A DNA stretch of 64,000 nt from NCBI RefSeq assembly GCF_013410875.1, contig NZ_JACCCU010000001.1, forward strand, positions 1,364,001 to 1,428,000, given 5' to 3'. The notes beneath the pieces are model-generated. The model worked only from the letters and a program-made list of their open reading frames with translations. It had not been told where the DNA came from and made no database searches. Source of the DNA: Tunturiibacter empetritectus (GTDB lineage: Bacteria; Acidobacteriota; Terriglobia; Terriglobales; Acidobacteriaceae). The first letter of the stretch is position 1. The number at the start of each line of letters is the position of its first letter. Position numbers and translations under genes: made by a program. Positions 1-64,000 of the stretch are shown here, in pieces.

Positions 1-116
1 TGCTGTATCTCGAGGACAGGTCTCAAAAGGAGATCGCCGAGATTTTGGGAATTACGCCGACAAACGTTTCGACGAAGATCAGCCGATTGAAACAACGCAT
101 TCGAACTGAAATTTGA
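1..116 (+). CDS. ECF-type RNA polymerase sigma factor, C-terminal end only
   Basis: The gene runs in from before the window; only the last 38 codons are visible (frame starts at base 3, stop TGA at 114-116). The residues read as a sigma-70 region 4.2 helix-turn-helix: Q-K-E-I-A-E-I-L-G-I followed by N-V-S-T-K-I-S-R-L-K, which contacts the -35 element. It is followed after 16 bases by a small membrane protein gene that probably belongs to the same transcript. Assignment to the ECF group rests on this short tail and the neighbour, so the target regulon cannot be guessed. Confidence 0.8.
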   Translation, partial: LYLEDRSQKEIAEILGITPTNVSTKISRLKQRIRTEI

Positions 117-132
117 ATGAAGGAGAACAACA

Positions 133-798
133 ATGGAACTAAACGAACTCAAGGCAGCGTGGCAGTTATTGGAGAACGCGCTCGAACGTGGAAACCAATT
201 GAGCGTGGCGATGTTGCGTCAACGGAAGCTGGATGCAGCTAGTAGAAGTCTAAGACCGCTAAAGCTGAACCAGGTATTTCAGATTTTCTTTGGAGTGCTT
301 TTCCTTGTTTTGGCCGGGCTGCTCTGGAGCACAAAGCCAACGGCGATTTCGGTCATTCTAGGAGGAGTGTTCGTACAAGCCTATGGAATCGGCTGCGTGA
401 TCACAGCGGGGATTGTTTTTTCCGCGCTGAGCCGCATTGACTATGCCGCGCCAGTGGTTGAAGTGCAAGGCGGATTGGCCCGTGTGCGTCGAGCGTATGG
501 GATCTGTGTTGTGGTTGCGGGTCTCTCCTGGTGGTTCCTGTGGATCCCTTTGCTGATGTTGCTGTTGGGACTTGCGCACGTGGATTTGTATGCTTTCGCC
601 CCTTCAGTTATCTGGATTGGATTGGTAGTAGGAGTTGTTGGGTTGCTGGGTATGTACTGGATGTATGTCTATTCCCAGAGATCCTCCAATATGGAGTTGC
701 GTCAGTTCGTGGAACGCGCGACCTTCGGACGTAGTCTGCAAAACGCGCTTCAACAATTGAATGAGGTCAGGAAGTTTGAAGAAGAAGTTCTTACCTAA
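133..798 (+). CDS. Hypothetical membrane protein following a sigma factor gene
   Basis: A 221-residue protein with a soluble helical N-terminus (about 1-45), four predicted membrane spans (about 48-68, 75-97, 122-146 and 153-178) and a charged helical C-terminus. No enzyme motif is visible. It starts at ATG after a good AAGGAG site (121-125, in AAGGAGAACAACAATG) and lies 16 bases behind the ECF sigma gene. Position and topology suggest a membrane partner of the sigma factor, possibly an anti-sigma-like regulator, but no anti-sigma zinc motif (HxxxCxxC) is present, so this is inference only. Confidence 0.75.
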   Translation: MELNELKAAWQLLENALERGNQLSVAMLRQRKLDAASRSLRPLKLNQVFQIFFGVLFLVLAGLLWSTKPTAISVILGGVFVQAYGIGCVITAGIVFSALSRIDYAAPVVEVQGGLARVRRAYGICVVVAGLSWWFLWIPLLMLLLGLAHVDLYAFAPSVIWIGLVVGVVGLLGMYWMYVYSQRSSNMELRQFVERATFGRSLQNALQQLNEVRKFEEEVLT

Positions 799-836
799 GA
801 GAAGGGGGTAGCGGGCGGTTAGATTCTTCGGGGTCG

Positions 837-2309
837 CTACTTTGTGATGCGGAGGCGGAGGAAGGCGACGGCTCCGAAGGGGTGGGTGCCGTAGGTTGAG
901 ACCAGGGCGGTGGGGGTGGTGTAGGTGGTGAACTGCGCGCCTGGGGCGATGAGGAGGTGAGGGGCAAGTGGCAAGTCGCGGTCGTAGCCAAAGGAGTATG
1001 CGGCTACGTGGCCGAGGGGGGATTCGGTGAAGTTGGGGGGGAGCGGGGAGCCGGGGGGGATGAGGAGCTCGTTGGAGCGGCCAGCGTTTTCGATGCGGGT
1101 CCAGACATAGTTGCGGGTGCGGAAGTTGAGGAGGGATTCGAGGAGGTAGGAGTTTTCTTTGCTGCTGTCTGTGAGGGATTTTGTGCGTCCCCAGATAAGT
1201 GTGTTCGACCAGTTGTTGGTGTGGGCGCCGTCTGAAGTCGTGCGGCCGAAGGGACGGTTGTACATGATGGAGGCTGTCTGGCGCTGTTGGTCTTCGCGCG
1301 GGTAGAGTGCTTCGGGGCTGACGATGTGGGCGATGGAGTATTGGGTGCTCAGGTTTTTTGTTGGGGCGAAGGTGATGCGGGAGGAGTAGCTGTCGACGGC
1401 GTGACCGTTGGGGGAGGGTTGAAAGCCCCAGCGCTGCTCGGTGGGTTCGGCGCCGTGGAAGCCTGACTCTTCGAAGCGAAGCCAGCGCCAGGTGATGCCG
1501 CCGGTGAAGACGTTGAAGGCGATGTGAGTGGAGTCCTGTTGGTGGTGGCCGAGTGCGGCGATGGGATCTTCAGACGCGGAGAGGCGGTGGGGGTAGGCGG
1601 TGGGTCCGATGGCGGGGTCGCCTATGGGGGCGGCGTAGAGGCTAAGGAGGGTGTGGCTGCCGAGGCGGAGATCGTAGAGGGCGGCGAGCTCCATGAAGAA
1701 GTCGTGCGGGTGCTGGCCGTCGATGATGGGTTTGCCGAAGGCGGTTTCGCCCTGCTGGAAGAGCTCGAGGTATTGGCGGCTGGATATGGTTGCGGGCTCG
1801 AGCGAAAGCATGGTGCGGAGGGTGAGCTGGCCGTATTGGCCGTGGCTTCCGAGCTGGCGCATGGCCATGGGCATGAGCCAGTTGGTGGAGAAAAGCTTGT
1901 CGCCGCCGCGGGTGGCTGCTGGGTTGGGGCAGGAGAGTTGCACGCAGACGTCGGGGGTTGGGCCTGCGGGGTTGGAGGCGTGCTGTTGGGTGTCGGAGAT
2001 GGAGGCGGTGCCGTGGAGCATGAGCATCCAGCCGCGGTAGTTGCGCATGAGCATGGAGACGGGAGTGGAGGCGGGCTCGGCGCTGGTGCCGGAGGTGGTG
2101 TGATTGAGGATGGTGTCGATGAGGGTTGATGGCGGCTTCATCATGTCCATGCTCATCGGCATGGTTGTCTTCTCTGGTGTGGATGTCTGATCGGGGTCCA
2201 TCTTCATGCCGGGCATGTTTGGCATAGAACCTGGATTTGTCTGGGCCTGTGTTAATGATGACGCGAGGAAGGGCAACGAAAACAGGGCCGCTGTGAGGAG
2301 GGAGCGCAT
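837..2309 (-). CDS. Secreted Met-rich, barrel-like hypothetical protein
   Basis: A 490-residue protein with a signal peptide (about 1-22, ending SLTQAQ). The mature N-terminus is rich in Met, Pro and Asp (NMPGMKMD, MPMSMDMM), a composition seen in copper-binding segments. The rest alternates aromatic and polar residues with sections such as GQHPHDFFMELAALYDLRLG and ends in the short strand FLRLRITK, which suggests an outer-membrane beta-barrel. The neighbour upstream on the same strand is a small Cys-rich secreted protein, so the pair may deal with metal (copper) stress at the cell surface. The specific family is not recognised; metal binding is inference from composition. Confidence 0.7.
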   Translation of the reverse strand: MRSLLTAALFSLPFLASSLTQAQTNPGSMPNMPGMKMDPDQTSTPEKTTMPMSMDMMKPPSTLIDTILNHTTSGTSAEPASTPVSMLMRNYRGWMLMLHGTASISDTQQHASNPAGPTPDVCVQLSCPNPAATRGGDKLFSTNWLMPMAMRQLGSHGQYGQLTLRTMLSLEPATISSRQYLELFQQGETAFGKPIIDGQHPHDFFMELAALYDLRLGSHTLLSLYAAPIGDPAIGPTAYPHRLSASEDPIAALGHHQQDSTHIAFNVFTGGITWRWLRFEESGFHGAEPTEQRWGFQPSPNGHAVDSYSSRITFAPTKNLSTQYSIAHIVSPEALYPREDQQRQTASIMYNRPFGRTTSDGAHTNNWSNTLIWGRTKSLTDSSKENSYLLESLLNFRTRNYVWTRIENAGRSNELLIPPGSPLPPNFTESPLGHVAAYSFGYDRDLPLAPHLLIAPGAQFTTYTTPTALVSTYGTHPFGAVAFLRLRITK

Positions 2310-2386
2310 GAGAGTTCCTTGTCTTGAGGCGTGCGTTATCTGGAGACAGCGTGGAGGCGCTGTAACGCGAAGGGCTCAAGAGGAAA

Positions 2387-2719
2387 TCAGATACGGAGTG
2401 GGGTGCGGGGAGGGAGTGGGGGCGGTGCCGTGAGTCGAAGGATGGGTGCGCGCAGTGGGGATGGGATCTCGTCGCTTAGTGGAGAGACGTGGACTGTGTG
2501 GAGTTGAAGCTGCGGCTCAACCTGTGTCGAAATAACTGCGGGTGCTTGCTGCTGGGCGCTGCAACAGGAGGGGAGATGTTGATCGAAGGGCGATGGTTTG
2601 GGGCAGTGATCGCAGGAGGATTGTTGCTTCGGCTGTGCGATCTCGACGCAGGTGGCTGCGCTGACGAGAAGAGTCAGGAGGCAGAGCAGCGTCGCGAAGA
2701 GGTGCACAGTTTTTTTCAT
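2387..2719 (-). CDS. Small secreted Cys-rich protein
   Basis: A 110-residue protein with a hydrophobic signal segment (about 4-24) and a cluster of cysteines: CVE, SSCDHCPKP and HLPSCCSAQQ. The CxxC and CC groups after the signal peptide resemble the short DUF2946-like proteins of copper loci, although I cannot confirm the family. The C-terminal third is Pro-rich and low in complexity. It lies 77 bases upstream of the Met-rich secreted protein on the same strand and is probably cotranscribed with it. Function unknown; metal binding or chaperoning is a hypothesis. Confidence 0.6.
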   Translation of the reverse strand: MKKTVHLFATLLCLLTLLVSAATCVEIAQPKQQSSCDHCPKPSPFDQHLPSCCSAQQQAPAVISTQVEPQLQLHTVHVSPLSDEIPSPLRAPILRLTAPPPLPPRTPLRI

Positions 2720-2795
2720 CGTTGTGAGGTTTGACGGAGAGACCGTGGCAAGGGATACATCTCGTCGAGATTATTTTGTTGTTGCGATTGTATTC

Positions 2796-3359
2796 TCAAG
2801 TGAGTTGGAGGGGAAGGCTTGCGGTTTGTTTCTTATGTTGAGGATTTGCGTCTTCGTGATTTAGTAGCCAGCGTTTGCGCTCGAGGCCGCCGCCGTAGCC
2901 GGTGAGGGAGCCGTTGGATCCAATGACGCGGTGACAGGGGACTACGACTCCGATGGGGTTGGAGCCGTTGGCGAGCCCTACTGCTCTGACGGCGTTGGGT
3001 CGTCCGATCTGCGCGGCCAACTTGCCATAGGAGACGGTTGTGCCGTGTGGGATCTGTCGCAGAGCGCGCCAGACCTCGCGTTGGAATGGTGTACCAGCTG
3101 TCTGGACGGGGAGCGCGTTTATTGCGGCAAGCTCTCCTGCGAAGTAACGCTTCATCACGTCGGATAAGCCCGACGGATTTTTGGCTGGCTCAAGCTTGAA
3201 CCCGTTGCGGCCGTAGTGAAGCCGCAGAGACCTTTGCAGGCGCTCTTCATGATCTGTCCATTCAACGGCGCGCAGGTTTCCGTCATGATCGGCTACGATG
3301 ATCATCTCGCCGATGGGCGTGTCGAATCGGTCTGTCAGCAGTCTGAGAGTTTCAGGCAT
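2796..3359 (-). CDS. ogt: Methylated-DNA--protein-cysteine methyltransferase
   Basis: Suicide repair enzyme that takes the alkyl group from O6-alkylguanine in DNA onto its own cysteine. The 187-residue protein carries the active-site box VVPCHRVIG (Cys about 142), preceded by the recognition helix PNAVRAVGLANGSNP and the YGKLAAQIG helix-turn-helix. I chose the ATG at 3359, which gives a normal Ogt N-terminus; a longer reading frame upstream is only an open frame across the next gene. The start overlaps the 3' end of the Ada-AlkA gene by 8 bases, so the two are translationally coupled and form one alkylation-repair unit. Confidence 0.95.
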   Translation of the reverse strand: MPETLRLLTDRFDTPIGEMIIVADHDGNLRAVEWTDHEERLQRSLRLHYGRNGFKLEPAKNPSGLSDVMKRYFAGELAAINALPVQTAGTPFQREVWRALRQIPHGTTVSYGKLAAQIGRPNAVRAVGLANGSNPIGVVVPCHRVIGSNGSLTGYGGGLERKRWLLNHEDANPQHKKQTASLPLQLT

Positions 3360-4854
3360 GGGTTTCCTTGATGTGCAGAATTTCGTTGGTGTTGGCGGCC
3401 CAGAGATGCTGTGCCGCGTAGGCGCGCCAGGGTCGCCATGACTCAGCGCGATGCAGAAGAGACTTTGGAGTTGCGGGTACTCCGTCGAGCTTCGCTGCTC
3501 CACGCAGCAGACCGATGTCGGATGCGGGGAAGGCGTCCATCTCGCGGATGGCGCGGAGGGCGATGTATTGCGCGGTCCAGTCGCCGATGCCGGGAATGGT
3601 GCGGAGCTTTGCGATGACCTCTTCGATGGTCCCAAGCGGACGGAAGAGATTGGAGTCGTCGGCTGCTGCGTGCGCGAGTGCTTTCAACGAGGCAAGGCGC
3701 GCGGCGGGCATGCCCAGACCAAGAGATTTTGCTGTGGCGATGCGCTTTGCCGTGGGGAAGGTGTGGGTCAGGCCTGGATGAGTGCTTGGGCTCTTTGGTA
3801 GCGGCTTGCCGTGGAGCGCGACGAGTTGTCCTGCAAGCTTGCGGGCAGCAACGACGCTGATCTGCTGGCCGAGGATCGCGCGCACAGCCAGTTCGAAGCC
3901 ATCCCAGCCTCCCGGCGCTCGCATGCCGGGATGAAGCGCCACCCACGGTGCGAGCTGCGGGTCGTGCGAGAGGTGTGCGTCGATAGTCTCGATATCCGCG
4001 CCGAGGTCGAAGAGGCGACGCACGCGGGCTACGATTGCAGGGAGAGACTGTACGGCAGGGAATTGAATCGATACGCTGAGGCTCTGTCGCTTTAGGAGAT
4101 GAGTGACTGCAATGCTTCCACGCGATCCGTCGATCTCTACGGTGCGGCGATAACAAGCGTTCTCTACTACTTCAACGCCGGGGATGGCACGCGCCTTGAG
4201 GAAGCTGAGCATGGACTCCCAGTCGTAGGGTGGGCGATAACGCAGGCGGAGGGTGATGCCTGCCTCGGAGGTTGGGCGGCTTGTGGAAGACCTTCGCCGG
4301 AGTGCGCTGGGCGGGCGGTGGAAGAGTGTTTGGAATAGCTCGTTGAAGCGACGCAGGCTGTTGAAGCCCGCAGCGAGTGCGACTTCGGTCATGGGCATTC
4401 GTGTTTCGTGGAGGAGGTGCTTAGCGAAGAGAACGCGTTGGGTCTGGGCTACGGAGATTGGGGAGGCCCCGAGGTGCTGGAGGAAGAGCCTGCGTAAGTG
4501 ACGCTCGCCGACGCCTAGACGTTCGGCGAGCGCCTCCACGGTCTTGCCTTCGCCGTCGAGGGCACCGTCGGCTATGAGTGCCAGCGCGCGTGAGACGGTG
4601 TTGGAGGTTCCGCGCCATGAGGCGAGCTCGGGCGCTGTCTCAGGGCGGCAACGCAGGCAGGGACGGTAACCGGCCTCATGCGCTGCTGCCGCGGAGGGAT
4701 AGAAGGTGCAGTTTTCGTACTTTGCCGTGCGGGCCGGACAGAAGGGGCGGCAGTAGATTCCGGTGGATTTGACGCCGACGTACATCAGGCCGTCGAATCG
4801 GGGGTCACGGCTCTGAAGGGCCCGGTAGCAGGTCTCTTTGTCAGGTAGCTCCAT
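3352..4854 (-). CDS. alkA: Ada-type regulator fused to AlkA DNA-3-methyladenine glycosylase
   Basis: A 500-residue fusion. Residues 1-75 are the Ada zinc domain with the four cysteines C35, C39, C66 and C69 (GIYCRPFCP ... CLRCRP); C35 would be the methyl acceptor that senses methylphosphotriesters. An AraC-type DNA-binding domain follows (about 85-185), then an AlkA N-terminal domain (about 200-315) and the helix-hairpin-helix glycosylase domain (IPGIGDWTAQYIALRA, catalytic Asp within PASDIGLL). It should both induce the adaptive response and excise alkylated purines. It is coupled to ogt downstream. The methyltransferase domain of E. coli Ada is thus supplied as the separate Ogt. The layout is known from other bacteria. 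Confidence 0.93.
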   Translation of the reverse strand: MELPDKETCYRALQSRDPRFDGLMYVGVKSTGIYCRPFCPARTAKYENCTFYPSAAAAHEAGYRPCLRCRPETAPELASWRGTSNTVSRALALIADGALDGEGKTVEALAERLGVGERHLRRLFLQHLGASPISVAQTQRVLFAKHLLHETRMPMTEVALAAGFNSLRRFNELFQTLFHRPPSALRRRSSTSRPTSEAGITLRLRYRPPYDWESMLSFLKARAIPGVEVVENACYRRTVEIDGSRGSIAVTHLLKRQSLSVSIQFPAVQSLPAIVARVRRLFDLGADIETIDAHLSHDPQLAPWVALHPGMRAPGGWDGFELAVRAILGQQISVVAARKLAGQLVALHGKPLPKSPSTHPGLTHTFPTAKRIATAKSLGLGMPAARLASLKALAHAAADDSNLFRPLGTIEEVIAKLRTIPGIGDWTAQYIALRAIREMDAFPASDIGLLRGAAKLDGVPATPKSLLHRAESWRPWRAYAAQHLWAANTNEILHIKETHA

Positions 4855-4925
4855 GTACGAAGTTTCGCATGGTGAGAGAAGAAAACTAGCGGTTTTCGGA
4901 CATGGTCATTTTTGCTGGAAGCTGG

Positions 4926-5699
4926 TTATTGTGAAGCTGCCTGCTTTCGCAAGAGGATGATGTCGACGCGGCGGTTCTGGGTGCGTCCGTCTTCGGTGTC
5001 GTTGCTGGCGACGGGGTGAAACTCGGCGTAGCCGGCGGCGGCGAGGTTAGCGGGGTTGATGGGACCACGTTCCAAGAGGAGGCGCGCGATGGCGGTGGAG
5101 CGTGCGGTGGAGAGCTCCCAGTTGCTGGCGAACTGCAAAGTGTGAATGGGGACGTTGTCGGTGTGGCCTTCGACGCGGAGTGGGCCTGCGGGCAGGGTGG
5201 TTGCGAGGATGGAGATCATGGGGATCGATGCTGGGCGGACCTCTGCGGAGCCGGAGGGGAAGAAGCCGGCTTCGTGAAGGGAGATGACGAGGCCGTCGGG
5301 GGTGATGCGCATGGCGATGCCGCCGGGAGGAATGCCACCAGCGGCGACCTGTTGAGCGATGAGTTTGAGCAGGCGGGCTTCGGTCTCTTCTAACGTTTCC
5401 TGTGGGCTCTCTGCGCTGCTGGAGGATGGAAGGGGACGCACGATCGGCGAAGGGATGGAGTTGGTGATGGCCGAGGCGTTGATGTCGGTGAGCGGCGGCG
5501 TCTTTGAGTGGGCGTCGAAGGTGCCGAGGGGAGTGAAGGCGGTCTGCATGGCTTCGGAGAGCTTGAGCTGCTTCTTCTTGTCCGACTGGCTGGAGGCGAA
5601 GAGGACGACGAAGAAGGCGAAGAGCAGCGTGATGAAGTCGGCATAGGAGACCAGCCAGCGCTCGTGGTTGACGTGCTCGGGATGTTTCTTCTTGCTCAT
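4926..5699 (-). CDS. motB: Flagellar motor stator protein MotB
   Basis: A 257-residue inner-membrane stator subunit. The N-terminus has the single membrane span with the proton-conducting aspartate in WLVSYADFITLLFAFF (Asp 21), followed by the plug segment (SSQSDKKKQLKLS). The C-terminal half is an OmpA-like peptidoglycan-binding domain with GHTDNVPI and NRRVDIILL. Length is normal for the family. Its ATG overlaps the stop of motA by four bases (ATGA), so the two subunits are made together. The 70 bases between motB and the Ada-AlkA gene show no clear terminator. Confidence 0.95.
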   Translation of the reverse strand: MSKKKHPEHVNHERWLVSYADFITLLFAFFVVLFASSQSDKKKQLKLSEAMQTAFTPLGTFDAHSKTPPLTDINASAITNSIPSPIVRPLPSSSSAESPQETLEETEARLLKLIAQQVAAGGIPPGGIAMRITPDGLVISLHEAGFFPSGSAEVRPASIPMISILATTLPAGPLRVEGHTDNVPIHTLQFASNWELSTARSTAIARLLLERGPINPANLAAAGYAEFHPVASNDTEDGRTQNRRVDIILLRKQAASQ

Positions 5700-6481
5700 G
5701 CGCCGGCCTCTACGGCCTTGCCTGGCTTGGGTGGATGCGAGTCGAAGAGGTAGGTACGGAGCTTGGTCTCAATCATGCGCGGGTTCATGCCTTCGAGGAT
5801 TGAGATGACACCTTCGAGCATCATCTCTTTAATCATCTGCTCTTCGCGATGGCGGAACTTGAGCTTGCCGGCGGCGGGGAGGCAGATGAGATTGGCCATG
5901 GCGACGCCGTAGATGGTGGCGACGAAGGCGACGGCGATGCCGCGGCCTACCTCATCGATGTTGGAGAGATTCTTCATGACCTGGATGAGTCCGAGGACCG
6001 CGCCGATGATACCGACGGTGGGGGAGTAGCCGCCGGCAGCCTCGAAGACAGCGGGGATCTTTTCTTCGATCTCGGATTTGTTGTCGAGCTCGAGCTGCAT
6101 GATCTTGCGGACTTCGGAGGGTTCGGTACCGTCGACTGCGAGCATGAGGGCCTGGCGGAGGAAGGGGTCGGTGACGGTGGAGAGGTCGGCGTCGAGAGAG
6201 ACGATACCGCTTCTGCGGGCCTTGTTGGCAAAGGCGACGATCTGAGCAAGAGTGGCTTCACCGTTGGAACCCTTGTGGAGGAAGACCTTCACGATGGCTT
6301 TGATGGCGGCGAGGAAGATGTTCATGGGAAATTGGAGCATGACGGCGCCGAGTGTACCCCCGATGACGATCATGGCCGCGGTGGGCTGGGTGATCTGGGC
6401 GATGCTGCCGCCTTCGACCATCATGCCGGCGAGAATGCCGATGAGGGCGAGAGCGATGCCACCAATGCTGGCGATATCCAT
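5696..6481 (-). CDS. motA: Flagellar motor stator protein MotA
   Basis: A 261-residue protein with four membrane spans (about 3-22, 33-53, 148-170 and 180-202) and a large cytoplasmic loop that contacts the rotor. Family landmarks are the N-terminal MDIASIGGIALALIGILAG, the PTVGIIGAVLGLIQVM section and GVAMANLICLPAAGKL. It forms the ion channel of the motor with MotB encoded directly downstream. The gap to flbD upstream is 27 bases, so flbD-motA-motB looks like one operon transcribed away from the flagellin gene. Confidence 0.95.
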   Translation of the reverse strand: MDIASIGGIALALIGILAGMMVEGGSIAQITQPTAAMIVIGGTLGAVMLQFPMNIFLAAIKAIVKVFLHKGSNGEATLAQIVAFANKARRSGIVSLDADLSTVTDPFLRQALMLAVDGTEPSEVRKIMQLELDNKSEIEEKIPAVFEAAGGYSPTVGIIGAVLGLIQVMKNLSNIDEVGRGIAVAFVATIYGVAMANLICLPAAGKLKFRHREEQMIKEMMLEGVISILEGMNPRMIETKLRTYLFDSHPPKPGKAVEAGA

Positions 6482-6508
6482 GGGTCTCCTCTTCCAGGGT
6501 GAAGTTGA

Positions 6509-6799
6509 TTATTCGTGAGAGGCTTTGCGGTCTTGATTTTTTTCTGAGTTACGAAGCTGCTGGTCGGCGTCGTGTGCGGATCTTGCGATGAGGGCGGGTG
6601 CGGCCTCGGGCCATGCCTGGCGAAGGACCGCAGCACGGAACTCGAGGGTGAGCTGCGAGACCTGGCTGCAGGGCTCGAGGACGATGAGCTTTTCGCCGGT
6701 GATTAAGGTGAGGACGGTGTCGGGTGAGGCTTCTGCGTATTTGATGAGATCGCAGTTTACGGCGAGAGGACTACCGTTGAGGCGTGTTAGTTCGATCAT
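6509..6799 (-). CDS. flbD: FlbD family flagellar protein
   Basis: A small protein (96 residues from the chosen start) whose first 60 residues match the FlbD/SwrD family: MIELTRLNGSPLAVNCDLIK, then LTLITGEKLIVLE. In Bacillus the homologue SwrD raises flagellar power by supporting stator function, which fits its place in front of motA-motB. The ATG at 6799 follows GGGAGGAG at a spacing of 11 and gives the standard N-terminus; the frame stays open further upstream without a better start. The tail after residue 70 (ARSAHDADQQ...) is charged and not conserved. Confidence 0.9.
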   Translation of the reverse strand: MIELTRLNGSPLAVNCDLIKYAEASPDTVLTLITGEKLIVLEPCSQVSQLTLEFRAAVLRQAWPEAAPALIARSAHDADQQLRNSEKNQDRKASHE

Positions 6800-6901
6800 G
6801 TGTTTATGGACTCCTCCCAGATCTCTCATCGGCAGGGAAGTTGCCGTCAATAGGAAGCAGGAGGCAGGTGACTATGACGGTGGAGCGAAATGAGATTTGC
6901 G

Positions 6902-6928
6902 TAAAGTCGGCGCGGGGGGTGCCGATGA
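6902..6928 (+). promoter_or_regulatory. Sigma-28 (FliA) promoter of the flagellin gene
   Basis: TAAA at 6902-6905, a 15-base spacer, then GCCGATGA at 6921-6928. The sigma-28 consensus is TAAA-N15-GCCGATAA, so spacing is exact and only one base differs. It predicts a transcript start near 6935 and a leader of about 130 bases before the flagellin ATG at 7065. Confidence 0.75.
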
Positions 6929-6939
6929 GGGGTTTGAAC

Positions 6940-7005
6940 GCGGAGCCTACCGCTTGGTGAACCGGATCTCACTGACTGCTTCGGCAAGGAGGTGAGTTCG
7001 CCGGT
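6940..7005 (+). promoter_or_regulatory. Structured 5' leader of flagellin mRNA
   Basis: Two hairpins lie in the predicted leader. The first is GCGG/CCGC (6940-6953). The second is a longer stem-loop at 6961-7005 with ACCGG pairing CCGGT, CTCAC pairing GTGAG, and an inner TGC-TTCG-GCA tetraloop stem (6977-6986). A GGAGG sits in the unpaired side. The true flagellin ribosome site AGGAG is at 7051-7055. Such leaders often bind CsrA or affect mRNA life; which applies here cannot be told. Confidence 0.45.
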
Positions 7006-7064
7006 CGGACACCCGGGACTGGCGTCGCGGTAACTCAAACCGAGCAGTACAGGAGCGTTTACCT

Positions 7065-7910
7065 ATGTCCTTGGGCATTCTTACCAACGTTGCAGCAACC
7101 TATGCAGAGAACAACCTCAACCAGACACAGGGCAGTCTCCAGACTGTTCTTCAACAGCTCTCTTCCGGTTCGCGCATCAACAGCGGTGCGGACGACGCGG
7201 CCGGTCTTTCGGTTGCTGATGGCCTTCATGCCAACGAAGCTGCTCTGACCCAGTCGGCCCAGAATGCCCAGAACGGTGTTGGCTTGCTGCAGACCGCTGA
7301 TGGCGCTCTGTCGCAGGTGACGAACCTGCTGGACCGGGCGACGACGCTGGCGACTGAAGCGCAGAACGGCGGCCTGACGGCTGCTCAGACGACTGCGGCG
7401 AATACCGAGTTTCAAAGCATCGTTACCGAAATTGGCAATATCGGCACTGCTACAAACTTCAACAGCAACGCGGTCTTTTCGGCAGCTGCGACGAACTTCG
7501 TCGTGACCGACGGAACGGCAACTGGAACCACGACGATTGCTGCTACGGTCGGTGCGTTGACTACAGCGAGTGTCGGTACGGCAACCGGAGGCGGTGCGGG
7601 AGCGACTCTTTCCGGCTTGTCCCTGGTGACGGGCGCGGCGGCTGCTCTGGCTGCGGTCAATGGTGCTATCACCGACGTGTCGAACCAGCGTGGTGCTATT
7701 GGCGCGAACATCAACCAGTTGAACGCCGCTTCAAACGTTGCAAGCACCGAAGAGGTGAATCTCTCTTCGGCTGAGAGCAGCATTCGTTCGACCAACTACG
7801 GTCAGGCGACCAGCGATCTGGCGAAGTTCCAGGTGCTGAGCCAGACCGGTATCAGCGCGTTGGCCCAGGCCAACAGCGTGCAGCAGGAGATTCTGAAGCT
7901 GCTGCAGTAA
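7065..7910 (+). CDS. fliC: Flagellin
   Basis: A 281-residue filament subunit. The conserved D0/D1 helices are present at both ends: N-terminal NLNQTQGSLQTVLQQLSSG with SRINSGADDAAGLSVADGL, and C-terminal SAESSIRSTNYGQATSDLAK with the end QQEILKLLQ. The middle (about 130-200) is a short Thr/Ala/Gly-rich variable section, so the outer domains are much reduced compared with enteric flagellin (about 500 residues). The ATG follows AGGAG at 7051. Transcription is expected from the sigma-28 promoter at 6902-6928. It is followed by fliD and fliS on the same strand. Confidence 0.96.
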   Translation: MSLGILTNVAATYAENNLNQTQGSLQTVLQQLSSGSRINSGADDAAGLSVADGLHANEAALTQSAQNAQNGVGLLQTADGALSQVTNLLDRATTLATEAQNGGLTAAQTTAANTEFQSIVTEIGNIGTATNFNSNAVFSAAATNFVVTDGTATGTTTIAATVGALTTASVGTATGGGAGATLSGLSLVTGAAAALAAVNGAITDVSNQRGAIGANINQLNAASNVASTEEVNLSSAESSIRSTNYGQATSDLAKFQVLSQTGISALAQANSVQQEILKLLQ

Positions 7911-7916
7911 GACGTA

Positions 7917-7960
7917 GAAGTGGGCGGCGGCCGGATGAGATGGTCCGGTCCCCGCTTCTT
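7917..7960 (+). terminator. Hairpin behind the flagellin gene
   Basis: GAAGTGGG (7917-7924) pairs with CCCGCTTC (7951-7958), and CCGGA (7931-7935) with TCCGG (7944-7948), just after the flagellin stop. The T-run behind it is short, so it may end or merely stabilise the abundant flagellin mRNA. Confidence 0.5.
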
Positions 7961-8063
7961 CGGTTATGGGCCTCCGATGATCAAGCTGAGAGATCTCTAA
8001 TTCACGGGCTTTGAGGCTGGCTCGACGATTGCTTGTTGCCGTGTAGGAAAGCGGGAAGATGAC

Positions 8064-9437
8064 ATGGGTACAGTTGGATTAAGTTTCGGATCGGCGACCA
8101 GCGGCCAGGGATTTGACGTAGCGACAACCGTCACGGCGATTCAGGCGTCGGAACAGGCGATTGAAACTCCGTGGAATAATCAACTGACTGCGTTGCAGGC
8201 CCAGGATACGGTCTTCAGTGGGCTTGGGACTGACCTCGGAAGCCTCACGACGGCCTTGCAGTCGCTTACGGATTTTAACGGGGTCTTTGCGGAGAAGCAG
8301 GGATCGAGCTCCAATACCGATTTGTTGAGCCTTACCTCTGCCGGTTCGTCGGCTGTGGCCGGTAGTCACACGGTCACAATTACTCAATTGGCACAGACCT
8401 CATCAGATGTTTCGACCGCGATTTCGAGTGCCAGCGATACGCTTACCGGCACCGTGACGATTCAGGGCAAAGTGTTTGACACCGCCACCAGCGGCAGCAA
8501 TACGCTTACGGGCCTGGCTGCCGCGATCAATTCGGCTGCCATCGGTGTTACTGCCAGCGTGATTACGGATTCCTCCGGGTCGCGGCTCTCGCTTGTAAGC
8601 GGAACCAGCGGTGCGGCCGGACAGCTGGCCACTATCACCAGCACTCTGGCCGATGGTGGCACCAGCATAACGTTTCCAGGTCCACCCAGTAGCGGCCAAC
8701 AGGGACAAGACGCTCGAATAACCGTGGATGGAGTTCAGGTCACGAGTCCGTCGAACACCGTGACCGGCGCGATTCCCGGGGTAACCTTTCAGCTGCTCTC
8801 GTCTGCTTCTCCGGGAACGCAGGTGCAAGTGCAGGTTACCGACAATACGACGGACATAGGAACAGCTGTGAGTAACTTCGTCTCTGCCTATAACACGGTG
8901 GTCAAGGACATCAATACCGAGGCGACGAATAGCTCTACTGGCACTGCTCCAGCACTTCTAGGGAGTCCGATATTGGCTCAGTTGCAGAGCCAGCTTACGG
9001 GGGCGCTCTTCGGAGGGGCGGCGAGCGGCTCAATCAACAATTTTGGCCAGTTGGGAATCAGTATGAACAATGACGGGACTTTGACGCTGGACTCAAGTAC
9101 GCTTACCAGCGCGCTCAGCTCGAATCTCTCCGACGTTACCGGCTTTTTTCAGAGTTCAGGCAGCTTTGGCCAGACGCTCTCAACGGCGGTGAATAATCTT
9201 GGAACGCAGGCTCCCAACGGCGCGATCTATCTTGCGCAGCAGCAGAATGCAGCGCAGGAGAAGGCGCTGAATGCAGACATCACGAACGAAAACTCATTGC
9301 TCTCGGAGCAGAAGACACAACTTACGGATGAGCTGAACACTGCGAACCAGATCCTGCAGTCCATTCCCAGCCAACTGAGCCAAGTGAATGAGATTTACAG
9401 CGCCGTTACCGGCTACAACCAGAATCCGAATGGATAA
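8064..9437 (+). CDS. fliD: Flagellar filament cap / hook-associated protein 2 (FliD)
   Basis: A 457-residue protein that caps the growing filament and folds in incoming flagellin. The N-terminal FliD domain shows FDVATTVTAIQASEQAIETP and the following SLTTALQSLTDF; the C-terminal domain shows VSNFVSAYNTVVKDIN, GSINNFGQLGISMNNDGTL and a final coiled-coil helix (LTDELNTANQILQSIPSQL). The centre is Ser/Thr/Gly-rich, as is usual for this variable part. It follows flagellin by 153 bases and its last codons overlap the start of fliS, so the cap and the flagellin chaperone are coupled. Confidence 0.93.
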   Translation: MGTVGLSFGSATSGQGFDVATTVTAIQASEQAIETPWNNQLTALQAQDTVFSGLGTDLGSLTTALQSLTDFNGVFAEKQGSSSNTDLLSLTSAGSSAVAGSHTVTITQLAQTSSDVSTAISSASDTLTGTVTIQGKVFDTATSGSNTLTGLAAAINSAAIGVTASVITDSSGSRLSLVSGTSGAAGQLATITSTLADGGTSITFPGPPSSGQQGQDARITVDGVQVTSPSNTVTGAIPGVTFQLLSSASPGTQVQVQVTDNTTDIGTAVSNFVSAYNTVVKDINTEATNSSTGTAPALLGSPILAQLQSQLTGALFGGAASGSINNFGQLGISMNNDGTLTLDSSTLTSALSSNLSDVTGFFQSSGSFGQTLSTAVNNLGTQAPNGAIYLAQQQNAAQEKALNADITNENSLLSEQKTQLTDELNTANQILQSIPSQLSQVNEIYSAVTGYNQNPNG

Positions 9438-9915
9438 ATCAATGAGCGAACGAAGCTATCAGCAGCAGTCTTTGGCGGGCGCAACCGGAGTTGAGCAGAT
9501 CGTTGCGCTTTACGATGGCACGGTTCGGTTTCTTTATCGGGCGATGCAGTGTGTGGAGGAAGACGACGTTCGCGGGCGACGCATCGCGGTGAAGAAGGTG
9601 CTGGATATCCTGACGTATCTTCAGGCGCGGTTGCGTCCGGATCTGGGTGGGACGGTTGCTGCTTCGCTGGCGGATTTTTACACGACGATGTTTACAATGA
9701 CGCTGGAGGCGTCGCATCTGGAGTCGAAGGAGCAGTTTGAAGAGGTGATTGGGTTTGTTCGTAATGTTCGTGAGGCATGGATGGTAGTGGCACGTGATCC
9801 GGAGGCAGGCAAGGTGCTGCCGAGAGAGCTGCGGACTCGGGAAGAGCGATTTGTCCCGCAGACGGAGGTGTATGCGCCGGTTGGTGAGAGTGCTGCTTCG
9901 GGTTGGTCGGCTTAG
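9430..9915 (+). CDS. fliS: Flagellin export chaperone FliS
   Basis: A small helical cytoplasmic protein (161 residues from the ATG at 9430) that holds flagellin in an export-competent state. Family features are SYQQQSLAGATGVEQIVALYDG and the amphipathic helices after it (RFLYRAMQCVEE, VKKVLDILTYLQARL, LADFYTTMFTMTLEA). Start choice: ATG 9430 overlaps the fliD stop (ATGGATAA); ATG 9442 is four codons further in; neither has a clear Shine-Dalgarno site, which fits coupling to fliD. The last 35 residues are longer than usual and not conserved. Confidence 0.9.
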   Translation: MDKSMSERSYQQQSLAGATGVEQIVALYDGTVRFLYRAMQCVEEDDVRGRRIAVKKVLDILTYLQARLRPDLGGTVAASLADFYTTMFTMTLEASHLESKEQFEEVIGFVRNVREAWMVVARDPEAGKVLPRELRTREERFVPQTEVYAPVGESAASGWSA

Positions 9916-9919
9916 TTTT

Positions 9920-10008
9920 GTCAGCAAGTCAGCAAGTCAGCAAGTTCGCAAATGCGAGTCGTCTCCTCGTCAGGCTTGCAGCTAACTAGCTAACTGGCTG
10001 ACTTGCTA
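9920..10008 (+). repeat. Octamer-repeat inverted element, copy 1
   Basis: Three exact GTCAGCAA octamers (9920-9943) plus GTTCGCAA (9944-9951) form one arm. The other arm (9976-10008) reads on the minus strand as GTAGCAA, GTCAGCCA, GTTAGCTA, GTTAGCT, so the arms can pair. The element fills the space between the convergent fliS and ABC-exporter genes and includes the stop codon of the latter. Two further copies lie at 48422-48490 and 49670-49815. Confidence 0.75.
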
Positions 10009-11772
10009 CGTGGCTACGGCTAGCTCTTCTTCGAGGCGCTGCTTTTCAAAAAGACTGGTGTAGTAGCCGTTGCGCACGATGAGTTCTTCGTGGGTTCCCA
10101 ACTCTGCGATGCGTCCGGCTACGAGGACGGCGATCTGGTCGGCGTTGCGGGCGGTTGAGATTCGGTGGGAGATGAAGATGGTGGTGCGGGTGCCCATGCC
10201 TTGACGGAGGCCGTTGAGGATGCGCTCTTCGGTGTAGGTGTCGACGCTGGCCAGGGCGTCGTCAAGGATAAGTATGCGGGGTTCGCGGATGATGGCACGG
10301 GCGATGGCGGTGCGCTGCTTCTGGCCGCCGGAGAGGGTGATTCCGCGCTCGCCTACCATGGTCTCGAAGCCTTTGGGGAACTCGAGAATTTCGTTGCTGA
10401 TGTGAGCGATGCTGGCTGCGTCCTGCACCTGCTCCTCGGAGGCATCGGGTTTGCCGAAGGCGATGTTCTGGTGGATGGTGTCGGAGAAGAGGAAGGTCTC
10501 TTGCGGGACGAAGCCGATCTGGCGGCGGATGTCGGCGAGTGGATAGGAGCGGATGGGTTCGCCGTCTACGAGGACCATGCCGGGAGCTGCGTCGTGCAGG
10601 CGCGGGATGAGGCCGACGAGGGTCGATTTTCCGGAGCCGGTGGGGCCGACGATGGCTAGCGAGGATCCGGCAGGGATGCGGAGGTTGATGTCCTTCAGGA
10701 CTGCTGGTGCGTTGGGGTAGGCGAAGGTTAGATTGCGGAACTCGATGTCGCCTGCGATCTCTTCCGCGTTTTCGAAGCGATGGAGTTGCTGCGGGGTGAC
10801 GTCCTGATCGGTGATGGCGGGTTGCTGCTTAAGGAGCTCGTCGATGCGGACGACAGAGGCGGTGCCGCGCTGGAAGAGGTTGACGACCCAGCCGACGGCG
10901 ATCATGGGCCAGGTGAGCTGCACCATGTAGACATTAAACGAGGTGAACTGGCCCACGGAGATGTGATGGGCTACGACCTCGTGGCCACCGACCAGCAGCG
11001 TGATCATCAGCGAGAGGCCGAGAACGAACTCGAGCGTGGGCCAGAGCATCGCCATGAGGCGGACCAGGTGCAAACTGCGCTTGATGTACTCAAGATTGGC
11101 GGTCTCGAAGGAGGCGATCTCGGCGTCTTCCTGGGCGAAGGCTCGGATGAGGCGGGCGCCGGAGAAGTTCTCATGTGCCTTGGCGGAGATGTCGGAGAAC
11201 ATGGCCTGAATGCGCTCGAAGCGGCGATGGATGCGGTTGCCGAAGTACTGGACGAGGATCGAGGCCATGGGGAGGGGGACGAAGGCGAAGAAGGTGAGCT
11301 TGGGGCTGATGCGATACATGAAGGGCAGCGCGGCTGCAGTGAAGACGACGGTGTTGGCGCTGTACATGATCGCCGGGCCGAGGAGCTGGCGGACGGCGTT
11401 GAGGTCGTTGGTGGTGCGCGCCATGATGTCGCCTGTACGGGTGGTGTGGTAGAAGCTGGGAGCCTGGCGTTCCAGATTACTGAAGAGATCGTTGCGGAGG
11501 TCGAACTCGATCTCCCGGGAGGCGCCGATGATGACCTGGCGGGTGATGTAGAGAAAGATCGCGGAGAGTACTGCGATGAGAAGGAGGCGAAGAGTGTGGT
11601 GGACGACTTTGGTTTCGGTGATGCCGTGCTGCATGTCGTCGATAGCGTGGCCGATGACGATGGGGATGAGCACCTTGATGGTGTTGTAGAGGATGACTGC
11701 GACCCCGCCCCAGGCGAGATGCTTCCAATATCGCCTGAGGTAGGGTGCGAGCGGTTTAAGTCGTTCCAACAT
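10006..11772 (-). CDS. ABC exporter, MsbA/multidrug type (fused permease-ATPase)
   Basis: A 588-residue half-transporter that works as a dimer. Residues 1-320 are the six-span exporter domain (first span HLAWGGVAVILYNTIKVLIP). The ATPase domain (about 345-575) has Walker A GPTGSGKST, the Q-loop in GFVPQETFLFSDT, the signature LSGGQKQR, Walker B ILILDDALASVD and the H-loop FISHRIST. The family exports lipids or drugs; the substrate cannot be read from sequence. It stands alone between the convergent fliS and an FKBP gene upstream (35 bases away). Confidence 0.93.
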   Translation of the reverse strand: MLERLKPLAPYLRRYWKHLAWGGVAVILYNTIKVLIPIVIGHAIDDMQHGITETKVVHHTLRLLLIAVLSAIFLYITRQVIIGASREIEFDLRNDLFSNLERQAPSFYHTTRTGDIMARTTNDLNAVRQLLGPAIMYSANTVVFTAAALPFMYRISPKLTFFAFVPLPMASILVQYFGNRIHRRFERIQAMFSDISAKAHENFSGARLIRAFAQEDAEIASFETANLEYIKRSLHLVRLMAMLWPTLEFVLGLSLMITLLVGGHEVVAHHISVGQFTSFNVYMVQLTWPMIAVGWVVNLFQRGTASVVRIDELLKQQPAITDQDVTPQQLHRFENAEEIAGDIEFRNLTFAYPNAPAVLKDINLRIPAGSSLAIVGPTGSGKSTLVGLIPRLHDAAPGMVLVDGEPIRSYPLADIRRQIGFVPQETFLFSDTIHQNIAFGKPDASEEQVQDAASIAHISNEILEFPKGFETMVGERGITLSGGQKQRTAIARAIIREPRILILDDALASVDTYTEERILNGLRQGMGTRTTIFISHRISTARNADQIAVLVAGRIAELGTHEELIVRNGYYTSLFEKQRLEEELAVAT

Positions 11773-11806
11773 GTTGGTTTCTGAGTGTCCTTCTGATGAG
11801 ATGAGG

Positions 11807-12505
11807 CTAGAGGGTCTCAGGGTGCGGAGGGTTGGTGGTTGGAGTGGTTGGGGTACTCGGAGTAGTCGGCGTGGTGGGGGTTGTTTGAGTTGTTGGCGCA
11901 GTAGGAGTCGTTGGGGTAGTCGGAGTAGTCGGGGTAGTCGGGGTTGTTGGTGCGGTCTTTTGAGGGGACTCGGGCGCAGTGGGAGGTGTCTTGGGCTGAG
12001 GCGGAGTGTCGGACTGTGCGACGAGCTCTAGGTCGAAGATGAGGTCCGCTTTGGCGGGGATAACGGGTGGACGGCCGGATTCGCCGTAGGCCAGTTGATA
12101 AGGGACGAAGAGACGGCGCTTTCCTCCGACGTGCATGCCCTGGAATCCAGTGTCCCAGCCAATGATGACGCGGTGTGCTCCGTAGGGGAAGGTGATGGGT
12201 TCGCCGCCGGGGTGATCGAAGGAGGAGTCAAATTTGGTGCCATTGGTAAGCCAGCCGGTGTAGTGGACGGTGTAGTACTTGCGCTCTTCGGCGGGTGCGC
12301 CTGTGCCGATTTTGGTGTCGATGTACCGAAGCGTGTAGAGGGGCCTAGGGAGGCCAACTACCTTGGGGATGTTGGGAGGCGTGGTTGCGGTCTTTGCGGC
12401 AGTGGCGTGGTGCGGGGTGGTGGTGGTTGCCTTCGGGGTGGTTTGGGCGGTGGCGGCAGTAGTGAGAGCGGCCAGGAGGGCGATCGAGGAGAGCTTTGCA
12501 GTCAT
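11807..12505 (-). CDS. Exported FKBP-type peptidyl-prolyl isomerase with Pro-Thr tail
   Basis: A 232-residue protein. A signal peptide (about 1-20, ending TTAATAQ) is followed by a linker and one FKBP domain (about 55-155) with the signatures YYTVHYTGWLTNG, FDSSFDHPGGEPITFPYG and GMHVGGKRRLFVPYQLAYGE. It should speed prolyl cis-trans isomerisation of proteins in the periplasm. The last 70 residues are repeats of PTTP/TPTT, encoded by near-identical 9-12 base units, and look like a flexible or wall-spanning stalk; their number may vary between strains by slippage. The gene lies 35 bases upstream of the ABC exporter on the same strand. Confidence 0.92.
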   Translation of the reverse strand: MTAKLSSIALLAALTTAATAQTTPKATTTTPHHATAAKTATTPPNIPKVVGLPRPLYTLRYIDTKIGTGAPAEERKYYTVHYTGWLTNGTKFDSSFDHPGGEPITFPYGAHRVIIGWDTGFQGMHVGGKRRLFVPYQLAYGESGRPPVIPAKADLIFDLELVAQSDTPPQPKTPPTAPESPQKTAPTTPTTPTTPTTPTTPTAPTTQTTPTTPTTPSTPTTPTTNPPHPETL

Positions 12506-12587
12506 TGTGATTCCAGTTTAGGACCTTTGGACAAACTGGAGGTGAACTGGTGGTTTTTAGTGCTGTGGCCAATCTATTTAGTTGTTT

Positions 12588-12623
12588 GGTTGAATAGTTT
12601 TTAGTTTTGGACTATATTCAACC
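12588..12623 (+). promoter_or_regulatory. Promoter and overlapping operator of the ArsR-type gene
   Basis: GGTTGAATAGT (12588-12598) and ACTATATTCAACC (12611-12623) form an inverted repeat that includes a -35 box TTGAAT (12590-12595), a 17-base spacer and a -10 box TATATT (12613-12618). A third GGTTGAA lies at the start codon. The -10 box ends 7 bases before the ATG at 12626, so the mRNA probably begins at the AUG itself; there is no Shine-Dalgarno site. Confidence 0.6.
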
Positions 12624-12625
12624 GC

Positions 12626-13009
12626 ATGGTTGAATTGTCGGGTGCTTCTCTGGATTCCGTGTTTCATGCCCTTTCGGACGCTACGCGTCGCGCGATTCTG
12701 CGGGACGTGAGCCGGGAGGCCAGAACTGTGGGGCAGATTGCAGAGCCCTACAAGATGTCGCTGGCGGCGGTTTCTAAGCATTTGCAGGTGCTGGAACGGG
12801 CGGATTTGATTCGACGGGAGAAGAAGGGCAACTTTCGGATGGTGCAGTTGAATGCGGATAGTTTGCGGGCAGCGCAGGCGTGGCTTGCCTACTACGAAAC
12901 CTTCTGGACGGGCCAGTTGGATGCCCTTCAGAATTACCTGGAGACGGCGGAGACGCCGGGAGAGGATGTGCGGAATGGCAACTCTGGAGCTGGAACAGAA
13001 GAAGAATGA
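12626..13009 (+). CDS. ArsR-family winged-helix repressor
   Basis: A 127-residue regulator with the usual ArsR fold: FHALSDATRRAILRDVS, the recognition helix MSLAAVSKHLQVLERADLI and the beta-wing RREKKGNFRMVQL. No metal-binding cysteine pair is visible, which fits the subgroup that is coupled to SRPBCC/AHSA1 genes rather than metal sensors. The reading frame overlaps the SRPBCC gene by 35 bases. The inverted repeat at 12588-12623 covers its promoter, so it probably represses its own operon. The effector is unknown. Confidence 0.92.
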   Translation: MVELSGASLDSVFHALSDATRRAILRDVSREARTVGQIAEPYKMSLAAVSKHLQVLERADLIRREKKGNFRMVQLNADSLRAAQAWLAYYETFWTGQLDALQNYLETAETPGEDVRNGNSGAGTEEE

Positions 13010-13472
13010 TGGAAGTGCTTTGAAGCTTGAGCTGACACGAGTGATTCGGGCGAGCCGGGCACGGGTCTACGAGGCATGGACGCGGCCGGAGATTCTACAG
13101 AGATGGCATGCGCCCGGAGATATGAACTTTGTGAGCGCCACGCTCGATGTGCGTGAGGGGGGAGTTTACGAAGTTTTATCGCAGGGGATGATGTGTGCCA
13201 AGGAGGGAATGACGGAGGAAGAAAGAAAGCGTCAGGTAGCGGTTCGCGGGGAGTATCTAAGGGTGATTCCGAACGAGCTGCTGCAGTTTACGTGGAATGG
13301 AAGTTGGGCTCCGACGGAGACCTCGATGGTGACGGTGTTTTTGAGAGATGTCGAAGGCGGAACGGAGATTCGGTTGCGGCATGAACAGTTCGCTACAGAG
13401 GCTTCGCGAGATGGTCATGTGATGGGCTGGGAGAGCTTGTTCGGCAAGCTGGCCGCGGCTATCGAGGATTGA
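12975..13472 (+). CDS. SRPBCC / AHSA1-like domain protein
   Basis: A 165-residue protein from the ATG at 12975 (MATLELEQ). The family landmarks are the N-terminal strand LTRVIRASRARVYEAWTRPE, the WHAPGDM loop, the R-G-E-Y-L-R-V-I-P strand and the C-terminal helix GWESLFGKLAAAIE. SRPBCC domains bind hydrophobic ligands in a deep pocket. It is co-translated with the ArsR regulator whose 3' end it overlaps. This regulator/SRPBCC pair is common in soil bacteria, but no substrate is established for it. Confidence 0.9.
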   Translation: MATLELEQKKNDGSALKLELTRVIRASRARVYEAWTRPEILQRWHAPGDMNFVSATLDVREGGVYEVLSQGMMCAKEGMTEEERKRQVAVRGEYLRVIPNELLQFTWNGSWAPTETSMVTVFLRDVEGGTEIRLRHEQFATEASRDGHVMGWESLFGKLAAAIED

Positions 13473-13532
13473 TGAAAGACGGCGCGGCGGACGGGCGGGT
13501 CCGCTGCTGCTTGACTTGTACTGTTGCTGAAG

Positions 13533-15920
13533 TTACGTGGGGGTGCGGAGGAGGAGGTAGGTGCCGGTGATGCCGAAGAGAAGATCGGGCGTCCAGGCGG
13601 CTAGGACTGCGGGCAGCGTGTTGACGTTGCCGAGGGACTCGAAGATGAGGGCGACGACCCAGTAGGTGATGGCGAGACCGATGGCTGTGGCGATGCCGGT
13701 GAGGGAGCCTTTTTTACCCATAGACAAGGCGAAGGGGATGGCGAGGATGGCCATGACCAGGGTGATGAGTGGGTAGGCGATCTTTTTGTTGAGCTGTACG
13801 CTGAGGCGTTTGGTATCGAAGCCGGATTGCTTGAGGTCGGTGATGTAGTGGGAGAGTTCGGTGTAGCTCATCTCCTGCGAGGGGATGTACTCCTTTTTGA
13901 AGTAGGTGGGTTGCTCGCGAATCTCGGGGAAGGTGGCTACGGTGAAGGGCTGATAGCTGGAGATGGTTTCGCCGGAGAAGGTGCGCTGCCAGCCGTTGTC
14001 GAAGACCCAGTTGTTGACTTTGGGGTCCCATTGGGCGGTTGCGGCGAAGATGCGGCGTTGCAGGGTGAAAGAAGCTGGGTCAAACTCGAAGACGGTGAGG
14101 TTGGCGAAGGTGTCTTTTTCTGCGTTGAAGTACTGGTAGTAGAAGATGCGGGAGGGTTCGCCGGCGTTGTTGGTCTGGCCGGAGATCCACTGGCGGTCGG
14201 GGCGGGAGAAGGTCTGGGTGGGTTTGTCTTTGATGATTGAGAGGAGAGCCTCCTGGCGGCGGTTGGCGGCGGGTAGGTAAATCTCGTCGAAGACGAAGAG
14301 GCCGGCGGAGATGAGGATGGTGACGACGAGGACTGGCGTGATGATGCGGTAGAGGCTGATGCCGCTGGACTTCATCGCGGTGAGCTCGGAGGTGCGGCTA
14401 AGGGCGCCGAAGGTGACGAGAACTGCGACCAGAGCGCAAAGGGGAGTGACGTTGTAGAGGATGTAGGGGACGAGGTTGATGAGGTATTCGCCTACGGTGA
14501 TGAGGGGCGTGCGGTTTTTGAAGATGGGACCGATGAGCTCGAAGAAGGTGAAGATGAGGAAGAGGGTGGAGAAGGAGCTGAGGACGATGGCGAAGTTGGT
14601 GGCGTACTCGCGCATGACGTAGTCGTCGAGCAGGAGGGGGAACTGGATGCGGACGATGCTGCGGAAGCGGCGGAGGAGGGTGGCGACGTCGTGGTTGGAG
14701 CGTGCGTTGGCGGACTCGTGGCCGTTACTGGTGAGGCGGGTGATGAGCTTGCTGAGCCAGACGCCGATGGTGGAGACGAGGCTGAGGGCGATGCCTCCGC
14801 GGGACATCTGGTAGAGGAGAAGAGCGCCGGCGGCGGCGAAGAGGAGGTTCGCTCCCCAGACGCCGAGGAAGGGCGAGAGCTTGCCTGATTGCGCGAAGGC
14901 TACTCCTACGGAAGAGAGGAAGTAGTAGATGAAGACGAGGAGGATGGTGAGGACGAAGCCGGTGGATTTGCCTCCGCGTTTGGAGGAGATGCCGAGGGGA
15001 ACGCCGACGAGCATGAGGACGAGGCAGGCGAAGGGATAGGAGAAGCGCTTGTTGAACTCGATGCGGTAGACGGAGGATTCGTGGCCGCTGGTGGCCTGGA
15101 TCGCTTTCGCGCGACGCCAGAGTTCGGGCAGGGAGAGGGCCTGGATGGGCGTGTTGACGCGTCCGAGGTGCGCGTCTTCGGGGGCTTCGGTCTCGATGGG
15201 GACGTCGGTGCTCGAGAAGGTGGAGATGTTGTATTGGTTGGGGTCGGTGGAGGAGGTGTCGTGCTGGCCGCCATTGAGTAGATGCAGGCGGATGGTCTGG
15301 GCGTCGGGCGTATTGGGGGTGCCGTTGACGACGATGGCCTGGTCGGCGGTGGTGATGTGCGGGTCAGCTGGCTCGGTTAGGTCGGCGAGGAAGACGTGAT
15401 GCCAGAGGGCGGCTCCGGCTGCGGGGCTGACGTCCTGGATGTAGAGGACGCGGTCTTTGAACTCTTCATAGAAGACGCGGGGCTGGACCTCGAAGGAGGC
15501 TTGCGAGGATTTAAGAGATTCGCCGAGGGAGATGAGGCCGGAGGCGGCGCGAGGGGCGAGGTAGAGCGAGTTGAAGAGGCCGAGCGCGAGGGCGACGGCG
15601 GAGACGATGGAGACGATGCGGACGAAGTCAATGGCACCCATTCCGCTGGCACGCATGGCGGTGATCTCGCTGTCGGCGGCGAGGCGGGAGAGGCCGAGAA
15701 GGATGCCGACCAGAACGGCCATGGGAATGGTGACGGTAAGGGCTGGGGGGAGGGTGAAGGCAATGATTCGGGCGACATCTCCCATGGTGGCGGAGTCGCG
15801 GACGACGAAGTCAAGGATGCGCCCGAGGTCGCGCATGAAGATGATGAAAGTAAAGAGGGCTCCGCCGAGGAGGGCGTGCGAGATTACTTCGCGAAGGATG
15901 TAGCGGGTGATGATGCGCAT
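13533..15920 (-). CDS. LptF-LptG fusion, lipopolysaccharide export permease
   Basis: A 795-residue protein that contains two YjgP/YjgQ permease units in one chain. Unit 1 (about 1-390) begins RIITRYILREVISHALLGG and has the jellyroll insert between two membrane blocks. Unit 2 (about 420-795) begins LLLDDYVMREYATNFAIVL and repeats the pattern, including SRTSELTAMKSSGISLYRI, which mirrors SRLAADSEITAMRASGMGA in unit 1. In E. coli LptF and LptG are separate proteins of about 360 residues that pair with the LptB ATPase to extract LPS from the inner membrane. Fusion would fix them in a 1:1 heterodimer. No lptB, lptA or lptC is near. Confidence 0.92.
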   Translation of the reverse strand: MRIITRYILREVISHALLGGALFTFIIFMRDLGRILDFVVRDSATMGDVARIIAFTLPPALTVTIPMAVLVGILLGLSRLAADSEITAMRASGMGAIDFVRIVSIVSAVALALGLFNSLYLAPRAASGLISLGESLKSSQASFEVQPRVFYEEFKDRVLYIQDVSPAAGAALWHHVFLADLTEPADPHITTADQAIVVNGTPNTPDAQTIRLHLLNGGQHDTSSTDPNQYNISTFSSTDVPIETEAPEDAHLGRVNTPIQALSLPELWRRAKAIQATSGHESSVYRIEFNKRFSYPFACLVLMLVGVPLGISSKRGGKSTGFVLTILLVFIYYFLSSVGVAFAQSGKLSPFLGVWGANLLFAAAGALLLYQMSRGGIALSLVSTIGVWLSKLITRLTSNGHESANARSNHDVATLLRRFRSIVRIQFPLLLDDYVMREYATNFAIVLSSFSTLFLIFTFFELIGPIFKNRTPLITVGEYLINLVPYILYNVTPLCALVAVLVTFGALSRTSELTAMKSSGISLYRIITPVLVVTILISAGLFVFDEIYLPAANRRQEALLSIIKDKPTQTFSRPDRQWISGQTNNAGEPSRIFYYQYFNAEKDTFANLTVFEFDPASFTLQRRIFAATAQWDPKVNNWVFDNGWQRTFSGETISSYQPFTVATFPEIREQPTYFKKEYIPSQEMSYTELSHYITDLKQSGFDTKRLSVQLNKKIAYPLITLVMAILAIPFALSMGKKGSLTGIATAIGLAITYWVVALIFESLGNVNTLPAVLAAWTPDLLFGITGTYLLLRTPT

Positions 15921-16163
15921 TTGTTTGCTGTTTCGTGGAACTGGTTCAAGTGTATCGCGTGTGTGGAAGATTGCTGATTGTGAGAGAAGGAGTTAGGGGT
16001 TGCGTTTGGATTAAGGCAACTCGCGGAGAGATTGTGCACTCCATCTTCTGAGAGCAACATGCTGAATGCGAGAACTTCGCGTGGCTGTTGATGCCGAAGC
16101 GCGAGCTGAGAGTGTGTGGTTGAAGTGGGAGCAAGGATTCAGAACAACTATGATGATTCGCCG

Positions 16164-16604
16164 ATGTCGCTAGATATTTTTGCCTCTGAGCGTCGTGCCG
16201 CGGAGCTTTCGCCGAGCAAGATTTTGCTGGTGGATGATGATCCGGATATGCGGGCGCTGACGCGGACGTTTCTGGAACATGAAGGCTATGGAGTATTTAG
16301 CTCCGGCGATGCTGAGAGGGCAGAGCAGATCTTTCGCAGTGTGCCGGAGATCGATCTGTTGGTGACGGATCTGTATATGCCGGGCAGGTCGGGAATGGAG
16401 CTGGCGCGGGAGCTGAAGATGATCCGCAGTGGGCTGCCGGTGCTGATGATCTCGGGTGGTATGGTAGACAGCGCGCAGAAGCTGCGGTTGGAGCAGGAGG
16501 GGTGGAGCTTTCTGGCGAAGCCGTTCCGTCTGCCTGAGCTGTTGAGCACTGTGCATCGGATTCTTGCGCCAGTGGAGGCGCGGAGATGGAAGGAAGCGCG
16601 GTAA
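16164..16604 (+). CDS. Single-domain response regulator
   Basis: A 146-residue receiver domain with almost nothing else. It has the acidic pocket VDDDPDM (residues 24-28), the phosphoacceptor Asp 69 in LLVTDLYMPGRSG, the switch Ser in MISGGMV and the conserved Lys in FLAKPF. There is no output domain, so it should act by protein contact or as a phosphorelay step. The ATG at 16164 lacks a clear ribosome site; in-frame GTG codons at 16116 and 16125 are alternatives. It stands alone, divergent from the LptF-LptG gene, with 243 bases between the start codons that show no striking structure. Confidence 0.88.
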   Translation: MSLDIFASERRAAELSPSKILLVDDDPDMRALTRTFLEHEGYGVFSSGDAERAEQIFRSVPEIDLLVTDLYMPGRSGMELARELKMIRSGLPVLMISGGMVDSAQKLRLEQEGWSFLAKPFRLPELLSTVHRILAPVEARRWKEAR

Positions 16605-16645
16605 GGTTGTCGGTTCGGGCCGATCAGAGTAAAGGCGAAAGCGAG

Positions 16646-16703
16646 ATACGGGGGTCTCTCCACTGCGGCGGCAAAGTGCGCCGCCTCCGGTCGAGATGAC
16701 GAG
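16646..16703. repeat. Small dispersed intergenic repeat with hairpin
   Basis: The stretch reads as GGGTCTCTCCACTGCGGCGG, a hairpin loop AAAGTG and CGCCGCCTCCGG, then GTCGAGATGAC. The same end GGTCGAGATGAC recurs at 18409-18420, and TCCACTGCG recurs at 40643-40651, in other intergenic gaps of the window. It looks like remnants of a dispersed repeat between convergent genes. Confidence 0.4.
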
Positions 16704-16802
16704 TCCTAGTCTGTGATCGATGAAACCAACAACTGCATATACAGCTGGTGAGACATACAGATGGTAAGGCTGTCGTTCGTTCAGGATTACGGAAGAGAGT
16801 GC

Positions 16803-17558
16803 CTAGGGGTTGGCGAGGAAGCGGTAGCCGATGCCGCGGACGGTGATGAGGTGTTGGGGGTCGGCAGGATCGTCTTCGATGTATCGACGGAGACGGACGA
16901 TGAAGTTGTCGATGGCGCGGGTGTCGGTGTCTTCGTGGACTCGCCAGACGTCTTCGAGGATGGCGGATCGCGAGACGATCTGGCCTTCGCGCTCGGTGAG
17001 GTAGCGAAGGAGATCGGCCTCCATGAGGGTGAGGTGGGTGATGCGGTTGGGGGCGATGAGCTCCAGGGTATCGAAGCGGATGGTGCGGTGGTTGAAGGCG
17101 TATTCGTCGGTCTGATCGGCGATAGCAGGTGGTGGAGTTTCGGGAGTTGCGGCGTTCTGCCAGGCGGTGCGGCGGAGGAGTGATTTGAGGCGGACGAGAA
17201 GGATGTTGAGGTCGAAGGGCTTGGCGAGGTAGTCGTCGGCACCGGCCTCGATGCCTTCGAGAACTTCTTCGGGGCGGGAGCGCGCGGTGAGCATGAGAAC
17301 GGGGGTGTAGTGGTGGGCTTCGCGGAGTGTGCGGACGATGGTGAAGCCGTCAGCGCCAGGGAGCATGCCGTCGAGGAGGATTGCGGCGATGTGCTCTTCG
17401 GGGGTGGTTTTTGGGGCGAGGAGATAGCCAAGGGCGGCGTCGCCGTCGGATTCATGGTGGACGCGATAGCCTTCAGCCTGCAGGTTGAAGAGTAGGCCCT
17501 GGGCAAGATGCTCTTCGTCTTCGACGAGAACGATGAGTGGGGCGGCGGGTTCGGTCAT
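16803..17558 (-). CDS. OmpR/PhoB-family response regulator
   Basis: A 251-residue two-domain regulator. The receiver domain has acidic residues VEDEEH (about 12-17), phosphoacceptor Asp 63 in AILLDGMLPGADG and Lys in YLAKPF. The C-terminal winged-helix domain (about 150-248) shows LTLMEADLLRYLTEREGQIV, RSAILEDVWRV and the recognition helix RAIDNFIVRLRRYIEDDP with the final wing GIGYRFLAN. Its probable kinase is the gene at 18448-19374 on the same strand; a MarC gene lies between them. Targets are unknown. Confidence 0.93.
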   Translation of the reverse strand: MTEPAAPLIVLVEDEEHLAQGLLFNLQAEGYRVHHESDGDAALGYLLAPKTTPEEHIAAILLDGMLPGADGFTIVRTLREAHHYTPVLMLTARSRPEEVLEGIEAGADDYLAKPFDLNILLVRLKSLLRRTAWQNAATPETPPPAIADQTDEYAFNHRTIRFDTLELIAPNRITHLTLMEADLLRYLTEREGQIVSRSAILEDVWRVHEDTDTRAIDNFIVRLRRYIEDDPADPQHLITVRGIGYRFLANP

Positions 17559-17595
17559 GGTGTTTTCAATTTTCTATGCGTAACTCTTATAGTTA

Positions 17596-18285
17596 CTATT
17601 TTTGCAGTAGAGGTGTGAGGAGGTCGCTGAGGCCGTTCCACGCTATCTGCACTCCGATGCAGAGCAGGATGAAGGCAACGACGCGAAGGATGCCGTGCGC
17701 GGTCGCGGGAGAGATAGTCCGGGCTATTTTGGGCGCATAGGCGTAACAAAGATAGACGAGAGCGCTGAGTCCGATGACGGCGATGAAGAGACCTACGTGG
17801 GCCAGGACTTTGTCTTCGAGTGTGGTCTGATCGGTGTGCACACTGAGGGTGAGCATGACTACGATGCAGCCCGGGCCGGCGGTGATGGGAAAGGTGAAGG
17901 GGTAGAAGGCTTTCTGTTGCAGGCTGTCAATCTCTGCCGGTGTGACGGCGGGGACGGCGGCTGCCGTTTTCTCCGGATTGGGAGTGCTGTCCGGTTGATT
18001 CAGGAGCGACCAGGCGATCATGGCAATGACGATTCCGCCTGAGACTTGAACGATGGGAAGCGAGATACCGAAGAAGCCAAGGAGATATGAGCCGATGAGC
18101 TCGATCACGGCGAAGAAGATGACGGTGTTGATGGCGATGCGGCGGGCGAGGCCGCGATAGATGTCGATGGGCGCAGCGCCGACGAGGCCAAGGAAGATGA
18201 GCGCGGAGCCGAGGGGATTGATGAGCGGGAGGAGCGCGCTGAATCCCAGGGCGAAGTATTTCCAGAGCAGAAACATGGAGGTCAC
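17596..18285 (-). CDS. MarC family integral membrane protein
   Basis: A 229-residue protein with six predicted membrane spans. Family landmarks are FSALLPLINPLGSALIFLGL near the N-terminus, the G-I-S-L-P-I-V-Q-V-S-G-G-I-V-I-A section of span 3 and FPITAGPGCIVVMLTLSVH in span 4. Members were once linked to multiple antibiotic resistance, which was later disputed; some are called NAAT amino-acid transporters, and the true role is open. It sits 37 bases upstream of the response regulator and 162 bases downstream of the kinase, so it may be part of that regulatory unit. Confidence 0.9.
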   Translation of the reverse strand: MTSMFLLWKYFALGFSALLPLINPLGSALIFLGLVGAAPIDIYRGLARRIAINTVIFFAVIELIGSYLLGFFGISLPIVQVSGGIVIAMIAWSLLNQPDSTPNPEKTAAAVPAVTPAEIDSLQQKAFYPFTFPITAGPGCIVVMLTLSVHTDQTTLEDKVLAHVGLFIAVIGLSALVYLCYAYAPKIARTISPATAHGILRVVAFILLCIGVQIAWNGLSDLLTPLLQK

Positions 18286-18447
18286 GAAGTCGGTTGAAGT
18301 GAGCTACGAGCTTTGATGTGATTGTACGTCGGGTGGTGGCAGTGGATTGAACGTGAATGGGTGAGGACAGCAGGGTTTTTCACTTCCCCTCCGACTGTGG
18401 TCAGGCCGGGTCGAGATGACAGATTAGTGGCATGCTGCGCTTCGCTC

Positions 18448-19374
18448 TTAGCCGGGAGTTGCCGAAGAGGCTGGCGTGGCGAGGGGAAGGGTGATGGAGA
18501 TGGTGGTGCCGAGGCCGGGACCGGGGCTGGTGGCAGTTGCTTCGCCGCCGTGTTGATGAGCTATGTTGCGCACGAGAAAGAGGCCGAGGCCAGTGCCCTT
18601 AATCTTGGCCATGGCTCGGCCGGGGACGCGGTAGAAGCGCGTGAAGATGCGCTTGAACTGGTTGGCGGGTAGACCGACTCCGGTGTCGGTGACGCGAAGT
18701 GCGATCCAGGTGTAGTTGGAGATGGCGAGCGAGCAGCGGATGTGAACGCCATCAGGGGAGTACTTGACGGCGTTGTCGAGGACGTTGAGGACGGCGGTGC
18801 GGAGGTCTTCGGCGATGCCCTGGGTGTAGAGGCGGATGACTCCGGGGATGGGTTCGAGGGTGATGTTTTCGGCGGGGAGGTTGTGGCGCTGGATCGTGAT
18901 GGCGATGCAGTCAGCTACGAGAGACTCCATGTTGATGAGGGTGCGGTTTTGCTGGCGGTGCCGCTGGCCCAACTGGCCAGCTTTGAGGACCTGCTCGACG
19001 GTGGCGAGGAGACGGTCGGAGTCGGAGAGCATGATCTTGTAGAACTCCTGGCGCTGGGGCTCCTCGAGGGGGCGGCGCTGGAGGGTTTCGAGGTAGAGAC
19101 GAATGCTGGCGATGGGGGTTTTTAGCTCGTGGGTGACGGCGTTGAGGAAGGAGTCCTGGCGCTCGTTGCGGCGGATCTCACGGACGAGGAAGACGGTGTT
19201 GAGGACGACGCCGGCGATGAGAGCTGCGAAGAGGATCACGCCGAGGACGGCGATGGCTACGGTGCGCTTGTTAAGAATGATCCAGGTGATGTTGAGAGTG
19301 ACGAGGCCACCTACCAGGAGAGCGCCGAGGGTGATGAAGAAAGCGATAGCTCCGCGACGTCGAGTGATGTTCAT
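18448..19374 (-). CDS. Sensor histidine kinase
   Basis: A 308-residue kinase from the ATG at 19374 (MNITRRRG); the frame is open further upstream but that stretch overlaps the next gene. Two membrane spans (about 8-33 and 40-64) enclose almost no periplasmic sensor, so the stimulus is probably sensed within the membrane. The H-box is LNAVTHELKTPIAS (His 82), then the N-box LNVLDNAVKYSPDG and G-boxes DTGVGL and GTGLGLFLVRN. It probably feeds the OmpR-type regulator two genes downstream. A TATACT box ends 11 bases before the ATG. Confidence 0.9.
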   Translation of the reverse strand: MNITRRRGAIAFFITLGALLVGGLVTLNITWIILNKRTVAIAVLGVILFAALIAGVVLNTVFLVREIRRNERQDSFLNAVTHELKTPIASIRLYLETLQRRPLEEPQRQEFYKIMLSDSDRLLATVEQVLKAGQLGQRHRQQNRTLINMESLVADCIAITIQRHNLPAENITLEPIPGVIRLYTQGIAEDLRTAVLNVLDNAVKYSPDGVHIRCSLAISNYTWIALRVTDTGVGLPANQFKRIFTRFYRVPGRAMAKIKGTGLGLFLVRNIAHQHGGEATATSPGPGLGTTISITLPLATPASSATPG

Positions 19375-19398
19375 GGCTTGCTGGAAGTATAGCGGGGG
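19371..19398. repeat. 28-bp direct repeat, left copy (at M28 gene 3' side)
   Basis: Identical to 20341-20368 except for one base directly after the start codon. On the minus strand it reads CCCCCGCTATACTTCCAGCA, then AGC(C/T)ATGA, so it contains a TATACT box 11 bases before the ATG of the histidine kinase. With the other copy it brackets the M28 peptidase gene. Confidence 0.85.
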
Positions 19399-19417
19399 TG
19401 TGGGGCAGGCGCGTACA

Positions 19418-20344
19418 TCAATGAGGTATGGAAGTGGCCGGGAGGCGACGCCTGAATCGTGGTGAAGAGAAGCTGCTGTTGTCAACGGGCTTTGCGATGC
19501 AAACGTGGTGGCTGGGTAAGGGAAGGGCATCTAAAGCAGGAAGATAGGCGGCGAGCAGACGGAAGGTGTCGTAGTAGTCGTCAAGATGAATAGCGGTGGG
19601 GTTGTCTTCGGGACGATGTAGTATGTGGGCGTTAGATGGGGTAAGGCTATGGATCATGAGAGTGCAGACCTTCTGCGCTACAAATGACTCCTCGTCAGAT
19701 TCCCCGAACCCGTCTACGTTCATGCCGGCGATGTGGATATCAAGAATGTGGGCGACGGTAGCGATGGTATTGACCAGCCGTGGATCGGATTGACTGATCC
19801 AGACTTTCGTCGGGCCGAGTCCGAGGGTGTCTAGATTAATCATGGCTTCGATGTGCGCTAACTGATCGGAACTGAGTTGCTTGACGTAGAAGCTGGAGCC
19901 GACCAGGCCGCTTTCTTCGCCAGTGAACCCAACAAAGACGAAGGTATGTTGGCGAGGGGAAGCCGCAAGAGTCTGAAAGAGACTGGGGAGAAGCGCCGCG
20001 CCGCTCCAGTTATCCACGATACCGTCGCCTTTGTCGACATGATCAAAGTGGGCTCCAACGACGATGGTTGCGGGTGTAGCACTGGGAAGCAGGCAGATGA
20101 CGTTAGGTTGTTTTCTGGTGGGGACGATCTGTTCGGACAGCGTGGCCGGGGGACAGCCAGCTTCTATAAATAGTTGTTTGAGCGCTGCCTCGCGTTTGGT
20201 GTCGTTGCCTTTGTAGAGGCTCAGGTGTTGCTTGATGGAACTAACAGGGACAGCGACTTGTTGCGCTACGCAGGAAAGGGGGAGGAGTCGAATGACGATC
20301 GTCGCGGCCAACGCGATCTTACTTTGAGATCGGAGGAGCTTCAT
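19418..20344 (-). CDS. Secreted M28-family metallopeptidase (aminopeptidase type)
   Basis: A 308-residue protein with a signal peptide (about 1-27). The M28 zinc ligands are recognisable: VGAHFDHVDKG (His, Asp), VDNWSGAA (bridging Asp), TGEESGLVGS (catalytic Glu pair), NLDTLG (Asp) and a late His in LMIHSLTPSNAH. It should cut N-terminal residues from peptides in the periplasm or outside the cell. The C-terminal 30 residues are not conserved. The gene is bracketed by a 28-bp direct repeat (20341-20368 and 19371-19398), which suggests that it arrived as a cassette. Confidence 0.9.
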   Translation of the reverse strand: MKLLRSQSKIALAATIVIRLLPLSCVAQQVAVPVSSIKQHLSLYKGNDTKREAALKQLFIEAGCPPATLSEQIVPTRKQPNVICLLPSATPATIVVGAHFDHVDKGDGIVDNWSGAALLPSLFQTLAASPRQHTFVFVGFTGEESGLVGSSFYVKQLSSDQLAHIEAMINLDTLGLGPTKVWISQSDPRLVNTIATVAHILDIHIAGMNVDGFGESDEESFVAQKVCTLMIHSLTPSNAHILHRPEDNPTAIHLDDYYDTFRLLAAYLPALDALPLPSHHVCIAKPVDNSSFSSPRFRRRLPATSIPH

Positions 20345-20368
20345 AGCTTGCTGGAAGTATAGCGGGGG
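20341..20368. repeat. 28-bp direct repeat, right copy (at M28 gene start)
   Basis: Second copy of the repeat at 19371-19398 with one mismatch. It supplies the start codon of the M28 gene and a TATACT box 11 bases ahead of it, with no Shine-Dalgarno site. Confidence 0.85.
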
Positions 20369-20371
20369 GGG

Positions 20372-20758
20372 TTAGAGAAGGAGATAACGGCGGGCGAGAT
20401 TGTCCATGAGGTCTTCCGGGGCATCGCAGAGACCGGTGTGGACGGGGGAGACCTGAATGATGGTGCTGCGGGGAGAGACGAGCCAGTGGAAGCGTTCGCG
20501 TTGGCTGAGTTGGGAGATGGGGCCGGCGGTTGGATCTGCGGCACAAATTTTAGGGAAGGCTTCGAGGTGAGTTCGGACCAGGTCGAGGTCGAGGTCTGCC
20601 CAGAGGGCGCGAAGGCGCTGATTGTCGATGTGGATACGGGCTTCGAGGAAACGCTGTTGCAGGCAGAAGACGACGACGCCCGCGTTGAGGAACTCTTCGC
20701 GCTCGACACGGGGGACGACGCGAATGACTGCGTAGTCAAATGAGATGGGCGCGAGCAC
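20372..20758 (-). CDS. DUF3037 domain protein
   Basis: A 128-residue protein from a GTG start at 20758 (VLAPISFDYAVIRVVPRVER). The core EREEFLNAGVVVFCLQQRFLEARI matches what is known of DUF3037. The frame is open upstream but overlaps the HipA-like gene; the GTG gives a 23-base overlap with that gene and a normal length. DUF3037 genes usually follow a HipA-like kinase gene, as here. Function of the domain is not established. Confidence 0.82.
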   Translation of the reverse strand: MLAPISFDYAVIRVVPRVEREEFLNAGVVVFCLQQRFLEARIHIDNQRLRALWADLDLDLVRTHLEAFPKICAADPTAGPISQLSQRERFHWLVSPRSTIIQVSPVHTGLCDAPEDLMDNLARRYLLL

Positions 20759-21512
20759 GGACGGCCTCCTGGGTGAAGATTGGGGATGCTGCCAGACGGC
20801 GGGTGAGGAGATCGAGATAGGCTGCGCGTGCCTCGGCTGGAGTGGGATGACTGGATTGAAGCCACTCGTCGGGAATCTGCGCGAGGATTTCATGAAGGAG
20901 AGCAGCGTTGAGGCGGGTGGTTGCCTGAAGCGCAACTTCTTCCAGCTTCGATGCCCAAGGCAGAAGGATGTGGCTGCGGACGTCGGCGAAGGGAGAGTCG
21001 GCGAGGCGCCCGGTGTCGGGCCAGTTGTGGTGAAAGTAGAGGGCAGCGCCATGGTCGATGAAGTAGAGCTGGCTATGCCAGTTGAGGAGATTGGCGTTGC
21101 GGGGGGTGCGGTCAACGTTGAGGATGAAGGCGTCGAACCAGACGGCGAGCGAGGCGGTTTGGGGGTCGGCTTTGTCGCCTGCTGCGGGGTCGAACATGGA
21201 GGAGCCGGGCAGATAGTCGAGGGCCAGGTTGAGTCCGGCGCTGGCGCGAAGGAGGTCGCGAATCTCCTGGTCTGGCTCGTTACGTCCTAAGGCTGGATCG
21301 ACGTGAGCGAAGACAAGCTCGGGGATGTTGAGACCCAGGGTGCGGCCGATTTCGCCGGCGACGAGTTCGGCTACCAGCGCAAGGGGACCCTGGCCGGCGC
21401 CGCGAAATTTTACGACGTAAAGGCCAAGGTCGTCAGCCTCGATAATTGCGGGAAGAGAGCCGCCCTCGCGAAGCGCGGTGACATACTGAGTGGCGCGAAT
21501 GGTGCGAAGCAT
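20736..21512 (-). CDS. HipA-like kinase-fold protein
   Basis: A 258-residue protein related to the C-terminal kinase fold of HipA. Visible features are YVVKFRGAGQGPLALVAELV (nucleotide-binding Lys), WFDAFILNVDRTPRNANLL (catalytic Asp and Asn of the HipA loop) and LYFIDHGAALYFH (the metal-binding D in place of DFD). The N-terminal HipA domain and a HipB antitoxin are absent; the partner is DUF3037 with overlapping frames. In HipA the fold phosphorylates tRNA synthetase; whether this shorter form does anything similar is unknown. Confidence 0.85.
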   Translation of the reverse strand: MLRTIRATQYVTALREGGSLPAIIEADDLGLYVVKFRGAGQGPLALVAELVAGEIGRTLGLNIPELVFAHVDPALGRNEPDQEIRDLLRASAGLNLALDYLPGSSMFDPAAGDKADPQTASLAVWFDAFILNVDRTPRNANLLNWHSQLYFIDHGAALYFHHNWPDTGRLADSPFADVRSHILLPWASKLEEVALQATTRLNAALLHEILAQIPDEWLQSSHPTPAEARAAYLDLLTRRLAASPIFTQEAVRARAHLI

Positions 21513-21573
21513 TGCTGCTTAGTGTAGCCGCAGGAAGCCGATCTGGGTGTCATCGGCTTCCTACGGGCGAGCG

Positions 21574-22083
21574 TTAGCGGACTCGGAAGTCAGCGCGGCA
21601 GCCTCGGTCTACCCAAAGGCCGCGACGGTCCACATCCCAGGTCTGGCCGCGGACGCAGGGGGAGCCGCTGATCTGCCGGACGAGTCTTACATCGCGGCTG
21701 CGGCCGATGTCACACCATCTTCTGCCTCCATCATTGGAGGAGCAGGTGACGATAGCACCGGGGCCAGGGCCGGGCGGCGGAGGTGGTGGTCCTGCGCGGC
21801 CGACGATGAACTCGGCGCGGCAGCCGCGGTCGACCCAAAGGCCACGACGATCGACGCCCCAGGTGCTGTCGCGAACGCAGGGGGAGCCGCTGATCTGCCG
21901 GACCAGGCGGACATCGCGAGAGGGGCCGATGTTGCACCAGTTTCTGCGGCCGTCGTCGGAGGAGCAGGTAATCCTCGGGGGTGGGCCGCCGTAGCCAGGT
22001 TGCGCGGCTGCTGGTGTGGGTGTGGCGCAGGTGCCCGCGATCAGGAGAAGGGCGATCAGGAGGAGCTTGGTTGTGAGCTTCAT
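21574..22083 (-). CDS. Secreted DUF3011 protein, two repeats
   Basis: A 169-residue protein: signal peptide (about 1-29, ending TPAAAQ), then two DUF3011 units of about 55 residues, each with TCSSDDGRRNWCNIG or a variant, DVRLVRQISGSPC and GLWVDRGCRAEF. They are separated by a Pro/Gly linker. Four conserved cysteines per unit suggest disulphides, and the W-V-D-R-G-C-R-A-x-F end is the family mark. DUF3011 proteins are secreted and of unknown function. It is a tandem duplicate of the frameshifted gene at 22274-22974; signal peptides, upstream stretches and terminators also match. Confidence 0.88.
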   Translation of the reverse strand: MKLTTKLLLIALLLIAGTCATPTPAAAQPGYGGPPPRITCSSDDGRRNWCNIGPSRDVRLVRQISGSPCVRDSTWGVDRRGLWVDRGCRAEFIVGRAGPPPPPPGPGPGAIVTCSSNDGGRRWCDIGRSRDVRLVRQISGSPCVRGQTWDVDRRGLWVDRGCRADFRVR

Positions 22084-22189
22084 CTTGCCTCTTTCGAGTT
22101 GAAGATTGGCACGGTCTTTGAAGTGGTTGCGATTCCGAATGAGGATAGCGTGGAGACGGACGCTTGTCGAGATTGGTTGCAGAGATTTT

Positions 22190-22226
22190 AAAAAGCCGTC
22201 ACCCTTTTCGGAGGACGGCTTTTTTG
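22190..22226 (-). terminator. Rho-independent terminator between DUF3011 copies
   Basis: AAAAGCCGTC (22191-22200) pairs with GACGGCTTTT (22214-22223) around a short loop, with A and T runs on both sides, so it can work in both directions. It ends the transcript of the copy at 22274-22974 before the second copy starts. Confidence 0.8.
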
Positions 22227-22273
22227 TTTTGTTAATGTTGGGTCTGAGGATAGGCAAATATTGCTGGTTGGTG

Positions 22274-22974
22274 CTAGCGGGCCTCGAAGTCGGCGCGGCA
22301 ACCACGGTCGACCCATAGGCCGCGATTGTCGATGTCCCAGGTCTGGCCGCGAACGCAGGGAGATCCGCTGATCTGCCGGATGAGACGAACTTCGCCTCGG
22401 GGACCAATGTCACACCAGTTTCTTCCTCCGTCGTTGGAGGAGCAGGTGACGGTGACGGGAGGAGGTGGCGGTTCAAAGCGACCAACGAGGAAGTCGGCGC
22501 GGCAGCCACGGTCGACCCAGAGGCCGCGTTGATCGACGCCCCAGGTGTCGTCCTGGATACAGGGAGAGCCACTGATCTGTCGCGCCATGCGGACGTCGCG
22601 ATCGCGAGAGGGGCCGATATCACACCAGTTTCTATGTCCATCATTGGAGGAGCAGGTTACGGTGATGGGAGGAGGTGGTGGTTCTCTGCGGCCGATGAAG
22701 AACTCGGCGCGACAGCCACGGTCGACCCAGAGGCCACGACGATCGACGCCCCATGTGTCGTCCTGAATGCAGGGGGAGTCGCTGATCTGTCGGACCAGAC
22801 GGACGTCGCGGGAGGGGCCGATATCACACCAGTTTCTGCGTCCGTCGTCGGAGGAGCAGGTAATCCTGGGGGGAGGGCGCCATAACCAGGTTGCGCGGTC
22901 GCGGAGGTGGGTGCGGCGCAGGCGCCGGCGATAAGAAGGGTGGCGGTCAGGAGGAGCTTGGCTGTGCGCTTCAT
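22274..22974 (-). pseudogene. Secreted DUF3011 protein, three repeats, frameshifted
   Basis: Start at 22974 encodes a signal peptide (MKRTAKLLLTATLLIAGACA) closely matching the neighbouring copy, but the three DUF3011 units (22274 to about 22870) are in another frame. Alignment with the copy at 21574-22083 shows the cause: GGGCCGCC there (21981-21988) is GGGCGCC here (about 22875-22881), one base less. After the shift the signal frame continues into unrelated Pro/Ala residues. Either the copy is a recent pseudogene or the base was lost in sequencing. The unit ends WVDRGCRAEF and WVDRGCRADF are intact. Confidence 0.8.
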
Positions 22975-23079
22975 TTTGCCCTCTTTCGAGTTTGAAGATT
23001 GCCACTGGCCCGTGAAGCGGTTTCGATTCCGGATGAGAATAGCGCGGAGTTGGGTGGTTGTCGACATTGAATCCAGAAT

Positions 23080-23117
23080 AAAAATGGCCGTCACCTTTTG
23101 GGGTGACGGCCATTTTT
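23080..23117 (-). terminator. Rho-independent terminator of the desaturase gene
   Basis: A perfect 16-base stem, AAAAATGGCCGTCACC (23080-23095) against GGTGACGGCCATTTTT (23102-23117), with a six-base loop. It lies 16 bases behind the desaturase stop. The element at 22190-22226 is a related, shorter copy and was evidently duplicated with the DUF3011 gene. Confidence 0.9.
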
Positions 23118-23133
23118 CCTTCTAACTGGTGTA

Positions 23134-24123
23134 CTAGATGACGCCAGCCGGTTTGGGGTTACTTGGATCGAATTTGGCGATCTGGACTTTTTCCGCGAGT
23201 CCGACTTTGCTGAGGAGCCAGATGCAGTAGTAGTTGATGTCGAACTCGTACCAGGCGAGGCCATGGCGGGCGCTGACGGGATGGGCGTGGTGGTTGTTGT
23301 GCCAGCCTTCGCCTCCGGTGAGGATGGCGACCCACCAGTTGTTGCGGGAGTCGTCCTTGGTCTCGAAGCGGCGTTTGCCCCAGAGGTGGGTGGCGGAGTT
23401 GACCAGCCAGGTGGCGTGGAGGCCGATGGTGACGCGGAGGAAGGTTCCCCAGAGGACCATGCCGAGAGCGCCTACTGCGTGATGACCCGCGGGTGCGAGG
23501 GCTGCGCCAAGAGCGACCTGAAGGAGGCCGGTGACGACGAGGGGAACGTAGTGGTATTTGCTCAGCCAGACGTGGACGGGATCCTTGGTGAGGTCAGGAG
23601 CATAACGGCCAAGGAGGGCGGTCTCGGAGTGGAGGGCGCGGCCGGAGAGGATCCAACCGGCGTGAGCCCACCAGGTGCCGTCTTGCGGCGTGTGCGGATC
23701 GCCTTCCTGGTCGGAGTTCTGATGATGAACGCGGTGGGTGGCTACCCAGAAGATCGGGCCGCCCTCGAGCGCGAGGCAGCCGCACATGGTGACGAAGTAT
23801 TCGACCCACTTGGGAACTTTATAACCGCGATGAGTGAGCAGGCGGTGATAGGCCACGCCGATGCCGACGTTGATCGCAAAGAAGTACATGACGAGGAAGA
23901 CAGCGAGATTTTTCCAAGAGAAGAAGAAGAGAGCAGCGATAGCTCCGACGTGGAAGAGTCCCATCGCGATGGTGGTGATCCAGTTGATGCGGCCTTCCTG
24001 GTGCTCGCGGCCCATGCGGAGGTCCTGCTTGATCTTCTGGGTGACTTCGGCGACGGCTGGGACTACTGCGGCGAGCTTGGGCGCCTTTACCGGGGCTTCT
24101 TCGATGGTGGTGATCGGGGTCAT
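23134..24123 (-). CDS. Acyl-CoA/acyl-lipid desaturase (delta-9 type)
   Basis: A 329-residue membrane di-iron enzyme that introduces a cis double bond in fatty acids. The three histidine boxes are clear: HRLLTHR (about 92-98), HRVHHQNSD (about 129-133) and HNNHHAHP (about 273-277). Membrane spans lie between them (ITTIAMGLFHVGAIAALFFF, LAVFLVMYFFAINVG, and a pair near 185-225). The N-terminal 45 residues are extra and polar. It probably tunes membrane fluidity. It ends in a strong terminator and is divergent from manA. Confidence 0.93.
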   Translation of the reverse strand: MTPITTIEEAPVKAPKLAAVVPAVAEVTQKIKQDLRMGREHQEGRINWITTIAMGLFHVGAIAALFFFSWKNLAVFLVMYFFAINVGIGVAYHRLLTHRGYKVPKWVEYFVTMCGCLALEGGPIFWVATHRVHHQNSDQEGDPHTPQDGTWWAHAGWILSGRALHSETALLGRYAPDLTKDPVHVWLSKYHYVPLVVTGLLQVALGAALAPAGHHAVGALGMVLWGTFLRVTIGLHATWLVNSATHLWGKRRFETKDDSRNNWWVAILTGGEGWHNNHHAHPVSARHGLAWYEFDINYYCIWLLSKVGLAEKVQIAKFDPSNPKPAGVI

Positions 24124-24250
24124 ATGTATCGCTGTCCTTGTGTTTCGGGTACCGGTGAACTGCTAATACTGACGCTATCAGGGGTGAAGGCAGACGTGGT
24201 GTAAGACTTTTGTAATGCCACCCAAAGGTGGGAGTTGATACCCTTGAAGT

Positions 24251-25162
24251 ATGACAAGTGGGACCAGAGTTGCGCCGTTTGGATTGAAGCCGTGGTTTAG
24301 CGAGAGAGTGTGGGGAAAGAGCGATCTCAAGCCCTGGTTTGATGAGACTGGGACGACCAAGTTGGTGGGGGAGGCCTGGCTGACTGGACCGCAGTGTCTG
24401 GTGCAGAGTGGACCGTTCAAGGGGCGGACGCTGGCTTCGGTTGGGGAGAAGATGGGTGGCGAGTTTCCGCTTCTCGTAAAGATTTTGTTTCCGGCGGATA
24501 AGCTTTCGGTGCAGGTGCATCCGGATGATGCGCAGGCGAGGGCGATGGGGGAGACGCGGGGAAAGACTGAGTGCTGGTACGTGCTGGAGGCGGAGCCGGG
24601 TGCGACGGTCGCGCTGGGATTGAAGGCGGGCGTCGGCGCGAAGGAGGTTGCGGCTTCGGTCGAAAGCGGGACGCTGGAGCTGCTGCTGGAGCATGTGCCA
24701 GTGTCGGTGGGGGACATGCTATTCGTGGATGCAGGGACAGTGCACGCTATCGGGCCCGGGGTGGTGCTGCTGGAGACGCAGCAGACGAGCGATGTGACCT
24801 ATCGGCTGTATGACTATGGACGGCCTCGGGAACTGCATCTGGAGAAGGGCTTACAGGTGATTAAGTCTAAGACACAGGCGGGGAAGGTTGCGCCGCGGGA
24901 GATGGCCGGATTTACGAGGTTGATTGAGCAGAGATATTTTGTGGTGGATCGATTTGAGATCTCTGCGACGAGGAAACGGACGGTCGATTTTGCAGGAGCG
25001 GGTTGTCTTGTTGGTTTGGCGGGGAGTGGTGTGGTGAGGACACCTGATGGAGAGTTGGAGTTGATTCCCGGAAGGACTGTGGTGGTGCCGATGGGAGACG
25101 GGGATGTGGTTGTGGAGACGAAGGCCGGAGTAACGTTTGCGCGTTGTGTGGCGCCGGTCTAA
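24251..25162 (+). CDS. manA: Mannose-6-phosphate isomerase, class I-like
   Basis: A 303-residue zinc enzyme that interconverts fructose-6-P and mannose-6-P. It shows the metal-binding LSVQVHPDDAQA (Gln and His), KTECWYVLEAEPGA (Glu) and VDAGTVHAIGPGVVLLETQQ (His), then the catalytic-region DVTYRLYDYGRPREL. It is shorter than the E. coli enzyme (about 390) as in Bacillus-type members. Mannose-6-P feeds GDP-mannose for exopolysaccharide, which fits the EPS gene at the far end of the window. DUF1697 follows after 11 bases. Confidence 0.93.
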   Translation: MTSGTRVAPFGLKPWFSERVWGKSDLKPWFDETGTTKLVGEAWLTGPQCLVQSGPFKGRTLASVGEKMGGEFPLLVKILFPADKLSVQVHPDDAQARAMGETRGKTECWYVLEAEPGATVALGLKAGVGAKEVAASVESGTLELLLEHVPVSVGDMLFVDAGTVHAIGPGVVLLETQQTSDVTYRLYDYGRPRELHLEKGLQVIKSKTQAGKVAPREMAGFTRLIEQRYFVVDRFEISATRKRTVDFAGAGCLVGLAGSGVVRTPDGELELIPGRTVVVPMGDGDVVVETKAGVTFARCVAPV

Positions 25163-25173
25163 GAGGTGACATT

Positions 25174-25725
25174 ATGAAGGCGAAAGCGACTGGAAAATAT
25201 GTTGCTTTGCTGCGCGGCATCAACGTTGGCGGTAAAAATATGCTGCCGATGAAAGAGCTGGCGGGACTCTTCGTCACTTCTGGATGTGAAGAGGTGGTGA
25301 CCTACATTCAGAGCGGGAATGTAGTCTTCTGCGCAGGCGATAAGGTGGCAGGTGGAGTGCAGGACGCAATTACGAATCAGGTGGAATTGCAGTTTGGGTT
25401 GAAGGTGCCGGTGGTGCTGCGGACGGCTTCCGAGATGCAGGCAGCGATTCGGACAAATCCGTTTTTGAAGGTTGGGGCTGCGGAAGAGATGCTGCATGTT
25501 TGTTTTCTGGCGGATCAGCCGGGGCGGGACCTGGTGGCGGGGCTGGATGCGATGCGATCCGCACCGGATGAGTTTGCCGTCATCGGGCGGGAGATCTATA
25601 TGAAACTCGTAACCGGAGCGGCGAAGACGAAGCTGACGAATGCGTATTTCGACTCGAAGCTGAAGACAGTGAGCACGATGCGAAACTGGCGGACGGTCTT
25701 GAAGCTCGCGGAGATGATGGCTTGA
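25174..25725 (+). CDS. DUF1697 family protein
   Basis: A 183-residue protein from the ATG at 25174, which has AGAGGTGAC just ahead. The family pattern is plain: YVALLRGINVGGKNMLPMKE, the following SGCEEVVTYIQSGNVVF, then R-T-A-S-E-M and the C-terminal G-A-A-K-T-K-L-T-N-A-Y-F-D. The function of DUF1697 is unknown; the fold is thought to be a small alpha/beta domain. It may be cotranscribed with manA. Confidence 0.9.
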   Translation: MKAKATGKYVALLRGINVGGKNMLPMKELAGLFVTSGCEEVVTYIQSGNVVFCAGDKVAGGVQDAITNQVELQFGLKVPVVLRTASEMQAAIRTNPFLKVGAAEEMLHVCFLADQPGRDLVAGLDAMRSAPDEFAVIGREIYMKLVTGAAKTKLTNAYFDSKLKTVSTMRNWRTVLKLAEMMA

Positions 25726-25758
25726 CGCGCGAGCTTCGTTCGCCAGGATTTGCTGATG

Positions 25759-26622
25759 CTAGTTGAGGAAGGCGCCTAGTTCGTTGGCGGCATTGCGGAG
25801 GTGGTTGAGGAAGCGGCTCTGCATCTCGAGGACGGAGAGACGGGGTGCATTGCCGCTGAGGTTCAGCGTGGCGACGACTCGGCCCGAGGAGGCAAAGACG
25901 GGGACGGCCAGAGAGCGGAGGCCGACCTCATACTCCTGATCGACGAGGGCGTAGCCGTTGCGGCGCACGTTGCGCAGAGTGAGGCGGAGCTTCTCGACTG
26001 AGGTGATGGTGCGTGTGGTGTGTGGAGTGAGGACGGCTTTGGCGAGGTACTGCTCGAGTTGCTCGGGTGGGAGGTAGGCGAGGAGAATGCGACCCATGCT
26101 GGTGCAGTAGGCGGGCAGGCGGCTGCCGATGTGGAGGTCGACGGCCATGACGCGGTTGACCTGGGTGCGGGCGATGTAGACGATGTCTTCGCCGTCGAGC
26201 GTGGCGACAGAGAAGGACTCGCGGAGAGCGGCTGACATGCGTTCGAGGATAGGCTGGGCGGCGGTGGAGAGGGTGTTGGAGGTGGTGTAGGTATGGGAGA
26301 GGGTGAGCATGCGCGGACGGAGGGAGTAGCGCGAACCGTCTTCCGCGCCGGCAAAGCCCAGTTTGGTGAGGGTGTAGAGGCAGCGGCGAACTGCGGCGCG
26401 GGAGAGGCCAGTCTTTACGCTGAGTTGCGAGATGGTCATCTGCGGGGATTGCTGGGTGAAGGCCTGAATGACGATAAGACCGCGGGCTAGCGAGGTCATA
26501 AAGTTGGGATCGCCGGTGAAGACGTCGAGAGAGGAGGCGGGAGTGGGTTTGGCGGCTGCGGGCGGAGTGGGCGGGAGAGATTCGGCTGCCGATGCGAGGG
26601 GTTGGCGAGGCGTGAGGCTCAT
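25759..26622 (-). CDS. IclR-family transcriptional regulator
   Basis: A 287-residue regulator from the ATG at 26622, which has AAGGGA in front. An unconserved Pro/Ala-rich N-terminus (1-38) precedes the IclR winged helix (about 42-105: ARGLIVIQAFTQQSPQMTIS, TGLSRAAVRRCLYTLTKLGF). The effector domain follows (about 115-285) with YVARTQVNRVMAVDLHIGSR, LPAYCTSMGRILLAYL and YALVDQEYEVGLRSLAVPV. It most resembles the PcaR/PobR subgroup, which activates aromatic-acid catabolism, but no such enzyme genes are adjacent. It faces DUF1697 tail to tail. Confidence 0.92.
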   Translation of the reverse strand: MSLTPRQPLASAAESLPPTPPAAAKPTPASSLDVFTGDPNFMTSLARGLIVIQAFTQQSPQMTISQLSVKTGLSRAAVRRCLYTLTKLGFAGAEDGSRYSLRPRMLTLSHTYTTSNTLSTAAQPILERMSAALRESFSVATLDGEDIVYIARTQVNRVMAVDLHIGSRLPAYCTSMGRILLAYLPPEQLEQYLAKAVLTPHTTRTITSVEKLRLTLRNVRRNGYALVDQEYEVGLRSLAVPVFASSGRVVATLNLSGNAPRLSVLEMQSRFLNHLRNAANELGAFLN

Positions 26623-26780
26623 GCGGGTCCCTTTCCGTGACGTTATCAAAGAGGTGTTCGATAGACGGACTATCACTACGATAAACGCACGGCTAAGATA
26701 TCGCAAGATGTTCACGAGACAGCTTCAATATTAAGTGGAATGTTGACGGGGTGTTTCGCAACTCTGCAAGGTAGGCGTTT

Positions 26781-27470
26781 TTATCTCAGGTTGAGAGCGG
26801 CGAGGACGTCGGCGGGTTCAGGGCGGACGCGGAAGTCGGCGTGGCCTTCGGCGAAGACGATGGTGTTGGTCTGGTCGATGACGAAGACCGCAGGCATCGG
26901 GAGGCGCCAGCTGGCTTCTGTGGCGTTGTGATAGCTGAGGCCGGTGTTGTTGAAGGGAATGTTGATGAGGATGGACTGGTAGTAGCTGCGGAGAGCCTGC
27001 GGGATGGTATGGGCTATGCCGAATTTCTCAGCAGTGGTTGCGCCAGGGTCGGAGAGGAGAGGGTATTGCAAGCCGTGCTGCTCGAGGGTGAAGTTGTTTT
27101 GGCGGGTGGTTTGCGGGGAGATCGCAACGAAGATAGCGCCGCGTCTGCGGAGGTCGGTATGGAGGTCTCGCCAGGCTTCAAGTTCGGTGACGCAATAGGG
27201 GTCCCAGCGGCCGCGAAAGAAGTTGACGACGAGTGGGGCGAGGGCGAGTAGATCAGCTGAATTGACGGGCTTGTGAGTCAGAGCGTCTTCAAGGGTGAAG
27301 GATGGAGCTTGATCTCCGGTTTTCATGACGCGGTCTTCGATGCCGGTGTTGAAAAGGTCTTCGGTCGCCCTTTCGGAGACAGCGAGGCGCTCGGGCTGGA
27401 CGAGGGCACGGGTATTTTGCGTGATGCGGTCCAGTTGATCCTGAAGCGAGATGTTGAGCGCAGCGGCCAC
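26781..27470 (-). CDS. Peroxiredoxin-like (AhpC/TSA fold) protein with altered CxxC
   Basis: A 229-residue thioredoxin-fold protein. After an N-terminal helical part (1-55) come GDQAPSFTLEDALT, the active-site stretch LVVNFFRGRWDPYCVTELEA (about 84-103) and PAVFVIDQTNTIVFAEGHAD. In this subgroup the site normally reads RGxWCPYC; here the first Cys is Asp (WDPYC), leaving one cysteine. Peroxidase activity would then rely on that residue only, or be lost. It lies two bases downstream of the dienelactone hydrolase gene and is probably cotranscribed with it. Confidence 0.88.
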   Translation of the reverse strand: MAAALNISLQDQLDRITQNTRALVQPERLAVSERATEDLFNTGIEDRVMKTGDQAPSFTLEDALTHKPVNSADLLALAPLVVNFFRGRWDPYCVTELEAWRDLHTDLRRRGAIFVAISPQTTRQNNFTLEQHGLQYPLLSDPGATTAEKFGIAHTIPQALRSYYQSILINIPFNNTGLSYHNATEASWRLPMPAVFVIDQTNTIVFAEGHADFRVRPEPADVLAALNLR

Positions 27471-27472
27471 AG

Positions 27473-28429
27473 TTACATTATTGCAGCTGTCTCTGTGGGT
27501 TGTGGTGTTGGGCTGGCTTTCGCAGTATTTGTTGTGGCGTGGCAGGAGGCGGTCGGCTGCGATCTTTGCGCTACGGTTTTGTTGTGACTGGCGTTGGCGG
27601 CAACAGGGCCCGCTTTCATCTCTTTGATGAGAGTGACGAGACGGGTGAAGGCTTGCTCGCGAGCGGTCTTGTTGCCGGGAACGTTGTTGCTGGGATCTTC
27701 GCCGGCACGCATGAAGCCGTGGCCCGCGCCGTCGTAGGTGATGGGCTCATATTTTTTCCCAGCAGCTTTCATGGCATCGACGGTAGCGGGTAGGGTTGCA
27801 CCGATGCGGGCATCATTGCCGGCGTAAAAACCGTAGACAGGGGCGGTAATGGTGGTGACGTCCGAGGGGCCGGGGCCGTAGAAGACGAAGGCGGCTGAGA
27901 GATCTTTGCGGTGAGCGGCGAAGGCGAAGGATTTGCCGCCTCCCCAGCAGAAGCCTGTGACGGCGAGTTTGCCGTTGGCCGCGGGGAGCTTCTTGCCGTA
28001 GTCCGCTGCGGCGTCAAGGTCTGCGTTGACGACGGCGGGATCGAGGCCGGAGACAGCTTTGATGGTCGCGTCCTGATTAGGGAAGGCGTCGGAGCCACCT
28101 CCGTTGGGGCCGAAGCCGGTGAGCAGGTCGGGAGCGATGACGATGAATCCCTGTGCGGCTAACTCGTCGGCCATCTCTTTGGCCCAGTCGCTGAGTCCGA
28201 AGATCTCGTGGATGAGAATGACGACGGGGGCCTTGGTTTTGACCTCGGGGTAGACGACGAAGGCCTGAACGGTGCGGTCGCCGTGTTTGAGCGGGACGTA
28301 TTCGTGGTGGCGGGGCGAGGCTTCTAGACGCGTCTTGGCCCAGTCCTGCGCGTGGAGGGTAGCGGTGGCGAGGGGGAGGAGAAGAGCTGCAGCGACGAGC
28401 TTGAGAGTGTAAGGCATTGTGAACGTCAT
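27473..28429 (-). CDS. Exported dienelactone hydrolase family protein
   Basis: A 318-residue alpha/beta hydrolase with a signal peptide (about 1-28, ending TATLHAQ). The catalytic triad is visible: nucleophile Cys in VTGFCWGGGKS, Asp in YAGNDARIG and His in DGAGHGFM. VILIHEIFGLSDWAKEMADE is the usual oxyanion-side motif. The final 45 residues are Ser/Thr/Pro-rich and not part of the fold. Family members open lactone rings or cleave esters; the substrate here is unknown. An internal ATG at 28417 is an alternative start; neither has a good ribosome site. Confidence 0.9.
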   Translation of the reverse strand: MTFTMPYTLKLVAAALLLPLATATLHAQDWAKTRLEASPRHHEYVPLKHGDRTVQAFVVYPEVKTKAPVVILIHEIFGLSDWAKEMADELAAQGFIVIAPDLLTGFGPNGGGSDAFPNQDATIKAVSGLDPAVVNADLDAAADYGKKLPAANGKLAVTGFCWGGGKSFAFAAHRKDLSAAFVFYGPGPSDVTTITAPVYGFYAGNDARIGATLPATVDAMKAAGKKYEPITYDGAGHGFMRAGEDPSNNVPGNKTAREQAFTRLVTLIKEMKAGPVAANASHNKTVAQRSQPTASCHATTNTAKASPTPQPTETAAIM

Positions 28430-28586
28430 GGGGAGGAGTGTAGTACGCGATTGAGTAGACGGACAAGGTGAGGCTACGATTTTGGCGGGACATTGATGAG
28501 ATTGATAAAAGCATTAAAGCGGTTGTAGTTGACTGAGAAGGCTGCGAGCGAAGGGTGTTCAGAACCGCTTTTTATACACTTTTCGG

Positions 28587-29171
28587 ATGGAAAGATTTCA
28601 TTTGCGGATTGCTACTTCGGACGATGTAGCTCAGATTCGTAGTCTCATCGTGGCGTCAGTGCGGGGACTTCAAACTACGGACTATTCTCCGGCGCAGAGA
28701 GAGGGCGCATTGGCTACGGTGTTTACCGTGGATAGCCAGCTAATCGCGGATGGGACGTATTTTGTAGCGATCATTGAAGGCGGTGAGATGGCTGGATGTG
28801 GTGGATGGAGCTTTCGCAAGACGCTTTATGGCGGCGATCACCAAGTGGAACGTATTGCGCCTGAGAGATTAGATCCTCGGCAGGATGCGGCGAAGATCCG
28901 GGCGATCTTTGTGCATCCTGACTATGCGCGGATGGGCTTGGGTGGCTTGATTCTTGACGCTGCTGAGGAGGCGGCGGTGGCAGCAGGTTTCACGGACTTT
29001 GAGATGGGTAGTACGTTGACCGGAGTGTCGCTGTATGCGCGAAAGGGATATCGAGAGGTGGAACGAAGGCAGGTTCCAGTAGGCAGTGGGGTGACGATTG
29101 AGGTCGTGCGGATGGTGAAGCGGCATGGCTTTGAGGTTGGCACGACGCCGTGTAGTCTTCAGGCAGATTGA
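28587..29171 (+). CDS. GNAT family N-acetyltransferase
   Basis: A 194-residue acetyl-CoA-dependent transferase. The fold markers are RFHLRIATSDDVAQIRSLIV (first strand and helix), YFVAIIEGGEMAGCGGWSF, and the CoA loop AIFVHPDYARMGLGGLILDA (about 110-129, the R-M-G-L-G-G pyrophosphate grip), ending GVSLYARKGYRE. The acceptor substrate is not predictable. No Shine-Dalgarno is present; TATACA (28573-28578) ends eight bases ahead of the ATG, so the message may be leaderless. The HerA-like ATPase follows after 15 bases. Confidence 0.88.
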   Translation: MERFHLRIATSDDVAQIRSLIVASVRGLQTTDYSPAQREGALATVFTVDSQLIADGTYFVAIIEGGEMAGCGGWSFRKTLYGGDHQVERIAPERLDPRQDAAKIRAIFVHPDYARMGLGGLILDAAEEAAVAAGFTDFEMGSTLTGVSLYARKGYREVERRQVPVGSGVTIEVVRMVKRHGFEVGTTPCSLQAD

Positions 29172-29186
29172 GTTGGGAGTGAATCG

Positions 29187-30701
29187 ATGATTGAGATGCC
29201 GATGATTGCAAAGGGCGTGGACGAGCTTTACTTGCTGCCGGGGATGACGAATCGACATGGTCTGGTTGCGGGGGCTACGGGCACGGGCAAGACGGTTACG
29301 CTGCAGGTGATGGCGGAGGCGTTGAGTTCGATTGGAGTACCGGTATTTGCGGCCGATGTGAAGGGAGACCTGTCGGGAATCTCGCAGGCGGGGAAGAGTT
29401 CGCCCAAGTTCGATGCGCGGGTTGCAGCAATGGGTCTGGGGGAGTGGAGCTTTGCAGGATGTCCTGTGGTCTTCTGGGATGTCTTTGGCAAGCAGGGGCA
29501 TCCTGTGAGAGCTACTGTCAGTGAGATGGGGCCGCTGCTACTCAGCAGGATTCTGAATCTGAACGATACGCAGACGGGCGTGCTGACTCTGGTCTTCAAG
29601 ATCGCCGATGACAGTGGATTGCTGCTGCTGGACATGAAAGATATGCAGGCGATGCTGCAGCATGTCGGCGAAGCTGCGAAGGAGTATCAGACGCAGTACG
29701 GAAATATCTCTGCGGCGAGCATCGGCGCGATTCAGCGCGGGTTGGTGGCGTTGGAGCAGCAGGGAGGAGATCTTTTCTTCGGGGAGCCGGCGTTAAATAT
29801 CGATGATTTGCTGCAGGTGGATTCGAGTGGCAAGGGCGTGGTGAATATTCTAGCGGCGGATCAATTGTTGCAGTCGCCACAACTGTATGCGACGTTTCTG
29901 CTTTGGCTGATGAGTGAGCTGTTTGAGAAGCTGCCGGAGGTTGGAGATCAGGAGAAGCCGAAGCTGGTGTTCTTCTTCGATGAGGCTCATCTTTTGTTCA
30001 ACGACCTTCCTTCGGTTTTGCAGAATCGCATTGAGCAGGTGGTGCGATTGATTCGGTCGAAGGGGGTTGGGGTGTTCTTTGTGACACAGAATCCTATCGA
30101 TGTACCGGATACGGTTCTTAGTCAGCTGGGGAATCGTGTACAGCATGCGTTGCGTGCGTTTTCGCCACGAGATCAGAAGGCGGTGAAGGCGGCGGCGCAG
30201 ACGTTTCGGGCGAATCCGAAGTTGAATGTGGAGGCCGTGATTACGGAGATGGGTGTAGGAGAGGCGCTGGTCTCGTTTCTGGACGAGAAGGGAATTCCCG
30301 GGATTGTGGAGCGCGCGATGATTATGCCTCCACATAGTCAGATCGGTCCGATTACTCCGGAACAGAGAGCGGCAATTATTAAGAATTCGGTGGTGGCGGG
30401 GGTGTATGAGACGGTGGTGGATCGGGAGTCGGCGTATGAGCGGCTGAAGGGGAAGGCTGTGGCTTCGGGTGGGGCGGCGGGTTCAGCAGGGTCTCCGGCG
30501 GGTTCGGGCTCGGGGTGGTTGGGGAGCCTGGAGGCGGCTGGGACTGCGTTGGGCGGGGTGCTGGGGCAGGGGAGTTCGCAGCGGGGGGATACGGTGCTGC
30601 AGGCTGCGGTGAAGAGCGCGGCGCGGACGATGGGGAGTACGGTAGGACGGCAGTTGATCCGTGGGGTGCTGGGATCGCTGCTGGGTGGGTCGAAGAGGTA
30701 G
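29187..30701 (+). CDS. HerA-like ATPase, DUF853 (YjgR) family
   Basis: A 504-residue P-loop ATPase of the FtsK-HerA class. Walker A is [10 protein letters not shown] (about 29-38), Walker B is [12 protein letters not shown] (about 258), with the downstream sensor [11 protein letters not shown] and arginine-finger-like [16 protein letters not shown]. The C-terminus is Gly/Ser-rich. Length matches E. coli YjgR (about 500). The biological role of the family is not settled; the fold suggests a hexameric DNA-translocating motor. It is not next to a NurA or SIR2 gene, so nothing argues for a defence role here. Confidence 0.92.
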
Positions 30702-30707
30702 AGGGCG

Positions 30708-31100
30708 CTATTTGGCGCAGGAGGAGCAGGTACCGTAGACGAAGAACTCGTGGCTGGCGTACTTGAAGCCGCGAGGGAGCTTCGGCCGGGACTGCATCTC
30801 GCAGCCCTCAAGTTCGTGGACGGTGCCGCAGGTGTTGCACTGGAAGTGGTGGTGGTGGGCCTTGCCGGCGACCTCGTAGCGGGTGGAGTGGCCGGGGACG
30901 TCAACGGGTGTGAGCCACCTGTCGTCGACCAGGCTGCCGATGTTGCGGTAGACGGTGGCGATGCTGAGGGCATCGACCTCTTTCTGGGCGAGTGCGAGGG
31001 CTTCGTCTGGGGACAGCGGACGGTTGGCTTCCACGAAGGCAGCGCGAATGGCATCTTTCTGGCGGGTGTTGCGGGTTTGGATGGTCGATGGCATGAGCAC
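30708..31100 (-). CDS. Fur/PerR family metal-responsive regulator
   Basis: A 130-residue repressor. The winged helix reads TRQKDAIRAAFVEANRPLSP, LSIATVYRNIGSLVDDRWLT; the dimer domain has the metal site HHHHFQC (about 86-92) and two CxxC zinc pairs, CNTC and CSSC, the latter at the extreme C-terminus. The set of His and the absence of clear Fur-specific residues do not let me choose between iron, zinc and peroxide sensing. Start: the M at 31100 (ATG) or at 31094 are both possible. It faces the HerA-like gene tail to tail, six bases apart. Confidence 0.92.
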   Translation of the reverse strand: MLMPSTIQTRNTRQKDAIRAAFVEANRPLSPDEALALAQKEVDALSIATVYRNIGSLVDDRWLTPVDVPGHSTRYEVAGKAHHHHFQCNTCGTVHELEGCEMQSRPKLPRGFKYASHEFFVYGTCSSCAK

Positions 31101-31117
31101 GCTTGGCTAGCGTCTTA

Positions 31118-31146
31118 ATCCTAGCCTGTTGCGAAGATAGTCTCAA
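31118..31146 (-). promoter_or_regulatory. Candidate promoter of the Fur-type gene
   Basis: On the minus strand TTGAGA (31146-31141), a 17-base spacer and TAGGAT (31123-31118). The region also holds TAGTTGAGACTA, a short inverted repeat over the -35 box that could be an autoregulatory site. Confidence 0.45.
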
Positions 31147-31236
31147 CTAGGGTTTCAACTGGGGGATGAGGCAGGGAGGACTGAGCGGGCCCACTCGGGC
31201 GTGCGGAATGGGCCTGTCCAGTTAGATAACTTTGGG

Positions 31237-31380
31237 CTAGATAACCTTTAGCAACAGCAGGATGAGGACGATGAGGAGGATGAGACTGATTCCACCGCCT
31301 CCGTAGTAGCCGAGGCCAGGTCCCATGCGAAAGCCTCCAAAGCCGAACACCAGGATCAGAATAATCAGAACGATAAGCAT
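31237..31380 (-). CDS. Small DUF3309-like membrane protein
   Basis: A 47-residue protein, MLIVLIILILVFGFGGF followed by RMGPGLGYYGGGG and ISLILLIVLILLLLKVI. Two hydrophobic segments flank a Gly/Tyr loop, the layout of DUF3309 proteins found in many Gram-negative genomes. CGGAG lies 11-15 bases ahead of the ATG at 31380. Function unknown; related small proteins are often abundant under stress. Confidence 0.8.
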   Translation of the reverse strand: MLIVLIILILVFGFGGFRMGPGLGYYGGGGISLILLIVLILLLLKVI

Positions 31381-31774
31381 CTTTAGTTTTTCTCCGTTCG
31401 GCGAAGATTCGCCAGATGGAGATGTGATGCAGATTTTGTTACGAACGTGATAACAAATCTCTTTTGTGCTCCGGCGCAGGCACCCCTCCCCCTCCCCCTC
31501 GGGGTATTTTGGGAGGAAGTTATTTCTTTACATTGACTTAGGGGTGGAGTGTGTCTGTAAAATCTTGAAAACAAGAGGGTTGCGCGCAAAATACTTGTTT
31601 TGAATTACTTACGGCGAAATGGAGTCTCGAAACTCGCTTGGTGAGAGTCGATATCGCACTCTTACAGGATAACTGTTTGAGGGGAGTGAATACGCCACGC
31701 GAAAAGTCGCGTCTGGAGCGGGTTTTCGCGCATATGGGGCTTGACATGCGATTTTTCGGCTGTTTTCGATGGGT
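31381..31774. other. Intergenic region with AAAAT-type direct repeat
   Basis: No credible gene. It holds a C-run (31486-31500 area) and, at 31558-31614, two imperfect units of about 28 bases: AAAATCTTGAAAACAAGAGG with GTTGCGCGC, then AAAATACTTGTTTTGAATTA with CTTACGG. The palindrome CTTGAAAACAAG is part of the first unit. The A+T content is above that of the neighbours. Confidence 0.55.
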
Positions 31775-32056
31775 CTAATTTTGTCTTGAATGGTCCTGGG
31801 TGGTCTGTCCTTTCGTTTGAAAGCGATTGGGTACAGAGGTCATCCTTGGGGTGGGCGAGGGGGTGCGGCAGATGGGGCAGGCCATCAGATGGTCGGCGGC
31901 GTGCCGGTTTGCTGCCTGGACGGCTTCCGCGGTGTCCATTTCGCGGGCGATCTCTTCGATTGCTTTAGATTTTGCGGGGAGTTCGCACTGGCGGCGCATG
32001 GCTTCGGCAAGGTTTTGGAGGAGCAGTGTCCCCTCGGGGCAGTAATGAGTCGACAT
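31775..32056 (-). CDS. Small hypothetical protein with CxxC
   Basis: A 93-residue protein. The first 55 residues are helical and charged (LLLQNLAEAMRRQCELPAKS, IEEIAREMDTAEAVQAANR), followed by HAADHLMACPICRTPSPTPR, a short zinc-finger-like His/Cys group. It has an excellent ribosome site, AAGGAGG six bases ahead of the ATG, so it is a real gene. It could be a soluble partner or anti-sigma-like protein, but the canonical HxxxCxxC order is not exact (HLMACPIC). No family is recognised. Confidence 0.65.
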   Translation of the reverse strand: MSTHYCPEGTLLLQNLAEAMRRQCELPAKSKAIEEIAREMDTAEAVQAANRHAADHLMACPICRTPSPTPRMTSVPNRFQTKGQTTQDHSRQN

Positions 32057-32215
32057 CTCGTGCCTCCTTCTTTGGAAAGAGACGTTCGCAAGGGGTACGA
32101 GATGAGAGGCGGTTTGGATGGCCTGAAAGTTGTAGAGACGCTACATAAAGTTTGATGTAGGGCTGGTTGACCGTGGTCAGGCCATCTTGTCAGGTTTTGC
32201 CCTTCTCGTTTCGGG

Positions 32216-32587
32216 TTATTTTTCCTTCTCGAGTTCGACGACCATGACCTCCATTGGCTTGTCTCCGGCGTTGATGTCGGAGTGGAGGGTGTTGGGAGCC
32301 ATGGCAGGGAGCCAGTAGGCTTTGCCTGTCTCCCATACGTGGGTTTCGGATGCGCCGGAGGGCTCGACGATGTTCATGGTACCGCCGGTGAGTGCGATGA
32401 TGACGCGGGGATGATCGTGGTGGTGCATGGCGAGTGGCTGGTGCGGCGTGACGATCGTCTTCCAGATTTTGACGTCTTCATTTTCAAACTGAGGGAATCT
32501 TTGGGTCTTCTGTTCGACTTGCGAGATGAGAACGGTGGTGCTGAGGGCGGCCGCTAAGAAGGCGGCCACGGGGGTGGCGTGCTTCAT
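32216..32587 (-). CDS. Exported small cupin protein
   Basis: A 123-residue protein with a signal peptide (about 1-22) and one cupin barrel. The metal-binding motif is HQPLAMHHHDHPRVIIALTG with the second part WETGKAYWLPAM and the final strand VMVVELEKEK. Secreted single-domain cupins of this type have no known substrate. It stands alone on the minus strand, 192 bases from the divergent gene at 32780. Confidence 0.85.
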   Translation of the reverse strand: MKHATPVAAFLAAALSTTVLISQVEQKTQRFPQFENEDVKIWKTIVTPHQPLAMHHHDHPRVIIALTGGTMNIVEPSGASETHVWETGKAYWLPAMAPNTLHSDINAGDKPMEVMVVELEKEK

Positions 32588-32779
32588 GGGTGTCTCCTTG
32601 TGGCGAGGAGTTTAGCACGCGGTTAGAGGTTTGGGATCTTCCGTTCGCGTGTGGCGTCAGTGCCCAAATCTCAGAAGCGAGGTATGGGCATTGGGCATAA
32701 CATTGTCGCGTGTGAACGGTCTCACGGTCAGGAATGACGGCCCAGGCAGGTGAAGCGACTTATTCAAGGAGGCTGTGCG

Positions 32780-33490
32780 ATGGCGAATCGAATGATTGGA
32801 ACGATAGTGTCTGGCGTGGTGTGTGGTGTGGCTCTACTCGGTGCGGCTGGTGTCGGCTGGGGGCAGGGAGCGAAGGCGCTGTATCCGGCGATGGCTCCGA
32901 TTGAGCAGTACCGCGTGGCTAGTGTGGCGGAGGAGGTTGCGCTGGCGCGCAGTGCGGCGAATGTGGCAGTGAGCGGTGATGCGGAGGTGATGGTGCTCGG
33001 CAGCCACGGCTACGAGACGGCGGCGAAAGGGAAGAACGGATTCGTCTGCCTGGTGGAGCGCTCGTGGGCTACCACCTTTGACGATCCACAGTTCTGGAAC
33101 CCGAAGCTGCGTGCGCCGCACTGCTTCAATGCGGCGGCTGCGCGGTCGGTGATGCCAGCGTATCTGAAGCGGACGGAGTTGGTGCTGTCCGGGATGCCGA
33201 AGGATCAGGTGGAGGCACGCATGAAGGAGGCGGTGGCGACGAAGGTCATTGGCGCGCCGGAGCAGGGGACGATGTGCTACATGATGTCGAAGCAGGGCAA
33301 TCTGAACGATCATGACGGCCATTGGCGTCCGCATCTGATGTTCTTCCTGCCGACTACGGATGCTGCGAGCTGGGGTGCGAACCTCGACGGGTCACAGGTC
33401 TTCGCTGCGCAGGGGAACCCTGAGCCGGTGACGATTTTTATGGTTCCGGTGACGGCGTGGTCGGATGGGACGGTGGGGGAGATGAAGTGA
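32780..33490 (+). CDS. Secreted hypothetical protein
   Basis: A 236-residue protein from the ATG at 32780, which has AAGGAGG at 32768-32774. A signal peptide (about 1-30, ending GVGWGQG) precedes a mature part with AMAPIEQYRVASVAEEVALA, the motif GKNGFVCLVERSWATTFDDP, HCFNAAAARSV and a C-terminal stretch GHWRPHLMFFLPTTDAASWG. The pattern of conserved-looking Trp, Cys and His recalls a secreted family common in Acidobacteria, but no function is known. It stands alone. Confidence 0.8.
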   Translation: MANRMIGTIVSGVVCGVALLGAAGVGWGQGAKALYPAMAPIEQYRVASVAEEVALARSAANVAVSGDAEVMVLGSHGYETAAKGKNGFVCLVERSWATTFDDPQFWNPKLRAPHCFNAAAARSVMPAYLKRTELVLSGMPKDQVEARMKEAVATKVIGAPEQGTMCYMMSKQGNLNDHDGHWRPHLMFFLPTTDAASWGANLDGSQVFAAQGNPEPVTIFMVPVTAWSDGTVGEMK

Positions 33491-33652
33491 TGCCTCTATT
33501 TGCGGCCTAGTGGATTTACGTTCCTACCCTTCGCAGAAGATCCTTATTTTTCGCATGAATTTGTGCCGGGCGGGTTGGGAGTAGTGCGGTTCGCGCCGCG
33601 CGCGAATGCCTACTCATGCGATGAGACTGCGTGAATAGGGCCCGCAATTCAT

Positions 33653-34258
33653 CTAAGTTGACGCTTCAAATCCTGGCAAAGTTGGTTCATCTGGATTGTC
33701 GAGATCCAGCGCCTCTAGAAGTTCTGCTTTGTCTTGGTATTCAAGCCACACAATAAATCCACGATCAACAATATTGAGTCGAAGACCCGTCTGATCATAA
33801 TCAAGCACAATTGCCTTAATATTTTTCTCGACCTGAAGGGAGGAACAGTACTGTAGTGCTTGTGTCAAATTACCGGGATTCAAAGCCTTGCCTGAGGGGT
33901 GGTGTTCTTGAAGGTGTTTCCGTAATTCTGCATACGTGAAGCCTGCCTGAAGTTTTTCAGACTTTGCCGTCAAGACCGGATGTAGAAGCCATCGATACAT
34001 CCTAAGCTGAGTGTCCTGAAAGCCACCTGCAAAAAGGTTCATGAAGGTGGTATACCGACCACTTTGTTGATCGACGATATTTTTTATCAGTGCTTCAACA
34101 TTAATTTCTTTGCCAACGACTCTTTGGCTTTCTGCTGTACTTGTCACGTTTGCTTCCAAGCAAGCTAGGCGGCAACCCTCTTGAACAACGTAGACACTGA
34201 ACTTAGAAAACTTAATGAGACTCGTTGCAAACGCTGGATCAAAAGTAACGTTGAGCAT
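33653..34258 (-). CDS. C-terminal part of split ATPase (winged-helix side)
   Basis: A 201-residue frame that continues, after a one-base shift, the ATPase frame at 34165-34986. It contains a lid-like helical section (FDPAFATSLIKFSKFSVYVV), a linker helix (VEALIKNIVDQQ) and a C-terminal part that looks like a winged helix (FTYAELRKHLQEHHPSG, LNPGNLTQALQYCSSLQVEK, IVDRGFIVWLEYQ). Base composition is far richer in A+T than either flank. Its own ATG at 34258 lies inside the A-run where the shift occurs and has no ribosome site, so it is more likely the tail of one 444-residue protein than a separate gene. Confidence 0.7.
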   Translation of the reverse strand: MLNVTFDPAFATSLIKFSKFSVYVVQEGCRLACLEANVTSTAESQRVVGKEINVEALIKNIVDQQSGRYTTFMNLFAGGFQDTQLRMYRWLLHPVLTAKSEKLQAGFTYAELRKHLQEHHPSGKALNPGNLTQALQYCSSLQVEKNIKAIVLDYDQTGLRLNIVDRGFIVWLEYQDKAELLEALDLDNPDEPTLPGFEAST

Positions 34259-34986
34259 TTTTGCGCCCAGCTAATCACTGAGCCAAGTTCTTCTTCGGTC
34301 CAGGTATCAGCATCAACAGATACGACCCTTCCCGTGAGGTCTCCGTTGTAGACAATCAGACGATCATTATCGAGCCAGACGCCAATGATAATAAAGCAGA
34401 CTTTTGAGGCCTCATGAAAGGCTTTTAGTGCAACAGAAAAGTCTATTTGTGTCGAAACAGGTAAGTAGTGAAAATCTTCAAGAACGATGAATTTTTGAAA
34501 GTTGGCAGCCTTCAGTGCGGCAATGATGTCATTAACATCACCAGGATCGAGTTCCAAATCGTGGACTTCCACTTCGCTCGTCTCAGTCGATCCTTTCTCT
34601 CCCCCCAATTCCGCGCTGATTCCCATGAAACCAGCTTTTAGGCCAGCGTTTATTTTGTTTGTTCCTTCTATGGTTTTCTTCTCGGACTGAACAACTTGAA
34701 ATCCTGCGCGTTTTAGTATGTTGGAGTGGAGTTCTTGGATATTCCACTTGTTGGAACATTGAACAAGAATGTAATCGTCGTCCTTTAGGCAATGTTTTCT
34801 AAGACACGTTTTGCCTTGCTTCGAACTTCCGAAAATGACGACATGTTTGTCGCGAGTCAACGTGCTGACGAACGAATCATCGACTTTTTTCCGCGTTACA
34901 TAGTTGAGGGGGACATCTCGAGTAACACCATAGACTTCGTCCGTGGTAAAGCTCTTCGTTTGAACCGAGTTGTGATCACCGAACAT
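34165..34986 (-). CDS. P-loop ATPase of unknown family, N-terminal part (frameshifted)
   Basis: A 273-residue frame. Residues 1-40 (YGVTRDVPLNYVTRKKVDDS) lead into an ATPase with Walker A VVIFGSSKQGKTCLRKH (about 49-65) and Walker B KFIVLEDFHYL (about 165-175). The genuine frame ends near residue 243, where the A5 run at 34258-34262 would need a sixth A to continue into the frame at 33653-34258; the last 30 residues (STLLLIQRLQ...) are read-through noise. ATPase plus winged helix recalls STAND or Orc-like proteins. It begins nine bases behind the ffh stop and is A+T-rich, hence probably acquired. I do not know a function. Confidence 0.75.
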   Translation of the reverse strand: MFGDHNSVQTKSFTTDEVYGVTRDVPLNYVTRKKVDDSFVSTLTRDKHVVIFGSSKQGKTCLRKHCLKDDDYILVQCSNKWNIQELHSNILKRAGFQVVQSEKKTIEGTNKINAGLKAGFMGISAELGGEKGSTETSEVEVHDLELDPGDVNDIIAALKAANFQKFIVLEDFHYLPVSTQIDFSVALKAFHEASKVCFIIIGVWLDNDRLIVYNGDLTGRVVSVDADTWTEEELGSVISWAQKCSTLLLIQRLQRVSLSFLSSVSTLFKRVAA

Positions 34987-34995
34987 AAATTGATA

Positions 34996-36390
34996 TTACC
35001 TGCCGAATTTTTGTTTGCCTTGCATTTGGCTCATCATGCGTTGTTGGGCTTTGATGCCGCCGCCACCGCCGAGTGACTTGAACATCTTGCGCATCTGGGC
35101 GTACTGGCGGAGGAGGTTGTTTACGTCTTGTACGGATGTGCCTGAGCCCTTGGCGATGCGCTTGCGGCGGTTGCCGTTGATGATCTCGTGGTCGAGGCGC
35201 TCTTTGTTGGTCATCGAATTAATGATGGATTCGACGCGGGTGAACTGGCCTTCGTCTACGTTTTCGACGGCCTGCTGCATGCCCGCGAAGGGGCCGACGG
35301 AGGGGAGCATCTTGAGGATGGACTTCATGGAGCCCATCTTTTTGATCTGACGGAGCTGGTCGCGGAAGTCGTCGAGGGTGAAGCCGTCGCCGGAGAGGGC
35401 TTTTTTGGCGAACTGCTCGGCTTTGCCGCGGTCGAGGGTGGATTCGGCGCGCTCGAGGAGGGTGGCGATGTCGCCGTGACCCATGATGCGGGAGACAATG
35501 CGGTCGGGGTGGAAGGGCTCGAAGGCGTCGGGCTTTTCGCCGGTGCCGAGGAACTTGATGGGCGCGCCGGTGACGTGGCGGATGGAGAGGGCAGCGCCGC
35601 CTCGGGCGTCACCGTCCATCTTGGTGAGGATGGCGCCGGTGATGGTGAGGAGATCGTTGAAGGCCTTGGCGGAGTTGACGGCGTCCTGGCCGGTCATGGC
35701 GTCGGCGACGAAGAGGATCTCGGAGGGCGAGAGGAGCTTTTTGAGCTGCGCCATCTCGTCCATGAGGGAGGCGTCGATCTGGTTGCGGCCGGCGGTGTCG
35801 ACGATGAGCATGTCGCAGCCGAAGTTGGCGGCGTCGCGTTTGGCCTCTTTGGCGAGGCGGAGGACGGCGTCGGTGCCGGGCTTTGCGATGTCGGAGTCGG
35901 TGAGTTTGCCCTCGTAAAGTTGGGCGGAGATGGAGCGGGCTACGATGGCGAGTTGCTCGCGGGCGGCGGGACGGTAGACGTCGACCGAGACGAGCATGGG
36001 GCGGTGGCCGGCTTTTTTTAGCCACTGGGCCAGCTTTCCGGAGGTTGTGGTTTTACCTGAGCCTTGCAGGCCGGCCATGAGGATGACGCTCGGCGGCTGG
36101 GAGGCTTTCTGGAAGCGGGCGGTGTCGCGGCCCAGGAGGTTGACTAGCTCGTCGTGGACGATTTTTACGATCTGCTCGGAGGGCGAGAGGGCGGTGGCGA
36201 CCTTTTCGCCGATGGCGCGGGTGCGGATGTGCTCGACGAGCTCATTGACGACGGTGAGGTTGACGTCGGACTCGAGGAGGGCGAGGCGGATCTCGCGGAT
36301 GGCGTCGGAGATGTTCTCGTCGGAGATGGTGCCCTGGCCGCGGAGGGTCTTGAAGGAACGCTGGAGTTTGTCGCTTAGGTTTTCAAACAT
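34996..36390 (-). CDS. ffh: Signal recognition particle GTPase Ffh
   Basis: A 464-residue protein with the N domain (about 1-90), the G domain (about 95-295: GLQGSGKTTTSGKL, DTAGR, TKMDGDARGGAAL) and the Met-rich M domain (about 320-460: MGSMKSILKMLPSVG, RRKRIAKGSGTSVQDVN, MMSQMQGKQKFGR). With 4.5S RNA it delivers nascent membrane proteins to the translocase. Length and order are normal. In most bacteria ffh is followed by rpsP, rimM and trmD; here an A+T-rich ATPase gene follows instead. Confidence 0.97.
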   Translation of the reverse strand: MFENLSDKLQRSFKTLRGQGTISDENISDAIREIRLALLESDVNLTVVNELVEHIRTRAIGEKVATALSPSEQIVKIVHDELVNLLGRDTARFQKASQPPSVILMAGLQGSGKTTTSGKLAQWLKKAGHRPMLVSVDVYRPAAREQLAIVARSISAQLYEGKLTDSDIAKPGTDAVLRLAKEAKRDAANFGCDMLIVDTAGRNQIDASLMDEMAQLKKLLSPSEILFVADAMTGQDAVNSAKAFNDLLTITGAILTKMDGDARGGAALSIRHVTGAPIKFLGTGEKPDAFEPFHPDRIVSRIMGHGDIATLLERAESTLDRGKAEQFAKKALSGDGFTLDDFRDQLRQIKKMGSMKSILKMLPSVGPFAGMQQAVENVDEGQFTRVESIINSMTNKERLDHEIINGNRRKRIAKGSGTSVQDVNNLLRQYAQMRKMFKSLGGGGGIKAQQRMMSQMQGKQKFGR

Positions 36391-36434
36391 GACTGCTACA
36401 AGTTTACAGGGAATGGCGGCGATGGCCTACCGGC

Positions 36435-36510
36435 CGGGTCCGCTGCGCGCGGTGCGGTCACTTCGTGACTTGTATACCCCTTCGGCTAGTGCTTCCGATG
36501 GTCGCGATAC
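36435..36510 (+). repeat. Solo copy of the GGTCACTTCGTGAC repeat
   Basis: GGGTCCGCTGCGCGCGGT, then GCGGTCACTTCGTGACTTGT and ATACCCCTTCGGCTAGTGCT. It matches the left half of the inverted-repeat element at 37882-38078. It lies between ffh and the POTRA-type gene. Confidence 0.7.
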
Positions 36511-36536
36511 GGAGTTGCGGCGGAAGATGATTGGGC

Positions 36537-37823
36537 TTAGTTGAGGATGCCGCCTTTGGCGAAGGTGATGGTGAGGTCGACGAGGTGGGTGTTGGGGTCG
36601 GCGACGGCGTTGTAGGTGGCGGAGTAGCCGGCGAGGGACTGGAGGGCGCTGTTGTTGTGGAGGAACCCGGTGAGGTAGGTGGTGTCGTAGAAGTCGCCGG
36701 GGTTCATGTGCCAGGCGGAGTCGAACTGCTTCTGCTGCTCGGTGGAGAGGCCGAGGGCTTTGACGCTGTGGATGTGGTACTGCGGGCCGGGGTCGACGAT
36801 GATGGTGTAGGAGACGTGGTGGCTGAGGTGGTCGAAGGTGGCGGGGGCCTGGACTTTGGCGTCCTGAAAGCCTTTGGCAAAGTAGGCGCCGGCGATGATG
36901 GAGAGGCTTTGGCGGAGAGCGGCTTCGGAGGCCATGTCGCCGGGCTTCATCTTGGCTTGCTTGTTGAAGTCGGCGGTGCTGATGACCTCGGAGCCGGGCC
37001 AGGTGAGTTGGAAGAGTTGGTAGGGCTGGCCTTCGCTGAGCGTGGCGGTGAAGTCGAGATCGATGACGCTGGGGGTGGCCTGGGGCGGGGTTTGGGAGAG
37101 GTTGAGGACGGCCATGTCGAGATAGCCCGCGTCGTGGTAGGCCGAGGTGAGTGCTTTGGTGATGGTGGTGCGGGTGGTGTTGGTGTCGAAGGGCTGATTA
37201 GTCTGGTCTTTGATGACGGTGTCGAGCCTGGGCTGCATGGCGGGGGAGGCATGCACGACGGTTAGTTTGTGGACGCGGATCTCAGGCGACTGGATGGCGA
37301 AGGCGATGGCGGTTGGGGTGGCTCCGGGTTGAGAGCTGACGGCAAGGGCCACGACGTTGGCGGTGACTCCTTTTTCGGCGACCATCGCTTTGAGGGCGGA
37401 GGTGATGTTGTCCTGGAGGTTGCCGGTGGTCGGGACGACTCCGATGTAGAGGGGGACTCGGGCGGTGAGTGCGGAGGTGAGTTCGGAGGGGGACCACCAG
37501 ACGAAGTTGGTGAAGGTGGCGGGGAGGAGATTTTCTGGCGGCATCGGCTTGAGATCGTAGACCAGGCCGGTGGCGTTGGATTCGAAGCTGATGTCGGAGA
37601 AGAGGCCGGTGTCGCTGAGGTGTTGGGCGGCAGCTTGAACGTCTGCCTGTGTGGCGGCTGCGCCTGGTTGCAGGCCGCTGACTTTGAGGAGGTCGGCTTG
37701 GGAGAAGGCGGGTGCGCCTGTGAAGGTGATGGGCGGCAGGGTGAAGGTCTGGGCGGGGAGTTGGAGGGTGAGGACGGAGAGGCAGAGAGCGAGGAGAGCG
37801 GGCCTGAGGGTGGTAGAGCGCAT
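36537..37823 (-). CDS. Exported POTRA-domain protein without barrel
   Basis: A 428-residue protein with a signal peptide (about 1-25). Sections such as FTGAPAFSQADLLKVSGLQP, ADVQAAAQHLSDTGLFSDIS, FDTNTTRTTITKALTSAYHD and AGYLDMAVLNLSQ fit tandem POTRA modules of the BamA/Omp85 type, but the chain ends where a 16-strand barrel would begin (TITFAKGGILN). It may be a periplasmic scaffold in outer-membrane assembly, or the soluble half of a split Omp85 protein. It is flanked on both sides by repeats of the GGTCACTTCGTGAC family. Domain assignment is by pattern only. Confidence 0.75.
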   Translation of the reverse strand: MRSTTLRPALLALCLSVLTLQLPAQTFTLPPITFTGAPAFSQADLLKVSGLQPGAAATQADVQAAAQHLSDTGLFSDISFESNATGLVYDLKPMPPENLLPATFTNFVWWSPSELTSALTARVPLYIGVVPTTGNLQDNITSALKAMVAEKGVTANVVALAVSSQPGATPTAIAFAIQSPEIRVHKLTVVHASPAMQPRLDTVIKDQTNQPFDTNTTRTTITKALTSAYHDAGYLDMAVLNLSQTPPQATPSVIDLDFTATLSEGQPYQLFQLTWPGSEVISTADFNKQAKMKPGDMASEAALRQSLSIIAGAYFAKGFQDAKVQAPATFDHLSHHVSYTIIVDPGPQYHIHSVKALGLSTEQQKQFDSAWHMNPGDFYDTTYLTGFLHNNSALQSLAGYSATYNAVADPNTHLVDLTITFAKGGILN

Positions 37824-37881
37824 TTGAATGGAAGATACCCCATGCCGCGATGGGAGAGAAGAGACTTTTTTAGGGACAAGT

Positions 37882-38078
37882 GCGTCCTGCCAGCGGGCCC
37901 ACTACGCGTGGGGCGGTCACTTCGTGACTTGTTTACCGCTTCGCTTGGTGCTCCCGTTGTTCGCAGGTTGAAGTCCGTGCCGACCAACGGGAGGAGCTAT
38001 GCTTTCTCGTTCGCAAAGACGGGTATGCGCGTCACGAAGTGACCGCTCTCCGCGCAGGAGGCCCGTCCGGCAGGACGC
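37882..38078. repeat. 197-bp inverted-repeat element (MITE-like)
   Basis: The ends are GCGTCCTGCC (37882-37891) and its exact complement GGCAGGACGC (38069-38078). Further in, GCGGTCACTTCGTGAC (37913-37928) faces GTCACGAAGTGACCGC (38031-38046), and CTCCCGTTG (37951-37959) faces CAACGGGAG (37985-37993). No reading frame of its own. The whole gap of 351 bases between the POTRA gene and xerD is mostly this element. Confidence 0.8.
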
Positions 38079-38174
38079 TCGCCTTGGCAAGTGACGGGCT
38101 TGGTGCGTGGCCAGGTTGGTTCGGGTTGCGAGTCGGCAGGCACGGAGGTTTGGCGGGCGGGATAATCGAGTTCT

Positions 38175-39128
38175 ATGCACGAGATTGGGCAGGCTGGAGG
38201 GAACGCGCGGACAGTGCGGGAGTTTGTGGCGTATCTGCGGGTGGAGAAAGGGCTTCGACCGGCCAGTTGTGAGGCATATCAAAGGGATCTGGAGCAGTTT
38301 GCGGAGCATGTTGAGGGGCGCGACGGGTTGCTGGTGGGGGCGACCCAGGCGGATGTGAGCGGGTTTATGGAGGGGCTGCGTGGGCACGCGGTGGAGTCGA
38401 GGTCGATTGCGCGGAAGCTGAGCTGCCTGCGTGGGTTCTATCGCTGGCTGCTGATGGATAAACGGATTACTCATGATCCGACAGTGAATGTGGAGACTCC
38501 TGCGAGCTGGAAGGTGCTGCCGAAGTCGCTGGCCGAGGGCGAGGTGGCGGAGATGCTGGAGCGGACCGGAGTTGCTGCCCGGAGTGACGGTGCGGATGGG
38601 CTGGCGCTGCGGGATCATGCGATCTTGGAGCTGCTGTATGCGGGCGGGCTGAGGGTGGGGGAGATATGCGCACTGCGGGTGGAGGATGTGCATCTGGACC
38701 AGGCGCGGGCGCAGGTGAGGGGCAAAGGCGATAAGGAGAGGATTGTGCCGCTGGGGCGGTCGGCGGTGGAGGCTTTGGAGAGGTATCTGGTGGTGGGGAG
38801 GCCGGGGTTGGTGAGGAGCGGGCTGGAGCGGGGAGGCCATGCGGTGCAGAGGGCGCTGTTTCTTAGTGTGCGGGGAAATGCGCTGACGCGGCAGTGGGTT
38901 TGGGAGATGGTGCGGTCGGCTTCGGGGACGGGTAAGGCTAGTCCGCATATGCTGAGGCATAGCTGCGCTACGCACATGGTGGAGCATGGTGCGGATTTGA
39001 GGAGTGTGCAGACTTTGCTGGGGCATGCGGATATTGCTACGACGCAGGTTTATACACATGTGGCGTTGGGGCATTTGAAGAAGGTGCATCGGGAGCATCA
39101 TCCGCGGGGGAAAAGGCGGGTGGTTTAA
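38175..39128 (+). CDS. xerD: Tyrosine recombinase XerD-like
   Basis: A 317-residue recombinase. The N-terminal SAM-like core-binding domain (about 14-100: RTVREFVAYLRVEKGLRPAS) is followed by the catalytic domain with Arg in LLYAGGLRVGEICAL, Lys in GKGDKERIVP, the H-L-x-x-H-x-x-A-T-x-M box MLRHSCATHMVEHGADLRSV, LGHADIATTQVYTHV with the nucleophile Tyr. These are the R-K-H-R-H-Y residues of the family. XerC and XerD resolve chromosome dimers at dif. It is followed by a second Xer gene. No dif-like site was recognised nearby. Confidence 0.9.
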   Translation: MHEIGQAGGNARTVREFVAYLRVEKGLRPASCEAYQRDLEQFAEHVEGRDGLLVGATQADVSGFMEGLRGHAVESRSIARKLSCLRGFYRWLLMDKRITHDPTVNVETPASWKVLPKSLAEGEVAEMLERTGVAARSDGADGLALRDHAILELLYAGGLRVGEICALRVEDVHLDQARAQVRGKGDKERIVPLGRSAVEALERYLVVGRPGLVRSGLERGGHAVQRALFLSVRGNALTRQWVWEMVRSASGTGKASPHMLRHSCATHMVEHGADLRSVQTLLGHADIATTQVYTHVALGHLKKVHREHHPRGKRRVV

Positions 39129-39174
39129 AGGGTTGGGGTTGAAAGGTTTGGGATGTTGGGGCGAGCGAGGGTCT

Positions 39175-39328
39175 TCGGGATCCTTCGCTCCGCTCAGGAT
39201 GACAGCAAAGGCAACCGCAGATCCCCTTCAGGGATGACAACAAGAACGGCAACGGCAAAGACAAAGGCAACGGCAGAGACAAAGGCAACGACAAAGACAA
39301 GGCAACGGCAGAGCAAGGCAGAGGCGAA
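39175..39328 (+). repeat. Dispersed intergenic repeat with short tandem units
   Basis: Begins GATCCTTCGCTCCGCTCAGG, then a core GGCAACCGCAGATCCCCTTC(A)GGGATGACAACAAGAAC (about 39206-39248) that recurs almost exactly at 43611-43653. Behind the core are units of about 17 bases of the type AAAGGCAACGGCAGAGAC. It fills the whole gap between xerD and xerC and its end supplies the xerC ribosome site. Confidence 0.8.
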
Positions 39329-40378
39329 ATGCGGGATAAGGCTGGCGGGATTAACGGATTGGCCGAAGGGTTTCTGGCGATGCTCGCGAATGAGCGAGGC
39401 GCGTCGGAGCATACGGTGCGGGCTTATGCGCGCGAGGTGCGGAGCTTTGCGGCTTATCTGAATGAGACTTTGGGGAAGGATGCGAAGGTGAGTGCGGTGG
39501 AGCATCTGCATATTCGCGGTTACCTGGGGGCGCTGTATGAACGGGGGCTGACCAAGGCGAGTGCGGCGCGGGCGCTGGCGGCGGTGAGGAGCTGGTTCAA
39601 ATGGCTGGCGAAGGAGGGGCATGTGGCGCAGAATCCGGCGCTGCTGGTGAGTACGCCGAAGTTGCCGAAGCATCTGCCGCGGGTGCCGAGTATGGAAGAG
39701 GTGAATCGAGTTTTGAATTCGCTGGATGGTTCGACTGAGAAGAGGGCTGGCGGAGCGGACGGTGTAGCCTCCCACCCTTCGCAAAGTACGCGAAGGATGG
39801 GGCACCCGGACGGTGGTGGCGATGCGGAGGAGGGAGATGCTTCGGCGTGGCCTGAGCGGGATCGGGTGATCTTCGAGTTGTTGTATGGGTGCGGGATTCG
39901 TAACTCGGAGCTGGTGGGTTTAAATATGGGCAGTGTGAAGTGGCGCGATGATGCGGTGCTGGTGCGCGGCAAGGGGCGGAAGGAGCGACTGGTGCCGCTG
40001 GGGGATGAGGCTGCGGTGGCGTTGAGGGCGTATCTGCCGCTGCGCGAGGCGAAGCTGGTGGCGGCGGGCAAGGGCACGCTGGTGCATGAGGGGCCGTTGA
40101 TGATGAATCTGCGGATGCGTGGCGATTGCAGGCTGACGACGCGGAGTGTGGGGCGGATTGTGAAGGCGATTGCGCTGAGCCGGGGGCTGGCGGCGGATGT
40201 GCATCCGCATACGCTGCGGCACGCGTTCGGCACGCACATGCTGGAGGAGGGTGCGGATCTGCGGGCGATCCAGGAGATGCTGGGGCATGAGCGGCTGTCG
40301 ACGACGCAGAGGTATACGCAGTTGACGGTGGGTCAGGTGCAGAAGGTGTATGACGAGACGCATCCTCGGGCTAAGTGA
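39329..40378 (+). CDS. xerC: Tyrosine recombinase XerC-like, with inserted repeat
   Basis: A 349-residue recombinase with the same layout as its neighbour: core-binding domain ([40 protein letters not shown]), catalytic Arg in [15 protein letters not shown], Lys in [32 protein letters not shown] and [15 protein letters not shown] with Tyr. It is about 40 residues longer than usual because of an insert near residues 137-172, of which [13 protein letters not shown] is encoded by a palindromic intergenic repeat (39771-39801). The insert lies in the linker before the catalytic Arg, so activity may survive. AGAGG is four bases ahead of the ATG. Confidence 0.9.
39771..39801 (+). repeat. Palindromic repeat inserted in frame within xerC
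   Basis: CCCACCCTTCGC (39771-39782) pairs with GCGAAGGATGGG (39790-39801) around a seven-base loop, followed by GCACCCGGA. This CCCA-CCTTCGC hairpin with GGGGCACCC is of intergenic type; a related fragment GTGGGGCACCCGC is at 54446-54458. Confidence 0.7.
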
Positions 40379-40720
40379 GAACAGGGCGAAGTGAGATCTC
40401 CGTAGATACTTTTTGAAGGGCTGGTTTTGTGTTGGATTTTTTTGAAGATGCGGGGGTGTTGGTTTTTGCTGGGGGTTTTGCGTAAAACGTGGTTTTGAAC
40501 GTGGTTTTTTGATGGTGAGATGGTGGTGGCTTGTGGTGAGTTCGTGGCTGATGGGTGGTGCGATTTGTGGTGGCGAAAAAAGTGACAGCGTTTTGAGATT
40601 TATTTTCGTGTCTGGAATTGGCGGTGGCAGACAGCGGGTTTCTCCACTGCGCGCAACAGCAGGCCGTTGTCCTTCGGTGAAACTGACAGATCTTCGGTCG
40701 TGCTCTACGGCGATACTGCT
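40379..40720. other. GT-rich intergenic region, no gene seen
   Basis: The stretch is unusually rich in G and T on the plus strand, with AACGTGGTTTTG repeated (40498-40509 and a partial copy just before) and TGGTGGTGGCTTGTGGTGAG. An open frame on the minus strand (40371-40886) is low-complexity Lys/Pro/Thr and overlaps the methyltransferase gene; I do not accept it. A fragment TTTCTCCACTGCGCGCAACA near 40640 resembles the dispersed repeat at 16646. Confidence 0.5.
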
Positions 40721-41398
40721 CTAGTGGGTGGTGGCGTAGACGTAGAAGTCGGAGAAGGAGGTGTCGTCTGGGTTGGATGGGTCGTAGGGGTAGTCGTTGG
40801 CAATTGTGGAGTGGAGAGACCATTGAGGTTGATGTTGGGCCACCCAGTCGGTGAACGCGCGGTGATGGACGTGTTTGTAGTGCCACTCCTTGGTTATGTT
40901 GCTGGAGTAGACGACTACGAAGCGGCTGCCGGAGGCGAAGAGTTTACGCATGTAGTCGTCGAAGACGTGATCCTCGACGAGATGATAGATGACGTCGAGT
41001 GAGAGAGCGAGGTCCGCCTTAGTGCCTGCGGGGAGAAGACTGGCTTCGAAGAAGCGTTTGCTGGGGTCGTTGGCGAAGAGGGAGCGGCAGATTTCGATGG
41101 CTTTGGGGGAGACATCGACGCCGGTGTAGGCCGGATAGCTGGCAAGTTTGAGCTGCGCGCCGTCGCCGGAGCCGTGCTCGATGACGGAGGCGATGTGGTG
41201 CTGCTGGACGAAGGTGTTAAGGAAGTTGGCCTTGAAGTGGGCGAGGCGGTTGTAGCTGCCCGGGCCTGAGTCGCCACCTTTGCGGTAGCGTCGCTCCCAG
41301 TAGTCAACCGAGTTTCTGAAGTGTGCTCGGCGAAGTTGAACGAGGCCTGGGCCAATCAGTGGGACGTTCTTGAGAAAGGATTTAACACTTGCGATCAT
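40721..41398 (-). CDS. Class I SAM-dependent methyltransferase
   Basis: A 225-residue protein. Motif I is IASVIEHGSGDGAQLKLASY (about 76-95), motif II YTGVDVSPKAIEICRSLF, and the post-II strand KADLALSLDVIYHLVEDHVF. An aromatic region near 165-205 follows (WHYKHVHHRAFTDWVAQHQP). The N-terminal 60 residues resemble glycosyl/methyl transferases of surface sugar loci (VDYWERRYRKGGDSGPGSYN). The substrate is not predictable. It is divergent from the lipoprotein-like gene at 41642. Confidence 0.88.
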   Translation of the reverse strand: MIASVKSFLKNVPLIGPGLVQLRRAHFRNSVDYWERRYRKGGDSGPGSYNRLAHFKANFLNTFVQQHHIASVIEHGSGDGAQLKLASYPAYTGVDVSPKAIEICRSLFANDPSKRFFEASLLPAGTKADLALSLDVIYHLVEDHVFDDYMRKLFASGSRFVVVYSSNITKEWHYKHVHHRAFTDWVAQHQPQWSLHSTIANDYPYDPSNPDDTSFSDFYVYATTH

Positions 41399-41641
41399 TT
41401 AGTCACCATCATCCTGGGGAGTTGGGAGGAATAGTTGGCTATATGGTACTGCCAAGTTCGATGCATTGAGGGAAGATCGGTTGGCCGATTTAAGCATTTT
41501 TAATCATGAATATTTGATTGCTAAGTGTTGACCTTCTTGAGTTTGTCGCAGTCCCTCCCTGAGAAGCATTATGGCACAGGAGTTGTTTGATCCCGGTAAA
41601 CGATTTAACCTTTGCGGTCTTCGGGAAGGGGGCTGCATCCA

Positions 41642-42241
41642 ATGAGGGCGAGGTACGGAATGCTGCAAGGATTCGCGAAGGGTGCGGGGTTGGCGGCGGT
41701 GGGGTTGGCGCTGATGGCGGGGCAGGGGTGCAAGAAGAAACAGGCTCCGGCTGCTGTGCAGCCTGTAGTACGGACGGTGCCGCGGGCGGCACAACCGGAC
41801 TTTCCTGATGATCCGCCGCCAGTGCCGGTGGTCGCCGATAGAGGCACACATCACCCGGTGCGGCGGGCGGCTGCGCCTGCTTTGGCGCCGGCTCGGCCAC
41901 CGGCGGTTGATCCGAATGCTCTGGCTGAGGCGCAGAGGCAGCGGGATGCAAGTCTGTTGCAGAGGCAGCAGGCGGCTTCGCAGCGGCAGCAGCAGGAGCT
42001 GAACGGGGTGGTCGAGCGGAGCGCGAAGATTCGGCAGGCTCAGCAGGATGAGCCGCGGATTCAGGAGGCTCCGGAGGCTCCAATCGATCGTCCGCTGCCG
42101 GGGGTGCCTGGCCAGCGGATCCAGGATAATCCCGCGCGGATGCCTGAGGCCGAGCCGGAGCAGCCAGCGCCTTCGGATGGGGAGTCTGCGCCGGACGGTA
42201 CGAATTCTGCTCAGCCGCAGCCACTGCCACCGCAGAGCTAA
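41642..42241 (+). CDS. Pro/Gln-rich probable envelope protein
   Basis: A 199-residue protein from the ATG at 41642 (MRARYGMLQGF). A hydrophobic segment (about 8-27) is followed by GQGCKKK, a possible but non-canonical lipobox, then by long Pro/Ala/Gln-rich stretches with a coiled-coil-like part (EAQRQRDASLLQRQQAASQR). It is probably an anchored extended protein in the periplasm. No family is recognised, and composition bias makes weak similarity meaningless. Confidence 0.65.
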   Translation: MRARYGMLQGFAKGAGLAAVGLALMAGQGCKKKQAPAAVQPVVRTVPRAAQPDFPDDPPPVPVVADRGTHHPVRRAAAPALAPARPPAVDPNALAEAQRQRDASLLQRQQAASQRQQQELNGVVERSAKIRQAQQDEPRIQEAPEAPIDRPLPGVPGQRIQDNPARMPEAEPEQPAPSDGESAPDGTNSAQPQPLPPQS

Positions 42242-42411
42242 TGGGAGGGTGGATTCTCTCCCTTCCATTGGAATGCTGTTCTGCCGCCACAATATCTGAG
42301 ACTCTGAGACGTCATTACAGTAGCGCACCCTGGGGTGGCGTGAGATCGTGACCGATCTGGCAGGCAGGCCCGCACAGGTGCGACTCGAGCGCGTAGACGC
42401 AGGTGAGCTTT

Positions 42412-42747
42412 ATGGCAAGTTTTCAAGGCGAGGCGTTGCAGTCAGCAAGCAAGCCTGATTCAGATTGCAGATTCGAGCCGGGCGTCATGGTGCCGGTAAT
42501 CGATCCCATGCGCTGCGAAGCGAAGGGACCATGCGTTCCCATTTGTCCTTACGATGTTCTCGTTATCCGCACCGTCACGCCTGAGGAGAAGGCTGGGCTT
42601 CCTTGGGTCGGGAGGTTCAAGTTGCTGGTGCATGGCGGCAAGCAGGCGTTCGTTCTCGTCCCTGAAGCTTGCCGGGGATGCGGCTTGTGCGTCACAGCCT
42701 GCCCAGAGAAGGCGATTACACTTCAGAAGCTGCAACTGCGACGCTGA
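42412..42747 (+). CDS. Ferredoxin-type 4Fe-4S dicluster protein
   Basis: A 111-residue soluble electron carrier. One cysteine group is MRCEAKGPCVPICPYDVL, the other ACRGCGLCVTACPEKAI. In the first group the spacing is C-x5-C-x3-CP rather than C-x2-C-x2-C-x3-CP, so it may bind only a modified cluster; the second group is canonical. A GTG at 42403 is a possible earlier start, but AGGTGA five bases before the ATG at 42412 favours that one. It stands alone without a visible redox partner. Confidence 0.87.
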   Translation: MASFQGEALQSASKPDSDCRFEPGVMVPVIDPMRCEAKGPCVPICPYDVLVIRTVTPEEKAGLPWVGRFKLLVHGGKQAFVLVPEACRGCGLCVTACPEKAITLQKLQLRR

Positions 42748-42819
42748 CTGCGCCGAAGTGCGGCTTTCCGGTTGGTCCAATGCATGGCAGATTGATGTCT
42801 GTGGGCGGAGGCAACTTCG

Positions 42820-43491
42820 TCAATGGGCCGAGATGAGGAGGATGTGGGCTGGTTCGGCGGGGGTGGCGGGGGCGATCTCGAAGGGCTGGTTGGGGGCGAT
42901 GGCGACTACGGTGCCCAGTGAGATCTTTGTGGGGTGGCTGTTGTGGAGGATGGTCGTAGGGGAGAGGGTTACTACGAGGGATCGGTCTGGCGAGGGTGGG
43001 ACTGCGCAGGGAGCAGAGGTAGCGCAGACGACTCTGCGGACGGAGAGGCCGGCGGAGGAGAACTCGGTGGAGCTGATGTTGTGGGTGAGGTCGGTGGGGG
43101 CGGGGCCGCGGAAGTCCGGGGTGTTGCCTAGGTCGAGGTGGGGGAGTTCGACGCGGAGGAAGTCTGAGGGGAGGTCGCTGAGGTTTTCTATGGAGTGGCG
43201 CTCGAGGATGCCTCGGCTGATGCGGTAGGCTCCGAGATGCGTGGGCGGGCGGGTGATGGTTTCGGGCGGGTTCTCGTGGATGATGTTTACGGGGCCGGAG
43301 TTGTTGAGGTAGACGTAGACGGTGGAGGTGGCGGGGTGGTCGTGGACGGGGACTTTCTCGTGGGGGCCGTAGTGGACGCGGATGACGTTGAAGGTTTGGT
43401 TGGTGAGGATGGTCTGGTAGTTGGGTGGGAGTGGTTGTTGGGCTGGGGTGGTTAGGGTTAGGGAGAGGAGCAGGGGGAGAAGGGTTTTCAA
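42820..43491 (-). CDS. Exported two-part cupin-like protein
   Basis: A 223-residue protein with a short signal peptide (about 1-18). The first cupin half has VRVHYGPHEKVPVHDHPAT, VYVYLNNSGPVNIIHEN and HSIENLSDLPSDFLRVEL. A second, weaker barrel follows in the C-terminal half (LVVTLSPTTI, GTVVAIAPNQPFEIAPAT). Metal-binding His residues are clear only in the first half. Function unknown. Confidence 0.8.
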   Translation of the reverse strand: MKTLLPLLLSLTLTTPAQQPLPPNYQTILTNQTFNVIRVHYGPHEKVPVHDHPATSTVYVYLNNSGPVNIIHENPPETITRPPTHLGAYRISRGILERHSIENLSDLPSDFLRVELPHLDLGNTPDFRGPAPTDLTHNISSTEFSSAGLSVRRVVCATSAPCAVPPSPDRSLVVTLSPTTILHNSHPTKISLGTVVAIAPNQPFEIAPATPAEPAHILLISAH

Positions 43492-43559
43492 TCTGGGCCT
43501 CCTGGGGTTGTGATGCTTGGGGCTATTGGCGCCTATGAGAAGGCAGCAGCAGGCTTTTC

Positions 43560-43680
43560 ACCGTGTTCGACTACGCTCAGGGTGCTGAATGAGAAGCAAA
43601 TGGGCGAAGGCAAAGGCAACCGCAGATCCCCTTCGGGGATGACAACAAGAACTGCAACGACAACTGCAAATACGGGGATC
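43560..43680 (+). repeat. Dispersed intergenic repeat, second copy
   Basis: Contains TTCGACTACGCTCAGGGTGC and the core AAAGGCAACCGCAGATCCCC followed by TTCGGGGATGACAACAAGAA (about 43611-43651), which matches 39206-39248 apart from a few bases. GGGATCCTTCACTGCGTTCAGGATGACG follows at 43676 onward, another variant of the same type. Confidence 0.8.
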
Positions 43681-43730
43681 CTTCACTGCGTTCAGGATGA
43701 CGGCTCTTTAAGATGGTTCGCTGCATTTTG

Positions 43731-43820
43731 GATGATGACCTTTGTTCAGGATGATGGCCTTTGTTCAAGATGACGGCCTTTGTTTAGGATGACGGCCTTT
43801 GTTTAGAATGATGGCCTTTG
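43731..43820 (+). repeat. 19-bp tandem repeat, about 4.7 copies
   Basis: Unit GATGACGGCCTTTGTTTAG with small changes: starts at 43731, 43750, 43769, 43788 and a partial unit at 43807. Copies 3 and 4 are identical. It grew from the GGATGACGG end of the dispersed repeat just before it and lies behind the rhodanese gene; with that repeat it fills the 346-base gap. Confidence 0.85.
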
Positions 43821-43837
43821 AAGTGGTTGCGTTTGCG

Positions 43838-44164
43838 TTAGTAGCGGGGGATGGTGGGGTCGATGGAGCGGGACCAGCCGTCGATGCCACCGGCGAGAGA
43901 CTGAACGTGGTCGAAGCCTTGATTACGCAGCCACATGGTGACGCTGAGGGAGCGGGCTCCGTGATGACAGAGGACGACGATGGGGGCGTCGGGATCGAGC
44001 TCGGTGTGGGCGCGGGAGGGGATATCGCCCATGGGAATGAGGGTGGAGTCGGGGAGGTGAGCGGTTTGGTACTCCCAGGGCTCGCGGACGTCCAACAGGA
44101 GGGGGGCATTGGGCTGCTGGCGGAGCATGGAGAAGGCTTCTGCGGTAATTTCGGGCTCTAGCAT
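43838..44164 (-). CDS. Rhodanese-like domain protein
   Basis: A 108-residue single rhodanese domain from the ATG at 44164 (MLEPEITAEAF); a GTG at 44215 is an alternative that adds 17 residues. It shows PLLLDVREPWEYQTAHLPDS, the active-site loop VLCHHGARS with the sulphur-carrying Cys, and LRNQGFDHVQSLAGGIDGWS. It resembles GlpE/PspE-like sulphurtransferases and may be cytoplasmic. No linked sulphur-metabolism gene is present. Confidence 0.9.
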   Translation of the reverse strand: MLEPEITAEAFSMLRQQPNAPLLLDVREPWEYQTAHLPDSTLIPMGDIPSRAHTELDPDAPIVVLCHHGARSLSVTMWLRNQGFDHVQSLAGGIDGWSRSIDPTIPRY

Positions 44165-44374
44165 GATTTCAAGGATATCCTTAGAGATGGCATTAGGAGA
44201 GATGGCATCAGGCACAGGGTTCCGCGCCTGGCTTTGACGAGAGTTGGGGCGAGGCTTGGGCGAGAGCCGGGTTAATGCCGGCGGTTCGGCGGAGTGTGCC
44301 GGGCTGGGTATGTTGTTGGGGATGCGGTTGAGCAGGGTGCATCCTGAGAGTGCTCACGAATTTCATTATGGACG

Positions 44375-45883
44375 GTGGCTGCCTTGGAGACTGTCTTGGG
44401 TTCTGCGAACGGTTTTGGTTTGGAGAGTGTATTGGAGAAGGTACTGATTGTTGAAGACGAGGTCCACGCACGGAGTGGCCTGACGGAGTTGATTGAGAGC
44501 TGGGGCTACAGGGCGGAGTGTGCGGCGGATGGGATGGAGGGTCTGGAGAAGGCGGTGGCGTGGGCTCCAGCTATTATTGTGACCGACCTGAAGATGCCGC
44601 GGATGGATGGGATGGAGCTGCTGAGCCGGATTGGCGAGCTGCCACAGAGGATTGCGGTGGTGATGCTGACGGCGCAGGGGTCGATTGAGTCGGCTGTGGA
44701 TGCGATGCGGATGGGGGCGTACGACTATATTCCGAAGCCGGTGGACCCGGGTCGGCTGAAGACGATTCTGCAGAATGCGAGCCGTCAGCGCGAGGCGGAT
44801 GCGGAACTGGAGTCTACGGGGCGGCAGCTGAGGGATACGGGTGTGCTGGGGCCAATGGTGGGGTCGTCGCCGCAGATGGTGGATATCTTTGCGATGATCG
44901 AGAGGATTGCTCCGTCGAATGTGTCGGTGCTGGTGACGGGGGAGAGCGGGACAGGAAAAGAGCTGGTGGCGCGGGCGCTGCATGACCTGAGTGCGCGGAG
45001 GCTGAAGCCTTTTGTTGCGGTGAACTGCGCGGCGATTCCGGAGACGCTGATCGAGAGCGAGATCTTCGGGCATGAGAAGGGCGCGTTTACCGGGGCGCTG
45101 GAGCGAAGGGCTGGATGCTTTGAGCTGGCAGAGGAGGGGACGCTGTTGCTCGATGAGATTGGCGAGATGCCGATGGCGACGCAGGCCAAGCTGCTGCGGG
45201 TGCTGGAGGACCGGAAGCTGCGCAGGCTGGGCAGCAAGATTGAGACGCCAGTGGATGTACGGGTGGTGGCGGCGACGAATAAGGATCCGGAGAAGGCTGT
45301 GGCGAGTGGGGAGCTGCGTGGGGACCTCTACTATCGGCTGAATGTTTTTAATATCCAGATGCCTCCGCTGCGCGATCACCTGATGGATGTGTCGGCGATT
45401 GCGGAGAAGATGATCGACGATATGAATGAGCGGCATCACTGCACGGTGGCGGGGCTAAAGGACTCGCTGATGATCCGGCTGGAGGGATATAACTGGCCGG
45501 GCAATGTGCGGGAGCTGCGCAACACGATTGAGCGGGCGGTGATTCTGGCGGGGTCGGGGATGCTGGGGATTGAGCATCTGCCGCCGCACTTTGGGGAACC
45601 GGGATTTGCTCCTCCGCCGAATCGCGTGGCCGGCGTGGAGGCTGCGGTTGTCGCAGCTGCGCAGGCGGCTCAGTTTGAGGATGGACAGCGGCGATTGGAT
45701 GAGTCGAACTCGGTGCGGGTGGAGGTGGGGACGACGGTGGATGAGGCAGAACGGCAGCTGATTCTGAAGACGCTGGTGGCGACGCATAACAACAAGACGA
45801 AGGCTGCGGAGATTCTGGGGATCAGTTCGAAGACGCTGCAGAATAAGCTGAAGGAATATTCGAACGCTGCTGTGACGGAGTAA
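44375..45883 (+). CDS. NtrC-family sigma-54-dependent response regulator
   Basis: A 502-residue activator. Receiver domain: acidic pocket VEDE, Asp 71 in IIVTDLKMPRMDG, Lys in YIPKPVD. AAA+ domain: Walker A TGESGTGKE (about 188-196), the sigma-54 contact loop GAFTGA (236-241), Walker B GTLLLDEIGEM, and arginine-finger region GDLYYRLNVF. The C-terminal Fis-type helix-turn-helix is TKAAEILGISSKTLQNKL. The start is uncertain: GTG at 44375, or TTG at 44432 with GGAGAG ahead, which gives the more usual start EKVLIVEDE. The kinase gene follows after two bases. Confidence 0.95.
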   Translation: MAALETVLGSANGFGLESVLEKVLIVEDEVHARSGLTELIESWGYRAECAADGMEGLEKAVAWAPAIIVTDLKMPRMDGMELLSRIGELPQRIAVVMLTAQGSIESAVDAMRMGAYDYIPKPVDPGRLKTILQNASRQREADAELESTGRQLRDTGVLGPMVGSSPQMVDIFAMIERIAPSNVSVLVTGESGTGKELVARALHDLSARRLKPFVAVNCAAIPETLIESEIFGHEKGAFTGALERRAGCFELAEEGTLLLDEIGEMPMATQAKLLRVLEDRKLRRLGSKIETPVDVRVVAATNKDPEKAVASGELRGDLYYRLNVFNIQMPPLRDHLMDVSAIAEKMIDDMNERHHCTVAGLKDSLMIRLEGYNWPGNVRELRNTIERAVILAGSGMLGIEHLPPHFGEPGFAPPPNRVAGVEAAVVAAAQAAQFEDGQRRLDESNSVRVEVGTTVDEAERQLILKTLVATHNNKTKAAEILGISSKTLQNKLKEYSNAAVTE

Positions 45884-45885
45884 CG

Positions 45886-47850
45886 ATGCGGCTGAAGACG
45901 AAGCTGGTGCTGTCGGCAACGGGGCTGACGTTTGCGATCGTGCTGGTGCTTTCGGCACTGTTCTTGAGCGAGCTGCTGCGGCAGAGGATCGAGCAGACGG
46001 CTGCGGCGAATGATGTGCTGGTGCACGAGGTCTGGCTGGAGATGCGGAAGGCGGTGGAGACGGGGCTGCGGGCGAATCCGCCGGTGGACCGGAGCGACGA
46101 GGCGCTGCATCGGGCGGTGGTGGACGCGCTGAGGAGCGAGACGGCGCTGATGCAGGTGATGAATACGATTGTGCGCTACTCGCCTACGGTGCAGGACGTG
46201 AGCGTGACGGATGCGCATGGGCTGACCCTGCTGAGCACGGATCCGGATGCAGTGGATCAGCCGGCGGTGTTCCGGTTCAGTCTGGCGAGTGTTCAGAATG
46301 GGCCGATCTCGCGGCAGATGAGAGTGGTGTTCGGCAAGCCGCGGGTGCTGGATATCTCGCAGTCGCTGGAGCGGAATGGGGCGCCGTTTCTGGTGGTGCA
46401 TGTTGGGGTGCGGTCGACGTTTTTGAAGAATGCGTATGAGCCGTGGCTGCTGGATGCACTGATCTTTGCTGCGCTGGCGGCACTGGCGGCGATGTTGTCG
46501 GCGGGGCTGCTGGCGAATGTGGCGCTGCGTCCGCTGGAGTCGATCAGCGCGCGGCTTGAGAGCTTGACGAAGGCGGGCGGGCCGATTCCGGAGAGGTTGC
46601 TGGAGAGCCGGAGTACGCGGAGCGATGCGGTGGTTCGGGTGACGAAGACGCTGGACCGGCTGGGAGAGCAGATGCGCACGCAGGAGGCTGGGTATACGGC
46701 GCTGCAGGCGAATCTGAACCAGATGCTGGATACGCTGCGTGACGGCGTGCTGCTGTTTACGGCGGATCGGCGGGCGGTGATGGTGTCGGATGCGGTGGCT
46801 TATTTTCTGGGTGCCCCGTTGAACCAGGATCACGAAAAGCTGGTGGGGATGCGGCTGGAAGAGATCTTTGCGCCGGATAGCGTGCTGGGAGAGGCGGTGC
46901 TGGAGGCGTTTGCGGAGGGGGGCCAGGTAAGTGCGCAGGCGTTGACGCTGGAGGACGGGCGGCAGGTGCAGTTCTCGCTGGACCGGATCTCGGGCCAGAT
47001 CGATGAGGAACTGGCAGGGGCGGGGAGTGTGGCGACTCTGCTGACGCTGCGGGACATGGAGTCGGTGGCGCAACTGGGGCAGGAGTTGGAGGTGGCGCGC
47101 AGGCTGGCGGCGATTGGAAGGCTGACGGCCGGGGTGGGGCATGAGGTGAAGAACCCTATCAACGCGATGGTGCTGCATCTGGAGCTTCTGCGCGGAAAGC
47201 TGGCGCCGGGCGGTGCGGAGGCGTTTGGCGGGGCGCAGCGGCATGTGGAGATTCTGTCGGGAGAGATGCAGCGGCTGGACAGGGTGGTGCAGACGCTGGC
47301 AGACTTTTCGCGGCCGATGGAGCTGCATTTGAAGGAGCAGGACCTGCGCCAGGTGGTGGAGGTGGTGATGGAGCTGACTGCTGCCGAGATGCAGGAGAAT
47401 AGGGTGCAGGTGATGGTGGATGGTCCGCGCGAGCCGTTGATGGTGAGAGTGGATGCGCAGCTGATGCAGCAGGCGCTGCTAAACCTGTTGCTGAACGGGA
47501 TGCAGGCGATGCCCGAGGGCGGGGCAATGGTGGTGCGAATGCGGCGGGACCACCAGTTTGCTGTTGTGGAAGTAATCGATGAAGGAGAGGGTATACCTAA
47601 GGAGCTATTACCGCGTATCTTCGAACTGTACTTCACCACCAAACCAAAGGGAAGCGGAATCGGATTGGCGATGACGTATCGGATTTTGCAGCTGCATGGC
47701 GGAGCGATGGAGGTACGATCCAATGCCGACCCGGGTTCGGTCGAGCGGGGGACGACGTTTACGTTTCGAGTGCCGGTTGCGTCGGGAGTTGGCGGCGAGA
47801 GCAGGAAGGCCGCAGGTGCAGTTCAGAAAGAGCTAGGGGAACGGGTTTGA
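45886..47850 (+). CDS. Sensor histidine kinase (NtrB-like), partner of the NtrC-type regulator
   Basis: A 654-residue kinase: membrane span 1 (about 8-28), periplasmic sensor domain (about 30-185), span 2 (about 188-212), HAMP linker (ANVALRPLESISARLESLTK), a PAS-like domain (about 265-385: GVLLFTADRRAVMVSDAVAY), phosphoacceptor His 419 in AGVGHEVKNPINAM, and the ATPase domain with LLNLLLNGMQAMPEGG, DEGEGIP and GSGIGLAMTYRIL. The cognate regulator is directly upstream. The end overlaps the TTG start of the lipoprotein gene, so all three are one operon. Confidence 0.95.
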   Translation: MRLKTKLVLSATGLTFAIVLVLSALFLSELLRQRIEQTAAANDVLVHEVWLEMRKAVETGLRANPPVDRSDEALHRAVVDALRSETALMQVMNTIVRYSPTVQDVSVTDAHGLTLLSTDPDAVDQPAVFRFSLASVQNGPISRQMRVVFGKPRVLDISQSLERNGAPFLVVHVGVRSTFLKNAYEPWLLDALIFAALAALAAMLSAGLLANVALRPLESISARLESLTKAGGPIPERLLESRSTRSDAVVRVTKTLDRLGEQMRTQEAGYTALQANLNQMLDTLRDGVLLFTADRRAVMVSDAVAYFLGAPLNQDHEKLVGMRLEEIFAPDSVLGEAVLEAFAEGGQVSAQALTLEDGRQVQFSLDRISGQIDEELAGAGSVATLLTLRDMESVAQLGQELEVARRLAAIGRLTAGVGHEVKNPINAMVLHLELLRGKLAPGGAEAFGGAQRHVEILSGEMQRLDRVVQTLADFSRPMELHLKEQDLRQVVEVVMELTAAEMQENRVQVMVDGPREPLMVRVDAQLMQQALLNLLLNGMQAMPEGGAMVVRMRRDHQFAVVEVIDEGEGIPKELLPRIFELYFTTKPKGSGIGLAMTYRILQLHGGAMEVRSNADPGSVERGTTFTFRVPVASGVGGESRKAAGAVQKELGERV

Positions 47851-48422
47851 AGGGTACGGGCAACATTACGCAGAAGATCGCATGGACGACTCTCTGGTTT
47901 GGTTTGACGATGGGGATGGCAGGATGCCGGCATAAGCCGCAGCTCGCGCCGCTGCCGCCGGTGATGTCTCCGGTGGCGCTTGAGGATATTCCGGAGCCGG
48001 ATGATCTGCCGATGGTGGAAGAGCCGCCGGCGAAGCTGCCGACGGTGCCGGTGTCGACCGAGGCAGGGAAGCCGAAGAAGAGGAAGAAGCAGCCACCGAA
48101 GGTCATTGCGCCACCTGAGCCCGTGTCTGAGACGCAGGTTGCCAGTGCGGCAGCGCCTTCGCCGGATGCGGCGGTGGGTGCTCTGACGGCAGGGGGAGAG
48201 ACGAATCCTCAGACGAAGCAGGATGCGGAGGAGCTGATTGCGTCGATCGACAAGAGGCTGAATGCGCTGCCGGCACAGAAGGTGGAAGAGCAGAAGGCGC
48301 AGGTGAGCAAGGTGCGGAACTTCTGGAAGGATGCGCAGGATGCGTTGAAGTCCGGCGATGCCGAAGGGGCGAAGACGCTGGCGACGAAGGCTAAGCTGCT
48401 GCTGGATGATTTGGAGAAATAG
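47847..48422 (+). CDS. Probable lipoprotein of a two-component operon
   Basis: A 191-residue protein starting at TTG (47847), which overlaps the stop of the kinase as TTGA and has AGGGGA ahead. The signal segment ends in the lipobox TMGMAGC (Cys 27). A Pro/Lys-rich linker (about 30-110) is followed by a helical C-terminus (QDAEELIASIDKRLNALPAQ, ALKSGDAEGAKTLATKAKLL) that could bind another helix. Co-translation with an NtrC/NtrB pair suggests an envelope sensor accessory for the kinase; this is inference. No family recognised. Confidence 0.8.
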   Translation: MKGTGNITQKIAWTTLWFGLTMGMAGCRHKPQLAPLPPVMSPVALEDIPEPDDLPMVEEPPAKLPTVPVSTEAGKPKKRKKQPPKVIAPPEPVSETQVASAAAPSPDAAVGALTAGGETNPQTKQDAEELIASIDKRLNALPAQKVEEQKAQVSKVRNFWKDAQDALKSGDAEGAKTLATKAKLLLDDLEK

Positions 48423-48490
48423 CGAGTCAGCTAAAGGCAGCGAGTTAGCTAGTCGGCAGTTAAACCGGTCAGCGAGTCAGCGAGCCGGTG
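48422..48490 (+). repeat. Octamer-repeat element, copy 2
   Basis: Starts at the stop codon of the lipoprotein gene. Units: GTCAGCTA, GGCAGCGA, GTTAGCTA, GTCGGCA, GTCAGCGA, GTCAGCGA. Only one orientation is present, so this copy has no inverted arm. Confidence 0.7.
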
Positions 48491-48578
48491 GCTCTGTAAC
48501 TTCTTTTATTTTCAGAGGCTGGCAGTTGGCGCGTCTTCAACGATGCGCTTAGCCTCGGTGCGTCGACCTATGGCGAAG

Positions 48579-48606
48579 TTGACATCGCTGCGACGGGGCC
48601 TATAAT
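48579..48606 (+). promoter_or_regulatory. Perfect-consensus sigma-70 promoter of the cupredoxin gene
   Basis: TTGACA (48579-48584), a 16-base spacer and TATAAT (48601-48606). Both hexamers match the housekeeping consensus exactly. The predicted start near 48613 gives a leader of about 48 bases with GAGG eight bases before the ATG at 48661. Confidence 0.75.
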
Positions 48607-48660
48607 TCTGCCGGGCTCCGGGCCTGCTCCCCCAAAAATCTATATTTCCAAGAGGCGATC

Positions 48661-49668
48661 ATGAAATCGAGAATCTCGATGTTTGTGTCCGTGGCGGCGC
48701 TGGCGGCGCTGACCTTTTTTGTCCCGAGTAGAGTGTATGCCCAACAGAACTGGAAAGCGGCGTTGGGCGGTCAAAGTAGCGATATGGGCAGGCAGGCAGT
48801 GGCCTTTCTTCCCAACGAGCTGTGGATTCACGAGGGCGACAGCATCACCTGGACCTCCGGCAGCGGAGACATCCATACGGTGTCCTTCTTCATCGCCGGT
48901 CAGGCGTTTGAAGACTTTACGGTGGGTTGTCCTGGGTTCTCGCCGAGTGGCGCGAGTTTCGACGGCACCAAGTGCGTGAGCGCGCCTCCGCTGGTAGAGG
49001 GGCAGAGCTTCACCGTGAGCTTTCCCAAACCCGGCAACTTTAGCCTGATCTGCCTGGTGCACACGCACATGACCGGAGTCATACACGTCCTAGCCGCGTC
49101 GGCGACTCTGCCGCACGATCAGGCCTTCTATGACGCACAGGCGGCGGAACAGCGGAGGAGTCTGCTTACCGATACCGATAAGCAGAGGGACATGGATGAC
49201 ATGCTGTCGGCGCACCTGCTGGCAAACAAGAACAGCGTGACTGCTGGGATTGGAGAGATGACGGTGACCGGCGCCGGGTTTGAATCGCTTTCGGTTGTGC
49301 GTTTTCTGAAGGGAACGATTGAGGTCCATAAGGGAGACACGATTGAGTGGGTCAATTTAGACCCGGCCTTGCCGCATACGATCACCTTCGGAAAAGAGCC
49401 GGCGAATCCGGAGCCTCCGTCCGGCAATGTGCCTATAACTCCGGATGCGGATGGTGTGTTGCATGCGACGATCAGTTCGCAGGGGGACAACGTGCATTCG
49501 GGCCTGATTGTTGCATCACCTCAAAACCAGGTTGGCGTGGCGCAGTCTCCTCCGGGCAATACGCGTTTTCGCATTACCTTTACGGAGGCGGGGACGTACA
49601 ACTACATCTGCGCGCTGCACGATAATCTTGGGATGATTGGCAAGGTGATTGTGCGGTCCAATTGGTAG
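48661..49668 (+). CDS. Exported protein with two cupredoxin domains
   Basis: A 335-residue protein with a signal peptide (about 1-27, ending SRVYAQ). Two plastocyanin-like domains (about 40-155 and 205-333). Domain 1 has GDIHTVSFF and the copper loop LICLVHTHM (C-x2-H-x2-M); domain 2 has LPHTITFG and YICALHDNLGM (C-x2-H-x4-M, as in plastocyanin). Both thus keep the His-Cys-His-Met ligands of type 1 copper. A helical linker (QAAEQRRSLLTDTDKQRDMD) joins them. It is a probable periplasmic electron carrier or copper-storing protein. Strong promoter ahead; octamer repeats on both sides. Confidence 0.88.
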   Translation: MKSRISMFVSVAALAALTFFVPSRVYAQQNWKAALGGQSSDMGRQAVAFLPNELWIHEGDSITWTSGSGDIHTVSFFIAGQAFEDFTVGCPGFSPSGASFDGTKCVSAPPLVEGQSFTVSFPKPGNFSLICLVHTHMTGVIHVLAASATLPHDQAFYDAQAAEQRRSLLTDTDKQRDMDDMLSAHLLANKNSVTAGIGEMTVTGAGFESLSVVRFLKGTIEVHKGDTIEWVNLDPALPHTITFGKEPANPEPPSGNVPITPDADGVLHATISSQGDNVHSGLIVASPQNQVGVAQSPPGNTRFRITFTEAGTYNYICALHDNLGMIGKVIVRSNW

Positions 49669-49669
49669 A

Positions 49670-49815
49670 GAGTTAGCGAGTCAGCTGGTTAGCAAGTCAG
49701 CGAGTCAGCGAAAGGCAGCCAGTTAGCTAGTCAGCGGCGAGTTTGCGTAGGCAAGTTGTTCGCTGACTTGCTGACCGTTTTATCAGCTAACTTGCGGTTT
49801 TGCTGACTCGCTGCC
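49670..49815. repeat. Octamer-repeat inverted element, copy 3 (largest)
   Basis: Left arm: GTTAGCGA, GTCAGCTG, GTTAGCAA, GTCAGCGA, GTCAGCGA, GTTAGCTA, GTCAGCGG. The right arm, read on the minus strand, is GGCAGCGA, GTCAGCAA, GTTAGCTG, GTCAGCAA, GTCAGCGA. It fills the space between the convergent cupredoxin and secA genes and touches both stop codons, so it could terminate both. Confidence 0.8.
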
Positions 49816-52863
<3,048 letters not shown>

Positions 52864-52984
52864 AACGGTATCCTTCGGGGCGCACTTTGTCCCAAATACT
52901 AGTGTAACTGGTATGGGTGGCGCGGTTGGAGGTGAAGTTGGCCGTTGGAGATACGGCGGATCAGGCTCGGGTGGCGCTAGCGAG

Positions 52985-53539
52985 CTAGGACTTCGAGCGG
53001 ACGTAGACCGGATCGCGCTTGAGGTAGGCGAAGCGGTACTTGGCATCCTGGCCTGAGGGGGCGCAGAGGTGGCCGGTGAAGGGAGCGCGGAGGGTTTCGG
53101 CGCCGAAAGATATTGCTACGAAAGCTGGGGTGTAGCATTTGCTGTTGTCGAAGACTTCGCCGGAGACCCAATAGAGTTCGCCGGTGGCTTCGGCGTTGGC
53201 AGGGATTGCTACGGGCAGGATGACGGGGCCGGGGTGCATGCCGGGCGGGAGTTCGACGGAGATGGGGAGTTTGGTGTTGGAGGCGTCTTCGAAGACGAGT
53301 GCAGGGCGACCGGGGACGGTGCAGGTTTGCGCGCCGATGTTGCGGAGCACCAGCAGGGTTCCGGAGTGCGACATGCCGTCGAAGTTGCCGCCTTCGCCGT
53401 CGAAGGAGAGCGAGAGTTGGGCGGCGGTGCAGGCCAGCAGGGTGGACGCTGAGGGCAGAGAGGTCGCGCTCGCAGAAGAGGCGAGGATGAGGACCACGGC
53501 GACGACAACATAGACCGCGTTGGAGGCTGGTTTGGTCAC
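52985..53539 (-). CDS. Exported DUF4232-like protein
   Basis: A 184-residue protein with a signal peptide (about 1-25). The pattern [40 protein letters not shown] and a late Cys pair (KCYTP, GHLC) fits DUF4232, an immunoglobulin-like secreted domain with two disulphides. Function unknown. It lies 122 bases upstream of secA on the same strand. Confidence 0.8.
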
Positions 53540-53625
53540 TGAAAGAATTTTAGTCTTTCTTTGTGTCTCTGGTGAGATTGTAAGCTGACTTGTCAGTTGC
53601 GGAATTTGATTGAGGCGGGAATCTT

Positions 53626-54393
53626 ATGCTGAGTTACGTGCAGAGTAGCTTGCTGGTGGTTTTGGCGATGCTGGTTTCGGTGGCGTTGGTGCTGGTGCTC
53701 AATCGGGCATGGCCGATTCCGAATCGCAAGCTGATCAATGATGTGACGGGATGGCAGCTGGGAATTTTGGGGACGACGTATGGGGTGATCCTGGGATTCA
53801 TGCTGTATACGGTCTGGATAGACTTTCGGGCGGCGGAGGTGAATGCGACGCAGGAGGCGAGTTCGCTGTTGACGGTGACGCGGGTGGCGTCGGCGCTACC
53901 GGCTGCGGAGAGGGAGGCGTTTCGCGGGTTGGGGATGCAGTATGCGGATGCGGTAGTGCACCAGGAGTGGCCGGCGATGCAGCGTCAGGAGGAGAGCCGT
54001 GCGGGAGAGAGGATCGAGGTAGAGATGTGGAAGCTGCTCGCGGGGCTGAAGGACGATGCCGGCGCGGCGAATAGCGTGGACCACCTGACAAGGGTGTTGA
54101 GTGAGCTGTCGGAGAGGCGCAGTCTGCGGGAGGAGCAACTTCGCGTGCGGCTGCCCGTGGTGCTGTGGATCTTGCTGCTGGCTGGCGGGGGCGCGACGGT
54201 AGGGTCTTCGTGTCTGCTGGGGAATGACAATAAATGGCTGCACTATTGTCAGGTGCTGGCGTTGACGTTTGTGGTGGCGGTGACGTTGTCGGCGATTGCG
54301 GACCTGGCGCGGCCATTTGAGGGTTCGGTGTCGGTGAGCCCGGTTGCGTTTGAGCGTGTGCAGACGATTATGCAGCTGGATGCGGCTCGTTAG
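53626..54393 (+). CDS. DUF4239 (bestrophin-like) membrane protein
   Basis: A 255-residue protein with four predicted spans (about 5-26, 45-65, 180-198 and 210-230). The signature GWQLGILGTTYGVILGFMLY with VWIDFRAAEVNATQEASSLL is typical of DUF4239, a family thought to be distantly related to bestrophin channels. The cytoplasmic middle is helical and charged. Role unknown. It is followed by a 121-base gap that holds a short fragment of the GGGGCACCC repeat type. Confidence 0.85.
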   Translation: MLSYVQSSLLVVLAMLVSVALVLVLNRAWPIPNRKLINDVTGWQLGILGTTYGVILGFMLYTVWIDFRAAEVNATQEASSLLTVTRVASALPAAEREAFRGLGMQYADAVVHQEWPAMQRQEESRAGERIEVEMWKLLAGLKDDAGAANSVDHLTRVLSELSERRSLREEQLRVRLPVVLWILLLAGGGATVGSSCLLGNDNKWLHYCQVLALTFVVAVTLSAIADLARPFEGSVSVSPVAFERVQTIMQLDAAR

Positions 54394-54514
54394 CGGCTAC
54401 TCGCTTATTCAAAGCGTTGCCGAGAGCACACATCAAAGTCGAGATGTGGGGCACCCGCTTTTTGCGGCTGTAGGGTGTGTTCGAGATGCTGGATTAGGGC
54501 GTTGAGGCCAGGGG

Positions 54515-56152
54515 TTAGTGTCCGCCCATGGCTTCGGGGTCGGGTTTTGCGGCTTTGGTGGGGAGACGCATGATGAAGGGCAGCGGCGTGAGCAAAAAGA
54601 TGGTGCAGGCGAGGATGGCGAAGGCGTTCTTGTAGCTGAGCATCGAGGCCTGGCGGAGCATTTCCTGGTAGGCCTGGCCGAGGGCCATCTGTGAGGCGCT
54701 GGCGGCAGACATGCCCTGCGACATCAGCATCTCTTTCATGCGGTCCATGTAGAGGTTGTAGGGGACGCTGCCGCGGACGACGTTGGCGGAGAGAGCGACC
54801 TGCTGAACCTGGGAGTTGCGCGCCAGATAGGTGGTGAGGAGCGCGGTGCCGGCGCTGCCGCCGAGGTTGCGGGCGAAGTTGGAGAGGCTGGAGATCTGGT
54901 TGGTCTTGCTGGCGGGCACGCCGACGTAGTTGAGCGTGCTGATGGGGATGAAGATGAAGGCGAGACCGATGACCTGGAGCATTCGCCAGAGGGTGACGGT
55001 GCCGAAGGCTGTGTTGAGGTCGAGCCGCGTGAGGTTGTAGATGCCGATGGCGGTGACGAGATAGCCGAGGCAGACCATGAGGCGTGGATCGAATTTGCCG
55101 AGGCTGCGGCCGGCGACGAACATCATGATCATCATGACGAAGCCAGCGGGGGAGAGGACCATGCCGGCGCGTTCGGCGGTGTAGCCGAGCAGGCCTTGGA
55201 GGTACTGCGGGATGAGCACGGTCGAGCCGAAGAGGACCATGCCGAGGATGAGCTGGAGGAAGACGGCAGTTCCGAAGTTTCGGTTCTTGAGGAGCTTGAG
55301 GTCGACGATGGGATCGGGATGGTGCCACTCCCACCAGGTGAAGAAGATCAGCGTGGCGGCGGCGAGGATGGCGAAGGTGCGGATCATGGGATCTCCGAAC
55401 CAGTCCTTCTCCTGGCCTTTATCGAGGGTGAACTCGAGGCAGCCGACACCGACGGCTACGAGGCCCAGACCGAGGAAGTCGATCTTGAGGTGCTTGGCCT
55501 GCTCCATGCGCTCTTTGAGATGGGGTGGATCTTCGACCATGCGGTTGCTGAGATAGAGCGAGATGAGGCCGATGGGGATGTTGATGAAGAAGATCCAGTG
55601 CCAGTTGAAGTTGTCGGTGATCCAGCCGCCGAGGGTTGGGCCGATGGCGGGTGCGACGACGACGGCCATGCCATAGACTGCGAAGGCCTGGCCTCGTTTT
55701 TCGATGGGGAAGGTGTCGGCGAGGATGGCCTGCTCGCTGGGAGCGAGGCCGCCGCCGCCTGCGCCTTGAAGGATGCGCGCGACGATGAGAAGAGGAAGCG
55801 TGTTGGCGATGCCGCATAGGAACGAGCAGATGGTGAAGAGGGCGACGCAGACCATGTAGAAGCGCTTGCGGCCGAAGCGGTTGGAGAGCCAGCCGGAGAT
55901 GGGCAGGACGATGGCGCTGGAGACGAGGTAGCTGGTGAGGACCCAGGTGGCTTCTTCAGAGCTCGCGCCGAGGGTGCCGGCGATGTGGGGCAGGGCAACG
56001 TTGGCGATGGAGGTGTCGAGTACCTCCATGAAGGTGGCGAGTGTCACGGTGAGCGCGATGGCCCAGGGATTATGGTGAGGCTTCCACGCGGCGGGCGCGG
56101 CGATAGGCATGGGCCGGGCGAGCGAGGGCGAGGGTGCAGTCATTGTTGCCAT
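54515..56152 (-). CDS. Drug efflux MFS transporter, DHA2 (EmrB) family
   Basis: A 545-residue transporter with 14 predicted spans. Motif A is GWLSNRFGRKRFYMV (about 82-96), motif C lies in ATWVLTSYLVSSAIVLPISG, and the start TLATFMEVLDTSIANVALPH is characteristic of EmrB-type pumps. It should expel hydrophobic compounds with proton import. An EmrA-like partner is absent nearby. The gene is divergent from a MarR regulator, and its ATG lies on the edge of a 37-bp palindrome, so the regulator almost surely represses it. Confidence 0.93.
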   Translation of the reverse strand: MATMTAPSPSLARPMPIAAPAAWKPHHNPWAIALTVTLATFMEVLDTSIANVALPHIAGTLGASSEEATWVLTSYLVSSAIVLPISGWLSNRFGRKRFYMVCVALFTICSFLCGIANTLPLLIVARILQGAGGGGLAPSEQAILADTFPIEKRGQAFAVYGMAVVVAPAIGPTLGGWITDNFNWHWIFFINIPIGLISLYLSNRMVEDPPHLKERMEQAKHLKIDFLGLGLVAVGVGCLEFTLDKGQEKDWFGDPMIRTFAILAAATLIFFTWWEWHHPDPIVDLKLLKNRNFGTAVFLQLILGMVLFGSTVLIPQYLQGLLGYTAERAGMVLSPAGFVMMIMMFVAGRSLGKFDPRLMVCLGYLVTAIGIYNLTRLDLNTAFGTVTLWRMLQVIGLAFIFIPISTLNYVGVPASKTNQISSLSNFARNLGGSAGTALLTTYLARNSQVQQVALSANVVRGSVPYNLYMDRMKEMLMSQGMSAASASQMALGQAYQEMLRQASMLSYKNAFAILACTIFLLTPLPFIMRLPTKAAKPDPEAMGGH

Positions 56153-56187
56153 ATCAGTCTCCTGATATGATATCAGGAGACTGATAT
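56151..56187. promoter_or_regulatory. Perfect 37-bp palindrome, MarR operator with both ribosome sites
   Basis: ATATCAGTCTCCTGATAT (56151-56168), one central base, and its exact complement ATATCAGGAGACTGATAT (56170-56187). Each arm contains AGGAG seven bases before an ATG: marR at 56186 on plus, emrB at 56152 on minus. TTGTTG (56143-56148) and TATGAT (56166-56171), 17 bases apart, could be the marR promoter. Confidence 0.85.
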
Positions 56188-56656
56188 GGTTTCTTTAAAT
56201 TCTAACGGAGTAAAGCGGCAGGCTGAGAGGCGGAGGGCGGCGCAGATGATGAAGCGCATCCTGATCCACTTTCGCAGCCAGATGGACGAGGCGCTGCGGC
56301 CCCAGGGCGTGACGACGGCTCAGCTGCACATTCTGAAGACGCTTCGGGAGGAGCCGGGGGTGTCGGGTGCCCAGTTGGCGCGGCTGTGCTATGTGACGCC
56401 GCAGTCGGCGCAGTCGCTGTTGACGGGGCTGGCGAGAGATGGGTGGATTGTAAGGAATAAAGGGCGGGGGAATGACCGGATTCTTGCGGCGCGACTGACG
56501 GCTGAGGGGGAAGAGCTGCTTCAGGAGGCGGAGAAGATGGTGAAGGTGATTGAAGGAAAGCTGTGGCGAGGGGTGGCTGAGAGTTCGATTGAGGCTTTGA
56601 ATGGGGTGCTGGAGCAGTGCCTTGCGAATCTTGGGCCTGAGCCGGACGGCCGTTAG
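56186..56656 (+). CDS. MarR family transcriptional regulator
   Basis: A 156-residue repressor with the MarR winged helix: LRPQGVTTAQLHILKTLREE, GVSGAQLARLCYVTPQSAQS (recognition helix), LARDGWIVRNKGRGNDRILA (wing) and a helical C-terminus for dimer formation. It sits head to head with the EmrB-type pump, with only 33 bases between start codons, all within the palindrome. A small hydrophobic drug or phenolic compound is the likely inducer, by analogy with MarR and EmrR. Confidence 0.93.
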   Translation: MVSLNSNGVKRQAERRRAAQMMKRILIHFRSQMDEALRPQGVTTAQLHILKTLREEPGVSGAQLARLCYVTPQSAQSLLTGLARDGWIVRNKGRGNDRILAARLTAEGEELLQEAEKMVKVIEGKLWRGVAESSIEALNGVLEQCLANLGPEPDGR

Positions 56657-56679
56657 CGCCTGAGAAGAGAAGCCAGAAG

Positions 56680-56708
56680 GGCCTGCCCTGAGAAACGGCA
56701 GGCCGTTG
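56680..56708 (+). terminator. Terminator of the marR gene
   Basis: GGCCTGCC (56680-56687) pairs with GGCAGGCC (56697-56704), then GTTGGTTTT. It lies between convergent genes; the T-run serves the plus strand. Confidence 0.75.
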
Positions 56709-56711
56709 GTT

Positions 56712-57515
56712 TTACTGGCTGGGTTGTTTGCCGTGGAACAGTTTGTGGTTGATGTCGGGCCAGAACTCGTGAAAGAGGAAGGTGCCGGCGTCGATACCAA
56801 TGTTTGATCCCCATTTACTGACAGTGTTGCCGAGGGTACGTTCTCTCGAGGGGTAGTAAAGGTTGGAGAGTCCGGCGCCGGCACCTGCACCGACGATCTC
56901 GCTAATGTTGAAGGTCTCATTTCCGGCATCGTTGCGCGTGATTACGACGCGGCTTAGAGAGTAGCCAGCGCGCTTCATGAAGCCGCCGTGTCCCAGAGTG
57001 TAATAGCGGTTGTCTTCCCGGGTGATGACGGGGAAGATGGCCTCGACGGTGTAGTTTTCCACGGCCTGATCGGCGAAGGCATGCCAGTAGTAGCGTCCGT
57101 AGCCGGCGGCTCCCTGGCGAAATTCCGGAGTGCTGTTTGTCGCCTGATTGATGCCGGCGACGGCGGCCGGCAGAAAGATGGAGGAGTAGTCAAAGCTGTC
57201 CTGCGAGGCAGTTTTGAACTTTTCCAGGACAGTTTGCGGCGGGAGATGGGTGTTGGCGCTGACGGCGCGGAAGTTTGGGAAGATGCCGAGGATGCGTTTG
57301 GTTTGAACGCCTTCCTGCTCTGCCACCGGGCCTGAGATAGGGGCCTGGGGCGCGTTGGGTAGATCGGAGTTGTCGAGCGAGGACGAGGAAGAGGTTTCGG
57401 CGCTGACCTGGGTAAACGTTGCTGGCTTATCTTGTGCATGCGTGCTGCCACAGAAAAGATACAGTGACAGGAACAAATTGGTGGCGCTGAGGGGGAGGCT
57501 TGATTTTATTTTCAT
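56712..57515 (-). CDS. Secreted hypothetical protein
   Basis: A 267-residue protein with a signal peptide (about 1-27, ending GSTHAQ). After a Ser/Asn-rich section come PNFRAVSANTHLPPQTVLEK, YSSIFLPAAVAGINQATNST, GRYYWHAFADQAVENYTVEA and GSNIGIDAGTFLFHEFWPDI. The repeated aromatic and Gly pattern suggests a helical membrane-associated fold. Similar proteins, often many per genome, are known to me from Acidobacteria, but no function is established. Confidence 0.78.
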   Translation of the reverse strand: MKIKSSLPLSATNLFLSLYLFCGSTHAQDKPATFTQVSAETSSSSSLDNSDLPNAPQAPISGPVAEQEGVQTKRILGIFPNFRAVSANTHLPPQTVLEKFKTASQDSFDYSSIFLPAAVAGINQATNSTPEFRQGAAGYGRYYWHAFADQAVENYTVEAIFPVITREDNRYYTLGHGGFMKRAGYSLSRVVITRNDAGNETFNISEIVGAGAGAGLSNLYYPSRERTLGNTVSKWGSNIGIDAGTFLFHEFWPDINHKLFHGKQPSQ

Positions 57516-57662
57516 AGGCTAATTGTTTTATTGATTCGTTAGACGCAAAAATAGGATGTTTCGTCTTACGGAGATGATTCATCGACTTTATCTGATTCTC
57601 CCCACGGGAAGTGTTGGGGAGATGATGTAAGATGCGCGCTTTTGCCGGGGAATGTATGGGGC

Positions 57663-58460
57663 TTAGCGGAGGGTGGCGTGGAAGCGAAGGCGAACGTAGT
57701 CGGCGATCCAGTTGCCGTCGGTGTCGCGGAGGATGGGCTCGAGCAGGGCAATAGTGTTGGCGACTGCGGCTGCGCGATCGTGTGGATTGAGCCGGTCGAG
57801 GACACCATTGCGGAAGGTGTTGAGCCAGGACTCCATGCCTGTTGGAAGCGGTGTGGGGCGAGGGATGAGTTCGATGGATTGGACGGTGAAGCCGGCGGAT
57901 TCGAGGAGATGGCGATAGAGCGCGGGCGAGGGGAAGAAGCTTGCGGCGGTGGCTTCGGCGTCGATGTGAAAGGGCGCGAGGGTGGCCTGGAGTGCGGTGC
58001 GGATGGCAGCGACGTTGCCGTAGCCGCCCATCTCGGCGACGAAGCGGGCTTGTGGATTGGTGCTGCGGAGGGCGCGATGAACGCCGGCGAGCGTGGCCTG
58101 GTGGCCGGAGATGCCGGGGATCCAGTGAAGGGCGGCGTTGGAGAAGACGGCGTCGAACTGGTTGTTATAGGGGAGTGCTGTGGCGTCGTGTTGCTCGACG
58201 TCAAATTTTGCTGCGCTGTGGAGGCTGCGTTGACGGGCTGCGGAGAGCATGGCGGGTGAGGCGTCGACGCCGGTGAGGATGGCGCCGGTAGCGGCGAGTT
58301 GTTCGGTGAGGGCGCCGTCGCCACAGCCAAGATCGAGGATGCGTTCGCCGGGCTGGGGAGCGAGGAGAGCGACGACGTTGGAGGCGAGGTTGGCTACGAA
58401 TCGGCCGTTGGCGGCATAGGCTTCGGTGTTCCAGGTTTGACCGGTGGGTTGGGCGCTCAT
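57663..58460 (-). CDS. Class I SAM-dependent methyltransferase
   Basis: A 265-residue protein resembling the trans-aconitate methyltransferase-like group. Motif I is ILDLGCGDGALTEQLAATGA (about 40-59), motif II LTGVDASPAMLSAARQRSLH, then TALPYNNQFDAVFSNAALHW (motif post-II with the typical F-S-N-A-A-L-H-W) and FVAEMGGYGNVAAIRTAL. The last third binds substrate and is variable. A small cupin gene lies 80 bases upstream on the same strand. Confidence 0.92.
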   Translation of the reverse strand: MSAQPTGQTWNTEAYAANGRFVANLASNVVALLAPQPGERILDLGCGDGALTEQLAATGAILTGVDASPAMLSAARQRSLHSAAKFDVEQHDATALPYNNQFDAVFSNAALHWIPGISGHQATLAGVHRALRSTNPQARFVAEMGGYGNVAAIRTALQATLAPFHIDAEATAASFFPSPALYRHLLESAGFTVQSIELIPRPTPLPTGMESWLNTFRNGVLDRLNPHDRAAAVANTIALLEPILRDTDGNWIADYVRLRFHATLR

Positions 58461-58540
58461 CTGCTTATTGTTCGCCGAAGCGCGCCGCTTTGCGAGGAAG
58501 ATAAGAATTTTCTGTGTGGGGATAAGTTCGGGACAGGTGG

Positions 58541-58948
58541 TCAGGTGCCGTAGCCGCGGTGCTTCATTGCCAGCAGATCCTGATTGCTGGGCCAGGAGAG
58601 TGTGAGGAGGAAGGCGGAGTCCTGAAGGGCTTCTACTTCGTGGCGGATGGAGGCGCTGAGAGTGATGAGGTCTCCTGTCTTGAGGTCGTGGGGCTTGCCG
58701 TGAACGGTGAAGCGTATCTGACCCTTAAGGACCTGGACGGAGAGGGTTCCGTCTGCATGATGCTCCTTCATCCGCGCTGCGTTTTCCATGACGATGAGGA
58801 CGACGCGGAGGTCATGTTTCTTGAAGAGGGTTTTGGCGTAGTGGCCGGATTGCCAGGGCTTCTTCTGCTCGGAGTCGGCGATCTCCTTGGGTAGGTCAAA
58901 CTGCGCCAGCTTGTCGATCATGGTGCCGTCTTTGAGGGAGGTGGTCAT
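58541..58948 (-). CDS. Small cytoplasmic cupin protein
   Basis: A 135-residue protein without signal peptide. The cupin core is MKEHHADGTLSVQVLKGQIR and LITLSASIRHEVEALQDSAF. Only part of the usual metal-binding His set is present (HH and a later H). Proteins of this kind are common and mostly uncharacterised. The N-terminus (FDLPKEIADSEQKKPWQSGH) is polar and may cap the barrel. Confidence 0.85.
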   Translation of the reverse strand: MTTSLKDGTMIDKLAQFDLPKEIADSEQKKPWQSGHYAKTLFKKHDLRVVLIVMENAARMKEHHADGTLSVQVLKGQIRFTVHGKPHDLKTGDLITLSASIRHEVEALQDSAFLLTLSWPSNQDLLAMKHRGYGT

Positions 58949-59091
58949 TTTGTTTCCTCTTAGCCCGCATTAATTACGCTCTGGGATGGACCAGATGCAA
59001 GGGGAATGATTGGGCCGCGCAGAGCGGACATATACTTGTGTTTTGCCGGGAAGAGACTTTGCCGGCGTGAGACTGTTCCAGGAGTGAATCG

Positions 59092-60507
59092 GTGACGACG
59101 AAGATGATGACGGCGGTTGAATTCGGGCGGGAGAACAAGGGGCGTTTTGTCGAGGAGCTGAAGGCTCTGCTGCGGATTCCTTCGGTGTCTACGGATCCTG
59201 AGCATGCGGGGGATGTGCGGCGGGCTGCGGAGTTTGTTGCGGCGGAGCTGAAGAGGATTGGGATGGAGAACGTTCGTCTGATTGAGACGACGACGGCGGA
59301 GCGGAAGGGACATCCGCTGGTGTATGCGGATTGGTTGCATGCTGCTCCGATTGCGGATGGGAAGGCCAGGCCTACGGTGCTTTGTTATGGGCACTATGAT
59401 GTTCAGCCGGCAGAGCCGTTGGAGGAGTGGAAGACGCCGCCGTTCGAGCCGACGGAGAGGGATGGGAACATCTATGCTCGCGGGGCCGTGGATGACAAGG
59501 GGCAGATGTGGATGCATGTGAAGGCGCTGGAGTCGCTGATGGCTGCGGGTGGCGGGAAACTGCCGGTGAATGTGCGGGTGATTGTTGAGGGAGAGGAGGA
59601 GGTTGGCGGTGAGGGGATTGCTGCGTTTGTGCGGGAGCACGGCGATCAGCTGAAGGCGGATGTAGCGCTGGTGAGCGATACGGAGATGTTTGCGCCGGAG
59701 TTGCCGACGCTGTGCGTTGGTCTACGCGGGATGATTTATACGGAGATTGAGGCGCGCGGGGCGAAGACGGATCTGCACTCGGGGATGTATGGCGGGGCGG
59801 CTCCTAATTCTTTTGTGGCGCTGGCGCAGGTGATTGCGAAGCTGAAGGATGAGAACGGAAAGATTTTGATTCCGGGATTTTATGACGCGGTGCAGAAGCC
59901 GACTCCGGATGAGTTGAAGGCTTGGAAGGCGCTGCCGTTTGATGAAGAGCACTATCGCACGACAGAGGTTGGGTCGAGTGTGTTGACGGGCGAGCCTGGG
60001 TTGAGTGTGCAGGAGCGGACGTGGGCGAGGCCAACGCTCGATGTGCATGGGATGCCGGGTGGGTTTGTTGGAGTAGGCGCGAAGACTGTGATTCCAGCGA
60101 AGGCCGTGGCGAAGGTGAGCATGCGGCTGGTGCCGGATATGACGCCGGCGGAGAGCTTCGCGAAGTACAAGGCCTATGTGGAGTCGATCGCGCCGAAGGG
60201 AGTTGCGCTGGAGGTGCGGTTGATTCATGCGGGCGATCCGATCGTGGTGAGCACGGATAACTCTTACGTGAGGGTCGCGACCGAGGCGATGCGCGAGGTG
60301 TTCGGTAAGGAAACGGTGTTTGTGCGTGGGGGCGGGTCGATTCCAATTGTGGGGGACTTTGTGCGGGAGCTGAAGGTGCCGACGGTGATGATGGGTTTTG
60401 GATTGCCGGATGACAATCTTCATGCGCCGAACGAGAAGTTTCATCTGGCGAACTTTCATCGGGGGATCGAGTCGATTGTGCGGTTTCTGAGTGGCGTGGG
60501 TGCCTGA
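59092..60507 (+). CDS. M20-family dipeptidase / deacylase
   Basis: A 471-residue zinc hydrolase from a GTG start at 59092, with AGGAG seven bases ahead. Metal ligands and catalytic residues: YGHYDVQPAEP (His, catalytic Asp), ARGAVDDKGQMWM (bridging Asp), VEGEEEVGGEG (catalytic and metal Glu), DTEMF (Asp) and a C-terminal His in NLHAPNEKFHL. The dimer-forming lid holds LRGMIYTEIEARGAKTDLHS. It is of the type annotated as dipeptidase M20/M25/M40. Its stop overlaps the ATG of mobA (TGATG). Confidence 0.93.
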   Translation: MTTKMMTAVEFGRENKGRFVEELKALLRIPSVSTDPEHAGDVRRAAEFVAAELKRIGMENVRLIETTTAERKGHPLVYADWLHAAPIADGKARPTVLCYGHYDVQPAEPLEEWKTPPFEPTERDGNIYARGAVDDKGQMWMHVKALESLMAAGGGKLPVNVRVIVEGEEEVGGEGIAAFVREHGDQLKADVALVSDTEMFAPELPTLCVGLRGMIYTEIEARGAKTDLHSGMYGGAAPNSFVALAQVIAKLKDENGKILIPGFYDAVQKPTPDELKAWKALPFDEEHYRTTEVGSSVLTGEPGLSVQERTWARPTLDVHGMPGGFVGVGAKTVIPAKAVAKVSMRLVPDMTPAESFAKYKAYVESIAPKGVALEVRLIHAGDPIVVSTDNSYVRVATEAMREVFGKETVFVRGGGSIPIVGDFVRELKVPTVMMGFGLPDDNLHAPNEKFHLANFHRGIESIVRFLSGVGA

Positions 60508-61238
60508 TGGCGTGCTCGGTCCCGAAAGAGGTCGGCGGCTATGTGCTGGCGGGTGGAAAGAGTTTGCGCATGGGGCGGGACAAGGCATTGCTGGAGCTGG
60601 CGGGGAAGCCGCTGGTGCGCCATGCGGTGAAGAAGCTGCGGCGGGTGTGCATGGATGTTCGCATACTGAGCGGAAACCCGGAACTCGCGGAGTTCGCGCC
60701 GATTGTGGCTGATCTGCATCCAGGTTGTGGACCTCTTGGAGGGCTGGAGGCGGCGCTTATGCATTCCACTTTCGATTGGAGCCTGTTTCTGCCGGTGGAT
60801 ATGCCGTTTCTTCCGACGGCGTTTTTGAGTCAGTGGGTTCGCAGAACGATGACGGAGGAAAAGAGGGGAGCGAGGCTGGCAATGTTTACAGTGGATGGTG
60901 TTCCGCAGCCTACACTGGCGATGGTTCACCGGGACGTCGCCCCCTTTGTGGCGAGTGCTGTAGAGCGGGGGGAGTTCAAGTTGTATCCGGTATTGGAGCG
61001 GGCGGCCAGGGAACTGGCGGCGAAGCAGGGGGGCGTGCTCGGAAGGACATTCCGCAATTTGCCATGGAACGATGAATCGACATTTCAAGCAACGCCAAAC
61101 TTGTACGGTCCACGCCAAGAAGGCTGGATGGCAACGACCGAGGCGCAGCAGTCGGCGAAGCATCTGTGGTTTGCGAATTTGAATACGCCGGAGGAGTTTG
61201 CTGAGGCGGAGCGGCATGTCGATGCACTGGATACATAG
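60507..61238 (+). CDS. mobA: Molybdenum cofactor guanylyltransferase-like MobA
   Basis: A 243-residue nucleotidyltransferase. The N-terminal site reads YVLAGGKSLRMGRDKALLEL with the signature G-x-S-x-R-M-G-x-D-K, then HPGCGPLGGLEAALMHSTFD and FLPVDMPFLPTAFLSQWVRR with the metal-binding Asp. It should attach GMP to molybdopterin. The C-terminal 60 residues (TFQATPNLYGPRQEGWMATT) are longer than in E. coli MobA (194) but end with the usual FANLNTPEEFAEAE. Translationally coupled to the dipeptidase; no other Moco gene is in the window. Confidence 0.9.
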   Translation: MACSVPKEVGGYVLAGGKSLRMGRDKALLELAGKPLVRHAVKKLRRVCMDVRILSGNPELAEFAPIVADLHPGCGPLGGLEAALMHSTFDWSLFLPVDMPFLPTAFLSQWVRRTMTEEKRGARLAMFTVDGVPQPTLAMVHRDVAPFVASAVERGEFKLYPVLERAARELAAKQGGVLGRTFRNLPWNDESTFQATPNLYGPRQEGWMATTEAQQSAKHLWFANLNTPEEFAEAERHVDALDT

Positions 61239-61309
61239 CGGGATACGAAGCGGGCGATGGGTTAGGCTAGATTTGTGTCTTGATTTTTTGGTGGGTAGGA
61301 GTCGCTTAG

Positions 61310-62230
61310 ATGGCAGAGCCGGATGACATGATCGAGGAACGGCCGCACGAGGTGACCGCGGATACTCCGCTGATTGAGAGCGTGTCGGAGGACGTGTCGG
61401 CTGAGGTGGGTGATTTCATTCAGCAGGCGGCGGAGCAGAATGAGGCGGCTGCCGAGGCTTTGCCGGATATCAAGAACAAGCCTGCGCCCTACATCTCGTT
61501 TGAGCATGTGTATAAGTCGTTCGGCGAGTTTGTGGTGTTGGAAGATGTGAGTTTCTATGTGCTGCCGGGGGAGACGCTGTGCATCCTGGGTCGAAGCGGC
61601 GTGGGCAAGTCGGTGTCGCTGCAGATGCTGCTGGGTTTTTTGAAGCCGGATAAGGGGATGATCAAGGTTGCAGGGGAGAATATCTGCGGCTTTCAGGAGA
61701 AGGAGTTACAAGAGATCCGCCGGAAGGTGACGATGGTCTTCCAGAACGGAGCGCTGTTCGACTCGATTACGGTGGGAGAGAACGTCGCGTTTCCGATGCG
61801 GGAGCGCGGGGAGATGGCCGAGGACCAGATTCTGCAGGTAGTGAAGGGGTTGCTGGAGATGGTGGGGGTTGCGGGGATGGAGGGTCTGCTGCCGTCCGAC
61901 CTGTCGACGGGGATGAAGCGGTCTATCGCGATTGCGCGGGCGCTGGCATCGCAGCCGGAGGCTGTGCTGTATGACGAGCCAACAACGATGGTGGACCCGC
62001 TGATGGCACATCTTCTTGGAGATTTAATCGAACGGCTGAAACAACAACTGCATCTGACGAGCATTGTGGTAACGCACGACATGCGGCTGGCTAAGAAACT
62101 GGCGGACCGAGTGGTGTTTTTGAGCGCAGGCAAAGCGATTTTCTTTGGAACGATGGAAGAGATGGAACGCAGCCAGGACCCGATACTTCAGGAGTTTCTG
62201 GCGCTGGATGAGTTGGTAACTCCGGTCTAG
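61310..62230 (+). CDS. ABC transporter ATPase, MlaF-like
   Basis: A 306-residue ATPase. An acidic N-terminal extension (about 1-60, EDVSAEVGDFIQQAAEQNEA) precedes a standard domain: Walker A LGRSGVGKSVS (about 95-105), Q-loop MVFQNGALFDSITVGENVAF, signature LSTGMKRSIAIARALA, Walker B AVLYDEPTTMVDP and H-loop VVTHDM. The F-Q-N-G-A-L-F-D-S and D-E-P-T-T-x-x-D-P pattern is that of MlaF, the motor of phospholipid trafficking between membranes. The signature has Thr in the second Gly position (LSTGM). The MlaE permease and MlaD are not adjacent. Confidence 0.88.
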   Translation: MAEPDDMIEERPHEVTADTPLIESVSEDVSAEVGDFIQQAAEQNEAAAEALPDIKNKPAPYISFEHVYKSFGEFVVLEDVSFYVLPGETLCILGRSGVGKSVSLQMLLGFLKPDKGMIKVAGENICGFQEKELQEIRRKVTMVFQNGALFDSITVGENVAFPMRERGEMAEDQILQVVKGLLEMVGVAGMEGLLPSDLSTGMKRSIAIARALASQPEAVLYDEPTTMVDPLMAHLLGDLIERLKQQLHLTSIVVTHDMRLAKKLADRVVFLSAGKAIFFGTMEEMERSQDPILQEFLALDELVTPV

Positions 62231-62488
62231 GGTTGCGGGCGTGAGGCAGGGCGCGGCTTCGGTAAAGCGCCTCCCACGAAGATGTTAGATGTGTCGTGCA
62301 AACTGTTGCAGTATCAGTTGCCAAGCCCCGGTCTGAGACGTATGCTCCAGATAGCATCCAAAATTATCAATGACCCGCAGCACTGTCTTATTTTGCGTCT
62401 TTTTTTATCGACGATACCCATGAGCTTCAATTTGGGCATCCTATCGACTACAAGGCCCTGGGATTATTTGAGTTGAAAGGCGTTCGCT

Positions 62489-64000
62489 ATGGCGACACCG
62501 GATTATCTGCAGCAGGTCATCGTTTCAGAGAGAAAATACACGGGGAATGGAAGGCGCGCGTCAAGGGCCGACGGGGTCTTCCGCAGGCCGTCGATCACGA
62601 GTACGGTGTGGGCCTCGCTGGACCTGCTGACCGTGGTGATTGCGGCGGTTGCAGCTTTAAGGTTCCGTGTTGAGACGCCCGCGAATGTGCCTACGCTGCA
62701 TGTGCTCCCGCATCTGATCAAGTCCTCCCCGAATCTTCTGTTTTTTTACATTGGCTGGTATGGAATCTGCCTGATCTTCTTTACGCGGTCTTATGGGCTG
62801 TACGGGACGATTCAGCACCATAGCGGATTGCATGAGCAGAGGATGACGATTCAGGCATCGCTGACCTCGGGCTTGCTTCTGTGCGGGACGCTTTATCTGT
62901 CGAGCGGCGAGGCGATCTCGCGAATCGTGGTTGGGTTGATGGTGGTGTTTACGACGGTGCTGCTGTGCCTGCGGCGCGCGTTGTGGCGGAGGATGGTCTA
63001 TCGGCGATTCCGCGCCGGTATCGAGACGCGGAATGTTTTGATTGTGGGGGCGGGGCGTGTGGGGCATGCGCTGAGGAACCATATCGACACGCTGCAGCAT
63101 CTCGGATTTCGATTCAAGGGCTTTGTTGCATTGACGGAGCGCGAGGCGGAGTCCGGCAATGCAGATGTGATCGGCGATGCGAGGAACTGCCTGTCGCTGG
63201 CGCGATCGTTGTTTGTGGACGAGATCTTCTTCTCGGTGCCGGCAGAGGAGAAGATGGTGATCCGCATGGTGGAGGAGGCTCGGATTGCCGGCATCGACGT
63301 TCGCGTGGTTCCGGATATGTACGACGGGCTGGCGTGGAATGCGAGGGTTGAATATGTCGGTCAGTTCCCGACGATTCCGCTGCATCGCAGAGACTTTCCG
63401 ATCGGCGGATTTTTGCTGAAGCGGGTGCTCGACACGACGGTTTCCGTGATTGGGTTGGCTTTGACTGCGCCGGTGATGCTGGCGATTGCCGCTGCGATTC
63501 GGCTGGATTCTCCGGGGCCGATCTTTTATAAGGCTCAGCGGATCGGGCGAAAAGGCCGCGCGTTCTCGTGCTACAAGTTCCGGACAATGGTGCAGAACGC
63601 GGATAAGTTGAAGGCGGATCTGGAACACATGAATGAACGGGATAGCGTGCTGTTCAAGATCAAGAAGGACCCTCGGATTACGAAGGTAGGCAAGGTACTG
63701 CGGAAGTATTCGCTGGATGAGCTGCCGCAGTTTTATAACGTGTTGAAGGGCGATATGAGCCTGGTGGGGCCACGTCCTCCGATGGCGGCTGAGGTGGAGC
63801 AGTACGATCTGGCGCATCTGCGGCGGCTGGACGTGCTGCCGGGCATTACAGGGCTGTGGCAGGTGGAGGCGCGGCAGGATCCCTCGTTCGACAGCTATAT
63901 CTCGCTGGATACGGCGTACGTGGAGAACTGGAGTCTGATTATGGATCTTCGGATTCTGGCGCGCACAGTGGGTGTGGTGTTGAGCGGGACAGGCTCCTAA
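62489..64000 (+). CDS. Undecaprenyl-phosphate glucose phosphotransferase (exopolysaccharide priming enzyme)
   Basis: A 503-residue membrane enzyme that starts EPS chains by moving a hexose-1-P onto undecaprenyl phosphate. Four N-terminal spans (about 38-56, 80-100, 118-136 and 140-160) are followed by a nucleotide-binding CoA-like domain (VLIVGAGRVGHALRNHIDTL), a fifth span (VLDTTVSVIGLALTAPVMLA) and the C-terminal catalytic domain: FYKAQRIGRKGRAFSCYKFR, SLDELPQFYNVLKGDMSLVG, then PRPPMAAEVEQY and GITGLWQVEARQ. It is of the WcaJ type. The stop TAA is 63998-64000, so the gene is complete; an EPS cluster may follow. Confidence 0.94.
   Translation: MATPDYLQQVIVSERKYTGNGRRASRADGVFRRPSITSTVWASLDLLTVVIAAVAALRFRVETPANVPTLHVLPHLIKSSPNLLFFYIGWYGICLIFFTRSYGLYGTIQHHSGLHEQRMTIQASLTSGLLLCGTLYLSSGEAISRIVVGLMVVFTTVLLCLRRALWRRMVYRRFRAGIETRNVLIVGAGRVGHALRNHIDTLQHLGFRFKGFVALTEREAESGNADVIGDARNCLSLARSLFVDEIFFSVPAEEKMVIRMVEEARIAGIDVRVVPDMYDGLAWNARVEYVGQFPTIPLHRRDFPIGGFLLKRVLDTTVSVIGLALTAPVMLAIAAAIRLDSPGPIFYKAQRIGRKGRAFSCYKFRTMVQNADKLKADLEHMNERDSVLFKIKKDPRITKVGKVLRKYSLDELPQFYNVLKGDMSLVGPRPPMAAEVEQYDLAHLRRLDVLPGITGLWQVEARQDPSFDSYISLDTAYVENWSLIMDLRILARTVGVVLSGTGS

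Follow-up and report, generated by a model that had tools for sequence, protein, structure and literature searches.

The ffh locus of Tunturiibacter empetritectus raises the question of what a short A+T-rich stretch behind a housekeeping gene encodes, how it came to lie there and whether its gene still works. The window analysed here is a stretch of 64,000 nucleotides from contig NZ_JACCCU010000001.1, and all coordinates refer to it.

A two-frame cassette adjacent to ffh

The ffh gene (34996-36390, minus strand, 464 aa), which has a match in 58 of the 60 genomes of the genus, is the left anchor of the locus. It is followed by a 1.33 kb cassette with ~44% G+C, and the limits of this cassette were placed correctly, at 33653-34986, in the original prediction; the ORF list puts its genes on the minus strand. 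Two frames were found, both in the orientation of ffh. The first (34986-34165, minus strand) predicts 273 aa and its ATG is nine bases from the ffh stop codon, and the second (34258-33653, minus strand) predicts 201 aa, the two overlapping by 94 bases. The Walker A motif GSSKQGKT and the Walker B-like stretch FIVLEDFHY, both noticed earlier, are located in the first frame. No terminator-like site was found on the minus strand between ffh and the first frame; three are inside the cassette, among a total of seven, compared with 4.3 expected.

In 500-base windows the cassette (33.75-35.0 kb) has a G+C content of 0.43-0.45, compared with 0.59-0.67 for ffh and 0.56-0.63 for the kilobase past the cassette. 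At 31.25-32.5 kb the content is 0.50-0.56, so the flanking DNA is not uniformly G+C-rich, and the claim that the cassette is richer in A+T than both flanks holds against ffh and the kilobase beyond. The gene-free gap reported beyond the cassette exists but extends over only ~160 bases, as a converging gene (32750-33490, plus strand, 246 aa) follows. This right-hand neighbour is in DNA that aligns in four related genomes (G014, G002, G047 and G054).

At the right end of the cassette is a REP-like intergenic repeat (33586-33641, minus strand), copies of which are found directly behind a cargo ORF in two relatives (G025 and G032). The repeat has 15 matches at E below 0.002 in its own genome, itself included, and was ruled out as a cassette-specific site because it is genome-wide; this spread also argues against an attC site of an integron cassette array. 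Two other intergenic repeats, at 36426-36505 and 37881-37964, also have copies in relatives. Close upstream of ffh are two tandem tyrosine-recombinase-like genes (38175-39128 and 39329-40378), which are presumably XerC and XerD.

The cassette gene is a member of the PDC-S59 family

PADLOC profile scans matched the first frame to positions 4-229 of the 428-position PDC-S59 model (E 2.4e-46) and the second frame to positions 231-404 (E 8.5e-19), so that the two halves jointly match nearly the whole length of the model; the window copy is split by a frame break. Two intact relatives match PDC-S59 in a single chain (3-399 and 4-402). In an alignment with full-length homologues, the first Met of the second frame occupies the column immediately after the last homologous residue of the first frame, and the last ~30 residues of the first frame are out-of-frame sequence unrelated to the homologues. 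By profile and alignment, the frames are consecutive halves of one predicted PDC-S59 chain, the first comprising the N-terminal P-loop ATPase half and the second, also on the evidence of a homologue model, the C-terminal helical and winged-helix half.

PDC-S59 (PDLC05049) is a candidate defence family in PADLOC-DB. As judged from its sequence, the cassette gene is a frame-broken member of this catalogued family, and the earlier designation of the gene as undescribed has to be dropped. The PDCs are putative defence candidates recognised through 'guilt by embedding', and they are mostly without experimental validation (PMC12988326). A search of the open-access literature found no paper naming PDC-S59.

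Among Pfam models, only AAA_22 matches the window frames, below threshold. In four homologues AAA_22 is likewise below its cut-off, and nSTAND3 (E 0.03) is also below cut-off in one of them. The TniB profile of TnsC/TniB transposition ATPases is absent from the matches listed for the window frames and reaches at best 16.8 bits in the four homologues, under the cut-off of 22.4. Among the relatives scanned only a distant one, L014, passes TniB (23.7 bits), and this protein also passes nSTAND1 (36.3 bits, cut-off 27.1).

A model of a full-length homologue has a predicted P-loop ATPase with Walker A and B motifs followed by helical and winged-helix parts, in agreement with the STAND/Orc-like architecture first proposed. 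The overall fold resembles the archaeal Walker ATPases 2qen (P. abyssi) and 2fna (SSO1545), Orc1/Cdc6 and STAND proteins, with 12-13% identity in the best alignments. The PDC-S59 chain differs from these in carrying no recognisable effector domain or sensor repeats. A PDB sequence search for solved relatives gave no match at E up to 1. Within the genus, a further protein (G017, L013 751-2391) has an AAA+ domain weakly related to the family (PDC-S59 E 1.2e-9) and differs in carrying a C-terminal TIR domain (PF13676, E 1.3e-8), which is lacking in the PDC-S59 proteins described here. Intact PDC-S59 relatives are most likely ATP-driven switches, in which the STAND/Orc-like P-loop domain would bind ATP, the winged helix would contact DNA or close the switch, and the sensing of infection would drive assembly.

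The frame break is shared by two strains

The break is located at 34256-34262 (minus strand), where a run of five A (34258-34262; T on the plus strand) leads into the ATG of the second frame. The prediction that a single chain is broken at this run is borne out by the end-to-end fit of the two frames to the homologues. Both the five-base run and the split recur in G237, a second strain of the species, which makes a sequencing error unlikely, and that explanation was rejected. Over the cassette the window and G237 differ by two substitutions, too few for measuring selection. Each alters an amino acid: in the first frame E170D falls in the Walker B stretch, and the second frame has A149P.

The split is most simply read as a fixed frame break in a gene that has lost its function wholly or in part, and the window copy most likely either is inactive or yields two half proteins. 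The one-base change would predate the separation of the two strains sequenced for this species.

Expression by slippage had also been suggested. If programmed -1 frameshifting at the A5 run joined the frames, the gene would be functional as it is, and this would fit a second frame that is open throughout and begins exactly where the homology of the first ends, as well as the retention of the run in both strains. However, the run is a short one, all 11 full-length homologues are unsplit at this place, and both differences between the strains alter residues, one of them in Walker B. The RNA around the site folds no better than shuffled sequences (z +1.04, with 172 of 200 shuffles folding at least as well, pseudoknots being outside this test), and it was for want of a stable structure that programmed frameshifting was rejected; we consider it highly improbable. 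Very little probability attaches to a gene that works as two polypeptides which reassemble. The second frame is stop-free over 201 codons and has its own ATG at the join, between the ATPase core and the C-terminal half, but by eye no good ribosome-binding site precedes this ATG, the frames overlap by 94 bases, the first half ends in the ~30 unrelated residues, and no full-length relative is split in such a manner. A fixed frame break is the reading retained below.

Homologues are scattered and mostly intact

Ten related loci, 51-68% identical in the best segment, were found among genome contigs from Ferrimonas, Leucothrix, Desulfovibrio, Komarekiella, Aeromonas and five MAGs. Seven of the ten contain a single full-length frame of 420-437 residues. 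The Leucothrix homologue (L005, 7992-9140) is short, with 383 residues, is adjoined by an AAA_21 ATPase gene and is perhaps another decayed copy. Another homologue (L011) is truncated by a contig edge, and that of a Mariprofundaceae MAG (L010), which lacks its N-terminus and has an in-frame stop at most 60 bases from the contig edge, is broken or misassembled. In nine of the ten cases the G+C content of the homologue is below that of the rest of its locus, by 9 to 28 points. No partner gene common to the ten loci was seen in the ORF lists, with profiles run on 6 of 80 ORFs; these six neighbours include one serine recombinase, beside L224, and one AAA_21 ATPase.

Four more full-length relatives are carried by one viral contig and three plasmids. 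In total, seven plasmid records contain relatives, six below 60% identity and one at 60.4%, and the one viral contig has a relative at 60%. No PDC-S59 relative was found in phage records. With no phage record and with plasmid and viral matches at ~60% identity or less, a phage or plasmid was rejected as the present carrier.

Matches to the family model were detected in 3 of 150 related genomes, namely the genome of the window and two others of the genus that contain only distant relatives. At the protein level, 5 of 396 genomes of the phylum gave matches (the same genome, the same-species genome and three distant ones). A housekeeping gene conserved in all relatives, which the original prediction had named as the contrary case, is not what these counts describe. 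Its main proposal, a foreign single-gene module of candidate-defence type behind a housekeeping gene with a one-base frame break, is supported.

A variable slot downstream of ffh

In eight close relatives, the match to the window continues through ffh and breaks off at approximately the ffh stop codon (34991-35003). Matching DNA resumes at 33492-33538 in four of the eight, and at 32121 in one. Two match only the repeat at 33586-33641 and then resume at 32.2-32.6 kb, and in one relative the match never resumes. The segment from the ffh stop codon to the point where G014 is alignable again (33538-34995) was designated the slot.

The slot was compared in 41 genomes of the genus, that of the window and 40 others. 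These 40 are part of a set of 58 from which the own and same-species genomes were excluded, and the 18 omitted were chiefly short-contig drafts or had a partial ffh. Over the first 60 bases past the ffh stop codon, none of 820 genome pairs shares a 14-mer, and in-register identity is at most 45%. Occupied slots were defined as those with an ORF starting within 1 kb that is at least 85 codons long, has a G+C content below 0.537 and occurs in no more than two genomes; cargo ORFs and start codons were assigned mechanically. By this definition the slot is occupied in 29 of the 41 genomes and 12 have no such cargo. There are 28 kinds of first cargo gene, and only the DUF4238 kind recurs, in G029 and G050. 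The median G+C content in occupied slots is 0.483 over the first kilobase, compared with 0.582 farther on. Of the 29 first cargo genes, 24 point in the direction of ffh (binomial p 0.0005) and 14 start no more than 60 bases past its stop. Since cargo is mostly oriented as ffh and often starts a few tens of bases past its stop, it probably lives on ffh read-through.

Variability was compared with that around three control genes, recA, lepA and alaS, the same-species strain being dropped throughout. Of 28 loci downstream of ffh, 23 have <10% of their nearest 700 bases in common with any other genome; the five that do share DNA are G029 and G050 (DUF4238), G040, G001 and G024. The same criterion gives 3 of 28 loci downstream of recA, 0 of 29 for lepA and 3 of 25 for alaS (6/82; Fisher p 1e-13). 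Similarly, G+C is below 0.52 in 18 of the 28 ffh-downstream loci, compared with none upstream of ffh and 1, 0 and 3 loci downstream of recA, lepA and alaS (4/82; Fisher p 3e-10). If the DNA behind any conserved gene turned over in this genus, the slot would be nothing special, and some recA and alaS loci are indeed variable, not only downstream but also upstream (2/29 and 3/25, respectively). The size of both differences, together with the absence of any unshared locus among 29 upstream of ffh, makes this explanation very unlikely.

In other genera of the family, G+C is below 0.52 behind ffh in only 1 of 30 loci, and a hotspot extending across the whole family was rejected on this count. Taken with the comparison to the controls, which were few (three genes), this means that the slot appears particular to this genus. 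The order ffh-rpsP-rimM, originally taken as that to be expected, proved a poor yardstick: a rough rpsP motif of our own has no match within 5 kb behind ffh in any of the 41 genomes of the genus, and among 30 ffh loci from other genera it matches at any position in 3.

The same two flanking genes enclose PDC-S59 in the window genome (G000), Shedu in G014 and a retron in G002, the pattern of a hotspot. The interval between ffh and the converging gene contains an acyltransferase gene in G047 and a DUF4236/DnaJ gene in G054. The arrangement has the appearance of a small hotspot, rich in defence genes and anchored on ffh, and what is unusual is the location more than the gene itself.

Predicted cargo genes in related genomes

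Of 41 low-G+C cargo ORFs, 38 were scanned with PADLOC and 35 with Pfam. At E≤1e-10, PADLOC marked cargo in 8 of the 40 other genus genomes. The cargo of G014 predicts Shedu SduA (2.3e-154), and that of G002 a type II-A retron (NDT 7.2e-51, RT 4.5e-96). PDC-M02A/B (1.8e-66, 6e-112) were found in G021 and PDC-S42 (3e-15) in G057. G033 contains a kinase like mad6 and PD-T4-6 (6.1e-32) and G026 an OLD-like ATPase (7.6e-20), each belonging to a broad family. A PD-T7-4-like protein with DUF4145 (5.3e-12) is predicted in G045, and a Mrr-type nuclease like PDC-M58A (7.6e-13) in G040, 1.6 kb behind ffh. Shedu and retrons act against phage. The DUF4238 protein of G050 has a weak PADLOC match (1.4e-4).

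The control ORFs behind recA, lepA and alaS, taken as the longest per flank and probably including some that are not genes, gave 1 match in 83 at E≤1e-10 (mad2, 2.7e-19). At E≤1e-3 they gave up to 29, mostly to the JetC and DndD models, so the defence contrast rests on the strict cut.

According to Pfam, the cargo of G034 (L074, 550-1837) is in pieces, with Schlafen AlbA_2 and a RecG-C-like piece in separate ORFs. Further cargo includes an SDH protease, DUF4236 with DnaJ, and acyltransferase, thioredoxin-like and methyltransferase proteins, the last three not obviously related to defence; a DUF3800 match is slightly under the Pfam cut-off. No clear family match was obtained for the scanned ORFs in 11 of the 29 occupied slots.

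Probable traces of recombination at the ffh 3′ end

Displaced 3′ ends of ffh were detected downstream in 2 of the 40 genomes, one in G047 (nhmmer E 3.9e-14) and two in G040 (4.9e-12 and 4.3e-11), those of G040 extending to the stop codon. The displaced copies begin ~72, 82 and 103 bases before the ffh stop. In G040 cargo ORFs are present between and behind the ffh copies, and only a doubtful ORF precedes the first copy, as would result from newer DNA arriving with an ffh end of its own and displacing older sets downstream. An origin of the G040 ends in another species was rejected, the best match being ffh of G040 itself and no foreign donor being shown.

Over 10 kb, the window and G237 differ at 136 positions, of which 131 are in two tracts and 5 elsewhere, including the two in the cassette. 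The tract within ffh (35479-36244, minus strand) has 72 differences. Among 16 relatives the best match over this tract is G025 for both strains, at 94.9% for the window and 91.4% for G237, and the lower value fits import in G237. The second tract (29583-29994) has 59 differences and again fits an imported segment. The import in the ffh tract and the different starting points of the displaced copies favour homologous recombination anchored in ffh. This route need not be general, as displaced ends were found in only 2 of 40 genomes.

Alternatively, a site-specific recombinase acting in trans could insert cargo at a site within the ffh 3′ end, in the way that tRNA genes or the ends of protein genes are used. 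All 41 genomes have the junction at one position, the ffh stop, and the ffh 3′ end is duplicated downstream twice in G040 and once in G047, all of which would suit such an enzyme. On the other hand, the copies begin at different points, the long ffh tract that fits import points to homologous recombination at the locus, and no integrase was matched in the scanned cargo ORFs, which thus do not identify a site-specific integrative element. The only ORFs of a related kind are IS200-like ORFs of one cluster (L078, L080, L081 and L101) behind cargo in four genomes, one of them confirmed as an IS200-like transposase, presumably of the REP-associated type. We consider insertion by a recombinase rather unlikely. 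Some integrative elements replace the 3′ end of the target gene, as phage 21 and e14 do at icd. The duplication of the ffh 3′ end beyond the insert in G040 and G047 is similar, but the ffh cassettes differ from such elements in being of single-gene size and having no matched integrase.

Proposed origin of the locus

We consider it probable that the cassette is a horizontally acquired, frame-broken PDC-S59 candidate residing in a slot at the ffh 3′ end where A+T-rich cargo is swapped. A single-gene antiviral candidate would have been acquired horizontally at a place where small A+T-rich cargo, a good part of it of defence type, is exchanged within the genus. Recombination anchored in ffh would attach incoming cargo at the stop codon of that gene, and some cargo may arrive with a new ffh 3′ end, so that the previous one is moved downstream. 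A bolder version, which we regard as rather unlikely, sees the ffh 3′ end as a cassette port. Promoterless cargo units carrying a replacement ffh 3′ end would be expressed by coupling to ffh and swapped without a recombinase of their own, and each docking unit would push the previous ffh end and its cargo downstream, giving a single slot for immune genes.

Defence hotspots between core genes of E. coli are occupied by mobile elements, mostly with integrases, and any one of them is empty in the majority of genomes, the median occupancy being 8% (PMC10121019). The ffh slot resembles these in being a fixed chromosomal place between core genes with different defence cargo in different strains, but it contains one or a few small genes with no matched integrase, and its occupancy, 29 of 41 genomes, is high by our own looser definition. 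No earlier description of the ffh slot was found in a search of the open-access literature.

If the probable reading holds and the slot is real, it would provide a single address at which to seek untested defence genes, with 29 cargo sets in 41 genomes, of which the 11 without a clear family match stand alongside Shedu- and retron-type kinds. The gene in the window would be a plain example of the decay of slot cargo. Single immune genes would then be swapped and expressed without a surrounding mobile element, by hitching to an essential gene.
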